Assembly (NCBI GenBank): GCA_022059125.1 | Contig: JAEUWY010000020.1 | Span: 1,488,001-1,552,000 of the forward strand | Length of the DNA: 64,000 nucleotides | Origin: Corynespora cassiicola | Lineage: Eukaryota; Ascomycota; Dothideomycetes; Pleosporales; Corynesporascaceae | Direction: 5' to 3' | Position numbers and translations under genes: made by a program | Notes under the pieces: generated by a model | What the model saw: the letters and a program-made list of their open reading frames with translations, nothing else | Database searches by the model: none | What the model was told of the DNA's origin: nothing | In this document: positions 1 through 64,000 of the stretch, piece by piece | How the letters are laid out: the number at the start of each line of letters is the position of its first letter | Position numbering within the stretch: the first letter of the stretch is position 1

Positions 1-986
1 TCTTGAACCCTCTCTCTTCTTCTAGAATATGAAGCTAACATTTTGGCCAAGAGCTCCGCCGTCTTCTTGAAGAGATGGATATTTCGGAACATGTTTGCTA
101 ACGGCCCCAGCCAAGCTTCTTAATCCTCAATTCATTCCACATCCGAACCCCTATGGGGTGCCGCGTAAATTCAAGCGCGTTAGCTGATAGCCCATTGAGT
201 GGCAGGCGACTCTTCTTTCCGGTTCCGAGCAGCGAGGTTGGGCTTCTTGTCAGTTATTGCGATTCGGCCTGCGCACCACAACTGTCGATGACACTTTGAG
301 CGACTCTTTCCGTGTACAAAGAGCGATTTTCATCCACGGACCAGCTGTCGCGATACCTACCGTCCGTTCGTGCTGTTATTGATGACACATTGAGCGGCAC
401 TTTCTGGAGTACGACAGGCGATTTCATGGTTTGGGGAGTTATCACGATACCCACTTTCACGTTTTACGGTCATGGAGGCGAATAGGGTCTTGGGTTGCTG
501 GGATAATCAGAGGGACTTTAGTACCGAGAGGATGGCTCAAGGTCTGATACCATGAGTCATACAATCACAGTTGGTTCACTCGCATGAGGTCTCGTTCGAT
601 TCCTTTGTCATGTCCGTGTATGGTCCTGTGATGCTCCCCCATATCAGATTTCTACCAATAACTCGTCATAATACTCGTTGCTTTACGAAGAAGAAAAATC
701 TCTATTATTATGGCGGAGGGTCTTGTATTCCTCCTCTTACTCATAGCCCGTGTTCCCGAACTTAACCTAACCTAACCTATATACTCATGTGGTATCTTTC
801 GCAAACATGGGGGTATATGCAAAACATCAGGGATGCCAATCCCTTCAAAACCAACACCTCGACGCCACAGAGACCCTGCTCTTGTATGGACATCCACACC
901 CAACCCAACCCATTCCTATGCACAAATACCCTGTCCAACCGCCCCGAAATATCATATACATAATTCCCCAACTCTTTCGCGCCGCA
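1..986. other. Left-edge intergenic region
   Basis: I see no convincing gene here. Short open frames have no recognisable domains. The stretch holds a two-unit imperfect repeat (listed separately) and three direct CCTAA units at about 766-779, too short to be called telomeric. It also contains the 3' flank of the minus-strand Abp2 gene that ends at 987. Confidence 0.6.
287..450. repeat. Two-unit imperfect tandem repeat, 94-bp period
   Basis: The blocks 287-356 and 381-450 share GATGACAC followed by TTGAGCG near their left ends and CGATACC at their right ends. The offset is 94 bp at both ends, so this looks like an old diverged duplication. The middles have drifted considerably. No function is evident. 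Confidence 0.55.
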
Positions 987-3944
987 TTACAACACCGCCT
1001 CGAGAATCTTTTCTTTAAGGCTCTTCGCCTCCTCCTCCTTCTCCCACAACTTCCTCTGCGTGTCCAGGAACTTCGCCTTCCACGCAGCAGCCGTATTAGG
1101 GCTCTGATCCAGCCTATCCATCTCATGTGCTCCACCAGCTCCAGTTTGTGCAGCCTCACTCTCCTCCCCCATCGAATTCGACGACAGGCCCTTGGCTGTC
1201 CACTCGCCCGTGAGCCCCCCAAACGAAAGCACAAAACTGACATCAAATGTCTCCCGTATACTGCCGGAGCGGTGCATACTATCGGCATCCTCGTCGTCGT
1301 CATCGATCGGGCTTTCGTACCCGTCGCCACCGACTCGAAAGCGCACGCATTCTACCCTTCGAACGCCCCCAGTGGGCCCGCCTGTGCCTAGGCCGACGGC
1401 GTTGGTCAGGCCCAAGCAGCTGCTGATTGCGATGCCGAGGACCTGATCGCTCATGACCTTTGCCGGCGAGGGTACTCCCACCGTTGGCTTCGCGTACAGC
1501 GGTTGCAGAATGGCTGACGCGAGATTCTTGGCCTCGTTTGAGCGCAGGCGCTTGCGGCGTCCAGTAATTGGGGCGCGTATGAGTTCTGCCGCAAGTGCAC
1601 GGTTCAACGCCTCTTGTGGGAGCTGGGGTAGTGGCGACGGTGAAGACGATTGTTGAGATTGCGGTCGCGACAGAGGTTGTGCATGTGCTGGCGTTTCTAA
1701 CGGAGTAGGTGCGTGCTGTTGGTGTGCAAGATTGTGATGGGCGGGACTAGCGCTCATTGCTGAAGGAACGAGGCTAGAACTGGGAGACATATTCTGCTCA
1801 CCATTAACAAGGACAGTAGGTGTGACCAAGCGAACGGGGTTGCCGACATTCTGTGGGACCTGAAGGCTTAATCTGTGTCCCCGTTGCGACCCGTTCTGGA
1901 GTGCCCCCTCCATGTTAGTGGGTGAGACAGCAGAAGCTGGAGTAGGCGGAAAACGGAAGTGAGGCTCCGGAACGGGTGGGTCCGATTGTGCTCGCTCAAC
2001 GATGGGGGTGAGATTCCCCGAATTTCTGTTCATGTCTATCATTGGTCCTTCTTTTGTTTTGGGGTTCGCGGGAAAGGTGACAAAAGGACCATCGCGGACG
2101 GATCGATTACTCGGAGGCCTACCACGTAATTTACCGGTCGCAGAAGCATTGTGGCTTGGCCATGCTGATGAGACAGCAGGGCCATGTCGCCTGCGGGATC
2201 GAGGTTTGGAGCTAGACGGAGTCACTGCTGACTGGGGCTCGTCGAAGAAGTCGGGATGTGCAGAATGCGGGGTGACGGCAGAGAGAGGATGAGGTGTCGT
2301 AGGCTCCTGAGTGCCGAGGCGCCATCTAATCTGCTGTCCGGACATGGGGGAAGCTGAGAAGGGAGTCAAGTTTTTATTTGGATTCATTCTCCCCGGAGCT
2401 GACTGAGCGGTCATTGCTGAGGACGGAGTGATTGCAGAGGTTGCCCATGGATCATGGCTGAGGAAGTTGTCCATGTTGTCTGGGTGGGCACTGTTTGGGT
2501 AGGCAGATTGAGGCTGCAGGACATTACCGAAGGGTATCGAGGTATCTAACTGCGGTCTTTTTCGTGGTGGTGTGTCGTCGTTTATATCCAAGTCGTCATC
2601 ACCGTCGTCGGCTTTTCGTCGTCCCCGCTTGGGCTTATACTTTGAATCCAAAGCCCTGATCGCAAGATCTTCTTCTAGTGGTACACCGTCTCTTGTTGTA
2701 TCTAGCGAAGCATGAGGCGAAGGTATATGCGTAAAATATGCGTGGCTTTTTCCAAGAAGATATTCAAAGAATGCGTCAATGTGCATCGCACGCATCCATC
2801 GCTGGCAACAATTAGCACATGTATGTGATGGCGAAAAAGAAATAGCGGACAAAGCAGAGAAACGAAAGTCAACTAGATTGCAAGCGGAGATTGTATACGG
2901 CGCATGTAGCATCTACGCGCGTCAATGCAGCGTTTCGTCAGCGGTTGAAACCGAAGGGGCAACATGGGGCCAGATTCTCTCTCTGGCCCCAAGGCCATAC
3001 CTTTCATGGATATCTCTTGAATGAGGTCGGTCCAGCATCGGCTCGGAAGTCTGCATGAAAAGTGACGGGCGGCGCTTATGTCGGCCTCCGTAATGGGCCA
3101 TGTAGGTGATGCAGGGCTGCGGACGGAAGACGTCGCATGCGACTCCGGCGCCAAAGCATGAAGACACGGCTGGAATCGAGAAGACTTCCAGAAGCTATGC
3201 GTACATGCATTGCCTTGGCCAAAGGTCTGGAGAGGACGAGAGTGGCATGTTCGCGCAAGAGAAAAAAAAGCTCCAGCTCACCTTCATTCTGACTGTGTAC
3301 TGCTGTACTTTTTGCGTGCTCTGGCCCTTGTCCGTATCTGGCGGCTCCACGCCCAAGTCCAAAGCCAGTTGCGTCCATGTCTTGATCTCCTTGGACTCGA
3401 GCTTGCGTATCAGCTCAAACAGCTTCCAGGTGCTAAAGGTATTCCCGTCGCTCTTTGGGGGTATTCGGAAGGCGCGCGCCAATTCGGTGGTATCGATCGA
3501 AGAGGGAAAGCTGGGGTTACAATACAGAATGAAGGAAGTATAAGCATCGGCAAGGGTGTCGTCGGTCACGTCGAGGGGAGGGCGTGGGCGGTCGTTTGGG
3601 ACGAAGCCGGCTTGGTTGATCTGCTTGGGCTGGCTGGTGGGGGAGATGGCCTGGAAGCGGGGAGAGGCATTGGAGGAGGCGGGCGGGGTCTGCGAGGGAC
3701 GCGACATGTCGCCATAGAAGCCGTGGGAGAGGTGGGTTGCACTGAGAGCAGCATTATCAGGCTGGAGCAGGTGGGCGGAGGGCTGGTGGACCGAAGCCAT
3801 GGGCGCGTGTCCATTACGGTTGGCACCTGAGCTTTGGTCGAGGCCCGGATCAATTGATGGTACAGCGGGATGCCGAAAGGGCGAAAAGGCCGGGCTGGCG
3901 CTGCTCCCCGTGTGTTCGTAGTCTGCGCCAAAGTCGACTTGCAT
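987..3944 (-). CDS. abp2: ARS-binding protein 2 (Abp2) family DNA-binding protein
   Basis: The model is two exons, 3944-3282 and 2801-987, joined in phase 0 to give about 825 residues. Residues about 126-270 match my recollection of the Abp2 family core: an all-helical block with DTLADAYTSFILYCNP, then FSTWKLFELIRKLESK, then VQQYTVRMK spliced directly to RWMRAMHIDAFFEYLLGK. In fission yeast Abp2 binds origin (ARS) DNA, so a nuclear DNA-binding role is expected. The rest is long, Pro/Ser-rich and disordered, with a basic RGRRK/KPRSRRRH stretch and a conserved-looking C-terminal block ending in a short coiled coil (residues WEKEEEAKSLKEKILEAVL). The core is split by a 480-nt intron (2802-3281), much longer than the other introns in this window. 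It starts GTGAGC and ends CCAG. I see no alternative exon needed inside it. Start chosen as the first Met upstream of the core. Confidence 0.85.
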
Positions 3945-5936
3945 GATTCTGGCAGAGATGAAGGTAATTTGAGCTCAGTCCCAGGGCGCGTCAGCTGGCC
4001 ATGGACGCTCCGAGCCGCGGCGCGTTGCACTACGCGCGAGGGCTGGCCATCAGCGACACGAGGGGGGCGATAGGCTGCGGGTGAAGGGCTTGTATTGCTG
4101 TCTTGAAGAGTAGCTACTACGGGCGGCTGCTGGAGCGCATGCAGGCGGCCCAAGGCCAACGGGAGGGGCGCGATGCAGCGCGAAGCAGCGAAGCGACGGT
4201 GCCGAGAGCCAGCGGGAGCGCGCAGCGGCAGGGAGCGATCGCCGCGAACAGACGATGGCGGGTCGGTCGAAACAGAAACACGATGCGATGCGATGCAGTA
4301 CGGTGCGGATACCAGAGGGCGTGGCGGCGATAATTTGCCGTCGTTCCTGGTCGTTCCTGAGGTTTAACGGGCGGTCGGTGCCTGCTCCAGGGCTGCATCG
4401 GGGGCATTTTGGGCACTTAAGGCGCGTGCCAGCAGCCAAGCCCGCGTCAGATGCAGCCGCTCTAGCTATTTTTGGCCCGCCCACTCGACGTCCCCTCTGT
4501 CCTGTCCAGGCCCTGGACAGCCCTTCACAGCCATTCAGAGTCCGTCCCAGCAATCTCCGTCGCCTCTGCCCGCTCGCTAGCCTCTGGTTTATTTACGGCA
4601 TCGCGAGCCAGCCTCACTGCCTGGTGCGACTCGGCTGGCCGCACTCTACACACATGAGATGGCACACGTTGGGGGCTAGTGCACTCTGGCACGTGGATCG
4701 CCCTGACGTTCGGTGCCTGCGCTCGTCTGGTTCGAGGTGGGCTGGCATTCCTGGCATGCCTCACTCTAGCCTGCCCCGTCGGCTGGAGGACGGCGATTGG
4801 TTTGCATCGGGAAACATGGCCTACGCGTCTGGTTCGTCGCGTGTTTCGGTCCCGCCATGTCACGTTGTGGTTATATGAGCTGGGTGTAGGCACCGCTCCA
4901 GGTTGATCAATATTCTGCACTGGTCGTCCCATCGTCTGCTGCAGCGAGTCGCCTGGCTTTGCATGGGTTCAGCCACTGCAATCTTTGTCCGTGTCGACAT
5001 TTTTGGATGTACCATCTGGTCTGGACTCTTTGTCCATGTCTTTTTGTCAATATACACCTACCTAGGCAGAACACACGCCAAAATCATGCCTAGCTTACCA
5101 TGCAATACAACCGTGCTAGTGGCCGTTCTTCTACCGTAGCTCTAGTTCGTCTGGCTGAAGCACTGTGCCTATTGAGCATGATAGAAAGGAGACATGGAAG
5201 GGATATGAGGGCGCGTATGCCCTTGTTGCATAGAGGTCTTTGAGTCACGTAGCATGCACTCTACGCCGGAACTAACAGCTACCGGGATAGTGCTCTCTGG
5301 ACATGGGCCAAGAGAGAGTAGGTGCATAGGCCCTTAACACCAAAGTGCAGTAAATTAGCCGCAATTCGACGCGCTTGAGCCATGCTCAGTGCGTTACCAC
5401 TGCGATCATCGCGAAGACTGGCCATGGCTTGAGCATTAATCACCCAGGATTTTCAATAACTGAGTGTCACCTATCCTTTTTCCCAACAGATACTTTCAAA
5501 GATGAAAAATCCATCGGTCTTGCTCGGGCGGCGTTGGTCAGACAAGTCAGTTGTGCTTATATAATCCCGCGTGAACATCCCAATCCGGCAGACCACACAA
5601 AGACCAACCAAATGCCATGGAAATTCAGAGAATTGAGCTCGAAGCAGAGGGGTTTGTTTCTCAACTTTATGTATTGGTCATAGAGCTACCTATGATTCGC
5701 CTTTGACGACGTTCATGTTCTCCTCACCGTGGTGTTCCGTGAGTCAAACGAAAAATTTTCAAGTCCAGCATCCGCATGGTCCCACATCGCCCACCCACCC
5801 ACCACAATCTGCTGTGTGAATCTCCGATATGCTCGAGCTCCTTTGAGATCATAATAAAAGCTCTCAAAAACACCAGAATCCCTGCCTATAATTACTTTGT
5901 ACTCGATCCACGACACCATCAAATCAAGAAGCAGCT
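3945..5936. other. Intergenic, Abp2 upstream region and tRNA 5' flank
   Basis: About 2 kb without a supportable gene. The first 600 bp are GC-rich and presumably hold the promoter and 5' leader of the minus-strand Abp2 gene. Several overlapping open frames here are low-complexity and occur on both strands, which suggests base-composition artefacts. Nothing protein-like was recognised from 4900 to 5936. Confidence 0.6.
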
Positions 5937-6027
5937 GGTCGATTAGCTCAGTTGGTTAGAGCGTGGTGCTAATAGCTTCACCAGCTATGACACGCCAAGG
6001 CCATGGGTTCAAGCCCCATATTGACCT
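5937..6027 (+). tRNA. tRNA-Ile(AAU), intact, with 17-nt anticodon intron
   Basis: A full cloverleaf can be drawn. The acceptor stem is GGTCGAT (5937-5943) with ATTGACC (6020-6026). The D-arm/A box TAGCTCAGTTGG follows. The anticodon stem TGGTG/CGCCA holds loop CTAATA..A with anticodon AAT at 5971-5973. The T arm is ATGGG-TTCAAGC-CCCAT (6003-6019). A 17-nt intron (5975-5991) sits at the canonical position after base 37. Removing it leaves 74 nt including base 73. The discriminator is T (6027), whereas tRNA-Ile normally has A73. There is no T run before the next tRNA gene, so the two may share one transcript. Confidence 0.95.
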
Positions 6028-6057
6028 TCCGGATCATTTCATGGTCCAGCTTCTTCT

Positions 6058-6199
6058 GGTCGATTAGCTCAGTTGGTTAGAGCGTGGTGCTAATAGTTCT
6101 ACTATGACACGCCAAGGTCGTGGGGTAAGCAACATCACCACCAACAACATCACAAACAGAATACTAACAATTTGAACAGTTCAAACCCCGCATTGACCT
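6058..6199 (+). tRNA. tRNA-Ile(AAU), second copy, T arm interrupted by a 55-nt insert
   Basis: This copy is near-identical to the tRNA at 5937 through the anticodon arm. The anticodon AAT is at 6092-6094 and a 13-nt canonical intron lies at 6096-6108. The variable loop is followed by T-stem 5' strand GTGGG (6120-6124). The T loop TTCAAAC and 3' strand CCCGC appear only at 6180-6191, after 55 extra nucleotides (6125-6179). The acceptor 3' strand ATTGACC is at 6192-6198. Excising both inserts gives 74 nt, the same length as copy one, with all stems paired. The insert splits the B box between bases 53 and 54, so the copy probably cannot recruit TFIIIC on its own. The discriminator is again T. 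It may be a functional gene with an ectopic intron or a disrupted copy. Confidence 0.85.
6125..6179 (+). other. Spliceosomal-intron-like 55-nt insert inside tRNA-Ile
   Basis: The insert begins GTAAGC, a normal fungal 5' splice site. It contains ATACTAACAA about 15 nt from its end, which includes the ideal branch-point motif TACTAAC, and it ends AACAG. Its boundaries coincide exactly with the T-stem/T-loop junction (base 53/54) and restore a perfect tRNA when removed. Its length falls within the range of the protein-gene introns in this window. The interior is A/C-rich with little T. It does not resemble the 13-17 nt endonuclease-type introns of the same tRNAs. Confidence 0.8.
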
Positions 6200-6204
6200 G
6201 ATTC

Positions 6205-6211
6205 TTTTTTT
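6205..6211 (+). terminator. Pol III T7 terminator after the tRNA-Ile pair
   Basis: A run of seven T residues begins six bases after the second tRNA, with a second run of six T at 6218-6223. No T run of four or more occurs between the two tRNA genes (6027-6057). This fits a single Pol III transcript covering both. Confidence 0.75.
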
Positions 6212-6223
6212 GGCTGATTTTTT

Positions 6224-7585
6224 GGTCTTGTGGGTGTCTGAAACGGGTTTGGGTGCGTCAAGAGGGGCATGGGCTTAAGAGAAAAGAACACTGAGCGGGT
6301 GGACTAGAAATTTAATCTGTATTACTTCAACCTTCTCGAGTGTTTTCCCGTTATTATTGCTGTTCGTGGGGGCTGTGAAGGGCATAGTGCAATGGCCCTA
6401 GCCTTCGGACGTTATGTGACAGTATAGTCAGAAAGAGGCAGCGGCGCATATACGAGTGCTTCTGATTATGATCATTATAATACATGTTCACCTATACATT
6501 TCTTTTCATCAACGGCTCTGGTCTGTTGTCCTCCTCGCGGTATTTGCAGGCGCTGAACCACATCAGCGAGCATCTTCAACTAGGCTCTTAAAACCAAGAA
6601 TGAGATGGTAAAAATATATGCCTCCTTTGATTTGAAGCTCCATAGACGTTGTAAAGGGGTTCTTTGGTCACTAAACATGTAGGTGGGTTCTAAATTATTT
6701 TTTCAAGATCTTAGTTGCTTTCCGCTAAACAAAAATTAGAGTGCATTGCTTCAAAACATGAAATTCCAAACCGGATCTGTGGATGTGAGAAGCGAAGCTA
6801 CTCATTTTGTCCACCAGTAGATCGAACATCAAGCTGTTAATTACATCGTAACTATCGCCATCTGGAAGTCATGCGGCGTGAACGGTCGCACTTATACCCC
6901 CTACTGCTAAGAATACCCTCAAACAGCACAGCAGCACTGTTGACTCATCTAAAGAAGAAATGGCTTTCTCAAGGAGAAAATGACACATATTTTCTGAGAT
7001 AATGGATATCACGATGTCTTATGCTCTCTATGCCAAATTCTTATCAGGTTTGTCCCACCCTAGAATACGAACCTTGGAACGCACGACCAAATGCAGACGA
7101 TGTTGCAGCGTTGTTTCTTGCAAAGATATTAAGCAGAAACCGCCCATAAACAACACACTGTCCTCGAAAAGAGGCCCGGCACGTGTCTGGATAACATTGG
7201 TTGGCAACGGACCGCTGATGCTAGTATTATGATGCCTATCACAACCCACAAGACGAGATCCGAGAAGCTCTTGCTCTGCATTGGCATATGAACCTAGGTA
7301 GCGGCTTTGTCATCTACACCATGTTGATGGCAAAACGTAAAAAGACAACAGGCTAACTAGGAGGCGGCCGGACAAAAGTCTAAAGATACAGAAACTGTCT
7401 GGGTACTTTTCAGAAGAGTGGAACCTCGACCTACAAATACATTTTTTAATTTGAAGTCTATCTCATCTACTTGCGTTGGTCATCTTTTAACGCACCGTTC
7501 AAGCGGTCATCTCTATTTTGGCGTTATCGTCGCGGAATATGGGTATCAGTCCGATTCGTCCCGGCCGTACACGGACATGCAATCA
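6224..7585. other. Intergenic, no gene seen
   Basis: About 1.35 kb of moderately AT-rich DNA. The few open frames are under 80 codons, lie on opposite strands over the same bases and show no domain. The right end is the 3' flank of the minus-strand gene ending at 7586. Confidence 0.6.
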
Positions 7586-8189
7586 TCAAGTCGTTTCCTG
7601 TCCCATGCCCTCACTTGTGGCAGACGCCGGTTCCTTCTCCCATGGCTTCTTCCGCACCGACTTGGTAGCCTGCGTACCCTGGCCCGTGAGGACGGTATCC
7701 GGAATGTCCTTGATACCCGGGATCGGCTCGCCCTTGGTGATCAGGTCTACAATGTGGGCAAACGAAGTGGGATACGGCGCGGGAGGCTCGTTGGAGCCTG
7801 CAGAGGGTGCCGGTAAGATGCCGCCCGTCGGCTCAGTGGTTGCTGACGCAGAGGAAGCTTGGGCACCGTTCGCATTGGGCGCAAGTGGGGGTCGGCCTCG
7901 GGCGTCACGATATGCCTTGTAGGCGTCGAAGTCGACGTTCACGTTAAATTTCCTTCGGGCTTCAGCGCTGGCACTACGGCGGGAAAGCGGGAAAGCGGAT
8001 GCAGGTTACGAACCGGGCATAGTAGAAGCATCTCGCGCGCAGCGTCAGCTCCGACGCCTGCTCGGGCGAGCTGTCGCTGCCCAGGATGGCGCTCAGGCCG
8101 GACTGGAACTCGACATCGTCGTCCCAATGGTACTGCTCGAGAGCCTCGTAGACGGCGGGCAGGCCGTCGGACGCGGCGGCGACACTCAT
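7586..8189 (-). CDS. KPWE-motif protein, probable peroxin Pex39-like
   Basis: The exons are 8189-8014 and 7952-7586, separated by a 61-nt intron, giving about 180 residues. The N-terminal part (SVAAASDGLPAVYEALEQYHW) is followed by a helical block around the splice junction, ARCFYYARKFNVNVDFDAY. The C-terminal half carries YPTSFAHIVDLITKGEPIPG, then IKDIP, and ends with basic KSVRKKPWEKE. This order (SF..I..LI..G..PIPGI..IP followed by K-K-P-W-E) is the signature of the PEX14-like KPWE domain. It is shared by Pex13 and the recently described PTS2-import factor Pex39, which acts with Pex7. There is no membrane segment or SH3 domain, which argues against Pex13 and Pex14. The start at 8189 was preferred over 8210 because the next Met begins the conserved part. 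It is transcribed divergently from the Scd6 gene with about 300 bp between starts. Confidence 0.75.
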
Positions 8190-8486
8190 GGTGGCGGTGG
8201 AAGGCAGCAAGGCATGGGCAGTGCTGTGATGTGGGGAAAGCTATGCCCGGCCTGGAGGTTCCAAGGTTGACTTGAGCCGCGTGCGCCAAGCCCCCGAAGT
8301 AGACCAGCCTCTTCTTCCTCGCACAAACCTCTTCCCAAGCTTCTTCTCTCACTTCACTCTTCATCCCTCATTCCTCCCTCCCCACCACACCACAACCACT
8401 CCTCCCTCTCAACCACACCACCCCCCTCCTTCTGCCTCCATCTCACCCAACCACTGCACAGCCTGGGCGTTCATCTCACGCCACCA
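8190..8486. promoter_or_regulatory. Divergent promoter with pyrimidine-rich leader
   Basis: This 297-bp gap separates the starts of the KPWE protein (minus) and Scd6 (plus). From about 8300 to 8460 the plus strand is strongly C/T-rich (CTTCTTCCTC, CTCCCTCCCC types). Such tracts are typical just upstream of highly expressed ascomycete genes. The Scd6 ATG lies in a good context (CACCATGTC). Confidence 0.5.
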
Positions 8487-10533
8487 TGTCCGAGTTCATA
8501 GGGTATGTCGCAGCTCGACCCCTCAAGCTTGAGCTTTAGCTGACGTCCACTGCGTAGATCTCGCATATCCCTCATCTCCAAGAGCGACATCCGGTCGGTT
8601 TGCATCCGTCGAGGGCCAAGGTGCGCGCAGTACTGACCGGCTCAGATACGTCGGCACGCTCGTTGAGATCAACTCAGAACAGTCGACCGTCTCCCTCGAC
8701 AATGTGCGCTCCTTTGGCACCGAGGGGCGTCGCGGTGGTGGCAAAGACGAGTACGCCCCCTCAGATGCCGTCTACGAGCAGATTGTGTTCCGTGGCAGTG
8801 ACGTGAAGGACCTGCGCATCGAGGACGCGCCCAAGGAGAAGCCTGCACCCCCTCCCATGCCGCAGGACCCGGCCATCATCGGAGTAAGTCTTCCCCTCTC
8901 GCCTTTATTCTTTCAAAGTCCGGTGATGTAACACTTTCGGATGTAAACCCATAAACCACCGAGAGCGCAAAACCGTGTGGATATTTTCCGTTGCCTTCCT
9001 TCTGAGACCCTCATTTGAAACCACGTTTCCTGTCAAGACAATTGAGAGATCAATGCTAACATGGGATCGCTTGGACAGGTACAGCAGTCACAACCGCGCC
9101 AGGACAGCGCACCAAGTGAACAGCAGCGCCAGCAAGGCCCCCAACCTCCCAATTTTCCACCCCATGGCCAGTTTCCCCCTGGTGGGTACCCACCTTTTGG
9201 GCAGCCTTACCAGAACCGCTTTGGTCCCCAAGGTGGATTTCCTGGTGGCCCACCAGGTCCTTTCCCTCCCGGCGGTCCTGGTGGCCCTGGGTTTGGCATG
9301 CCTCCCGGCCCTTATGGTGCTCCCCCACCAGGCTGGTTCCCACCTGGCCAAGGCTTTAACCAGCCCCCAGGCCCTTTTTCACCCCCAATGCCTATCGGTC
9401 CTCCTGGACAGCAGAACCAGAACCAACCACCCACGGGACCCAAGGGTGCTGCCCCCGTAGGCCCTCCTGTCAACAAGGATGAAAAGCCCAATGCGCAGCC
9501 CAAGGTCGCTGAGGCTGATGGCGCTGCTAAACCTGCTGAGGCCAAGGCAGGTGCCAACCAGCAGGGTGCCACTTCAACACCATCTGCTGCACCCAAGCAG
9601 CCACCTCCGCCTCCAGTTGAGTCGAAGCCAGATGTTGCTGCTGCGCTTGCACCTCCTCCTACCCAGCCCTCCCAAGCTGCTGGTGCCCCGCGGACAGCCC
9701 CCACTGGACCAAGGGGTGGGCGTATTGTTCCTGCTGTTCCTCTGCCTTCTCCTGGTATGAGCAAGACCACTCCTGCTGCCCAGGCTTCGGCTCCTGGTCC
9801 GTCGGCCCAGCCAGCTGCCGCAGCAAACTCTGCTCAGTCTTTTCAAAATGCTACGCAGGCTGCGACGGCGGCTGTTGCTGCTGCTATGGCAAAGCTTGAC
9901 CTTGCCGCTCAAGGCAAGGCTCCTGCTCCCCAACCGCTTGATAACCTTCAAAATAAGGTGAATGAGATGCGTGCGGACAACCAAATTCGACAGGCTCGAC
10001 AGCCCGGAGCTGGTGGTCCGACCCCTGGTCACCGTGGAGGCCGTGGTGGACGTGGCCGGGGTGGTCATCATACCAAGATGGAAGTCCCTACCACTGACTA
10101 CGATTTTGCTTCGGCCAACGCCAAGTTTAACAAGCAAGATCTCGTCAAGGAAGCTATCGCGTCCGGCTCCCCTATCGGCGAAGGTGTACCGCCAGCGCCA
10201 CCTGTCGAGACCAACACCAACGGCCATGCTAATGGCGAAGAAGAGGTGGTCATCCCTGCTGCATCGGCTTACAACAAGACTGCAAGCTTCTTTGACAACA
10301 TTTCTAGCGAGCTCAAGGACAGAGAGGATGCTTCGGCCAGACGGCAAGGCACCGAGTTTCGTTCAGAGGAGCGCCGCAAAAACATGGAAACCTTCGGCCA
10401 AGGTAGTGTCGATGGTTTCCGTGGGTACCGCGGTCGGGGCCGTGGACGTGGCCGCGGCCGTGGTTTCGGCTACAGAGGCCGTGGAGGCCCTCGCGGTCGC
10501 GGCGGAGCTCAGGCCCCAGAGCAGAGCGCTTAG
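8487..10533 (+). CDS. scd6: LSM14/Scd6 (Sum2)-type mRNA decapping and translation regulator
   Basis: The exons are 8487-8503, 8558-8593, 8646-8883 and 9079-10533, about 581 residues. Residues 1 to about 80 form the LSM14 Sm-like domain (MSEFIGSRISLISKSDIR, then YVGTLVEINSEQSTVSLDNV and a VRSFGTEGR loop). A long Pro/Gly/Gln-rich linker follows. Next is the FDF region with TDYDFASANAKFNK, an FFD box (YNKTASFFDNIS), a TFG box (ERRKNMETFGQGS), and a C-terminal RGG tail of repeated RGRG units. This is the full order of the Scd6/RAP55/Trailer hitch family. These proteins bind eIF4G and Dcp2 and repress translation in P-bodies. The very short first exons are common for this gene in fungi. The 195-nt third intron is the longest. 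Confidence 0.95.
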
Positions 10534-11369
10534 GCACTGCTCAATTTTCACCATTTATCCCAATATTTATGGGTCATCTTATCTGATCTGCCAGAGCTGA
10601 GGCACTGGAAGCCCAGGCGTATATCCCTATGATGGGGGATTTTTATATTTGTGTTTTGATGGAGTTGATTTCGCGATGTACAAGTAAGGTCGGCTTTTCT
10701 TTTCCATTTTCAAAATACCACATGCTTCACTGGTGGGCTTTGGTGTTCTGGGTTCTTTGGAGCGGGGCGGCGCAAACACATAAGCGATGGGCAGATCTGA
10801 TCTTGCTGCGTGGGCACCGCTTTGTATTGTATAGGAGCACTGGGAAGGGAGACGACTGGGCGACGTGATGAAACGAAACGACAACCGAAAAGCCAAGGAA
10901 GGCGACACGATGAAATGGAAAATCTTGAGCGGGTTCTCTCGCTTTGACATGTCCTACATGCTTTTGCCTTAACTTCGTTCATGCCTGTTAATGCTGCCCT
11001 GCAAATCTTCGAGGCAGCCCATCCCTTGTGGCAATCTCAGGACTTGGGCCCTAATTTCTAGTGTTCCCGGGTCGCACAACCCCAGAAGGCAAGTTCGTGG
11101 AGCAAACCACTCATGGGTGGTGCTGTAGTCAACCAGCCCGCTAGTTTGCTATCCCGAAACAAGCCTAGATCTCCATCTAGACTTCCCTGCATTTTCCGAC
11201 GGAATGATTAGCCACCCGCAGACTCATACCTAAGGAAAATTCTCTTCGCAGTAGTGAGACTGATATATAGCTTTGAACATGGAATAGACACATCTACATC
11301 TCTTCGCATCCAACTCACAGCGGCCGTCAGAGTCCATCCGCACAAAGACCAGAAATTCCAAGTCGCGTA
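10534..11369. other. Intergenic, Scd6 3' region and permease upstream region
   Basis: No gene is supportable. Open frames here are short and unlike known proteins. The stretch serves as the 3' UTR of Scd6 and the promoter of the permease starting at 11370. Confidence 0.6.
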
Positions 11370-13070
11370 ATGGCACCTGCCGACATTGAGAGCAGGGCCT
11401 CGAAGGACGAGGCTGAGAACGTCCCCAAGATGGGCGCAAAAGATGCAGATGTCAATGTTAAAGAGCCAGGTAGATTCAAAAGTCTCTGGAGTCTTCTCTC
11501 AAGGTTGGAAAAAAGAGGTGCTGTCGAGTTGAACGGGTCGGCGCCGGTGCCCTACGAGGATAGGACAGTGACCGAGTACTTTAACATCTTCACACTTTGG
11601 TTTTGTCTGAGCTGCAATCCTTTACCGTAAGTTGAGCTTTTGTATTCGACTACAAATGGCCGATCGACCGGACATGGCCCTGACTAACATGTTTCAAGTA
11701 TCACGTTCGGTATGGTGGGGACCAAGAGCTTCGGGCTGAATCTGCGCGACTCTGCGCTGACGATTCTGTTTTTCACGCTGGCTTCTACTGTTCCGGTGGC
11801 TTATATGAGTACTTGGGGTCCGAGGACGGGGATGCGGCAGTTGGTGCAGGCGCGGTTTGCTTTTGGGTGAGTCTCCGTGGGTGCTGAGGGGTAGCACGAA
11901 GCTGACAGACACATAGCAAGATCTTCGTTTCGGTGTTGATTCTTCTGAATCTAGCGACGCTGACTGGATTCTGCGTCGTCGATTCAGTCATCGGTGGTAT
12001 GGCCTTGTCTGCCGTTACTGATGGGACAACGATTAATGCCACGGCCGGCATCGTCATTATTGCCCTGCTCTCTCTCATGATTGCCTTTTGCGGGTTCAGA
12101 GTGCTGCACTTCTACGAGCGGTATGCGTGGGTGCCCGCTCTGTTTGCCATCATCATCGCCACGGGCTGTGGAGGGAAGCACCTCAAAGAACAGGTGCAAG
12201 CCCCGGCGGCGACCCCACAGCAGGTCCTCTCTTTTGGTGGACTGGTGGCCAGCTTCATGCTTCCTTGGGCGGCCCTAGCAAGCGATTTTTCGACATACAT
12301 GCATCCAAAGGCTCCTCCGTTCCGGATTGCGCTGTACACGTACCTGGGGCTGGCGTTGCCAACGATTCTTCTCATGACCCTCGGCGCGGCTATTGGCGGA
12401 GCTACCCCAAACATCCCATCATGGACTGCCGGCTATGATACCAACTACGCTAGCGGTGTCCTGGCGGCCATGATGCATCCAGCAGGAGGATTTGGCCAGT
12501 TTGTCACTGTCGTACTTGCCGTGAGTTTGTCAAAGAAGAACCATCCTTGTTCTGTCCGCTAACACTTTGCAGTTCAGCATGTTGGGCAACTTGTCAGCGA
12601 CCATGTACAGCATAACACTGAACTTCCAAATGTTCGTGCCATGGTTCTTCAAGATACCGCGCTTTGTCTTCTCCATCGTCATCACGGCGATTGTCGTCGG
12701 CGTTGCCATCGAGGCGGCCAAGTCATTCTTCATCAACTTGGAAAACTTCCTCGGCTTGATCGGCTACTGGTCAGCAGCTTTCATTGGTGTCATCCTTACC
12801 GAGCACATTTTCTTTCGCCGCCAAAACTTCAACTCTTATACCGAGGACGAGGCTGCCTGGGACGACGTCAAGAAGCTTCCTCCAGGGTTTGCCGCGATTA
12901 GCGCGGCTGTCCTCTGCTTCGGACTGGTAATCCCTGGCATGTCGCAGATATGGTTTACTGGACCAATCGCGGAAAAGACTGGAGACATTGGCTTCGAAGC
13001 CGCCTTGGTACTCTCGGCCCTCTTCTACGTGCCCCTGAGGGCCTTGGAGCGAAAAATGTGCGGCAGGTGA
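11370..13070 (+). CDS. NCS1-family purine/cytosine permease
   Basis: The exons are 11370-11626, 11699-11866, 11917-12520 and 12573-13070, about 508 residues, the usual size for fungal Fcy2/FcyB-type transporters. The hydrophilic N-terminus is followed by the family signature around TM1-2 (TVTEYFNIFTLWFCLSCNPL, ITFGMVGTKSFGLNLRDS). A GPRTGMRQLVQARFAFG loop and about ten further membrane segments follow. The pattern is the cytosine/purine permease branch of nucleobase:cation symporter 1, expected in the plasma membrane as an H+ symporter. Which base it carries (cytosine, adenine, guanine, hypoxanthine or a vitamin) cannot be read from the sequence. All intron phases agree and the branch site CTGACTAAC is clear in intron 1. 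Confidence 0.9.
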
Positions 13071-13649
13071 TAGGAGGTTAGATAATGCGTAATGACATAG
13101 CCGGGCTGCCTGCTATTCTAGTGGAGACTAGCTCGATAATCACCGGCTCCTCCGCGAGATAGACCGTCCTCATGGCGAAAACCGGAGGGTTTTGGGGCCT
13201 ACACGTGGTAATCTCTTACATGGTCAGACGCGTCTGCCAATCACGCTTGAGCATGTGAAGACAGGAGGCCCACGTGTGACTCGGGGAACCGTGTTTGGCA
13301 TTAGATGCCGCGCGTGAAGAAGTTCACGAGGAGGAAATTGTTGCTGGATCAAGATTTCCGGTCACGTGACTCTGCCTTACCTCGGTCCAAATGCGGTTCG
13401 CAAATGCGAGTCTGGAGCAGTGACGTTCACAAGCAAAACGGATCCGCAACCCTCATAATGCGGACCTCCACCCTTCCCCTGCTCCGCCCAGTCCTTGATT
13501 TTTGACACCTAGAAAGCTTTCCGGCCCTCGTGCCCCCTTCAATATACCTCTCTGACCAGTTCATTCCTTCAAAAACAGCCTCGTCGCTCCCCCCACGCAC
13601 CCCTCCTTTGATCAGCGACACGTGAAAGACGTGTCGAACAGCTCCTACA
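13071..13649. other. Intergenic, upstream of carrier gene
   Basis: About 580 bp with no gene. Several CACGTG/TCACGTG-like motifs occur (near 13203, 13271 and 13365), which may be bHLH sites for one of the flanking genes. That role is inferred only from the motif. Confidence 0.45.
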
Positions 13650-14791
13650 ATGTCTGAGACCGCAGAGAAATCGCAAGTTAAGCTTGCCGAGTCGACCCAG
13701 TCGGTCCCTTCGAGCACAGCCGCCCAGCAGAGCGACAATGTTGCTCATGCGCTTGCGGGTGCGGGCGGAGGCCTCCTCTCCATGGCCCTGACGTATGCGC
13801 ATCGTTGTGTTTGGGTGGTAGACCTTTGTTAATCTGGGCAGATATCCCCTCATTACCCTCTCCACTCGCGCCCAGGTCGAATCGAAGCGCGCGCAGTCCT
13901 CGACCCTCAATGCCGCGAGGCGCATCATGAAACGGGAAGGCATTTCGGGACTATACGCCGGGCTCGACTCTGCGCTCTTCGGAATCAGCGTTACGAACTT
14001 TGTATACTACTACTGTGTGTGGGATAGATGAACTGGGTATAACACGGCATGCTGACCAGCATAGGGTATGAATGGACCAGGTCTTTCTTCGAGAAGGCTG
14101 CGCTCAAGGCCGGCCGCGCATCCCAGAAGCTCACCACGGTCGAGTCGATGATCGCGGGAGCTCTCGCCGGTAGCGCTACCGTGCTCATTACCAACCCCAT
14201 TTGGGTGATCAACACGCGCATGACGGCGCGCAAGTCCGAGTCGGAGGAGCAGATTCTGCCAGGATCGAAGCCTGCAAAGGCTCCCTCCACCATCGGAACC
14301 CTCCTCTCGCTGATCCGGGAAGAGGGTCCTGCCCGCCTCTTTGCAGGTGTGATGCCTGCCTTGGTGCTCGTCATCAACCCCATCCTGCAGTACACCGTCT
14401 TCGAGCAGTTGAAGAACATGCTGGAGAAGAAGCGCCGGGTCACCCCCACTGATGCCTTCTACCTTGGTGCCCTGGGAAAGCTGCTGGCTACCAGCATCAC
14501 ATACCCCTACATCACCATCAAGAGCAGGATGCATGTTGCGGGCAAGGATGGACCAAAGGAGGACATGCTCACTACCTTCCGCCGAATCGTCAGGGAGGAG
14601 GGCTACGCTGGGCTCTACGGAGGTGAGATTTCCAGGTTTTCGTTGAGAGAGGGGCATCACTGACGCAAGCGCTAGGCATTGGGCCGAAGGTCACCCAGAG
14701 TGTCATTACAGCGGCATTTTTGTTTGCTTTCAAGGATGCCCTGTATGCCTGGACTGTCCAGGCTCGCAGGAAGATTGCTGCGAGGAAGTAA
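13650..14791 (+). CDS. Peroxisomal PMP47/SLC25A17-like adenine nucleotide carrier
   Basis: The exons are 13650-13792, 13842-14014, 14065-14622 and 14676-14791, 329 residues. Three mitochondrial-carrier repeats are visible: YPLITLSTRAQVESKR with FGISVTNFVYYYWYEWTRS, then NPIWVINTRMTARK, then a third repeat with YPYITIKSRMHVAGK. NPIWV and VYYYWYE are typical of the peroxisomal PMP34/PMP47/Ant1 branch rather than of mitochondrial ADP/ATP carriers. These proteins import ATP, or exchange CoA, FAD and nucleotides, across the peroxisomal membrane to support beta-oxidation. All three introns are 49-53 nt. The splice W = T|GG at 14014/14065 is supported by the conserved YYW. Confidence 0.9.
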
Positions 14792-15478
14792 GCGTAGCAA
14801 CTACTGTACGGCACGGTAACAGTGCTCCAATGGAGCAGATGAAAGGTCCCTTCGGAGTGGGACTCTGACTGTTGGGTACGATGTGGGACGACTAGAGGCC
14901 TAAGGGCACAAATGCATGGAGATAAAAAGGCTGCAAATTAAAGCCATCGGGAGCCGCAATACCTCTTACGGCTTGTAAATACTCACGTAATCTACAAGTT
15001 CCGTTTTCATACTAGCCCTCTGCAATTCATCTATGAGAGGCTTTACATGCACTACGCTAAGAGGCTTGCGGAAAGGCGACTACAACCTGCATGTAACTGC
15101 ACACTCATCCATGTACTGCACCGACTTCTTCTTCCGACACTTATCACGGCACTTATCAGCCCAGCCCAGCCCGCCCGCCCGCCTAGAACCTGACAGGATC
15201 CCACTGACCAAGCAGAGCAGACCTCGCGTGCACGCCATGAGCCGACTGCGGGGCAGGTTAGTCGTCAAGCCTTCATTAATCCCACCACACAGCACGCAGG
15301 ATGGACCTGGTACTCGGGACAGTGAAGCCCTATTCCGCGCAGGAAGGATGCACCACCGGAAAGCCCTCGGAAGCTCCCCGAGTACAAAATGACGCGTTTC
15401 TCTCTCCTTCTCTCGCCGCTGCTTGTTTCGCCAATCGTCTGATTCGATTACCGTGCCCTCTACCGAACCGAAAACACC
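14792..15478. other. Intergenic, no gene seen
   Basis: About 690 bp between the carrier and the dehydrogenase. An open frame beginning at 15301 runs into the dehydrogenase frame, but its first part has no similarity to the family, and the better start lies at 15479. Confidence 0.6.
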
Positions 15479-16884
15479 ATGGCCGCCGAACCGTTCAACT
15501 TGAGATGGGGCATCCTAGCCACAGGAGGCATAGCAAAGAGTACATCCATCCCCCACCCACCCACCCACCTATAGATATCCTCTTCATACTCTCTGACCAA
15601 CCACTCCCAGCCTTCTCCAAAGACCTGCTCGTCGACCCCTCCACACGCTCCGCATCCGACATCTCGCACACCATCACCGCCGCCGCATCCTCGACCTCCT
15701 CCGCCCGCGCATCCTCCTTCCTGCGCGAAATCAACGCCCCGCCCACGGCAACAGCGCACGGCTCCTACGCCGCGCTCGCCGCGGACCCGGACGTCGACAT
15801 TGTCTACGTCGCCACGCCGCACTCGCACCACTACCAGAACGTGCGGCTGTGCCTCGAGGCGGGCAAGCACGTCCTGTGCGAGAAGGCCTTCACCGTCAAT
15901 GCCGAGCAGGCGCGCGTCCTGACTGGGATCGCCGAGGAGAGGGGGCTGTTCTTGATGGAGGCGGTGTGGACGCGGTTTTTCCCGTTGGCGAGGGAGGTTA
16001 GGGAGTTTGTGGCGGGTGGGGGGTTGGGGGAGGTGAAGAGGGTGTGGGCGGATTTGAGTTTTTGGAATGATGTTGAGGGCGAGTTTGGGGTGGGGCATAG
16101 GATGGTGAATATGGATCTTGCTGGGGGTGCTTTGTTGGATTGTGAGTTTTTCTCTCTTTTCTCTTCTCTTCTTTTTTTCGTTTTTACTGTGTTTTTGGTC
16201 CGGGTGATTAATGGAAGGGTGTGCAAATGCTGACGATACATCTCAGTGGGCATATACTCGCTCACGTGGGTCTTTCAAATCCTCTACCATATCCTACCAG
16301 AGGAGAAACGCTTGCCGCCAAAGGTCAGCAGTAGCATCACCAAGTATGAGGCTACGGGTTGCGATGAGATGACCAGTGTCCTACTATCGTTCCCCGGGAC
16401 TGGAGCACATGGATTCGCGACGACGAGTATACGGGTATGTTGTGGCCTCTGCTATTCAATGACTTATCCCCAAGTACCAGATTTGATTGCTAAACTACCG
16501 CAGGTTTCCCACAGCCCCAATCCAGATCATCCTTCCCAAGATCCTATCCGCATCCAAGGTACACACGGTGAACTCACCATTGCCTCTCCACCTTATCGAC
16601 CACTTTCTTATACGCTGATACCCGCATTCAACGACAAGCGAGGCAAGCCGGGAGGTTTTGAGTACAAGACCGTCACTCATGAGATTCCTGGTGGCGGACA
16701 TGGAATGTTCTGGGAGGCTGATGAGTGTGCGAGATGCATCAGGGACGGAAAGCTGCAGAGCGAGAAGATGAGCTGGGAAGAAAGCGAGGTCATCATGGAT
16801 GTCATGGACGAGGTACGACGACAAGGAGATTTGAAATATCCCGAGAAGCTAGAGAGTGTGGAGTACCCTTTGGATGGATTTTGA
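15479..16884 (+). CDS. Gfo/Idh/MocA NADP-dependent dehydrogenase (dihydrodiol/D-xylose dehydrogenase type)
   Basis: The exons are 15479-15539, 15611-16141, 16247-16434 and 16504-16884, 386 residues. The N-terminal Rossmann motif is LRWGILATGGIAKTF (G-x-x-x-x-G-G-I-A). It is followed by the family hallmarks DVDIVYVATPHSHHYQN, AGKHVLCEKAF (the E-K-A/P motif with the catalytic Lys) and FLMEAVWTRFFP. In the C-terminal domain LLDLGIYSL matches the G-x-Y motif. EAVWTRF and GIY point to the trans-1,2-dihydrobenzene-1,2-diol dehydrogenase / D-xylose 1-dehydrogenase (NADP+) subfamily, which is common in ascomycetes. It is probably cytosolic. The true substrate is uncertain. Confidence 0.9.
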
Positions 16885-17371
16885 GATGGTCATTTTGCAC
16901 CTGATTAAGCTAGCCAGTATAGTCGAAGCTGAGGTACACCCCCAGCTCCAACTGTAGTCGTTTATGCGGGGAAAAATAGTGACTCACTTCAAAATTGGGC
17001 ACCTATGAGCTCGGACAAGTTTACATGTGGGAATTTGTTATAACGGGCCGTGATATCACCATAGGCTCAAGTAGTATTGCAATCACCACACTTGGGGAAC
17101 TTATTTGCAAAGCACTCTTGTTTCGGTACAGATGTGCTAGGGTACTGAATGTCCTACTTCATCTGTCCGTTTATCCATGCCATTCGTCATTCATGTCCGG
17201 GCAACATCTTGCGAGTCACCTAACGCTCCCCTTCACTCGTTTCCCGAAATTCCATCTGCGTGTCTATCCATGATCCATTGAATCACTTGAGTAGACCGGT
17301 GAGAAAACTACGGATAGCCATTAGCAACCAAAACGAATGGGATATACATGTTACTCACGAGCCTAAGCTCA
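16885..17371. other. Convergent intergenic region
   Basis: This stretch carries the 3' flanks of the plus-strand dehydrogenase and the minus-strand secreted protein. No other feature was seen. Confidence 0.5.
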
Positions 17372-17911
17372 TTAAACTGCCGTATAGACAGTCTTGAGGG
17401 TCGAGTCGGAATCTTTGGTGATGGGAGGAATGTCAGAAACCTTGATGATCGGATAGGTCGTGAACCAACTGATCCACTTGTCTGTTCGATCGAGAGGGTC
17501 GTCGAGGGTGGTGGAAGGAGCGACCGCATCGGTGAGGGCGGGAAAGGCCTCCTTGGATAGTAGAGTGTTTACCTGGGGACGAGGGAGAGGCCGGCTGATG
17601 TGAATGGCTCCGAAGTCCGATATGGAAAGGGTGTCGGTCTCGACAGCAGAGCTTGATGAGGTTGGGGGGTTGTGAGTAGGCCGAGGAGAAGGAGTGCCGC
17701 TCAGACAAGGAGAGGTAATGGCAGAAGAGCGGGCACGGGTAGAAGTAGTAGTAATAGGCTTGCCAGTGGAGGGAGGAGTCGAGCATGCCAAGGTGGACAG
17801 TGGGGGAAGGACCCAAGTCACGGCGCCGTTGCACAAGGTGATGGGGACCAGGCTCGCAGCAGCGAGACCAATGGCGGCACCGAGAGCGATAATGGTGGCA
17901 GAGAACTTCAT
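17372..17911 (-). CDS. Small secreted Ser/Thr/Pro-rich protein, unknown
   Basis: A single exon of 179 residues. The first 19 residues (MKFSATIIALGAAIGLAAA) form a clear signal peptide. The mature part starts SLVPITLCNGAVTWVLPPLS and contains three cysteines close to the N-terminal half. A Ser/Thr/Pro-rich linker follows, then a C-terminal region with no match I recognise (SWFTTYPIIKVSDIPPI). No GPI-type hydrophobic tail is present. I preferred the internal Met at 17911 over an upstream in-frame Met at 18034 because the upstream extension would bury the signal peptide. It could be a cell-wall or effector-like protein, but nothing in the sequence proves that. Confidence 0.55.
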   Translation of the reverse strand: MKFSATIIALGAAIGLAAASLVPITLCNGAVTWVLPPLSTLACSTPPSTGKPITTTSTRARSSAITSPCLSGTPSPRPTHNPPTSSSSAVETDTLSISDFGAIHISRPLPRPQVNTLLSKEAFPALTDAVAPSTTLDDPLDRTDKWISWFTTYPIIKVSDIPPITKDSDSTLKTVYTAV

Positions 17912-20900
17912 GTTGAGTGTGTTTGGAGTGCTCGACTTAAGATTGTGTGTGAACAGATTTGAGAAGTGTGGGGTGGAGGAAGAAGGAAGGAAGAAAGCAG
18001 GGGAAGTGGCGGGGTCCTGGTTATTAACGGACACCCGCCTTCACTTCCAGACGCCACAATTTAGGATGGTGTGATTGTTGGTGAGAGAGGAGGGCGCCTT
18101 CCCTGGATGGAAAATAGGAATAGATTCGAGCAGTGAGAGCTCCCGCGAGTTAGGAAAGTGCGTTGGCGTATCTTATCGGTTGCAGCACAAATGAGGCAGG
18201 CGCCGAGATTAGCAGGCACCTTTCCAGAGTTCCCAAGCGCTTTGGACATCATCCGGGTCTACATGTATGAAGGCTTCAGACTGTGTTGAGATGCTCCGAG
18301 CTCTCCTGCATCCCCCCAAGTCAAGACACTGGCACCAGCCATACAGCAGCTATCTCGGTGGAATCTATCGACGGATCCTGCAGTATCCAAGTCACACATA
18401 TGTCAAGAATGTCGTAGAAGCTATAGATGAGCATTCGTGCCGAGGTAAGTTTGTGTTAGGTCCAATGGGGTCGTGCGTGCCTGGGATACGCCTTTTGATG
18501 GGCTCTTGCAACATTATAGTGCACACAAGTGATGTCCTATTGGACGGAATCGAAATCTATGCCGATAAGAAGGATTGATATCTATCCAGGTATACCTATC
18601 GTACAGGCAGGTAGGGTGAGATTTATCCACGTATGTGATCACGTGTCCCTCTTTTTCGACTAAGAGAGTGAAATACAAAAAGTGACACGGTCGTCATGGC
18701 TCTGCAGGATAGCCAAACGTGTCGGCTATGGCACCAAAAGAATATGCAGAAGCGAGTGCCAGTAGGCTGTCCATTCTCAAGAAGGAAATCTATCTCTTTT
18801 GTCAATAGCATGGTAAATGTTCGTAGATTGCATGTGTTTTAATCCTCGCAGACCATCACCAGCCACTGTTCGCAAATCCTACTAATACCTAACGTGCAGG
18901 GTTGTATGGAAAGGAAGAGCGTGCCCAACAAGTGATTAGCACCCATGTACGTTTACTCAAAGTCCCAGGGGCCTTTTGCGTAGGGTTAGCTACAGGCAAA
19001 ATATGCTACAGGCTGGTGTGCCTTGGAGACATGAGCAAACTAGAAATTAGCAGCACAATGAAAAGAGGTGGGGTGTTATATGGACCCATGTTGTAGTATC
19101 CGAGACATGGCAACTAGGCCAGTGAGTCTGCTGTAGATATCCCCAGACTTGGCGGCAACTCGACAGACCCAGTTAAAAAAAACCCCCCAAAGTTGCCTGG
19201 TGTAGGTATTGCTAACTATGAACCCCATTGATCAGTCGTAGGATACACTGCCCCTGAGCTATGTCTGTTTTGGATACATCGTAGGATCAAGCAGCATCTT
19301 GCGCGGCAAAAGATTGTGATATACTAGGTGAGACTTCTCATGTATGATGGTCCCGTGTTGCTATTGCACCCCACTTGACTATCTACATCCCAGTACGCGC
19401 CCCTGGAAGTTGCCGTGTGGCGGACAGACATGTCGTTTCGACGTTGAAGGATTGACATGGCATTTCCAAATGGCGAGCGGCCCGAAAGCAACAAGAGCAT
19501 ATCTTCATCTCGATGCATTGACATCAACCGCTTTCGGATACCATCTTGAACGATGATTATGAGCGAAGTCAAGTCTTGGCAATGAATATCCCGCAATTTC
19601 CAAGGACATGGTGATACACTCACGTGCTCGATCTACAGGTTTTCCCTGTTGTACGGGGGATCTATGTTTCGGAGAGGAAGACGGATAGCGACTGGATTTG
19701 CTCTTGGCGGCCTAGTGTATACCTCGACTACACATACCAAGCCCGACGACCATGCACGGGGACTATCCTCAGGGCTGCTTCGCGGTGGCGAAAGGATGAT
19801 CGACCGGCTTCTGTTGAACCGCGATGGCATGCCGGGTGCCAGCAAAATGACACAGCGAGGTGGCAGATTTAGACGTGCGGCGGAGCTAGAGGCTTGATAT
19901 TGTCCGCATGCTGGCCGAGGCGGGGGCGGAGGCGGAGGTGTGTCGGATCCCGAAAGATGCATCCTACGCTATGCGCGGGGCCTCCAACCATGGTGGCGAT
20001 GACGCTGGAACACGGCGGAGGATTGGATGTTGGCATGTTATCGATAACCATGGGGGCCATATCCAATACGGTACGTCAGAGTGGCTGGCGACTGGCGATT
20101 GGCGGTCAGGCTGGAAAAGACAGCCATGGCCGAGCAGAGACAGTCCATCCCATGGTACGATTCCGGGTGACATGGGCTACCCCGCCCATCTGTTTGCACG
20201 GCAAAGAGTCACGACGTCGACAAGAGTGCCGGCACGATTCAGTCGACCCACAATTGCGACTCCAGCCGGCCAAGCCGATGATTCATGAAGCTGTTCACCA
20301 CCTCGGGGCGCGTCCTCCCGTGCACTTCTTTCTCAAGGTCCCGTCCCGTCTGTCTCCATGTGCAAGCGGCCTGCCGTCCGACCCCTCACCCCCCCCCCCC
20401 CAAGCAAAGGCTCAAACCCGCCACGCCCACATCTCTTCTCCACACGTCCGCCGTCCAACCTTCCCGTGCGCGCTGCGAGGCCGCCCAATGGCGAGGCACC
20501 ACCAACCTGCCTTCGTATGGCGCTCCGCCCGTAGCAAAACCCCCAGGCGCCCAACACACCTTAGCCCGAACGCCGATCAACACCCTGACCCAGATTGCCG
20601 GGAGGCCAACCCAGGGCGGCATCCCGCCAGTCATGCCAGTCATGCCAGCCATGCCCATGCCCTGCCATATGTGCCCCTCGTGGGACCACCGAGCAAGCGA
20701 AAGTGCGAGCAAGCGAGCTTGCAGCGGCAGCAGAAGCAGCCCGCAGCATGTGGGTGGAAAAACTCTATCCCTTCACCTGCATGCGCTTGCTCTACACCAC
20801 CATCCCAACCATTCTGGATGGTGAAGCTCGCCGATTTTCTGGTGTAGTAGCGCAGCTACTTGCCCTAGTCCATGGCCTTTGCTTTGCTTTTCCCTTTGGA

Positions 20901-23900
20901 GGCAGCCCGCCTTTGCTCACCTAATCAACCAGGGACTCTGCTCCCATGTGGCCTCCCCATGGCAGATGCAGCCAACAGTTCGATACGCTTTAACATCGCC
21001 ACGCACGCGCGCAATTACCATGCCGCCGACGGGCGACCCTGCGTTGTCAGCAAGCAACATGTACTTGGGCTGGTGGGGAGTGGAGCTATCGATAACGAGT
21101 CTCGGAGCTCACCACATCACATGCACACGGGGCGTACGTCCATGTCCGCGTACCTAGGTACGTAAAGTCGGAGAAACTTATTTAGAAGAACTACCTACAT
21201 ACGTACGTGAGCGGGCGTGGGCGCACTGTCCAGCCATTGGCATACTACGCACAAGTGTAGCATGTTGACGTCGCACCGATCTATATTTCCTAATGTACGT
21301 GCATCCAGTCAGCCGTGCATCCTCCGGCATCCTCACTGTCATCTATCGATAGTCTGCTCGGGGCACGGGCATCATCCTCACCATCGTCATCAGCAGTTGC
21401 ACCAACTTCGGCGTCCAGAAAAAAAAAAAACGTCTGCGGAAGCGAGGCCCCCCCTCCGGCCCGCTCAGCTGTCATGGTCAGATTCAGATTAGGTAGATGG
21501 CGATAGAGGGACTGGATTGGATTGGACGTTGGCTCCTCCTGCGCCGCGCGCTTCTTCGCTTGGTTCGGCGCTCGTATTCTTTGCGGTCCATCTCGCTCCC
21601 CATCTCTCTCGTTTGATTTGCTTCAAGGGCCCCCACCCAAGCGAGGACACGACGGACGGACCCAACCCACCCAACGTAGCCCAGGCCCCAGCCCACCGAT
21701 CAAATGTCCGTGGGTACATGAACCGGACTTGACCATTGGAGTTAGATGGCTGTGCAAATATTGGATTTCTGCGGCGGTGCATGGCATGACGATGCCGGTG
21801 GGCAACCAAACGGGACCACGCGCCAGGCAACAAATTTCCATCACTGGGCTGGCTGGGCCAGCTGCATTGAATCCGGTCGAGACATAATTTCCAGCTCTCA
21901 TTTCGACAGAAAGACCTAGTTCAGCGCCCGCTAAACTAGAAGCCGCCCGTCTTGACCCAAAGAGGGTGCACACGCGGTGGTGATTCTGACCTACGGTCCT
22001 GCTTGTCTCACGCAGCAAGGCACACCCCGCTCCTATAGGATGACATTGTATCGTGTGGTATACGGGCCAAAGTTGAGAATTTGCCATACCTACTCGCCCG
22101 TTATGCCCGCACGCCACCCGCCGTTGGGCAAGAGAGGAATGAAAATCCTTGCCATTGAAACATTGGGCATTCATTCTGACAGGCCAAACTAGAGAGTGGT
22201 GTCTATTTGCAGCAGCTTTCGCAAGCTTGAACTAGGGAAACACGGCTAAGCACTAGCCACACTACCCCAAAACGCCCTCAAAACACCGTGCGGTCACGGT
22301 AGCTGGACCTCCAATCGCTATAATAGAATATACACTTCCGCCGAAGGAATCAGAATCACGCGTCTAGTGGGTACTGCCTCATCAAGAGGGGGAGAGAAAC
22401 TGCCCGCCCTCGAGCTCCGCCGCAGCCGCAATGGCCGTCCGCGGTCCAGTTCCGGGTATGGTATCATCGTAGCACGGAGTAACTATCTCCTCGACTGTAT
22501 CCACCGCGGGCGCTGGCGACACAACGGCCTCGGTTCCCGCCATCCTTCGCACGGGATGTCTTGTCAGACTTGATTGCACCGTTTTGATTGCACGTTGACA
22601 GGCTTGACTGAATCGCTGGATCCCGAATCCCCAGATCTTTTAATCAACTAGCCATCTAGCGAGATGGGCATTCCAAGGTTGGGTCCCTCGCGCGTGATGT
22701 CCAAAATGGAGCCATGCCGCTTTGCCGCTCGAATGCCGCTGCCTGTACCGCCAGCCAGCCGGCCAGCCAGACACGATACGGTACGGTACGGTGCAATACC
22801 GTCCCGCCATCCTCCGCCACGCCTGCACCGCTGTACTCGTACCCTACCCTACCCTACCGTTTTGTTCCGCCCCAATCCCCATCCCATCCCGCCCGCCCGG
22901 GTGGCCGGCCAATGTCCAAAATTAAGGGCTACCCACTCTCAGATATGGGCGAAATCCACACCCCTCCCCGTCCCCCCCCCCCATTCTGAGAACAAACAAC
23001 CTATACCCGTCTCCAAAGGGTTGACGCTTGCAATCGAAAAGATCCTACCGCACAATTGCACAAATGGAGTAGCATATAGCATAACCCCCCCCCCCCCCCC
23101 CCCCCCAATTGCTGCTAAACCTCTCCACACAGACAGCATTTCTATAAAAAAAAATTGTGACGAGGATGATCAAATAAAAAAATCTCGAATCGCACGGACC
23201 CCCCCGACAGGCAGACAGACAGAAATGATTGTCAGGTCCGCTTTCGATCAAGTTTAGTTCGACTGCCTCGCTCGGCCTAAACAAAACTGCTTGCTTGCTT
23301 GGGACAGGTTGCCAACTCTTCCCTAGTGCCAAAATTTTCGGGGGGGGGGGACGTTCGTTTTCCCAACCGTGTCCCGTGCGCCCATTGTTTCAGGTCCGCA
23401 AGACACAGACGATCCCGTGCGGTTCTTGCCCCCTCTCGCGTTTCAAACTCGACTGGCGATCCCGGCCGATCTCGTCGGTGTGCGCCCTGCTGCTGCTGCT
23501 AGCAAGCACCGCCCAGCAGGCCAGGCTACCTGTGGACCATGGCGGCCATTTCGTCACCCAACATTGCACCGCACGGCGAAAATCGCGACGATCATGTGTT
23601 TGAAAGTTGAGCATCTGAATTTGCATCTTGCGTCACACCGTACAGGACTGCTTCAGTTTGACTGCTTCGCTGCCTGCATCGGCGTACGCCTGTTCCCCCA
23701 CCCCTTTTCCGCCCCCCCTCCAACCGTGCCGCAGCCAACCAACTCAGCCGTCACCCTCTCAACCCGTGGGCACACAAATTCCTCCAACCAAAATAGGCAA
23801 TCCAACAAAAGAAACAATAACTCAGTAGACGCCGCCCTAGTGGAAAAAAAAGCGGTGGTTGTAATGTTAAAACATACTTCCGACCCGTCGAAGAAGAGAA

Positions 23901-24511
23901 GAAGGCATAAATAAGGTATTGGGGGGTGTGAGGAAATCCACCAATGCTGTTGTTCCAGACCACAACGTTTTCCTCCATAGCTAGCATGAGACGACGTATG
24001 TTTCAACAGGCAAAAGAAAGCCAAACATACTAGTGCTTCATGACACCGTGAGCAACATCAACAAGTTTCCCTTGCAACCCTTTCATCTTGTCGTGGATGG
24101 ACGTAAGAGAAGTAAGAATAGAATGGTGAAGAAGCGAAGTGGAAAGGAAAGGGGAATCTGAAACGGATATCCTAGCGTGCCCTATTAAGTTGCCGGCGCT
24201 TTTGAAAGGGTGGTATACTTGAGGAAATAAGGTGCGCGCGTGCCAGATATAGCGAGAATAAGAGAGGAAAGGGGAGGTATTGGGTCCATGTGGCCGAAAC
24301 CTTGCGAGTCAAAATAAAGCAAGATATCCGGAAAAATTGCGTCAAGAAACGAAGCAGAACATAGCAAAAGCAAGCGAGAGCCTTATCACACGGGGCGTAA
24401 AGTGCCCGGTTTCCCAAACTCCAGAAGGCGCCGAATTCAAATCATGTGGGATGGAGAGATGTACATCGCCACAATCAGTCTGCCACCGAAAGAAGCCGAG
24501 GCCGGGCATGA
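17912..24511. other. Long gene-empty region with poly-C/poly-G tracts
   Basis: About 6.6 kb where I cannot support any gene. The longest open frame (about 317 codons, plus strand from 19894) is full of His/Pro/Arg/Cys, overlaps equally long frames on the other strand and has no domain, so I treat it as chance in GC-rich DNA. Notable items are a 22-base C run (23085-23106), an 11-base G run (23340-23350), shorter C runs near 20390 and 22975, and a GTAC/CCTAGG-rich patch near 21130-21210. No transposon ends or transposase fragments were recognised. The last part is the 3' flank of the gene at 24512. Confidence 0.55.
23085..23106. repeat. Poly-C tract, 22 bases
   Basis: An uninterrupted run of 22 C (poly-G on the minus strand), with a G11 run about 235 bp downstream at 23340-23350. 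Both lie in the gene-empty region. Poly-G of this length can form quadruplexes and is hard to assemble, so the exact length may be an assembly estimate. Confidence 0.8.
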
Positions 24512-26024
24512 TTACGAGTGGAAAAGATCCCAAGCTCTTGAGCATAGCTGAATAAACTCTTCCTTCTTCTTGCGCTGCGTGTCCGGGGTATCACGGCCCT
24601 CGCCGAACGGTCCGGTGCGTGGCTGCTGGCGTCCGAGCGGAGGAGTTCCCATGTCGCGTTCGTATTCGTCTCGGTCACGCCTCCTCGAGCTGCCGCTTCG
24701 GAGGACATCGGCATGCGGTGCATAGGCCGACGAGGCATTCTTGTTGGGCATGGGCGACGGCGGGGTCGGGGGCTGGTGGCCACCGTAGTGGACGATGCGG
24801 GGGAGAAGGTCCTCGCGGCCTCCAGACAATGACTGCACGGCTTCCTCGGCGGACTTGTACTCGCGGGGGCGGGCACTATGGGGTGCCTGCTGCTGCTGTG
24901 GTGCGAAGCCGGGGGACGGCATCGGCGGCGGCTGGTTCGAGTGAGACGAGTGTCCCGGGCTGTTGTTGTAGTGGCTCCTAGGAGCAGCCAGGGGCTCGGG
25001 GAAGACGTCGGAGATGGGCGGGAGCCTGTTGTTCGTCTGCTGTGCGGGCACGTGGTGGATATGCGACGTTTGCGACAGGTTGGACGGGGCGTTGGCAAGC
25101 TGCCGCGAGGGCGGCATGTTGCTGCGGAGGCCGGTGAAGGACTGGTTGATTGGCGCAGACTGGACCACACGCTCGTTGGCAAACTGCTGGTGGGACGGAG
25201 GCGCAATGGAGAGGCCTGGGGGTGGGCCCTTCCTCCTCGAGGTGTTGGGCGTCTTGATGGGGCGTCCGAAGGGGTTCACCTCGCCATGGCGGACAAGCTC
25301 ATCGTCGGGGAGAGGGCCTTTGCCCTGCTTTTGGCGGGCCTCGATGATCTGTCTTTGCCTCTCCCTCACGTCCATGCTCCGCTGGAGCTGCTCGCGCATG
25401 GTCGGGTCCTGGGTGTGGAAGCCCGGGGACAGGCAGGCCAGGCCGACATCGTGAAGGTCCTTGCCCGAGGGACGGGCGGTCAGGGCACCCGATGAGTGGA
25501 CGATGTTGTGGTTGGACAGGTCGAGGCGGCGCGGGCGGTGGCGCGACGTGGTGATGTCGGGAGACGAGGGCTCCTTCTTGACTACAATCTTGGGGGCAGT
25601 GGGGCCGCGTGACCTGCTCGGCGGGGTGCGGTTAGAGGGTCTGTCTCTAGACGACTTGGTAGACTTTGAGGAGTGGAGAGGAGGTGACATGGAGTGGTGG
25701 TGGGTGGAGGCGTCGGAAGACGACGAGGCAGAGGTAGGGCGGAATGAAGAAGGAGAACGAGTAGAGTGAACGTCAATAGACATACGAAAGTGGTGAGCGC
25801 TTGCCCTCCGCTCTGAGCTGGTGTGCGGAGCCATCACTGGAGGAGGTAGGTGAAGCATTGTCGCTGACCAGCCGAGAGTTCTTGGAGTTGGGCGTCACGA
25901 TGTGAGGAGACTGAGTGGAGGGCGCGATGGCGGCATATGTTCTTGAAGAAGCGACGCCGACTCCGTCGAGCTGGGGGGGCGCGTGCGGAGCGGGGACCGG
26001 GGGGGCAGCGACAGCGGTTGTCAT
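24512..26024 (-). CDS. Large disordered fungal protein, function unknown
   Basis: Two models fit. In the spliced one, exon 26024-25786 (MTTAVAAPPVPAPHAPPQLD to KRSPLS) ends at a GTATGT donor and joins exon 25646-24512, giving about 457 residues. In the simpler one, a single exon starts at 25858 or 25783. The protein is Pro/Ser/Gln/His-rich throughout. A charged block, DPTMREQLQRSMDVRERQRQ, followed by IIEARQKQGKGPLPDDELV, looks structured. Other blocks are VNPFGRPIKTPNTSRRKGPP and REDLLPRIVHYGGHQPPTPP, and the end is KKKEEFIQLCSRAWDLFHS. The C-terminal block looks like a conserved short linear motif. I do not recognise the family. The composition suggests a regulatory or nuclear protein, but that is inference. 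Splice coordinates here are less certain than elsewhere. Confidence 0.6.
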
Positions 26025-29000
26025 GGTGCTGTCGTAGTGTCGAGAGAAGTAGATTGTAGGAGTGTCGCAGAAGTCTTGGGGGGAGCCCGCTACACCAAGT
26101 GTCGAAGGATGGAGTCAGCTAAGTAATATTGGAGGGCAGGTGTGACGGATCAGGTCGGCGGGCGAGCAAACTGCGGGCCAGGGGAGCTAGGGCGCAGCAA
26201 CAATGCGGCTCAAGCGGCGGTCCGCAGCAGGGCAGGGCAGCAGGGCAGCAGATTATGCTCAGCGAGGAGAGGGCACTGGAAGGGAAGAAACAGTGGCAGG
26301 TCGCAGGTCGCAGGTCGCAAGTCGCGGCGGGCTGGCGGACTGACTGGCTGGCTGGCTGTGGCAGGCGGCGGGAGTGGAGGGGGATAAAAATGGAACGCAC
26401 AGACGGGCAGGCGACGGTTCAGGAAGCAAAAAAGCGACTGGCAGACCAGGGCCGACCAGGGCGGGCCAGGGTTGGAGGCTGTTGGAGGCTAACCCCAGTG
26501 CTGGGCTGCCCTTTTGGCTCTCTTTTGCGCTGTGGCCGGGCGAGCAGGTCGCTGCCGTCGGTGCAGTCGGTGCAGACGATGCGCCACCGGCCAACCAGCG
26601 GGCGCGAGCCACGGCCTGGCCGTTTCAACTAGGCGGGCTGTCGTCTCAGCATGCTTTCGTCGTCGTCGGAGTCGTGGGCGCATCGTCACCGCCGTGGGCT
26701 GGAGGAGCTGGTGCTGGTGCTGCTGGTGCTGCTGCTGTCGCCGCCGCCAGTCGCCGCTGCCTCGCGCTGCCTCGCCCGCCGTCCAGCGCCTGCCCTCTCC
26801 GCCGGCGCGCTCCAGCAGCAGCAACGGGCTGGCCGCTCCTGCCTGGCCCTGCCTGGCCCTGCCGTGATTCGACGCAGTCGGCCATTGCCAATACTTCGCG
26901 CGCGCCCAATCAGGACGGCGCGCTCCTTGCCAGTGTTTCACGCCTTTGCAAGCCTCTGCACGCCCGCCCCCGGCAGCGCCCCAGCATGCCCCCCAGCAGC
27001 CCCCCCGGCCGCATGAGCGACGCACTTGGTGTCTGATCACGCCCAAACCGGCGCCCGGCAAGCGCCCCCTCGAAACGCACCACCACGCCCGCCCGCCAGC
27101 GCCCCCCCAGCAACCCCCCACCGCGCCCGCCACGACGAGATGAAAGGCCCGCCGTTCATGGTGTCGAGTTTCACGCCGCCCAGAACAGCCACGCCCCGGC
27201 ACCGCTGCTGCCCACCACTCTTTGTTTTGACAGAAACCTCCGCCCGCCACTGCCCACCTAGGCTGCTGCGAGCCTCCCGTCCAGCGTGTGCGTTATCCAC
27301 TTCGCCCTCGGCCTCCTCGAACTCGACCTCGACCTCGACCTCTCCACCAACACCCGCCGCATGCATCACCCTTCCCCCCCCGTGCCGTCCTCTGCCTGGG
27401 GGCCTCTCCCCTTCCACGTGGTTGGCACCCCCGTGCTATGGCCATCCAACGTCCCTGCCGCTGCCTGCGCTTGGGATCGCCCGCCTGTCGCTCTAGGGCT
27501 GTCCTGGCCCGCCGCAGATTGCCCATCGGCGCAAGAATAGAACTGCCCGCGTGAGATTAATTCCGCGCGCCTCTGCTCCTTTCTGCACCTCGTCAATATT
27601 GAAAATATAAATCTTCCCCTGAGACACTGACATCTCCGCCCGCCCACGCTTGGTCGCTGGAAACAGACCGCCCGGCCCTGGCTCCACCGCTGCGGGGTCG
27701 GGAGCCTCGATGAAAGGTCACCGGCCTGGCCACATGATGACTCCCGATTTGGTTTTTTTTTTTGCCTTTGCCCGGCGCTGCCCTTCTCCCATACGCTTCT
27801 GCGTTCCAGATTGTACACGTCCATGGCTCGCTTGGACCGTCGACATTTCACCGCCATTCATTTCCTGTAACCTGTTCATGCACCTACGGACTTCCGCCCA
27901 CTGAAACATGCTGCGGGCACGAGCTGTTTTCGTATCACGGAAGGATTGTAATGCCCAAGGGATTGCCGGCGCCATTCCCATACGAGCTACGCCTGTCGCC
28001 CAGGAGCGACGTTTTTTTACCCATCCCACCAATTCACTAATGTACCTAGGTACCTAGGTGCCTAGGTGCTTAGCATCTTCTGCCTGCCTTCGTTGCTGCT
28101 GCTGCTGCCATTTACCCATGCCCAGCCGCCGTTCAGGGACGCCTCGTGCCGACTTAGCTCCGCTGCCGCGGCCCTGATCAGGATAATTACCATGCCGCTT
28201 CTACCTCGTCTTTGAAAACGGGGCCTTAATATAAAGCCGTGTCTTTGCTTCCCAACCGAGAGACCGGGACAGGGTCCTACGGCATCGAGCATCCACACTG
28301 ATCTACTTACATGCATCCAGGCGACGCCCAAGTGCCTTTCCTCTTGCGGACAGACATATATTGCCCAAAGTCTAGATGGCCTCGTAAACTTTACCAGTTT
28401 TCTTCACGCAGCATCTGCTCCGAAGACAGATTTCTCCTTGGCCCCGAAATGTGAGAAGCTGGAACAACGGGTCGCCTAGTCTTTGCGAAATTGCCTGCAT
28501 GTTCAACATGAGGCTCCTTCGACGTACTCTGCAATTTGATCCACCAATCATCTGCCAACCAAAATATGCGTGCTGCTTGTACTCAAGCAATCGCCAATCA
28601 TTCCAAGCCTGGATCTTCTTGTGTACGCTCTCCTCCGAAAAACCGCTGGCGAGATCTGGTGTTGCCATGCTGTTGTGTGAGCCTCTGGACCATCTGCTGT
28701 CCCACGCTGGCCATCGCACATTCGATAAATGCCCATCGCTGCAGGCCCCATGCGCCCGTTCACTGCACTGTTACACCAATACGTGCGTTCCCCTGTTGCC
28801 CCACAGACACGTACGTACAATGCCATGTACGTGGATGGATTGGGCCATTGTAATTCCGCACCAGCCTCTGCTAGAGGCCAGTGTGCGAGTACACGGGAGA
28901 TGGAATCTCTAGTCGCTTCCAATGCGCGGGCATCCAAGGAGCCTGAGTCTCCGCAGGTGAAGCCAATGGAGGGGGTTGGAGAAGCAGTACGCCCTTTCTT

Positions 29001-30642
29001 TGTACCTCTTTCCTCATTCGGACATGCATGAACGAGGTCTTCATCTTAGATGCTGGCCACGTCCCCCCCCTCGTGTCAAGACGTCTTTCACCACAGTCCC
29101 TCACAGTACCACGTCGCCATCCCCTGACGCCTACTAGACAAACAATCTGCGCATCACATCACGCCCACCGATCCCCGATACATGCCCAACCAACACGCCC
29201 CTCCCCAGTCTCAGATAGAGAGGCATGCTTCGCGTAGACGATGGACGGTGGACTAGCAGTATTGACTCGGAAATCCCGCTCTCGCCTTCTCTTCGCACGC
29301 GAAATTATGCCCCTCGACTCCCAACACACGGGCAACCGCCAATCCGCCGACTTGCACCCAATGGCGAGCCCGCGCTGCACAACCGACGACTAAACTCTCC
29401 ACGACTGCCTTCCCCGTGCGTGCATGCACGCATGTAGGCACTTCTCTGGGCCCCCACCGGCACGCCCGCCATGCACGCATGCATGCATTTGCAGCAATCG
29501 AGCAAAAGAAGGTTTGAAACTTTGTTGCTTGGGTACCGGTCGGCGGGCGGTGGCGGCAGCGGCGGCGGTAGGCGTTCACTGAAGCACATCATCGACCCTT
29601 CACGTGGCTGCTTGGTTCGTGCAGGCCTTTTGTGGGCTTTTCCTTGGCCATGGGGCAGGGAGAAGAAAAGTATGGGCTGGGTTGTCTCATTTGCTCCTCC
29701 CTCTGCGGGTAGAGCATATATTGACTCTGCTGTACCGGGCTTCTAATCTGGAATGCCGATTGTGCATCGTACAAGTACACAAACACCCCACAGCATTACG
29801 CACTCACCTCCCCATGGCCAGAGAATGCAACCCCCAATCGCGGGGTACTGAGACAGTCCCACCACGACGTTTCCCCCTACGCTACCTACGCTACCTAGAG
29901 CCGCGTGAACGCACCAATCGCCACCCTCCGCGGGCCCTTTGATTCGTCGCGAGGCAGTTGGGGCCGTCGCAAGGCTTGTGGATTGCGGATTGGATGGCAG
30001 TGTCATTGTGGGGTTTTACGTTTCTGTCTTCTGTTTTCTCTTGAGGAGCGTTGCAGGGTGGTGCAGGGTGGGATGGGGGGAGTGGGGTGTGGTGCGGGAT
30101 CGTGCGTTGCGGCACCGTGCTGTTGTTCATGCGAGCACCTGTTCACCGGAGAGTGGGGTGGGATGGTGTGGGATAGGTGATTAGGTGCCTAGGTAGGGTC
30201 CTAAGGGGTGGGGTATCATGTGATGGAGAATGTGTCAAGGTGGATATAGTCAAGACTTGATGAGAGAAAGGTGGCTCGGTAGAGGTCACAGTGCACTTAG
30301 CAACAGGCAATATCATCCAAATACGTGCTTTTTTAAATTCCCTAGTCATACCTAGATGTATAAATGTCCCAAAAGCCCGGTGGAAATGCGTGTACAGTGT
30401 ATCAAAGATATTAGTGTCGAAGAAGACGAAGAAAAAACGAGTCCAGAAGAACAGCAGATATGGTAATCTGGAAGAAGGAAATAGAAAACCCAAAAGTTAC
30501 AAACGCCCCGTTCCCCTTCCTGGGGAGTTTATTCGAGACCGTTGCTGTGCAAATTGAAGCCAATCGTCAGTTGAAGAAAAAAGCGCTCGTCGTTCATGAT
30601 CAGTCCGTCGCTCGTTGCTTTTTTTTAGGTACCACCACCATT
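26025..30642. other. Long gene-empty region between two minus-strand genes
   Basis: About 4.6 kb. The right part is the 3' flank of the BTB gene and the left part the promoter of the gene at 26024. From 26100 to 27550 it is very GC-rich and gives many overlapping Ala/Arg/Pro-rich open frames on all strands, which I treat as composition artefacts. Imperfect GGTCGCA and GGCAGG/CAGGGC short tandem repeats occur near 26230-26330. From 28000 onwards the composition is ordinary and no protein-like frame was seen. Confidence 0.5.
28042..28069. repeat. Tandem CCTAGGT palindromic repeat
   Basis: Three adjacent copies of a roughly 10-bp unit centred on the palindrome CCTAGG (ACCTAGGTACCTAGGTGCCT). Single or paired copies of the same motif recur in other intergenic spots, near 5063, 21152 and 30187. 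It has no known function here. Confidence 0.6.
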
Positions 30643-31617
30643 CTAGTGGAGCGTTCCGTAGTCGCCGTTCACGATGCCATTGGGCACCTCCTGAAGACCA
30701 ATCTTCTTGAATCCAGTGACCAAGTCATCGCCCTGCTTCTTGATATCGTCAGTCTTGCCACCGACAGCCTTGGCCTGCTTCTGCGGCTCCTGCTCAAAGA
30801 CCTTGGACTCGACCGGGCTGTCGACGACCGTGTCTTCCGAGTCGTCTGCCTCGCCCTGCTCGAGCTCGGCGTCGACATCGATCAGCTCCTCGGCGTCGGC
30901 AGGCTCGTCGCGCGCATCGGGCACCACCTCCTCGTCGAGCCTCCAGTCCTGGATCGCCTTGATGATGTCCACGGCCAGCTGGCCGTTCTTCCTGAGCGCC
31001 TTGTCCCAGTGCTTGGGGATGCCCTTCTCCAGGACCATCAGGCGCGCCACGCTGTGCACGAGCATGTGGCGCATGGGGCTTCCCTCCTCGGTGTTTGCGT
31101 AGATGTACTGCACGCGCCGCAGGCCCGGGTACGTGTCCGAGTACTTGTACCACTCGCGCACCACCTGCAGCACGTCGGCGATCAGGTTCGGGATCTGGAA
31201 CTTCTCGGACATGAGGTAGAGGTCGAAGAGCACGCCCAGGTCAGCCTCCTCGCGGGGCACGGGCAGCGAGCTAGAGTACAGCCAGCCGACGAAGGTCTTG
31301 AAGGGGACGTCTTCATCTTCGGGGAGGCCGAAGGACTTGGATGGGCGTTCCTTGTTGTAGAAGATCTTGCGGAAGAAGGGCGAGTGGTAGCATAGGAGCT
31401 TCTCGTGGAGGATCCAGTGCGTGTTCTCTGGGCCGACGTAGATGTCGACCATGGAACGGGAGAGGAGCCTACAGGCCGTCAGTATCGGGGAAACCGATGA
31501 TTGGAAATGCAGTAGAATCGTCTTGGATGTCGAAGAAATCTTTTCAAATCCAGGAGACGCGATGAGAGGAGACGCGACTTACTCATTGAGCGGCTTCTCG
31601 GGAGCGGCCTCAGGCAT
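30643..31617 (-). CDS. BTB/POZ domain protein
   Basis: The exons are 31617-31583 (MPEAAPEKPLNE) and 31468-30643, with a 114-nt intron starting GTAAGT, about 286 residues. Residues about 15-110 form a fungal BTB/POZ fold: SMVDIYVGPENTHWILHEKL, then LCYHSPFFRKIFYN, then VPFKTFVGWLYSSSLP and FDLYLMSEKFQIPNL. A helical region with RVQYIYANTEEGSPMRHMLV follows, and then an acidic disordered tail (residues about 205-286). Fungal proteins of this pattern are numerous and mostly uncharacterised. BTB domains mediate dimerisation and sometimes Cul3 binding. No BACK, Kelch or zinc-finger domain is present. Confidence 0.88.
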
Positions 31618-32909
31618 GGTGAATGTATGTCGTCGCAAGTCGTGTCAGCGGAAAAGGGTATTAGAATATTGCAAACCGAATTGCAACGACGGAACAGAAT
31701 CGTGAAGCAGATGGAAATCGCAAGACGTCTGGAGAATGAAGGGCAAATCAAAGAGATGTGGCCGTGCCGCCTATAAAAACCAGGCAGGAGGCTGGCAAGC
31801 TACAGGTTGGCGTTGAACAGCTGTGACGTCAATGACGAAAGAGGGCGGCACGCCTGCTCGCGCGACGCGCTGCACCGCAACCCTGCTTGCGACACCATCC
31901 CAGCCTAGCCTGCCGCGCCGCCCTCCCTCCAGCCATCATGTCACCAATGCCGTGCCCGCCTTCGATTCCGAGCCTGCCCTCGCTGCAGCTGGAGTTCTAG
32001 AAGCCAGTGGCACGCGCTCACTGCTCGAGGGCACCAAGCCTGTGGCTGGACGGCTAAACTAGAGCTTACGAAGGATACTCGCACTCCATCAGACAGAAAG
32101 CATGTGCGTTTATGCAGACTGGCTTGTGTATGGCTAGGTCTTTGGCAATGAACAGTGGAGATGGTGGACGGGTTATGGAGACCTAACTGGATCAGAGCTA
32201 GCGTCGTCTCGTACGACTCCAACCCTATCGATCCAACTTGTCACGTTATTTTCTCCTTGGCATCTTCTCTTTGTTTATTCTATGGCTTCAGATCCCGATG
32301 GTGATAGTGTTTGGCATGTCCTCTCGTCCTGAAGATCTGCCGGCCCGAACAAGCAAACGTGCTTTTTTCCGTTCGGCAATCCCCTCAGTTTCAACGGACC
32401 CGAACACGATGTTTGATTGCTTATTGCGATCAGTTTCAACAGTTGCGGCCAAATTTAGAACATGCTTCTTCTTCCTGCACATCAACTCAAGTTTGACGCT
32501 AGTGGATCTCATATATGTGGAAAAGAAACTGCCAAACTTCTGATGTTTACCGAAGCTACTCATACCACCATCCCCACTTGACGTCTTCACTCAAACACGC
32601 TACGAGAAGGGACACATAGATATTCCTGCTGATACATGAGTTTGGGATTGGCCGAGAAATGCTCCCAGCTTGAAAAAGAAGACGGAGGCGCGAAACTACT
32701 TGGGATCGAGTTCTCTTCTTGTGCCGATCGACGCCTTGACCCTGTGCATTGGGATGCAATAAAATCAAAATGGCGTTCAGACGAGCTTCATTGAAGAGAA
32801 TTGGGATAGTCAGTACGGTATGCACCATCTATTAGCTATTGTTTCAGATTGTTACCGAGAAAGTTTCCAACGACTAGAATAAGGAAATAGAGCACTGATG
32901 ATCGCCCGG
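31618..32909. other. Intergenic; left edge of AT-rich island
   Basis: The first part is the promoter of the BTB gene. Composition changes from GC-rich to AT-rich at about 32.2-32.6 kb. No gene was recognised. Confidence 0.55.
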
Positions 32910-33631
32910 TTATTGCGCCACTCTCAACTCTTCGGACAATAGAGAACTCCCTTGCGCCACCGATAGGGCAAGCTCGTCAATTGTCGTATTGCTCAACGCC
33001 TTGAAAGTCGAAACCTCGGCCCCTAGTACCTTCTTGAACCAGTTGCGAAGTTCAATCACTACCAACGAATCTATTCCTTGTTGAAAAACATTAGGTCGAC
33101 TCTGGGCAAAGATCAAGTATCAAGTTGTTTAAAAGGGGTAACAAAGGTAGTCCCATGTTGGTGCCAGCTGTATAGATGTCTTTTTTGCCCACTTTAATGT
33201 GCCTGCCGAACCAATCAACGCATTCGAGAAACTTGCGAAGCCTAAGGTCAAAGAGGAAGTTGAACATGGCGAGGAATCCGTTTCCTACCTGGAAGGTCGT
33301 GGCTTCCGACTTGTCAGCTTGAGTCACGATACCAACGTACTCAATGACAATCTAATTGTTTAAGACTTGGCCTAGAGCGACTATCGAACCTAAGAACTGT
33401 AGCGATACCTGCTTTTGTCTGGATTTCCATCTCATAGTCGTCAAGATATGCTTTGTAGGCCTCATCAGTCTCAAAGCACTCGCTGTTCAACAGACCTGAC
33501 GGCTTGACCGAAAGCCTCTTGACTTCTTTTGAAGTAATACTGGCAAAATCTCTCAGGGCACAATCTAGTTTTTGGTAATACGTCACTCTTTTCTTGATCT
33601 CCTGTTCTTCAACGATAAGATTGATGCACAA
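32910..33631 (-). pseudogene. Polyketide synthase remnant (ER and ACP domain pieces)
   Basis: Three minus-strand coding pieces in different frames line up with the C-terminal end of a highly reducing polyketide synthase. The first (33631 to about 33400) resembles the start of an enoyl reductase domain, with VKPSGLLN followed by YLDDYEMEIQTKAG. The second (33360 to about 33150) resembles its later part, with LRKFLECVDWFGRHIKVGKK DIY. The third (33116-32910) is an acyl carrier domain with the phosphopantetheine motif QGIDSLVVIELRNW. The middle of the ER and the whole ketoreductase are missing, and KS, AT, DH and MT domains are absent upstream. Stops and frame changes separate the pieces. This cannot make a working enzyme. 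Confidence 0.75.
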
Positions 33632-34645
33632 AACTCAAGCCTCTTCCCTGATCTCTTCACCACCCAATGTGTGATTGTGAACATATTTGTCCCATGCTCT
33701 GATCATCTTTCTTGAAGTATTACAGATCGATATGTTTTGATTTAGACAAAGTAGAGCTTAACGGAGATTATCTCTTTCCGTATAGATGCTTTGGGAAATA
33801 CCAGTGATGGCGTCTCGCTAAATGCAAGTAGATTGTCCTCCTGACTCAGACTGAACCACCCATTTTAACAATGGAAGAAAAATATTAGTGACAGAAAAGA
33901 GGAAGCCTGGAAGCTGTAAATTTGTTAATCGCGAGTAGTTTTCGGATAAATACGTAAAATACTGTCACGGCATTATCGAATATAATCAGCTGATATTTCA
34001 GGCAAACTCGGTGTCATGCGCGCAGAACAAGTGGGTAGATGCCAGTATCTATTCTGAGGCACAGTCAACTCCGCCGTATTCTCAGGGATAATATTGAATG
34101 AGCCATTTACTGACACTACAGTGCATCAGCCGTGCCTCATGCAAGGTAATCATAACCTCCCATACTTCATTAAATCGCAATCGCCCCTACATATGCAGGA
34201 GAACTTTCGGCGTCCGCGGAATCATTAGATACGAATCGAATTATTGAGGTACTTAAAGCGAGAGAAGGAGAATGATTCGCTCATGTGCCGGTGCAGCATT
34301 GATATCACTGTTTCACAACATTCTGCCGTGCTCACACAGAAAACCTCAGTAGCAAAAAATGCTCGGGGGGCTATACATCTTGAAATAGCATACAGTGCTT
34401 ACTTTCATACATAATCTTCATAAATTTTGCTCCTTGTATATCCTTGAGCAGGCTGATAGTTTTTCACTACTGCTACAAACACATGTTAGCCCGTCCTACC
34501 AATAGCATCTTTTTCTAGATGTGAATATTTTTCCAGTTTTAGCATTACAGCTACTGCAGACTGTATTTAGTTCTTCAATATGTCAATAATACATACTAGG
34601 ATAGTTTGATCTGAGTCTCACTGGTCGCAAATGTATTTGTATTCC
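33632..34645. other. AT-rich spacer between two pseudogenes
   Basis: About 1 kb of AT-rich DNA without a recognisable frame. More decayed PKS sequence may be present, but I cannot align any of it by eye. Confidence 0.5.
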
Positions 34646-36567
34646 CTACGTTTGTTCTCGCGGATTCTTCTCCCACATCAGGAAAACAGTTAGAAACGCA
34701 ACCGCTCCAAAAGCTGTTATTGAATAAGCCTGTTTCGAAATCCCTGAGCATAACTATCTCGAACCAATAGCTGTAAGTGCTCCGGAAGAGTATTAATGAG
34801 CTTTACAGACATCTCGATCGATTCTGCCTGAGCCGTTGACAGTATAGAGGCCAAGTTCGAGGTAACATGCTCGTTCATAAGGTTGATACATGCTGCGACG
34901 CCGATAGAACCTCCGAGCGATCGGAACTGGCCGATTCCACCCATACCCACAGCTACAAAAACTTAGTCCAAGAGTATATAACAATATTTGAGATTGGCAC
35001 ATATCTAAATCTTCCGCACTGAAGAAAATTGTTGCCGATAGTATGCCAACCCCTACACAAATTCCGATTCCAAACCCACATATTACCTCGACACCATGAC
35101 CAAAGTCGGGATATGGGCCAGAAGAAGTGGGAAATGCTATCATTAGCCCGGCACCTATCAACTGTATGATGCAGCCAGCTAACAACAAGTAGAAGGGTGG
35201 TATGTGGCGCTTGGACATTAAAATTGTTCCAAGTGCAGACCCAAATGGAACGCCCAATGTAACAGGTAACAAGCGATATCCAGCGACAATCGCAGATGTT
35301 TTGTGAAAAATCTGCCATCTTTGAGGTAAGATAAAAACCAGCGAGTAAAGCAGAGCACCAGACCATATATTGCTGGAAAAAAGAGCGAGGAAAAATCGAT
35401 TCGTGAGTACCTGATTATGTGTAAGCTCAAATCAAACAGCTATTACGGGAAGACTTACCCTCCAAGGTAGAATTGGCTCCTGCATTGTATCCCTCACTGA
35501 TTGATATTTTGACCAGCCAAATACGGCACACCATAGAAATATAGCAAATACAAAGGGTACCAAAACAGTAGCACTATGCCACGGGTGCCCAACACTACTT
35601 TGTTCTAAAACCGTCAACATTAATGTAGTTGCAGCCAACAATAAGCCAGTCCCAAGGAATTCCAGCTTTTGGACACATTCCATTGATGTTTGCGGCACCG
35701 ACAACGAGTGGGGATAAGGTAAATGAGCCGGAATACACGAATACAACAGGATAAATGAAAACGCTCCGATAGGTATACTATTATCATATTCACCATTCTT
35801 TTCTGGTGGAGAAGTGTTAGAAACTCACTTCATCTAAAATATCCATCTCCAAGTGGAATTTTGGCTTATCGCGCCACCTAGGATTGGGCCCAACATGCTA
35901 CAGAATACGACGACTGCAGCTACAATCGTAGAGCAAAGCGGGTATTGAGCAGCTGTGCACATCTCAGGGAGAAGGATAAAAACCATTGAATAGATGCCGG
36001 CCCCACCTATGCCTTGGAAAGCTCGAAAGATAATTCTGACAGTTGTCAGATTATACCAATGAATCCTAATGAAATAACTCGCAGTTGTGTCATTGTATGT
36101 GAAGTACCACAAGCAATGGATGCAATAATAAAAACAAGAAGCGATATAGCAGCGACTAATCTCCGACCGAATATATCGCTCAGTTTCGCTGTTATCACTA
36201 GAAATCCTAAACCGATCAGCAAAAGTGGTACTAGAATACTTTTCAACCTAAGACACGAACCTGTGTAGGTAATCAGGTACGCGTTGACGATCCGGCTACT
36301 CTGGTCAAACCCGCCCAAGGAGTCCGCGATTGAAATCAAGGCAGTATTGACGATCGAAGTGTCGACCGATGATAGGAAGAGGCCCAGACATAGCCTAAGA
36401 ATCCACATTCAGTACTGATCTATCACAGGAGGAGAAACATACGAAAGATTGAGCATCTGCAGGTTTTCTTTCGACAAGATCATTCGGTCCGGCTTAGAGC
36501 TAGTAGTTCCTGTTGCCTCAGCTGAAATACGAACCAACTCAATGTTATCGCTATCTGTTATCTCCAT
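34646..36567 (-). pseudogene. DHA2-type MFS multidrug transporter, frame-broken
   Basis: The gene reads from 36567 to 34646 with clear homology to 14-helix drug:H+ antiporters. Intact stretches are the start MEITDSDNIELVRIS, TM1 SSVDTSIVNTALISIADSLG, the TM2-3 motif ITAKLSDIFGRR, FRAFQGIGGAGIYSMVF, LGPILGGAISQNSTWRWIF, PILPWR, LTNRFFLALFSSNIWSGALL, GQFRSLGGSIGVAACIN and the end AFLTVFLMWEKNPRE. Some introns still look functional (36442-36395; 36260-36207, which is 54 nt). However, a TAG follows WRWIF directly at about 35836. The junctions near 36050 and 34990 cannot be joined in frame with GT/AG sites, and the last segment is frame-shifted at about 34725. Several independent lesions point to a decayed gene rather than one sequencing error. 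Such pumps often sit in metabolite clusters, which fits the PKS remnant beside it. Confidence 0.75.
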
Positions 36568-37189
36568 TCTGACAGTATTTTGTGAGTATCTAAAGTGTTG
36601 AATGTGGCGTAGCTATCAATACCAGGTCGTTGCCTCATGAGCGACACGGATGTTCATCAAGTTCGTTCTCGAAGACACGACCAGGAGGAGTTACGAGAAT
36701 GAAAACTGTATGTACGTGTGACAAGTTTCAGGAGTTGGTATGTACGAAATGAAAGAAATGGGATTAAGAGGTAACCTGTGTTTTTGAAGCACTTGTAGAA
36801 GCTCCCTAATACAAGGGTATTAATTTATCCATCCCACTGGGCCCCGAATTCATGCAGAAACATCCAGACAGCCCGATCCTAGACCCGAACATTGTTAGTG
36901 AAGAAAAAAAAAAAGCCTTGTGTGGGCATGTCAATGTAGAGTACAGAAAAATCGCAATTTTTCTATGCCTAATTTAAGTGTTGTTGCACTCATAGAGGAA
37001 CATAATGATAGACAAAATTCTCATCATTAAAAATGAAGTCCGATAGGTTTTTTTCTTGGACTCCGAGAAAAAAAAGGCAAATTATTGAGAATAAGCTGAC
37101 ACTGATTCTGCACTTAAACCGCCCCTAGCCCACTTATCCACTGATCCATTGATCACATTTTAAGTGAATATTTCTCATCCGAGGACATC
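36568..37189. other. Divergent AT-rich intergenic region
   Basis: This stretch lies between the MFS pseudogene (minus) and the PTH11-like gene (plus). It has A-runs and no coding signal. Confidence 0.5.
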
Positions 37190-38457
37190 ATGTCTGGAAG
37201 GTTTTCTCCCTCAGAGGTCTACACTTTTTTGAGTGTCCAGGCTGTTGTCGGTACTATTGCGGTTGCACTGAGATTTTGGGCGCGCCGTATTAAGAGAGCA
37301 ACATTTTGGTGGGATGATTGGCTGGCTCTGCTTACTGTTATATTATTTTGGGGCTTTGCAGGAATTGCTATAGAAGGTTAGTCGTCACGCATATCAATCA
37401 CAATCTATTGCCCTGACCCAATGAGCACAGCAACTAGACAGGATTTTGGAGAGGAACTAAATCCAATGCAAGGGCCTTATGATGAAATAGAATTTCATAA
37501 TAAGGTGAAAACGGTAACAAGTATTTGATGCAGTTCTTCGACTGACTTGTTCTAGTTAATGGTGGCTGACCTTGCGCTTACTGCTGTTACCGTGACGACT
37601 GCAAGATTAAGCATCATCTTTCTGTATTATCGCATATTCTCCGTGTCTACCCAAATGACTCTGTGTCTATGGGCCATCGGTATGGCGTCAATGGGCTGGA
37701 TGATCGGATCCCTTGTGATCCTTCCTCTAAATTGCCAGCCAGTCCATGCTTTATTCGACCCAACAGTCACCGGAAAATGCTTGAATTCCCAAAAGCAGAT
37801 TATGGCAGCAGAAATCATAAATTCTGTTCTTGATACTCTTCTGGTTGTATTGCCAATCCCATTGATCAAGAAACTACATCTTCCGATGCGAGAGAAGGTT
37901 GCAATTAGCACTATATTCCTCTTAGGAGGGCTGTAAGTTGTCTAATGTGAGGAAGTCTCAGCTTGTATTAACTATACGCTCAGAGTTTCGGTTACTAGTA
38001 TTCTTGTCATAGTATACACGTACAAGCCCGATTTGCCAAAGTGTAAGTTCCTTGATATTGTGGTGGAAGATCTTTAACATGATGTAATACTGATGTAGAC
38101 GACACCATGGGCTCCCTGCTATGGATTTCACTCCAGCTATGCTCAAGCATAGTTTGCTGTTTTTTACCAGTACTACGCCCATTCCTTACGATAATAACTC
38201 ATCAAGTGAAGGTTATATTGCCAATCACGTATTGGTATAGATTTTTGTCGTCAGGGAAAAGGCTGCAAAGCGGTCCGAATTCGTATACCAATGAAGGAGC
38301 CAGGGGGATTGAGCTTGGAGACATACCGGAAACAGAACAAAGTAACACAGAGCTCTGGAATAGCGAACATTCAATTGTAGAGGCAATAGAACACGGCCAT
38401 AGTACCTTGCGCTTCGACATATCAGTGCAAAAAGCCAGCGAACACGGAATCATCTAG
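37190..38457 (+). CDS. PTH11-like/SAT4-type fungal seven-helix membrane protein
   Basis: Five exons (37190-37376, 37431-37504, 37559-37932, 37984-38042, 38099-38457) join without frame conflict to about 350 residues. The layout matches the fungal rhodopsin-like domain family. TM1-2 are around EVYTFLSVQAVVGTIAVALR and the typical FWWDDWLALLT. Then come TTARLSIIFLYYRIF, LNCQPVHALFDPTVTGKCLN, INSVLDTLLVVLPIPLIKKL and MREKVAISTIFLLGGL. The last TM is followed by a cytoplasmic tail. This is the PTH11/SAT4 group, some of which act as G-protein-coupled receptors; SAT4 itself belongs to a toxin cluster. The N-terminus has no CFEM domain. It appears intact although it sits between decayed genes in an AT-rich island. 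The donor of the second intron could be 9 nt further right. Confidence 0.8.
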
Positions 38458-39283
38458 ATCTTTGAATAGAAATCACAAAGTAAATAGGCCTCGTCGTGTA
38501 TGTGAAGCGAGAACCTCAGTTCAAGTCATTTACTGGGTTGACCATTAGCTCTATGCTTGCACAAATGGTGACAATGGAGGATAAGCCCGAACGGCGTCTA
38601 GGGCGTATCCACTATATCAGCTTTGTGCCTCAATCCGGGAAATAGGCATAACCCATTTCAGCACAAGTCATTTAGTTTTGATATCAGGTAACGGAAATGG
38701 GCCCATCCAATGATCAACGACTCGACCGGAAATCGACGGAAATTGGGACAGACTCATACCCAGAAGCTATAATGAACCATGAAGAGGGAATTGGGCCTTA
38801 TCAAGCAACTATCTCAATCCATCACGAGGCAAGTCGAGTGGGTACACTTCGTAACAGAGTCCAGACCGGAAGCAAGATCCGCTTCGCCGCCGTGATTTTT
38901 GCAGCGGCCGCAGGATTAGAGACTGGGCCTCGGCAAAGCTTACGTGCTCGATGGTGATGTCGCTGGTCTCTGTGGGGCCCAGAAGCCATGGCAAGAGGAA
39001 GATCGGGGAGTATTTTTCCATTCCGCCACCAGACAGGCAAAAGAGCGAAGGATCATCTGGATGGTGAGGCGGTAGACTCGGTGCGTGATGTGAAATCTCA
39101 ACCGAGGATTGGCAGACCCTGGCGCGACTCCACCAATCACGCAGCACGGACGTCAGCCTTATCGGCCAGTTACGTCGCTCCTCCGGGCGGAGGGGCAAGG
39201 GAAGCTCATAAAGTTAGCTTTTTGGGGAGCCAGATGATGGCCTTGGTAACGTAGCCTCTCCGCCTGCTTCGTCGTCGCTGTAT
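38458..39283. other. Intergenic; right edge of AT-rich island
   Basis: No gene. Composition returns to GC-rich at about 38.8 kb, marking the island boundary. The right end is the promoter of the SPATA20-like gene. Confidence 0.5.
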
Positions 39284-41874
39284 ATGCCTCCGGTGCGATT
39301 CCACCTAAGAGGTCCCTGCGCTTCCACTGCTACACGATCCTCCGTCTCAGCTGTGCCTAGCCGTCGCGTCCCGGTCCCTCAGTCCGTCCCGCCACCGCGA
39401 GCTCTTCCGCAAGCTCAGTTGCTCAGATTTCACACCCACGTCTTGAGAATGGACGTACGAGATCTCTCCGAGGGGGTATCGTCCCTGAAGGATGACCTGA
39501 AGCTGAAGAACCGGCTTAACGAGTCGAGAAGCCCGTATGTAAGTGCCGGCGCAAGGTATGTCGCGCATGTGCAGCCAAACTGATGACGTGGGGTAGGTGC
39601 GCGGGCATATGAACAACCCAGTGGCCTGGCAGATGTGGGGGCCTGAGGCCATTGAGCTTGCAAAGAAGTCGAACCGTCTGATCTTTATCAGTATTGGATA
39701 TGCGGCATGTCACTGTAAGACTCATAAGGATAACAGGTGGGAACACCGTAGAGGCTAACTTGCGGGCAGGGTGCCATGTCATGGAACGTGAGTCATTCGA
39801 GAACGATGAAGTCGCCGCTATCCTCAACTCCTCCTTTATTCCAATCAAAATCGACCGCGAAGAACGCCCCGATGTCGACCGCATATACATGAACTATGTC
39901 CAGGCGACGACCGGCTCAGGGGGCTGGCCACTCAACGTCTTCATCACACCAGATCTAGAGCCCATCTTTGGTGGCACATATTGGCCAGGACCAGAATCTA
40001 CAATGGCACTAGGGAATCACGTCGGCTTCGTAGGCATATTAGAGAAGATCCGAGACGTTTGGAAGAACCAGCAGCAGCGGTGTCTAGAGTCCGCAAAGGA
40101 AATTACAACACAATTGCGAGAGTTTGCTCAGGATGGCAGCATCAGTCGGAAAGAAGGCGCCGATTCAGATGGCCTCGATTTAGAGCTTCTAGAGGAAGCT
40201 TATGAGCATTTCGCGGCAAAATACGATCGTGATTACCCAGGGTTTCCCACGGGTGCTCCCAAGTTTCCAACTCCATCAAACTTGGCATTTTTGCTGAAGC
40301 TCTCGCAATATCCCAGCGCAGTAGCTGATGTCGTGGGCGCGAAAGAGTGCACCCAAGCCAAGGACATGGTGCTGGCGAACTTGCGCGCCATGAACTATGG
40401 TGGCATACACGACCAAATCGGGAATGGGTTCGCGCGATACTCTGTGACGAGAGACTGGAGCTTACCGCATTTTGAGAAGATGTGAGCAGTAGGATGATCG
40501 CCCCGTGCTACAGTTCTAACATATGATAGGCTCTACGACCAAGCACAGCTGCTCCCAGTATACCTCGATGCCTACCTCATGACGAGAGACCCGGATCATC
40601 TATCTGCAGTCCACGACATTGCGACATATCTGACGACACCGCCCATGCATGCTGCTACCGGGGGATTCTTCTCCGCCGAGGACGCTGATTCGCTATACCG
40701 ACCTGCAGACAAGGAGAAGCGCGAAGGTGCCTTTTATGTATGGACACTCAAAGAATTCCAGACGGTTCTGGGAGACCGCGATGCTGATGTATTGGCACGA
40801 TACTATAATGTCAGAGACGAGGGAAATGTCAGCCCCGAGCATGATGCGCATGACGAGCTCATCGACCAGAATGTGCTGGCGATTAGCAGTACACCGGACA
40901 GCCTAGCAAAAGAATTCGCGCTCTCCGTCGAGGAGGTAGACAAGATCTTAAGAGAAGGAAATGCGAAGCTCCTCGATCACCGAAACAGAGAGCGCCCCCG
41001 ACCAGCCCTCGACGACAAAATTGTAGTCGCATGGAACGGCCTCGCCATCGGAGCCCTCGCCCGCACCGCAGCAGCCCTCTCCTCCTCGGACCCCACAGCC
41101 TCAAAAACCTATCTCGCCGCCGCCGAAAAGGCAGCCTCCTTTATCAAATCCGAGCTCTACGACACCACCTCGCACACGCTGAGGCGCGTCTACCGCCAAG
41201 GCCCCGGCGACGTTCCCGGCTTCGCAGACGACTACGCCTACCTCATCGCCGGCCTGCTCGACCTGTACGAAGCCACCTTCAACGACGCACACCTCGAGTG
41301 GGCCGACGCGCTGCAGAAATCGCAGATAGAGCGCTTCTGGGATGCCCAGCATTTGGGCTTCTTTTCCACGCCGGAGAACCAGACGGACCTCATCATGCGG
41401 CTCAAGGACGGCATGGACAATGCCGAGCCCGGCACCAACGGCGTGTCGGCGCGCAATCTCGATCGCCTGGCCGCCTTGCTCGAGGATGCGGACTATGCGC
41501 AAAAGGCGCGCGACGTGGCGTCCGCGTTCGAGGCCGAGATCATGCAGCACCCGTTCCTGTTCCCCAGCATGATGGATGCGGTTGTGGTTGGGCGGTTGGG
41601 CATTCGGCACGCGGTGGTCACGGGCGAGGGCGAGAGAGTCGAGGAGTGGCTCAAGAGGCATCGCGAGCGGCCTGCGGGGCTGGGCGCCGTGAGTCGCGTC
41701 GGGGACGGCGCGGGCGAGTGGTTGAAACAGCGCAATCCCCTTGTGCGATCTCTCGATGCGGGAAAAGAGGCCGTCATGGTGTGCGAGCAGGGCGCGTGCC
41801 GCGATGAACTCAATCTGGCCATGGGCAGCTTGGGGGATGCGATCAAGGATCTGGGAACTGCCCAGGGAAGATGA
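39284..41874 (+). CDS. SPATA20/YyaL-type protein (DUF255 thioredoxin-like plus six-hairpin domain)
   Basis: The exons are 39284-39538, 39597-39714, 39770-40481 and 40530-41874, 809 residues, the normal family length. The N-terminal thioredoxin-like DUF255 domain has NPVAWQMWGPEAIELAKKSN, the spliced CHWCHVMERESFE motif (CxxC), IKIDREERPDVDRIYM and GGWPLNVFITPDLEPIFGGTY. The large C-terminal part is an alpha/alpha-barrel resembling N-acylglucosamine epimerase/cellobiose-epimerase folds (HAATGGFFSAEDADS, WNGLAIGALARTA). Function is poorly known: SPATA20 is a putative redox or sugar-handling protein, nearly universal from bacteria to man. The first 50 residues are Arg/Ser/Pro-rich without acidic residues, which may be a mitochondrial presequence. 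If not, Met at 39449 is an alternative start. Confidence 0.93.
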
Positions 41875-44800
41875 CTTGTCTGGCCCGTCGGCCGGGAGCG
41901 GGAAACGTCAGGCAGGACATGACATGGTACGGTATGACACGAGTGGCAAACCCAAAAACGACATCTGACGATTATGCGTCCAACGTGGATTAATGTGGCT
42001 GATGAGATGGATTTTCTATGGAGTTGGGGCGATATCCTTTCATTTTGCGTCCGTTTCAGACTCAGACCTCCGGATCCCACCATGGAGGCGGGTGTTGATA
42101 TTGACACCAAGAATTTCATGACTATGGATATAGTGTTGCTTGTAGTGACCAAACGTTTCTGATGGTGCAAGCGTGTGATGTTTGTTGAGGGGTTCTGGCC
42201 GATTCGGTAAAGGCAGGGATACGTGTATGCCTGGTCCGAAGTATCATCTATCTCATACATAACGGCTGGATATCGTACTTGTACCAAGCAACTTTCACTC
42301 TTTGTGATGGGGGTATCCCTGAAGAAGGGTATATAGTACTCTATTAGTGGCAAGCAGGCCACGAGTTAGCAGTCGTGGAGGACGATATGTTTTGGCGCCC
42401 GCAACAGCTCTTCCAATTGACACCTAGTCGACGCAGAGTACGAAATTTCAAGTCGGTACCAGGAAGAGTGAACGAAAGAAACGAGAGTGTATTGTTCCTT
42501 CTGTCAAATGAGGGTTTGAGAGGAATGACAACTTCTCGCCTTTGTGCCAGAGATACTAGGTCGGCAACAAGCAGCCCTTATGTTCGGCTCCCGGCATCCG
42601 CCATGCAGCGGAAAAGGATCCAAAGAAGAAAAGTCGTCGGGGGGTGAAATGAAACGGTTAAGCGTATCGCATGAACGCACACGGCCGCCAGATTAACAAA
42701 GAATAAGAAAGATGGTGGGGTCATGCGGGGATGAGAAATTCTATACTTTGTTCGTTAGTATGAGAAAACAGAACAAAAGCGCAAGGCGTCTCTTCTGCAA
42801 CTTGGTGATCGGAAATCTAGATATGAAGGAGTTTCGACGAACACGCTCGGAGCGTCTATGGAAATCAATTTTTGCTGTCCGTTGGGCAATTTTCTTTCCC
42901 TCGACTGAGGCCAACGTCGAAGCACCCACGATCTCGAGTGGAAAGCTAGGTTGATCTCTGAGCTTTCCATTGTGTAAAGCGGCGCCCCAATACCGAGTCC
43001 ACGCATAATGAGTGCAGATACAAGATTCCAATGGCGCATGTCTATCCCATATCAACGTGATAGCTCGACCCGAGGTCAATAATAAATGGTCTCATGAGCC
43101 ATCTTTTATTCCATTGTTGCAGACTAGACAGGGTCAACTGCAGCGATGGATTACCAGTGCTGGATTGTAGATGGCCACTGACGCAATAGGAGAATTGGTG
43201 TCTTCTGAAAAACTGTCAATAAGGATTATGCCGCAATCCACCACAGTGTGGGTCTCGGGAGCATCCATGGCCGCCATGTACTATTGAAAGCTGAAACACT
43301 GTCAATTAGAATCGCCGAATGCGTGGCCTATTAGGGGATTTAGCATATTGAAAGGGGCATGTGGTCAGCTAAAGGGGATGCCATCATCGAGTAGCGAGAA
43401 AAGCGCCATAATAGCGGAGAATAATGACTCGAGAGCATACGTAGCACGTCTTGCTCTAGAAAAGCACTCCAGATATTCAGGAGAAGCCGTAGGCGGAACC
43501 ATCTGAGATGATGGATGGGGCGGAGCAGGTAATATTCGTGCTCAAGGTTCGACCGAGACCAGGAGCGGTTTGCTCAGCCTCATAGCCGATGGTATGTTGT
43601 GCGCAGACATCAGCTAGTGTGGCGTCCACTACGATGCATGCTGTGAAGGTTATTCGATTAGGTGTCAGTGGAGACCAAGAGATAGGGGCTTTTAATGGGC
43701 GACCGGTGTTGTACACCCAGTTCATGATGAAGCCGAAAGTTCCGATAGGCGAGGCTAGATGCAAGAGTCGCGAAAAGAATCAGGTAGGCAGAGCGGCTAG
43801 ATCCAAGAGGCCGGAAGGCGGGAGGAATGGTCAAGCAATGGAAAATCTCCCGAGAAGAAGCAACTCGCGTGACCAGGGCAGCGCCCGTAATTTCAAACAT
43901 AGCGCGGTACATCGCGTTGACTCCTCTCTTGAGCGGTTAAGGTTCCCCGTCGCGTAGAATTGTGCAGTAGAGTGACACTGGTGATCTGATCGGCTGGTCT
44001 AAAGTGATGCCCCGAAGATCAAACACAATTCAATATTGAGCGGATCGACGACGGTCTTCATGCGTGTTTCCCGCAACAATGCGGTCTCTCGAAAGAAAGA
44101 AAGAGGGAGGAGAGTAAGCGCGGGTCTCTGGGACGTTCTTGCGCATTGAAAGGAGGGCTTCCGAAGGCCGGCCAGTGGAAATGAACAGCCAGCCGGCGGT
44201 GGGTCTTTGGTATTACGAACACTTCGGCCAGTAGCAAATGGCGACATAAATGAGCAATTTTGGGGGCGAGCAGATAGAATTTGGATGGAACTTCACCTCC
44301 GAATATCTGCCGGTTAGCTAAGTAACGTAATGGTGGCTCACGACGTGAGACTGATGAAGCTGCGCGCGAAGGCTCTCGGGCGCGCAATCGGATCGGCCAG
44401 TGCTGGTGAGCAGTACGATCTAGATCTGACAATGCGGTCGCGACAGAGGGCAGAGGCAATGGAGGCAGCCGTGCGAGCTGATAACGATTGGCCTTATTTC
44501 GGGGTGACAGGGGTGCAGGTCGGAAATAATATACCCCACCGTGGGAATGCGCCTAGGACGAAGAGTCTGCTCAACGCTGAGACGGTGTGGAGATGACAGC
44601 CTAGATGCAGCCCAAACGGCGCAACGTGCAGCCCCATCTCACCTGGGTGCCACAGCAGCAGCAAAGATAGAGATGGTGGCTGGCGGTTGGCAGACTGGAT
44701 GACGGTGGCGATCGACGCATGTCATTCCAGATGAAGGGAGGTGTGACAGTGTGGCACGCGATTTGAGAGGTGTGGCAGCGCGAGGGCGGCTGGCGACTGG

Positions 44801-46085
44801 CGGCTGGCGGCGACGGGCAATACAGCAACTGGTGGAGCGGTGACGGCGAGGCGCCTAGGTGTTCACAGTGTGCGCCCGCTTGGCTGGCCGGTTGGCCAGA
44901 GGATGGGAGGGTCAGGGAGAGGAGGGTAGGTGAGGGAGGGTCGAGATGAAGGGATCCGCTGGCCGGCTGACTGAGCCCGACTTTTGGCAGGCAGGGTCGG
45001 GGCTTGGCAGGGGAGCGGCCATCGACCCCGCGCGCACCTGCCATTTTGCGCCTGTCATCCTAGAGGCGATCGCTACACACCCAATCAGATGCGCTGCTGG
45101 CCGCCTGAGCTTCTATCTGAGGCATGGCGCCCCTGCAGGCATCCGCTTCCTCATCTTAACTTAGCCTCATGTTCTCGCCGAGTCCCTGTACGAGCTCATC
45201 AAACCTCGTCCCGCTCGCCGCTGGCCGCTGGCCGCTGGCGCACACGAGTCGCCTCCCGCCCGTCGAGCCACCGCTACAGTCGCAGCATGCCCGCCAGCCC
45301 GCTGCTTGTGCCTCAGGCTGTCAGGGCCGCCTCCTCTGCTCCACTCCACGGGCAACAAAGGATGCCCGAGCCAGCACGCTAGCCACCAGCACACCAGCAC
45401 ACCAGCTCACCAGCTCGACCTGCTGTACCGGCTCGTATCGCATCGCCCGCAGTGGCGCCCGTTGGCTCGACTTGCCGTCGTTCCTGGGTGATCGACCGCA
45501 TCATTACCGGAGAGATTCGTCTCATCTCGTGCTAAGATTGTCCATCAGCTGGCCCTCTCGCGCCCTGGCCATGGCAACAGGCTCGTAAAATTGTGATGCC
45601 GTGCCGTGCGTCATCCTAAGAGCACGCTGACTTGTTTCAGGACAAGGCCTATTCGCTTAAGCCCAAGCCGCTCCAGTTCCTTAAAACCGCCTGCCGTCCC
45701 CGTCCCTCGCTGCCTCTCCATCTTTTGATCACCCACATTCCTTTGTTGATCTGCGATCTCTTCCTCGTGCAGCCTTGTCTACACAGGACCACACTCTTTT
45801 GTCCATTGTCCAAATACACACACTCTTTTATCCACTTGCGCCTAGTCCGCATCCACATCGCAGCCCTCAACTCAGAGAATCCCAAGTACGTTTTCCTGCT
45901 CTTTTCCGGTGGTGGCGAGACGGTCTGTCGCATCTATAAAGTAGTTGACCGTCGTTGCCCTACCGTCTTGTTTTTGTCGTGAGCCCATTCTGACTGGTCT
46001 TGAATAGTCGTCCCATACGTGATCAGAGATCCCCTACATTGCCTCGCCAAGACATCAACACCAAGCTCTTTTAAACGTTTTCACG
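41875..46085. other. Long region without a supportable gene
   Basis: About 4.2 kb. A pair of minus-strand frames at 43477-43912 has a hydrophobic stretch but no recognisable family. From 44600 to 45600 the DNA is GC-rich with CTGGCGGCTGGCG and CACCAGCACACCAG-type short repeats. The last 400 bp are C/T-rich and look like the promoter and leader of the CAP protein gene at 46086. Confidence 0.5.
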
Positions 46086-47193
46086 ATGCGCTCCTCCGTC
46101 CTCCTTACTTCGGCCATGGCCATGGGCGCTGTCGCCAGCCCCCTCGGCATGCTTAAGCGTTACATCGTCACCGAGCTTGACCTCGAGGTCAAGACCGTTA
46201 CCGTCTATGTCACTCCTGGACAGCCCATCCCTACCCCCGAGGCCTATGGTGTCCAGCCAGTGGAGCCTAGCAGCAGCACTACCTGCCTCGAGGATGAGAG
46301 CTCTACTCCGGCCCCGGCTCCCCCGGCCTCCTCGGCTCCTGCCCCCTCTTCCCAGGCCCCGGCTCCCGTGCCTTCCTCCTCCGAGGTCTACGTCCCTCCG
46401 GTCGTAACCCCTACTCCCACTCCCACTCCCACTCCCACTCCGTCGCCCTCCCCGGAGTACCCCGCATCTTCCGCTCCTGAGCCGAGCAGCAGCGCCCCTG
46501 CTCCTACCTCCGCTGCTCCCTCTCCTTCATCAACTCCCGACTACGGCTCCCATGAGTCTGGTGAAGGCCAGGCCGAGCTTACTTCCGGTCCCGAGTACAA
46601 GGCTGCCGTTCTTTACCACCACAACGCTGCTCGTGCCAACCACGATGCTGCTCCTCTCGTGTGGGACGACCTCTGCGAGGAAAATGCCCGTTATGCTGCG
46701 AATCTGTGCGTCTTTGATCATGCGTTCCCCGAGAACTCCGAACCGCAAGGTCAAAATCTCTTCACGGTTTCTGGCGATGTCTTCAACGTCACAGCCGGTA
46801 TCTACGAATCTTGGGTAAGCACGCCATTCTTCTCATTCACACCATAGCTCCATCTATACCCTCTGCGCAAGGTGCTAACAGATGCTACAGTACAAGAACG
46901 AATTCAAGATCATGACTGATAACGGCCTCTGGGGAGTCGAAGACCTTGGAGCGATGGACATCTTCCACGAGATCGGACATCTCACCCAGATGGTCTGGAA
47001 GGAGACCACAAAGGTTGGCTGCGCATCGGTCGACTGTAGCGGCCGCATGAAACTCAATGCTGAGGACTCAACTTTTACGGAGATGGACAAGTACACCGTT
47101 TGCAACTATGCCAGCCCTGGTAACGGAGCAACCAAGTTTGTTGAGAACGTGGCCATCCCCAAGTCGTCTGTTTTGGGAAGCTGGCTTGATTAG
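46086..47193 (+). CDS. Secreted CAP/SCP/PR-1 family protein with Pro/Ser/Thr linker
   Basis: The exons are 46086-46814 and 46891-47193 (76-nt intron), 343 residues. A signal peptide (about 1-18, MRSSVLLTSAMAMGAVAS) and a possible KR processing site at 24-25 precede a long Pro/Ser/Thr-rich region. That region includes a run of PT dipeptides encoded by CCCACT repeats (about 46409-46440). The CAP domain (about 176-343) has YKAAVLYHHNAARANHDAAP, LVWDDLCEENARYAANLC, the HEIGHLTQMVWKETTKVGC motif and the CNYASPGN motif. The usual His/Glu cavity residues are present. Fungal CAP proteins (Pry-type) bind sterols or fatty acids and are exported; some act in virulence. The linker probably carries O-mannose. 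Confidence 0.92.
46409..46440 (+). repeat. CCCACT hexanucleotide repeat within CAP gene
   Basis: About five tandem copies of a six-base unit encode (Pro-Thr)n in the linker of the CAP protein. Such in-frame hexamers can change copy number without breaking the frame. Confidence 0.7.
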
Positions 47194-48201
47194 TTTTCTA
47201 CGACACGATTTGATTTGTTCAACGTCTTAGCGTCATGGGCCTGGAGAGCCACGGGGCGGCTGCCTTGGATGACTATAACTCAGTCAACTACTGAAACCCA
47301 TTATCTTCACTGTACATACTTATCTGCAATGCCCCAGGGGCCTTCTTCAACTCGTGCTGTTTTCGCAACCCAACATGCCTATTGTGTGAGTTGATTGGTG
47401 TTTAGACTTTTCTAACAGCTCAGAGCGACAATGAGTCCTTAGTTTGGAGAGGAAGGTGTGGGAGGGCACCACCTGTTTATAACCCCAGACTACGCCGCTC
47501 GCCACATCAACTAGAAAGGTTGCCTAAATGTTGATGACAATTCCATCCAGCGGCTTCTTTCAGTTTGGCTAATTGCTATTGGTGCGGCGATGCGCGCTTG
47601 ACCTTGAAACACTACAACCAGAGGGACGGGACCGCTGCGCCTTAATCCCACGGTTTCTCGGCTACTACCAAATTGATGGTCAGTACAGATACTTAACAAC
47701 AGTGCTCATTTCTAGTCACTTATGAACAATATTAGTAAACAATGAGATATCGTTCCTGATTCTCTATCGAAGGCCTTCATCACGTAGGCCACCCTACAGG
47801 TTACCAGGTAAGTACACATCCTTGGTTACGGAGACTTGGCGGCTTCTACTATTTCCGTCAAGTTCGAAGACCCTCGCAGCCAGCCCCACGAGACTGACAA
47901 CGAGCTTCCGGTTAATGTATTGACGAAAACCCATAAACAGCTACCAAGCCTTCCGATCACCATGGTTCGGGACTACGATATGCATCAGTATCTAGATATA
48001 GCGTGTGCGGGAAGTATATCCTCCAGTCCTTCGGCATTTAAGTGGGCTAGAGTGGGTCAGTACAATATACGAAGTATGCACATAGCCGCCGAACCTCGAT
48101 TGGGCGCTTAAACGCAACGACCATTCTGCTGTGCCTCAGTCGTTAAAATAATATAAGATACTACAATGATTGCACCTATGGCCTAATCTCAAGATGTAGA
48201 A
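47194..48201. other. Intergenic, no gene seen
   Basis: About 1 kb between the CAP protein and the membrane protein gene. One short frame (47836-48111) has no recognisable domain. Confidence 0.5.
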
Positions 48202-50303
48202 ATGACAGACTCGCGACCTCCCGCCACCATTTTACCTATCCAACAATCCGATGCGAGCGATCACAGCCGCCCTTTTCGCAACATGAATGATGACGTTGAT
48301 ACAGTTCCCATCCCAAGAACAGAGTCATCGTCTTCTGAATCCGCACCGCTCGAGAAGCATCGCACCGTACCTACCTGGCCAGAATCACCTCGGCCTCTCG
48401 CTGAAGTCAGCTATCTTTCCGTTTTGAGCTGTTTTGGAGATGCGATAGTCATTCTCGCATCAACTATTTTCGTCGTTTACGGATCATTCATCATTCATTA
48501 TGACGGTGTCCCAATCTCGGATGTATCTCATCTTAGCATCTTACAAGATGCATCTGGCTATGTAAGTAACTAATATCCTACACTCGTTCATCGAATATGA
48601 ATCCTCGATAGGATAGATAGTGTAGCTAACTACTCTAGGGTCCCACGGTTTTTCCCATTCTCTTCGCAGCGATAGTTGGTCAAGCTATGCATGCCATTGC
48701 GCATTGGAGACTGGAAAATGGGGAGAGGATGAAAGTGCTCGATCAACTTCTCGGAAGCACTGGAATCTTCTCTGCGGTCGCCACTCAATTCAAATTCCAA
48801 AACATGGGCTTTGTCGGTGCATCCCTCATCTGCTTGTGGGCTCTTTCCCCGATCGGTGGCCAGGCCTCTTTGCGAGTCTTGGAATACGGCTCTAATACCA
48901 CCTCTCACCTACGCACCATGCATTATCTGGATTGGAATTCGGCCTTTGCAATGTCACAAAAAGGCGTTGGCCCCCATAAAGATGCCATGGAGGTTCGCTT
49001 TGTTGCAAGTAGCCTCTTCGTAGCGTCACTGGCAAGTACCCGGGATACTCAGTTGTCAAGCATGGACAGTTGGGGTAATGTGAAAATTCCAATGCTTGAA
49101 CGACTACCCGCTTTACCTGACGAAGAAGGTTGGCTCACGGTAGATTACAACAAAAACATCACCTACACTGCCCAGATAGGCGTTCCTATATCAGAGTTGT
49201 CCACCAACTACAACACCACATTCAATATGGAGTTGGCATACTGGACACTTGACTGCCCCGATATCAAACCAGAATCCGAACGAGATCCATCTGAGCCATG
49301 GCTACCAGGTGTAAACACGTCAGCCTCATTGGCCCAAGAAGAAGGATGGTTCGTTGGATATTCAAGATCCTGGGCTTTATCCACCCCTATGGAACTATGG
49401 AGATGGAATACTACTGATTTTACCAATATTCCCCGACGAGTCATCTACTACAGAGGCGCTGATGATGATAGTGGTCAGAGCTGGAATGAAACATACGCCG
49501 AATGTCATATGAGCACCAGTTATGTTGAAGTCACCGTTCAGTGTTTCTCCAAAAGCTGTTCCATTACGCACATCAGGCCTTCCCTTTTACCGCACCGTCC
49601 TTCTTCAGTTGCCTTGGGAATAGATCCCTTTTACGCCCATTTCATACGAAGTTTCCATGAAACCTTGGAAACGAAAGTTTTCCAGCGCCCATCTGTATTC
49701 CAACGCTACTTCGTCCAACCATATGCTCCATTCACATCGGCAAATAAAAGCCTAGATATCTTCAAAGTGGGAAAAGTCTCGTTCGAAACATCCTTTGCCC
49801 AACTCCTCAACAGCTACTGGCAGGCTGGCATCAGCATCGGGCAAGTCACCTCGGGCATTCCACCTGCAGAGCAAATAAACTCGACTTGGTTTACGAAAGA
49901 TAATGGGATGCAAAGACCCTACTACCGGTCCATGAACGCCACGGAGACACAAACCATTCCCACTGTAAAATGCAACAAGAGCTGGCTCGCCGCTCTTTTC
50001 ATCGCAACGGGTGCCATGTTCCTCGCCGGCGCCTTCGGACTTGTCCTCGAGATCACGCGCAGGGCGCCCGATTTTGCGCTTAATATCTCCTCGCTCATGA
50101 GGGATAATCCGTACATTGACATTCCGGCCGGAGGCAGTGCTTTGGATGCTCTTGAGCGCAGTCGCTTGCTCCAGGATGTGAGGGTGAGGATTGGGGATGT
50201 GAGGGCGGGGAGTGATGTGGGGTACGTTGCGATTGCGAGTTGTGACGAAGAGGGCAAGGTGTGGAGATTGAAGGATTTGGAGAGATCTAGGACATTTTCG
50301 TGA
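48202..50303 (+). CDS. Large fungal membrane protein of unknown function
   Basis: The exons are 48202-48561 and 48639-50303 (77-nt intron, phase 0), 674 residues. A disordered acidic N-terminus (1 to about 70) leads to a membrane segment around SYLSVLSCFGDAIVILASTI. Two more hydrophobic stretches follow (FPILFAAIVGQAMHAIAHW and FVGASLICLWALSPIGG). A long, probably extracellular domain (about 190-580) has many N-glycosylation sequons (NTT, NIT, NTS, NET, NKS) and several cysteines. A final membrane helix (SWLAALFIATGAMFLAGAFG) and a short cytoplasmic tail end the protein. This layout (short tail, three helices, big ectodomain, last helix) recurs in an uncharacterised fungal family with many paralogues. 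I cannot assign a role. Confidence 0.8.
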
Positions 50304-50993
50304 GAAAGATATGTAATATTTGTATATATTTGAAGGGGCTGGGGCTGTACATGGTAATTTACGCTGTTCGAGTGAAGGTCAGGATTTGACAGTGATGAAA
50401 CTCTCATTGTTTTCAGAAGTAGCTGGGCTTGATCTGCTGAGTACTATCGTTACGATCGTCCAGCAGCTCAAACCTCCTACATAATTCGAAAGATAGACGC
50501 ATGATGAGGCCACGATGCGCTCTACCACGGGAGGATGTGTCATGTCACCTGAACCAGAACAAAGGCCTGCTGTGTCAATTCTTTGTGTTCAAAAGACTAT
50601 CTGAGAATCATCTTCTGGAAAACACTCGTTCGATATATTAGGCTGACGCAGGCTCAAGAATCTGGTTGGTGGGATCCGTAGCTTTTTCCAATTCCCTACA
50701 ATGGTGGTTGCTTTTTCGTGCGGGGTTTGCCGTAGCCCGGGATTAGTCTGCTCACTGCATGGAAACGCAACATTGAGTACCACCATGTCGGGCCGAGCTT
50801 ATCCTAGATTGTGCATATCGACTCCGAATCATCCAAAAACGTGCTCTAGTACGACGGTGAACATGGAGCTATCCCTTTAGGCATTCAAGTAAATCTTGGC
50901 TCAGCATGAAGTTTAAAAGAGCTCCGTCGCTCTGCTGAGAGCTTCGGCTTGGTATGTCCGTTTTAGTGAAAAGCTCTTGTTTCGCACGTCGAC
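50304..50993. other. Intergenic, no gene seen
   Basis: About 690 bp. It holds the 3' flank of the membrane protein and the promoter of the GMC oxidoreductase. No other signal was identified. Confidence 0.5.
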
Positions 50994-53181
50994 ATGCAAT
51001 TTTGGGTGGCGCTCGCATCGATAGTGAGCTTCTTGGGGACCGTTGAAAGTCGCGCCACAAAAGCAACTCACATTCGGAATAATGGCGACCTCCTTTCGTC
51101 CTATGACTTCATCATCATTGGCGGAGGCGCAAGCGGACTCACTGTCGCCGACCGCTTGACTGAAAACCGCAAAAGTATGTGCTGACTCGCCCCCCCAATG
51201 AATTAGTTTATGCCATCCTCATATTTTCAATTAGTTCGCCTTCGTCTGACCCTGCTCCAGCGACCGTCCTCGTCCTCGAATACGGACCTTTCGATAGCCA
51301 TGAACCCTCTGTTCTAGTTCCTGGCCTATTGAACCTCTCCAGCACGCCGTATTGGTTCAACTTGACATCTACTCCTCAAAAGCATCTCAACAATCGCACC
51401 TTCGCTGTAACCATTGCCTCTGCCGTCGGAGGAGGAACTGTAATCAATGGCATGTTCTTCCAGCGGGGCGCGCGAGCCGACTACACAATTTGGGAGACAC
51501 TAGGAGCAAAGGGGTGGGGATGGAACGACTTGTTTCCATATTTCAAAAAGAGTGAGACATTTACAGCGCCAGACCCTGCGTTCGCAGAAGAGTGGGGGAT
51601 CGAGTTTGAGGAGGACGTACATGGGCACGAGGGCCCGATCCAAGCAAGTTACCCGCCATACCAATTTCCTGTAATCAAGGACTTCTTCAAGGGTTTTAGG
51701 GAGCTGAACGTTACGACACCGCGTGATCCAGATGATGGATCTGCGAAAGGGGCGTTCTGGGTGCCGAGCACATTGGACCCTAAAAACAGGACTAGGTCAT
51801 ATGCGCGGACCGCGCATTACGACCGGGTCATTAGGAAAAGAAAGAACTATCATTTGCTGAGTTTATCGGCAGCGACAAAAATCCTATTCGACGAGAGAAA
51901 AAGAGCCGTGGGCGTTGAGTACATGAATAGAGAAACAGGCCAAATAGCCAGGGTCAGTGCAGGTAAAGAGGTCATATTGGCAGCTGGCGCTGTGCATACT
52001 CCACAGGTTCTTCTGCTCTCTGGAATCGGGGAGAGAAGAGAGCTGGATAGGCTAGGTGTGACATCTATCAGCGATGTACCGGGCGTAGGGTACAATTTCC
52101 AAGACCACCCAACAATATTTTTTGTCAATCAGTGTAAGTACATCATATCCTGTGCAATTCTAAAATATATGGAAGATAGAAGCTTGAAAGGATATGGGCT
52201 GAAGATGGATGACAAGATCTCAATTCCCATGTGGAAGGTTTGCGGATATAAATAGCACAGAGGTCTAGATATATGACGAGCGCAAAGAACTAACAGGACC
52301 GTCCAGTTAGCAACGACACCGAACCCTCAATAGCTGATCTAAACACAAATGCTACCTATCAACAACAGCAGCTAGATCTCTACTGGACGCGTAGAGAAGG
52401 CGCTTACACCATAGTCGCATTGGGCGGAAATACGGCTGCCTTTGTGCCATTGCCAGATATCGTATCTGATGCATCTGCGAATTCACTTGTCCAGGCTGCG
52501 CGAACCGAAGACCCTGCCGCCATCTACTTTTCTGTACCGCCCTCAGTATTGGATTCGTATAACTTACAGCGCGAGGTTCTGATTGATTCTTTCAAAGGGA
52601 ATACTCTCCCTGTCCAGGAAACAGGCTTCAATGGCCCCTTCATACCGGTGACGCTCTTGCATCCTCTATCGCGGGGACGAATCTCGCTGAATGGCACGAA
52701 GCCCCTCTCTGCACCACTTGTGGACTACTCTGCTCTATCTTCGCCAACTGATCTTGCTGTTTTGATCAGTTCAATCCGATTCAATCGCCGGCTTCTACAG
52801 ACTTCGAGTCTCGCACAAAGACTGCCCATTGAGCTGGTCCCTGGTTCGAACGTGACCAGTGACACAGATCTCGAGGCGGCCATGCGAAATTCTGTGACGC
52901 CAACGTACCAACACCCGTGTTGTACGGCTCCGATGCTACCGCTCAGTAGAGGAGGCGTCGTAGATCCCGAGACTCTGACAGTGTATGGAGTACAGGGGCT
53001 GAGCATTGTGGATGCAAGTGTTATGCCGGTGATTCCAGGGGCGCATTTGATGGGGACAGTATATGGAGTCGCGGAAAAGGTACGAGAAACTTCTGAGAAT
53101 AGCCTGCATTAGATCATGAGAACTGGAATTAACGCGATACAGGCTGCGGACATGATCAAGAGGAGACATGGACTGATCTAA
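50994..53181 (+). CDS. Secreted GMC oxidoreductase (FAD; glucose/aryl-alcohol oxidase family)
   Basis: The proposed exons are 50994-51174, 51261-52133, a 14-nt micro-exon 52217-52230, 52297-53079 and 53143-53181, 629 residues with all phases consistent. The signal peptide is MQFWVALASIVSFLGTVES. The FAD-binding Rossmann motif is DFIIIGGGASGLTVADRL. GMC signatures follow (AVGGGTVINGMFFQRGARAD and AAGAVHTPQVLLLSGIG). Both catalytic positions are present: His in YQHPCCTAPMLP and His in VIPGAHLMGTVYGVAE. The C-terminus, after the last intron, is AADMIKRRHGLI. It is likely an extracellular flavin oxidase or dehydrogenase producing H2O2 from alcohols or sugars; the substrate is unknown. HPCCT instead of the usual HPxGT is unusual. 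The micro-exon is inferred from frame and family fit only. Confidence 0.85.
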
Positions 53182-54538
53182 ACTGCTGGGTATATCTAGG
53201 ATATAGGTCCAAGCATCCAAATGGTAAAGCTTGACATTTTGGTATTATGGTGTCCTTACAGAGATGGACCACCGTTGCGGAAGAAACAGGTGTGCTCTTC
53301 AGCATAGCCTCACTGCTGCCGGGATATCTTTTCTCCACCTACACCGTAACTCTTTGCCGAACCCTTCACCGCCAAGTCAGGCCCAAATAGGAATTTGCTC
53401 GGACTTGGTCACATTTCAAGTTTTTTGGTCTAATGTGGGGGATGTGACACGAATAACAAGCAGCGGGGCTGCGTTCCGCTTCGGTGCTTCTACGCGCCTA
53501 GAAAGTGCGGGGATATCTCGAAATCGACCCATTCACCTCACCGATCTTGAGACTAACAGGGGCGGTCTCGACAACCCGCATGGGATCGTAGGCTAAAGCA
53601 CGTCAGCTACATGTGCCGGTTCGAAGAAGCCCAAGGGTTAGCGATAGTTGTCCTGCTCGTACAGCGTCCCTTCTGTCCATCTGTCCGATTCAACGCCAGA
53701 TGCCAAAAAGTGGAGAAGCTGTTGAGGTTGTTTTCCCGAGGCTGTCGGAAAGTCTTAGGAGGGGACCCGGGTATCTTCGCTGGACTGCGTGGCATAGCAG
53801 AGCCCAGGGCGTTGATATTTCGAGGCATGCGATCGAAGCTTTCTAAGATCCAATCGGAATAGCCCCAGGCATGGGTGTGGATTGGATGCGAGGCATCGGG
53901 GGCCATGCTGCTCATTGCTAGATGACGTGTCGTTCCCAAAATTGCCTTGTGTAGATAGCAGTGTAAAGCCGCCAAGAATCGTGATAGGTTGGATACGAGG
54001 TCCCCGGGAGTTTCGGGAGCATTGGATGCATCAGGAAACCGATGGCCTTTTCTGGCGGTGTTGCTGCAGCTCGATGGGGTTGGAATGAACAGGGATGGCC
54101 GCTGCTCGACTGCTGCTCGGGCAGCCACGAGGCGACTAATAGAGCACGTGATCTCAAACTCTATATGGCACTCTCCAACAACTGGGCTTCTGTGGAAATC
54201 TGCAGAGCCAAGATCGCATCCAATGTTCTGTGAAGTTCGCTGGCATAAATCTCGCCATGCCAACCCGCATCCTGCCCCCGATAGCCTCTCGACTTCTTAC
54301 GACAAGATGAACCACTCTGAATTCGGATGATCTGCTGATGACGGTGCCAAGTCTATTGCTCCCAAGAAGGATTAGCCCCCCACAAAGCGCTCCACCGCCC
54401 GCGGGCGCATCCCACTGCCGTTTTTTTAGCAACGAGTTGCCCCGATTTTTTCTTTCTTAAATCTCTTGCCACTACTTGTGCTCCGCTATAAATGGCGGCC
54501 CCATCGATCTCCAAGATTTCTTAGCACATCCTTTCACC
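53182..54538. other. Intergenic, no gene seen
   Basis: About 1.35 kb. Frames on both strands (for example the minus frame over 53607-54263) are mutually overlapping and lack domains. The last 60 bp contain the TATA element of the Bor1-like gene. Confidence 0.5.
54487..54493 (+). promoter_or_regulatory. TATA box of Bor1-like gene
   Basis: TATAAAT lies 46 bp upstream of the ATG at 54539. Its position supports that ATG over an in-frame upstream Met at 54476, which would precede the TATA element. Confidence 0.45.
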
Positions 54539-56580
54539 ATGGCGGGCACCGAGTCCTTGGCTACACCAAACGAAGGCCATGGCTTATACAAACGCAGCAT
54601 CTCTCCAAGCAGATCGAGAAATTCGAATGAAGCTCGTGTTGGAACCGGCCTGCACCGTGAAGACACGCAACGGTCCAGAATGACGGCAAGTTCCAAGAAA
54701 AACGCCTGGTGGAAGACGCGACTTTTCAGCGGTATGGTCAACGACGTTCGCAGACGAGCGCCTTTCTATTGGAGTGACTGGAAAGATGCTTGGGATTATC
54801 GAGTGGTACCAGCGACTGTTTACATGTATTTCGCAAAGTATGTACAATTGATACTATGGACCATTGGTCGTCATTGAATTGAGCTATCATGACTAACACT
54901 CAACAAGCATTCTTCCGGCACTTGCTTTTTCCCTCGACATGTTTGAGCAGACCGATATGAGCTTTGGCGTCAACGAGGTGCTCCTTGCCTCAGTTTTAGC
55001 CTCTGTCGTCTTCTCCGTCGCTGCTGCTCAACCTCTTGTAATTGTGGGGGTTACAGGTCCAATCACCGTCTTCAATTACACGGTATATCACATCTTGAAA
55101 TCACGAGACACAAATTATTTCGCCTTCATGTGCTGGATAGGATTGTGAGTAAGGTCCTTGTAACACGTCATGATATTGGCGCTAACTTAGTGTCTCCAGA
55201 TGGGCCATGGTTTTCCACTTCATACTAGCCATTACCAACTCTTGCAACGGCCTGCGCTACGTAACTCGCTTCTCATGCGATATCTTCGGCTTTTATGTCG
55301 CCTTTATTTACCTCCAGAAGGGAATACAAGTTCTCACACGTCAGTGGACAGTCAATGAAACCTCTGCCTATCTCAGCATAGCCATTGCGCTGATGATGAC
55401 TGCCGTCGCATACCTCTGCGGTGTCGTTGGAAACTCGTCGCTCTTCCAACGCCACATCAGAAAGTTTATCGAAGACTACGGAACTCCCCTGACCGTCATT
55501 TTCTTTACAGGCTTTGTGCACATTGGCAAAATGAGGGGGGTAGAACTGCTGACACTTCCAACGTCGCGTGCATTCTTCCCGACGAGCGACCGAGGGTGGT
55601 TCATTCACTTCTGGGACATCAACGTCGGCGATGTGTTTCTTGCCATCCCGTTCGCGATCCTACTCACTATCCTCTTCTGGTTCGATCACAATGTGAGCTC
55701 CCTCATCGCGCAGGGGACAGAGTTTCCCCTCCGCAAGCCAGCAGGATTCCATTGGGATATCTTCCTACTTGGAATCACTACTGGTGTCGCGGGTCTCCTT
55801 GGAATCCCTTTCCCAAACGGATTGATCCCTCAAGCACCTTTCCACACCAATTCTCTGTGCGTGACCCGAACAGTATCCGACTCGGACGACGAATTCAACA
55901 AAGGAAATACTCGCAGAATAGTCGATCATGTCGTGGAACAGCGCGTGTCAAACCTCGCACAAGGATTGCTGACCTTGGGTACCATGACAGGCCCCCTTCT
56001 CATCGTCATTCATCTCATCCCACAGGCTGTATTAGCCGGATTGTTCTTTGTTATGGGTATCCAAGCGCTCGAGGGTAACGGCATCACCCTCAAGTTGCTT
56101 TTCCTTGCCAAAGACCGACACCTCACCCCACAATCCGATCCCTTGATGCGTATCGAACGCCGCAGGGCAATTTGGGTGTTCGTGGCTCTCGAGTTGATCG
56201 GATTTGGTGCCACATTTGCCATCACCCAGACGATAGCTGCGATTGGGTTTCCGGTTTTCATCTTGTTCTATATCCCGATGCGGACATGGGGATTGCCGCG
56301 TTGGTTCACCTCTCAGGAACTGAGCATCTTGGATGGCCCGACTGCCAGCCCGTTTACGATGGAGAGCGTTGGTGGCAATCATGGTGAAATTGTCGAACCG
56401 GGAACAGGCCACGGCGGTACTTCAACACCCCGTTTCGAACACGACGAAGCGGAGCGTGGAGAGGCGGGAAGTCGTGAGGACTTCTCCAAGGAAGGCTACC
56501 ATACTAATGAAGGAGCGCGAAGAAGGGGAAGTTTTCGGAACACAGGTGAACTAGAGCTGGACGATATTACAAAGCGCTAG
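54539..56580 (+). CDS. bor1: Bor1/SLC4-type bicarbonate-borate transporter
   Basis: The exons are 54539-54837, 54908-55144 and 55200-56580, 638 residues. After a cytoplasmic N-terminus come the SLC4 hallmarks: DWKDAWDYRVVPATVYMYFA, ILPALAFSLDMFEQTD, FSVAAAQPLVIVGVTGPITV, NGLRYVTRFSCDIFGFYVAF and, later, DHNVSSLIAQGTEFPLRKPA with FHWDIFLLGITTGVAGLLGI. The NGLIPQAPFHTNSLCV loop follows. Yeast Bor1 exports borate at the plasma membrane and contributes to vacuolar function, so the same is expected here. The C-terminal tail (about 580-638) is acidic/basic and disordered. It is convergent with the MFS gene, whose end lies only about 160 bp away. The ATG context CACCATGG is strong. Confidence 0.93.
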
Positions 56581-56739
56581 AATACACATCGGCTGAGCAC
56601 ATGTCTAGATTGTTTCATATCCGTAGCCTTCCGTATCCACTTATCAATTTCAGTACAAGATGGTGGTCATTATCTTCTAGAACCCGCAATCGCGTGGTAA
56701 CGAGTGCCTGATATGTGCGGGCTCAACCAAATATACTCC

Positions 56740-58226
56740 TCACATCCATCCAATACGCTTACCCAAAATCCCCGCACCACCCAATACCGCACTAATGCCT
56801 GTGAAGAGGACCAAAGGCCCATACTCGGTTCCATATACCCCCTTATGACCAACCGTCCCAAACCTGACCAAAGCCTCGCTAACAGGCCCACTAACAACAT
56901 TACCAATACCCCTGCCCGCAGCCAACGCCGCGAAAACCATGGGACCATCCATTCTACCCGTGGAGGTCTGCACCGCCTTCATAACACCCGGCCACGTCGC
57001 ACTGTAGCACCCAGCAAAGAACCCATACATGAACGAAAACACGAACAGTGGCGGCAGCGAGTTTGCAAAGCCCCAGATCAAAAATACAGAGAGGGTAGAG
57101 CCGACGGTGCTGAATAGAATGCCGGCCGTGACGTGGAACCGGTCGATGATGGTGCCCATGAGCAGGTTGCCGAACACGCTCGCTACGTTGAAGAGGATGA
57201 GGGTCAGGGCGGCGATGGTGCTGTTAGCTCCCAATTGGGAGGCGAAGGTGGGGAGGTAGATGGAGGGCAGGAAGTAGCCTAGGCCTTCGAGGACGTTTCC
57301 GAGTTGCAGGAGCAGGAATACGCGGTCGCGAAGGAAGGTGAAGGAGATGCGGCGCCCGGAGGTTGAGGCGCTGATGGGGAGACGGGGCTTGAGGTAGAGG
57401 GTTACGGGTGCGGTGGAGATGAAGAGGATTATGGCCCAGGCGCGGAGGGTGGTGCGGAAGCCGTAGTTATTGAGGAGCCATTGGAGGAGAAGGGGGATTA
57501 CGACGCCGCCGATGCCGGTGCCAGCCTTTAAGAAGTCAGACTTCGATTACTCTAGATAAAACCAGGGATTTTCTAGTATGAGGGAGAAGGAGCTCATTCA
57601 CCTACCCACATCACTCCGAAGGCGAAGCCTTTTTTCGCCACGAACCACTCATCCATGAACTGGATCGCGGGTGAATAGGCCATGGCGCCGCCTATCGCAT
57701 AGAACACGCCCTGGGTAATGATGAGATGTGTGACGGTTTGGCTTAGAGAGCTCAGTCCCAGAGACAGACACATAATCAACAGCCCGATCATGATGGCCGG
57801 CCGTTTGGTGCGCGGATACCGCTGCAGGGTTCCAAAGACGAGCGGTGCCGAGAGATACATGAGGCCCATGGCGCAGGTACCAATGATGGCAATGTTTCTG
57901 GAACCAGCGAATGGGGCATTCGTGGAGTAGTAGTCTTGAAAGATTCCGTACGCATATGGGAAGCCTAATCATAATTGAGTGTACGGTAAATTTGGGGTGG
58001 GGGAAAGTGGCTTACCCCAAACAAGGACTTCGAGCAGAAATGCGGCACTAAGAAATAACCAAGCGTCTTTGCCTCCATCGACGGGAGGGAGTGACGATTC
58101 GTGCTCTATGCCTTCGTGCCATTGGGAGTTTGACTCAAGGTGGATGTCGGAGCCCTGGCGGGAGATTAAATTCGGAGTCTCCGAGGCCGGGGTTTGGGTC
58201 TCCATTTCGAACTCGTTTGGTGCCAT
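56740..58226 (-). CDS. Monocarboxylate-type (SLC16-like) MFS transporter
   Basis: The exons are 58226-58016, 57964-57606 and 57525-56740, 451 residues. An acidic N-terminal tail of about 50 residues is followed by about 12 membrane segments. The fungal MCT signatures are DAWLFLSAAFLLEVLVWGFP, YAYGIFQDYYST, GTCAMGLMYLSAPLVFGTLQ, FVAKKGFAFGVMWAGTGIGG and a C-half with GANSTIAALTLILFNVASVF and AGRGIGNVVSGPVSEAL. The splice MWAGTG at 57606/57525 uses donor GTAGGT and restores the family consensus. Yeast relatives (Mch proteins) carry riboflavin or unknown solutes, so the substrate cannot be stated. Confidence 0.9.
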
Positions 58227-58849
58227 TCTGATGTAGAGTGTTTGGAAAACAGGGCGTGACACCAAAGATGGAGAGGCAGGATAACTTCACAAAGAAAGAT
58301 GACGAGAAGAAAATGAAGTGAGTCGGTCAAGGTAGACAGTTGATTGAGTCAACTAGCGCACTAAATGCGGTTATCGGATCCGAAGTGGATTACTACTCCG
58401 CGACCCGGTGCCTTTTCTACATTAATTTTATAGGAACATCGCTCAGCTTGCAAAATCCGCGAGATGTTATCGATCGATGTGAGCCGAGAGTCTTTTTCAC
58501 GACAGAAAAGACCAAACCTCCGACTTTGAACAAGACCTGGAGTGATGTCTCTTGCTTACTTGACTTGCGTGCTTCGGTCCGAGAATGGAGTAGTGGAGTA
58601 AATCGATTGCACAGTCTACTCCGAATTGAAAGGCAATTCGGAGTTCATTATACCCCGCACTTATACCGATTCCGACGTACAGGCAGGTGCATCTTCATGT
58701 GATGAATAGCCTTCGAAATAGAGGCAGATGAGCATCGCCTGAAATACACTTACCGTACACTATGACTTTCTTCGGAGAAATTCAAGGAGGAAGAAAAGTT
58801 GACATGGACCCTAGTCGATAAGTAGTCCAAACCCGTACATTAGCTTGCC
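58227..58849. other. Intergenic, no gene seen
   Basis: It holds the promoter of the MFS gene and the 3' flank of the GFA gene. A 120-codon plus-strand frame at 58340 has no recognisable features. Confidence 0.5.
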
Positions 58850-59534
58850 TTACACGAAGGATGTACCTTGTCCAACCATGCCCCACCACTTTTTCGCTTT
58901 TGCGCCAGGCCCACCGTCGGTTACGCCTTCAATCTTGTGCCCCCAGAAGAGTGTTTCCTGAATGTTAGTCAAGTCTTGACCCCAGCCACCTTCCCTATGA
59001 GGTTCTTCGCCGGGCTTCTCTTCTGCCATCTTTTCTCCGATTAGAACCTCCTCGTCTAGCGTCCCGATCCACAGTTCCAATGTATCGGGCATGGCCTTGA
59101 GATGTTGAAAAGTTAGACCTGGAGGTGTTTTGATGCGAGTCAGACGCTTCCGAAGAGATGGCCAGGTCATGGAGCCAAATGTCGAAGAACAAATTACATA
59201 CCACTCCCACACTTTCCGCAGAACTTTCTTTCTACATCCGGGCTGCTTTCGAAAATCTTGAGCTGGCTAGGGTCTTTTGAGTCTTGCGAGGGGAATGAGA
59301 TGTTCGGGACGGGGATGGAAATGGCGATGGGTAGCAGCGAGGAAAGCCATTTGCGGCATTGAGTGCATTGGCAGGCGCTGCACTGTTTATTTTTTGATTA
59401 GCCCTGCCACAATGATTGTGGTGGTACTGATGTACATGTGGCGGCCACGAGGCTTCGTTTGGGAATGTGACTGTATAGCGGATAGATGCACAGAGACAAC
59501 CGCCTGTTATCTGAGCTGGATGTCGGTCAGGCAT
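58850..59534 (-). CDS. GFA/CENP-V domain zinc protein
   Basis: The exons are 59534-59436, 59382-59202 and 59118-58850, about 182 residues. All zinc-site cysteines of the glutathione-dependent formaldehyde-activating (GFA) fold appear once the introns are removed: GGCLCASIRYTVTF, then CSACQCTQCRKW across the first junction, and FCGKCGSG|LTF at the second. ELWIGTLDEE is also typical. The second intron contains a readable frame that hides the real junction. GFA proteins are small zinc enzymes or binding proteins, sometimes S-hydroxymethyl-glutathione synthases. In fungi they are a large family with mostly unknown substrates. Confidence 0.85.
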
Positions 59535-59938
59535 GTCAGTGGAAAAAATCTCAAAGTTGATTGAAAAGTTGTTGCCTTGATGCCTTGGAGCCGACCAATA
59601 CTCAGCTCAAGACAAGCCGGAGCTATTATAGAGCGGTAACATGTATGATGATGTCATTTTGAAGTTGTGTTAGGCTGCGAGTTTGTCGAGGATGCACTCG
59701 GCTAGTGCACCAATTGTAGCCCAGCTCTCCATCTTTGTGAGCGTGGAGTAACTTGCGTTGGAAGCCGATTGATTTCTCGATTGAATACAGGGACCAGGAT
59801 AGCAAGGGTGGGCCGGGCTGGAGGGCTGGAACGACATGGGATAGGCACACAATCGCCGCGGAAATGCCAAGACGCTCGTGCGTCCCGCGCAACCAAAAAG
59901 TTACAACGCGAAAGCGCGATGGCATCGCGGTCGCGCAC
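59535..59938. other. Divergent intergenic region
   Basis: It lies between the starts of the GFA gene (minus) and the mitochondrial-like gene (plus). The downstream frame stays open up to 59753, so an earlier start for that gene is formally possible. Confidence 0.5.
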
Positions 59939-61249
59939 ATGCCTGCCATACGTCGAACTTCGCGGCTGCCGCCGGAAATCGCATTACTCATCCTGCAATC
60001 ATCGCAGGTTGTACGATCGAGCCCCCTGCCATGGGCACTCCACCGGTTCCCCCCCGCTGCCGCCGTCGCGTGCCCTTTACAACGTCGCGCTTTTCACCTC
60101 TATAAGGTGGCTAGATCCAAGACCGAGCTGGGGAACCACAGCATCACAGGCTACGATCGATATTCTGTCCCTCCCCCGGAGAATTCTGGCCACAAAATCA
60201 ACATCCGGGAGGGATCTAGGCAACCCTTTGATCCCGAGATAGCGAATAAACGACAACGACCAGTCAATCCAATCGAGGGCTCTCTGATTGTAGAAGGGGT
60301 ATCTTTGGAGGAGGCATACAACGAATATGTCCAGCCTGGCCACATCTTGGTGCCATTACATCCTATACCGGAGAACATCGCGAGGCAAATGCGCACAGGC
60401 GCTTTGAAAAAGTTGCCCGACGAGTACACTGAATATGCTATCCACGACACGGAAGTTGCAAAAGCGCCCAAGATTGCCAAGAAGACGACCAGTTCCAACA
60501 GTGCTATCGTAAAGCATCTCTCCGCAATGAAGGAGGCACATCTGCAGATTTGCTCCCCGAAATGGCACTACGATGCTGTCATGAACAGGAGCTACCATCA
60601 GCTCCTTGCGGGCCTTGTCGTCGAGATGCACATCAGCATATCCCAGTCCAAACAGCAGGTCCGCGATGCTGCAGCAGGGCTCACCACGGTCAATCCGTGG
60701 GAAGGGATACACCATCTATTGCCCCAATTCCGGCCAGACTTCATAATGAAGGCGATGCCCGCGGGCACCTACATGGCGGTGGAACCTTTTGCCAACAGCA
60801 ACAAGGTGGCTTGGGTCATGGGGAATAGCAAGAAGCAGACGGCGCAGATCAACTATACAAGCAGAGTTTTGCAAATCAAAGACAAGATTACCAAGAACAT
60901 TATGGAGGGACGACAGCCCAATCTACCAAAGCGCCTGCGCCAGGCTCTGATCAACCAAGGTGTAGCCGACTATTCGCTCGACACGGATGTACCAAGACGG
61001 CTGGCCGAGGAAGACCCAAGAAGACTTACAAGAATTGCTCTAGACGAGGTGCGATGGGGACTATCGTCTTTGGAGAAAGCCAAGAAGAGGAGCCTCATCA
61101 ACAACAACAACAAGAAGGAATCGGAAGCCGAAGGGGATAGAAGGGGCTACTCAATCGAGCAATGGATGAGCATGCAGTCGAGTGACAGATACATGGCTCC
61201 CATGAGGGGCGAGAGAGATAGGAAAGACAAATGGAGGGGCAGGAGATGA
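59939..61249 (+). CDS. Probable mitochondrial protein of unknown function
   Basis: A single exon of 436 residues from Met 59939. The first 60 residues are rich in Arg, Ser, Ala and Leu, lack acidic residues except one, and end in RRAFHLYKVARS, which looks like a mitochondrial presequence and cleavage site. The mature part starts with a GYDRYSVPPPENSGHKINIR region. It then has KHLSAMKEAHLQICSPKWHY followed by DAVMNRSYHQLL and VEMHISISQSKQQVRD. That block faintly recalls the C-terminal alpha/beta domain of IF3-like factors (K-E-x-x-I at its start), but the match is too weak to name. The C-terminus is basic with an Asn tract. Upstream in-frame Mets exist but lie outside the likely presequence. 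Confidence 0.7.
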   Translation: MPAIRRTSRLPPEIALLILQSSQVVRSSPLPWALHRFPPAAAVACPLQRRAFHLYKVARSKTELGNHSITGYDRYSVPPPENSGHKINIREGSRQPFDPEIANKRQRPVNPIEGSLIVEGVSLEEAYNEYVQPGHILVPLHPIPENIARQMRTGALKKLPDEYTEYAIHDTEVAKAPKIAKKTTSSNSAIVKHLSAMKEAHLQICSPKWHYDAVMNRSYHQLLAGLVVEMHISISQSKQQVRDAAAGLTTVNPWEGIHHLLPQFRPDFIMKAMPAGTYMAVEPFANSNKVAWVMGNSKKQTAQINYTSRVLQIKDKITKNIMEGRQPNLPKRLRQALINQGVADYSLDTDVPRRLAEEDPRRLTRIALDEVRWGLSSLEKAKKRSLINNNNKKESEAEGDRRGYSIEQWMSMQSSDRYMAPMRGERDRKDKWRGRR

Positions 61250-61753
61250 GCAGCGGCGTCTGTTGTAGGATAGTCGAGCAGCCTCTGTGTGTGTACATGT
61301 ACATGTAGATTATTGTGACGATGTTGTGGAGCAGCAGGCAATGCGAGGCAACGGCAGGACATGCTAGGACATGGTGGGACGTGGTGTCGTGTTTCCGCGC
61401 TGGCCAGGTCGTCATCCCGGGCTTGGCGGCGCAGGGCTGGCAGAGAGGGAGTGACCACATTTCGCCCTGGAGGCCCGGCCAGCCCTCCGCCGCCCTCTCG
61501 CCCGCCGCCCCAAACCCCCCTGGAGCCCGACCAGCGACGATGCAGGGGCCGTAGCTCGCCATAAGACCATCCTCACCTCTCCGCTGCCGCTGTCGTCGCC
61601 GTCGCCGCCGTCCGTCCACCCTGCCCGCAGCCATACGCTTCCCGCTGCTCCTGATTGCCATTGCGCCCAACCGACCCTCGACCACGTCGCACACCTCACA
61701 TCCCCGTCGACAGCTCGCCCGCGGCCCGCCGCGCGCCCGCACCCACGCCTTCG
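61250..61753. other. Intergenic, EFR3 promoter and leader
   Basis: GC-rich; no gene. It contains CCGTCGCCGCCGTC-type trinucleotide runs just upstream of the EFR3 start. Confidence 0.5.
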
Positions 61754-64000
61754 ATGAACGCCGCGCGTCAGGCGTGTCGCCCCAAACACCAGGTGCTGGT
61801 GCTCAAGTGCTATCCCAAGTTCCAGAAGAACAATGTCGAGGTCAAGGCCAACTCGAGCGAGCTGAGCTATCTGCTGTACTATGCCAGCACTCGCCGCAGT
61901 AAGCTGCAAAAAGTCGGCGACTTCCTCGACAAGCGCACCACGGCCGACGTCTGGAAGATTCGCATAGGGTGAGCCTCTGCCTGCAATGCCTCGATCCTCG
62001 TGCCCCCTCGTACTCATCGTCTCCCCTCGTCCCCCACGCTGCCGCTGCCGCTAACCTCGCTCTGCGCCCAGCAATGTCCAGGTCACCCTCCAGATCCTCA
62101 AGGCCCTGATCGAGAAATGTCCGCGCGACCTACCCCTCTATGCCGGCTCCGTGCTGCGCATCATCCGCACCATCCTCAAGTCTGAGCATGTCGGCATGGT
62201 CGAGGAGTCGGTGCCTACCTTCGAGACCCTCTGCGCTCACCAAGACCCCGCCAACCTCGCCGCTGACCAGGACTACATCACCCAGTACGAGGAGATTGTG
62301 CAGCTGTATGCCCAGTTTGCCACAAAGGACGGTGGCAAGCTCTTTAAGACGCCCCCCACTTGGCCTGTCGCCATCAGGTTCCGCAAGGCCGGCCTCCAGG
62401 CCCTCAAGGCTGTTGCCTCGTCGGAGTCGCTCGGGTCCGAGACTGGCCGTCAATTGGCAGCCATCATTCCCGTCATCCTGCTCAACATCTACTCCGAGAA
62501 CGGCTCCTACCTCAAACAGCTAGAGGCTCGCGAATCGCAAAAGGAGGAGCACGACAAAGAGCAGGCCTTGCGGCGCAGACAGAGCGTCTCCACAGTGCGA
62601 ACCACCGAAGAAGATGGACGCGATCCCATTGCCGCATCGGGCACTACCGAGGATGCAGACAAGCTCGCTGAAGAGGAGGTCGGGGTCGTTGCGCTGCAGG
62701 CGCTGAGGAATATCTTCCTGGGTGTCAACAGAGGACAGCTCCGGCTAGCGACATCCGCGGTTCTGAAATTCGTCGGAGGACATGTGAAACCCCAACAAAC
62801 CCACGAGGATAGCCACAGTGGCAACTGGGCCACCACGCTCATGACCATGATCTGTGGATGGGCACCTGTGCAGGACCGCTACGCCATACTGGTCGGCGCC
62901 ATGGAGGCCCTCATCCGCAGTCCTATTATCGAGGATGATCTGGAACGGCAGCTTGTCCTGGCCAGAGTCATCGAGTACCTACTCAGCTCGCCTATAAACT
63001 TTATCGGACTGAGCGTAATGGACGTACTTGTGGGCTTGATTTCCCACACCCTGCTGCTACTCCAGCTCGGTGGACCAGGAACTAGCATCATGCCCCACCA
63101 TCAACAGACTACATCTGTGGCCTCCGAAAAGGACCCTGGTGACCCCAAGTCGTCCGGAAATCTCGATGGTGTCGTCATGGAAGTGGTCAAGGATCCATCA
63201 CCATCTCGTTTGCGGCTATTAGACACTGTACAGAAGTGCATGGCAAGCCTTGCAACCCATGTGTACTATACAGATCAGATCTCCGACATGGTGGCAGCCA
63301 TCTTGAGTCGTCTGAAGCCATCTCCACTCTCTCCAATATCCAACACCGTGGAAGCAATCGAAGATCCGGTGGGTGCCGTAAATGCAGTCGCTAGTGCGGC
63401 CAGCCTGCAAGAGAAATCTCCCCATGTGGATCGCTTCTTCTCATTCGAAACGGCACGTATAACAGCATTGAAGGCGGTCAAAGCCATCATCAAGACTGCA
63501 AACACACGGCGCCCCGACGGTTCGTCTGCATCCGTCTCTCGCAGCTCTGTAGGTGTCAGGGTATGGGAAGGTACGCAATGGTTGCTTCGGGACCCCAGTG
63601 GCAGGGTCCGAAAAGCCTATGTCGATGCCCTTGTCACCTGGCTGAATTTAGAGAAGAAGAAGGATGATCTTAAGCTTGTGGAAGACTACCGCAAAAAGGA
63701 GAAGGACCCGGATAAGGGGGGTCTGGCTAGGAGAGCTGTGTCGAACGCGTCCCATAGAGAGAAGTCTCCAAGACGTGGCAAGAACACGTTCCTTCCACTT
63801 CTCCATCTGGCCGTTTACGAAAACGCTATACAACTTGTCGATTCCGAGCCTGACCTTCTCTTGCTACATCTTCTCCTCACCACACTGGTCAACAAACTCG
63901 GCATCAATGCCGTGCGATCAGGTCTGCCCATGATCATGCGGTTACAAGAGGACATCCAGAGTGTTGAAAATCCTGGCGCAAAGATACGGGTAGGAAGCCT
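61754..64000 (+). CDS. efr3: EFR3, plasma-membrane anchor of PI4-kinase Stt4 (5' part, cut by window)
   Basis: Exon 1 is 61754-61968 and exon 2 runs from 62072 past the window end with no further intron needed. About 714 residues are visible. The N-terminus MNAARQACRPKHQVLVLKCY has an early cysteine and a basic patch typical of Efr3, which is palmitoylated and binds the membrane here. A HEAT/ARM-like helical rod follows (KANSSELSYLLYYASTRRSK, LQKVGDFLDKRT, LQILKALIEKCPRDLPLYAG, VRKAYVDALVTWLNLEKK). Efr3 with Ypp1/TTC7 recruits Stt4 to plasma-membrane patches. Low-complexity loops interrupt the rod at about residues 235-275 and 430-460. The C-terminal end is not in this window. Confidence 0.9.

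Follow-up and report, generated by a model that had tools for sequence, protein, structure and literature searches.

A tRNA-Ile(AAU) gene in the 64-kb window, the whole stretch of Corynespora cassiicola DNA that was analyzed, is interrupted in its T arm by an insert that is very probably a working spliceosomal intron, with GT-AG ends and a CTAAC branch site, in a gene transcribed by RNA polymerase III (Pol III), and it appears to be one of at least 15 such introns in the genome. The introns of tRNAs and those of mRNAs are treated as separate systems, and we know of no part taken by the spliceosome in the making of tRNA. If the reading is true, tRNA precursors are substrates of the spliceosome, and the decoding of particular codons could be limited by how active it is; essential tRNA genes would also be overlooked in such genomes.

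The tRNA-Ile(AAU) pair of the window

Two tRNA-Ile(AAU) genes lie on the + strand of the window with a spacer of 30 bp. The upstream copy (positions 5937–6027), in which the T arm is uninterrupted and the anticodon intron is 17 nt long, is recognized by both ARAGORN and Rfam and serves as a control; it is the only gene called when the window is searched with ARAGORN and with Rfam at the gathering threshold, and the interrupted gene is missed by both. The structure of the latter was read from the sequence. Its 5′ exon (6058–6124) holds bases 1–53 of the tRNA together with a 13-nt intron in the anticodon loop (6096–6108), and is followed by a T-arm intron of 55 nt (6125–6179) of the form GTAAGC...TACTAAC...ACAG. 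The putative branch site, TACTAAC, is at 6162–6168, with the branch A at 6167, 12 nt before the last base of the intron. The 3′ exon (6180–6199), comprising bases 54–73, starts with the B-box core TTCAA, and a run of seven T residues at 6205–6211, a putative Pol III terminator, lies beyond it.

An insert of this length and position, with GTAAGC, TACTAAC, and CAG signals, had been proposed in the original prediction and is borne out by the sequence. Removal of both introns leaves 74 nt, which equals the length of the intact copy without its intron (91 minus 17 nt), as had also been claimed; in the joined gene all five pairs of the T stem and all seven of the acceptor stem are formed, and the T loop has 7 nt. 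The placement of the insert exactly between bases 53 and 54 is upheld, but it should be noted that the pairing of the product alone would allow a junction one base to the left with an identical product, because the exon and the intron both end in G; it is the GT-AG rule that fixes the position. Throughout the spacer between the two genes T runs are no longer than three, and the run of seven is found 3′ of the second gene, for which reason the pair probably forms one dicistronic Pol III unit.

Interrupted genes and splice signals in the genome

The genome that was searched, the same assembly as that of the window, consists of 44,353,003 bases in 23 contigs; two proteins encoded in the window match C. 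cassiicola Philippines with identities of 100% and 99%. Genes were discovered by exon sequence, without any intron criterion, and these searches of 44.35 Mb located inserts in 15 of the 18 genes of four isoacceptors. Three of five tRNA-Ile(AAU) genes and six of seven tRNA-Lys(CUU) genes are interrupted, the remainder (two and one, respectively) being intact; one Lys(UUU) gene was also matched. All three tRNA-His(GUG) genes are interrupted, every match stopping after base 53, as are all three tRNA-Ser(GCU) genes, in which the matches stop at the same T-loop base; five more matches are other tRNA-Ser genes. The insertion site is 53/54 in the Ile, Lys, and His genes and 58/59 in Ser(GCU). A search of the genome with Rfam, in which 63 of 1,206 candidates were scored, reached two of the 15 interrupted genes, each with a low score. 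Three of the interrupted Lys(CUU) genes (L083, L082, and L084) are found within about 1 kb (C6:1322961-1323969), and two of them are in tandem, with a spacer that has no T5 run, like the Ile pair of the window.

Searches with patterns for the splice sites were also made. Genes of the set account for 11 of the 15 matches to an acceptor pattern, for which the reversed control gave 35 matches, and for 12 of the 19 matches to a donor pattern, with nine in the reversed control. The matches that were dropped (L052, L054, L056, and L065 for the acceptor; L075, L080, L081, L086, L087, L088, and L093 for the donor) do not yield a tRNA unspliced in any of the 11 cases; the seven donor-pattern matches yield none after joining, and the four acceptor-pattern matches have no GTRNG donor in range and hence nothing to join.

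Outside the window, 14 more genes of the genome share the layout of the window insert. All 15 inserts are 48–59 nt in length and have a GTANG donor, a CTRACA branch motif (14 CTAACA and one CTGACA) whose branch A is 10–14 nt from the intron end, and a YAG acceptor (nine CAG, six TAG). The sixth base of the donor, usually T, is T in five inserts and A or C in the other ten. The regular expressions used for the signals, which recovered all 15 of the genes found by exon sequence, demanded GTA.G and AG and made no demand for a branch site. For comparison, three mRNA introns in the window that were placed by protein alignment have the donors GTATGT, GTGAGT, and GTAAGT, and in all three CTAAC lies 9–14 nt from the AG. 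The tRNA inserts therefore have GT-AG ends in a fungal consensus context and a CTRAY branch site close to the acceptor, which are features of U2-type introns. It should be recognized that a donor, branch, and acceptor set taken anywhere in the 64-kb window is not rare, with eight matches on the + strand and none on the − strand; when the 15 insert regions were subjected to dinucleotide shuffling, not one of 300,000 shuffled sequences carried all of the signals in the exact slot. When the His introns (L076, L078, and L079) are folded alone, the branch site is in a hairpin loop in two of the three and partly in a stem in the third; in folds of the whole precursors this hairpin is not kept in the same form.

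Comparisons between copies separate the inserts from the exons that surround them. The exons of dispersed His copies are identical in every pair (51/51 and 20/20), as are those of dispersed Ser(GCU) copies (66/66 and 15/15), and the Ile and Lys exons are nearly identical. The interiors of the introns have diverged more than the exons and the splice signals, with identities of 12–18 of 34–36 columns in Ser, 12–27 of 30–33 in Lys, 18–21 of 33–34 in Ile, and 27–34 of 37 in His. In each of the four families, the columns that hold the splice signals are better conserved than the rest of the intron (Fisher p values of 1e-4 for Ile, 6e-5 for Lys, 0.013 for His, and 2e-5 for Ser), in an alignment that was anchored on the splice signals and is thus biased in their favor.

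The joined forms are recognizable as tRNAs, and the precursors are not: at its default setting Aragorn accepted none of the 15 precursors and all 15 joined forms. Joins in which the donor was shifted by 3 nt failed in all 15 genes, and those shifted by 1 nt passed in all 15; the exact register therefore rests on the GT-AG ends and the T-arm pairs. With a lowered threshold most precursors and off-register joins were also accepted, and only the default run was used. After joining, the acceptor stem has seven of seven pairs in all 15 genes and the T stem five of five in 14, the exception being Ile_C6 with one mismatch (4/5), so that removal of the intron leaves a cloverleaf whose T arm and acceptor stem are intact, as in a functional tRNA gene. 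The predicted assignment of the window insert as a spliceosomal-type intron at 53/54 has strong support.

Transcription, processing, and alternative explanations

The consensus of the B box, an internal promoter element, is GGTTCRANNCC. The insert had been predicted to cut this element, which is not the case for its core: TTCRA is whole in all 15 genes, and every insert was found directly before or directly after it and never inside. At the 53/54 site, the terminal AG of the intron followed by TTCAAACCC restores box B except for its first G. Because the inserts adjoin TTCRA and never fall within it, the B-box core may be expected to stay usable, with the AG of the intron replacing GG at 53/54. 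At the other end, a run of five or more T residues starts no more than 23 nt from the 3′ end in 14 of the 15 genes, the exception being the upstream member of the tandem Lys pair. Both Pol III signals of a functional tRNA gene, the B-box core and a terminator, are therefore present. In 10 of the 15 interrupted genes the 5′ flank carries, 15–31 nt before the gene, a CATCA motif that is possibly a Pol III start-site element; in both tandem pairs the second gene lacks it. By eye, the motif is seen upstream of intact tRNA genes as well.

These features have a bearing on which polymerase makes the precursor. It is established that splicing by the spliceosome is, as a rule, coupled to Pol II, and the genes might be transcribed by that enzyme, either alone or in longer RNAs, with splicing by the spliceosome and a later release of the tRNA. 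A tRNA embedded in a Pol II transcript had been one of the explanations originally offered, and it is retained here as a rival; however, the T runs, the B-box core kept in every gene, and the CATCA motifs fit Pol III, and we consider transcription by Pol II unlikely.

In the pathway favored here, transcription by Pol III would depend on box A, together with the TTCRA core that box B retains, for its start and on the T run 3′ of the gene for its end; the T-arm intron would be excised from this precursor by the spliceosome, the spliced RNA would fold, and its ends would be processed. For Ile and Lys, removal of the anticodon intron by the tRNA splicing endonuclease would follow. Later tRNA-processing enzymes need a folded tRNA, from which we infer that the T-arm intron goes first. 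The Ile and Lys precursors would be acted on by two unrelated splicing machines, and those of His and Ser(GCU) by the spliceosome alone. It is quite likely, in C. cassiicola and perhaps in related Dothideomycetes, that all cytosolic tRNA-His and tRNA-Ser(GCU) is made only via the spliceosome, working on Pol III transcripts that are short and uncapped and have a last exon of 15–20 nt, that the translation of two sets of codons is directly dependent on it, and that Ile and Lys(CUU) tRNAs pass through two machines in succession.

The Ile and Lys precursors carry a normal anticodon intron, at which the tRNA splicing endonuclease acts in any event, and one review describes endonuclease introns at 53/54 in archaea (PMC4090602). 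The same enzyme might cut the T-arm inserts through a fold resembling a bulge-helix-bulge (BHB), as in archaea and red algae, in which case the GT, CTAAC, and AG would be incidental. However, the BHB places the splice sites in 3-nt bulges flanking a 4-bp helix, and a simple test for the strict motif, in two registers and two arrangements, found this helix in none of the 15 genes, the best having three of the four pairs; cutting by the endonuclease also leaves unexplained why introns of unrelated sequence have all kept the branch and acceptor signals (15 of 15 genes). Removal of the inserts by the endonuclease is therefore very improbable compared with removal by the spliceosome. A mock T stem, in which the 5′ strand of the T stem is paired with the start of the intron, was also considered and rejected, the 15 genes being compared with versions having shuffled interiors (p 0.16 to 0.94).

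Whether the interrupted genes give rise to tRNA at all is best judged from the His and Ser(GCU) families. Under standard decoding, His and AGY codons each need their own tRNA; in two genes of the window in which codons were counted, there are 15 and 12 His (CAY) codons and 12 and 21 AGY codons. The genome has no match to a pattern designed for a His gene without interruption, and all three exon matches are interrupted. There is likewise no intact Ser(GCU) gene among nine matches to the corresponding pattern (10 in the reversed control), of which one was fetched and eight were judged from the matched letters only. The fetched match (L120, C5:2941540-2941670) was rejected as a different tRNA, since by eye it has a CAU anticodon; it also has an anticodon intron, which is unusually long. 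Among the tRNA genes named by Aragorn within the Rfam matches, none is His(GTG) or Ser(GCT); in this search for the tRNA family 63 of 1,206 candidates were scored, and the absence of intact copies therefore rests on the targeted searches, which may have overlooked divergent genes of either family. No match to a His exon pattern of 22 nt was obtained in viral and prokaryotic contig sets, a result that says nothing about other fungi. Since the targeted searches revealed no intact gene for either of these two tRNAs, it is likely that the T-arm inserts are removed in vivo.

The opposing view, that the interrupted genes are pseudogenes or decoys from which no tRNA is made, would agree with a review in which eukaryotic insertions in the D and T arms are considered to fall mostly in a single member of a large set of synonymous genes and to mark supposed pseudogenes (PMC4090602), and with the existence of intact Ile and Lys(CUU) genes. 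It is difficult to reconcile with the interruption of all of the His and Ser(GCU) genes found, with the conservation of the exons on both sides, and with the retention of the splice signals, and as an account of the set it is highly unlikely. The Ile copy in the window is a separate matter: because intact genes are available (two of five for Ile and one of seven for Lys(CUU)), this copy itself could be dispensable or a pseudogene.

The suggestion that the insert was a recent gain or an introner-like element was accompanied by a proposal to search the genome for copies of the 55-nt sequence. This search was carried out, and a query spanning the window insert had matches in three Ile genes only, that is, two besides the window copy; since there are no other matches and the interiors of the three are identical in 18–21 of 33–34 columns, the Ile insert appears to be neither young nor multiplying, and many near-identical copies at unrelated sites, as expected of an introner-like element, were not seen in this search with the Ile insert.

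Relation to known introns in noncoding RNA genes

Introns located away from 37/38, including at 53/54, and the presence of more than one intron in a gene are described for tRNAs of archaea, red algae, and nucleomorphs (PMC4090602 and PMC3978253). These sources ascribe them to the tRNA endonuclease and to BHB-like motifs or, for nucleomorph introns of 3–24 nt, give no known mechanism; in contrast, no BHB was found in the C. cassiicola inserts, which carry full spliceosomal signals. In the paper on tRNAscan-SE 2.0, a single intron is the most that a eukaryotic tRNA gene is described as having (PMC8450103). No title or abstract found in the literature searched, from which most subscription papers are absent, describes a tRNA gene with a spliceosomal intron.

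The presence of interrupted and intact paralogues in one genome offers a way to study the entry of an intron into a gene with an internal promoter. Spliceosomal introns are already known in the U3, U6, and rRNA genes of fungi, and tRNA is the unexpected class of RNA. U6 is a Pol III transcript, and the fungal U6 intron therefore resembles the tRNA inserts in being a spliceosomal intron in a Pol III gene, but differs in that the product is U6 and not a tRNA. In the C. cassiicola genome, nine U6-like loci above the Rfam cut-off, from 48 of 2,690 candidates scored, are all full-model and uninterrupted. Fungal U6 snRNA genes with spliceosomal introns, and the splicing of the U6 precursor in fission yeast, which is a precedent, are the subjects of work cited in PMC5832005. 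In ascomycetes, the order Pleosporales included, rRNA genes provide a further instance of spliceosomal introns in noncoding RNA genes (cited in PMC11889510); unlike tRNA genes, these are transcribed by Pol I.

The introns of fungal U3 snoRNA genes, which were judged by the authors of that study to be normal spliceosomal introns, resemble the tRNA inserts in several respects, being located in a short noncoding RNA gene and having GT-AG ends, an RCTRAC branch site, and a short distance from branch to acceptor (PMC5832005). They differ in that almost all of those described lie in the 5′ stem-loop, with a mean length of 92 nt, and in that U3 is not a tRNA (PMC5832005), whereas the tRNA inserts are situated in the T arm beside an internal promoter and are followed by a 3′ exon of 15–20 nt. 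As in the tRNA set, intron-bearing and intronless U3 paralogues are found in one genome, and the positions of the introns are clustered (PMC5832005).
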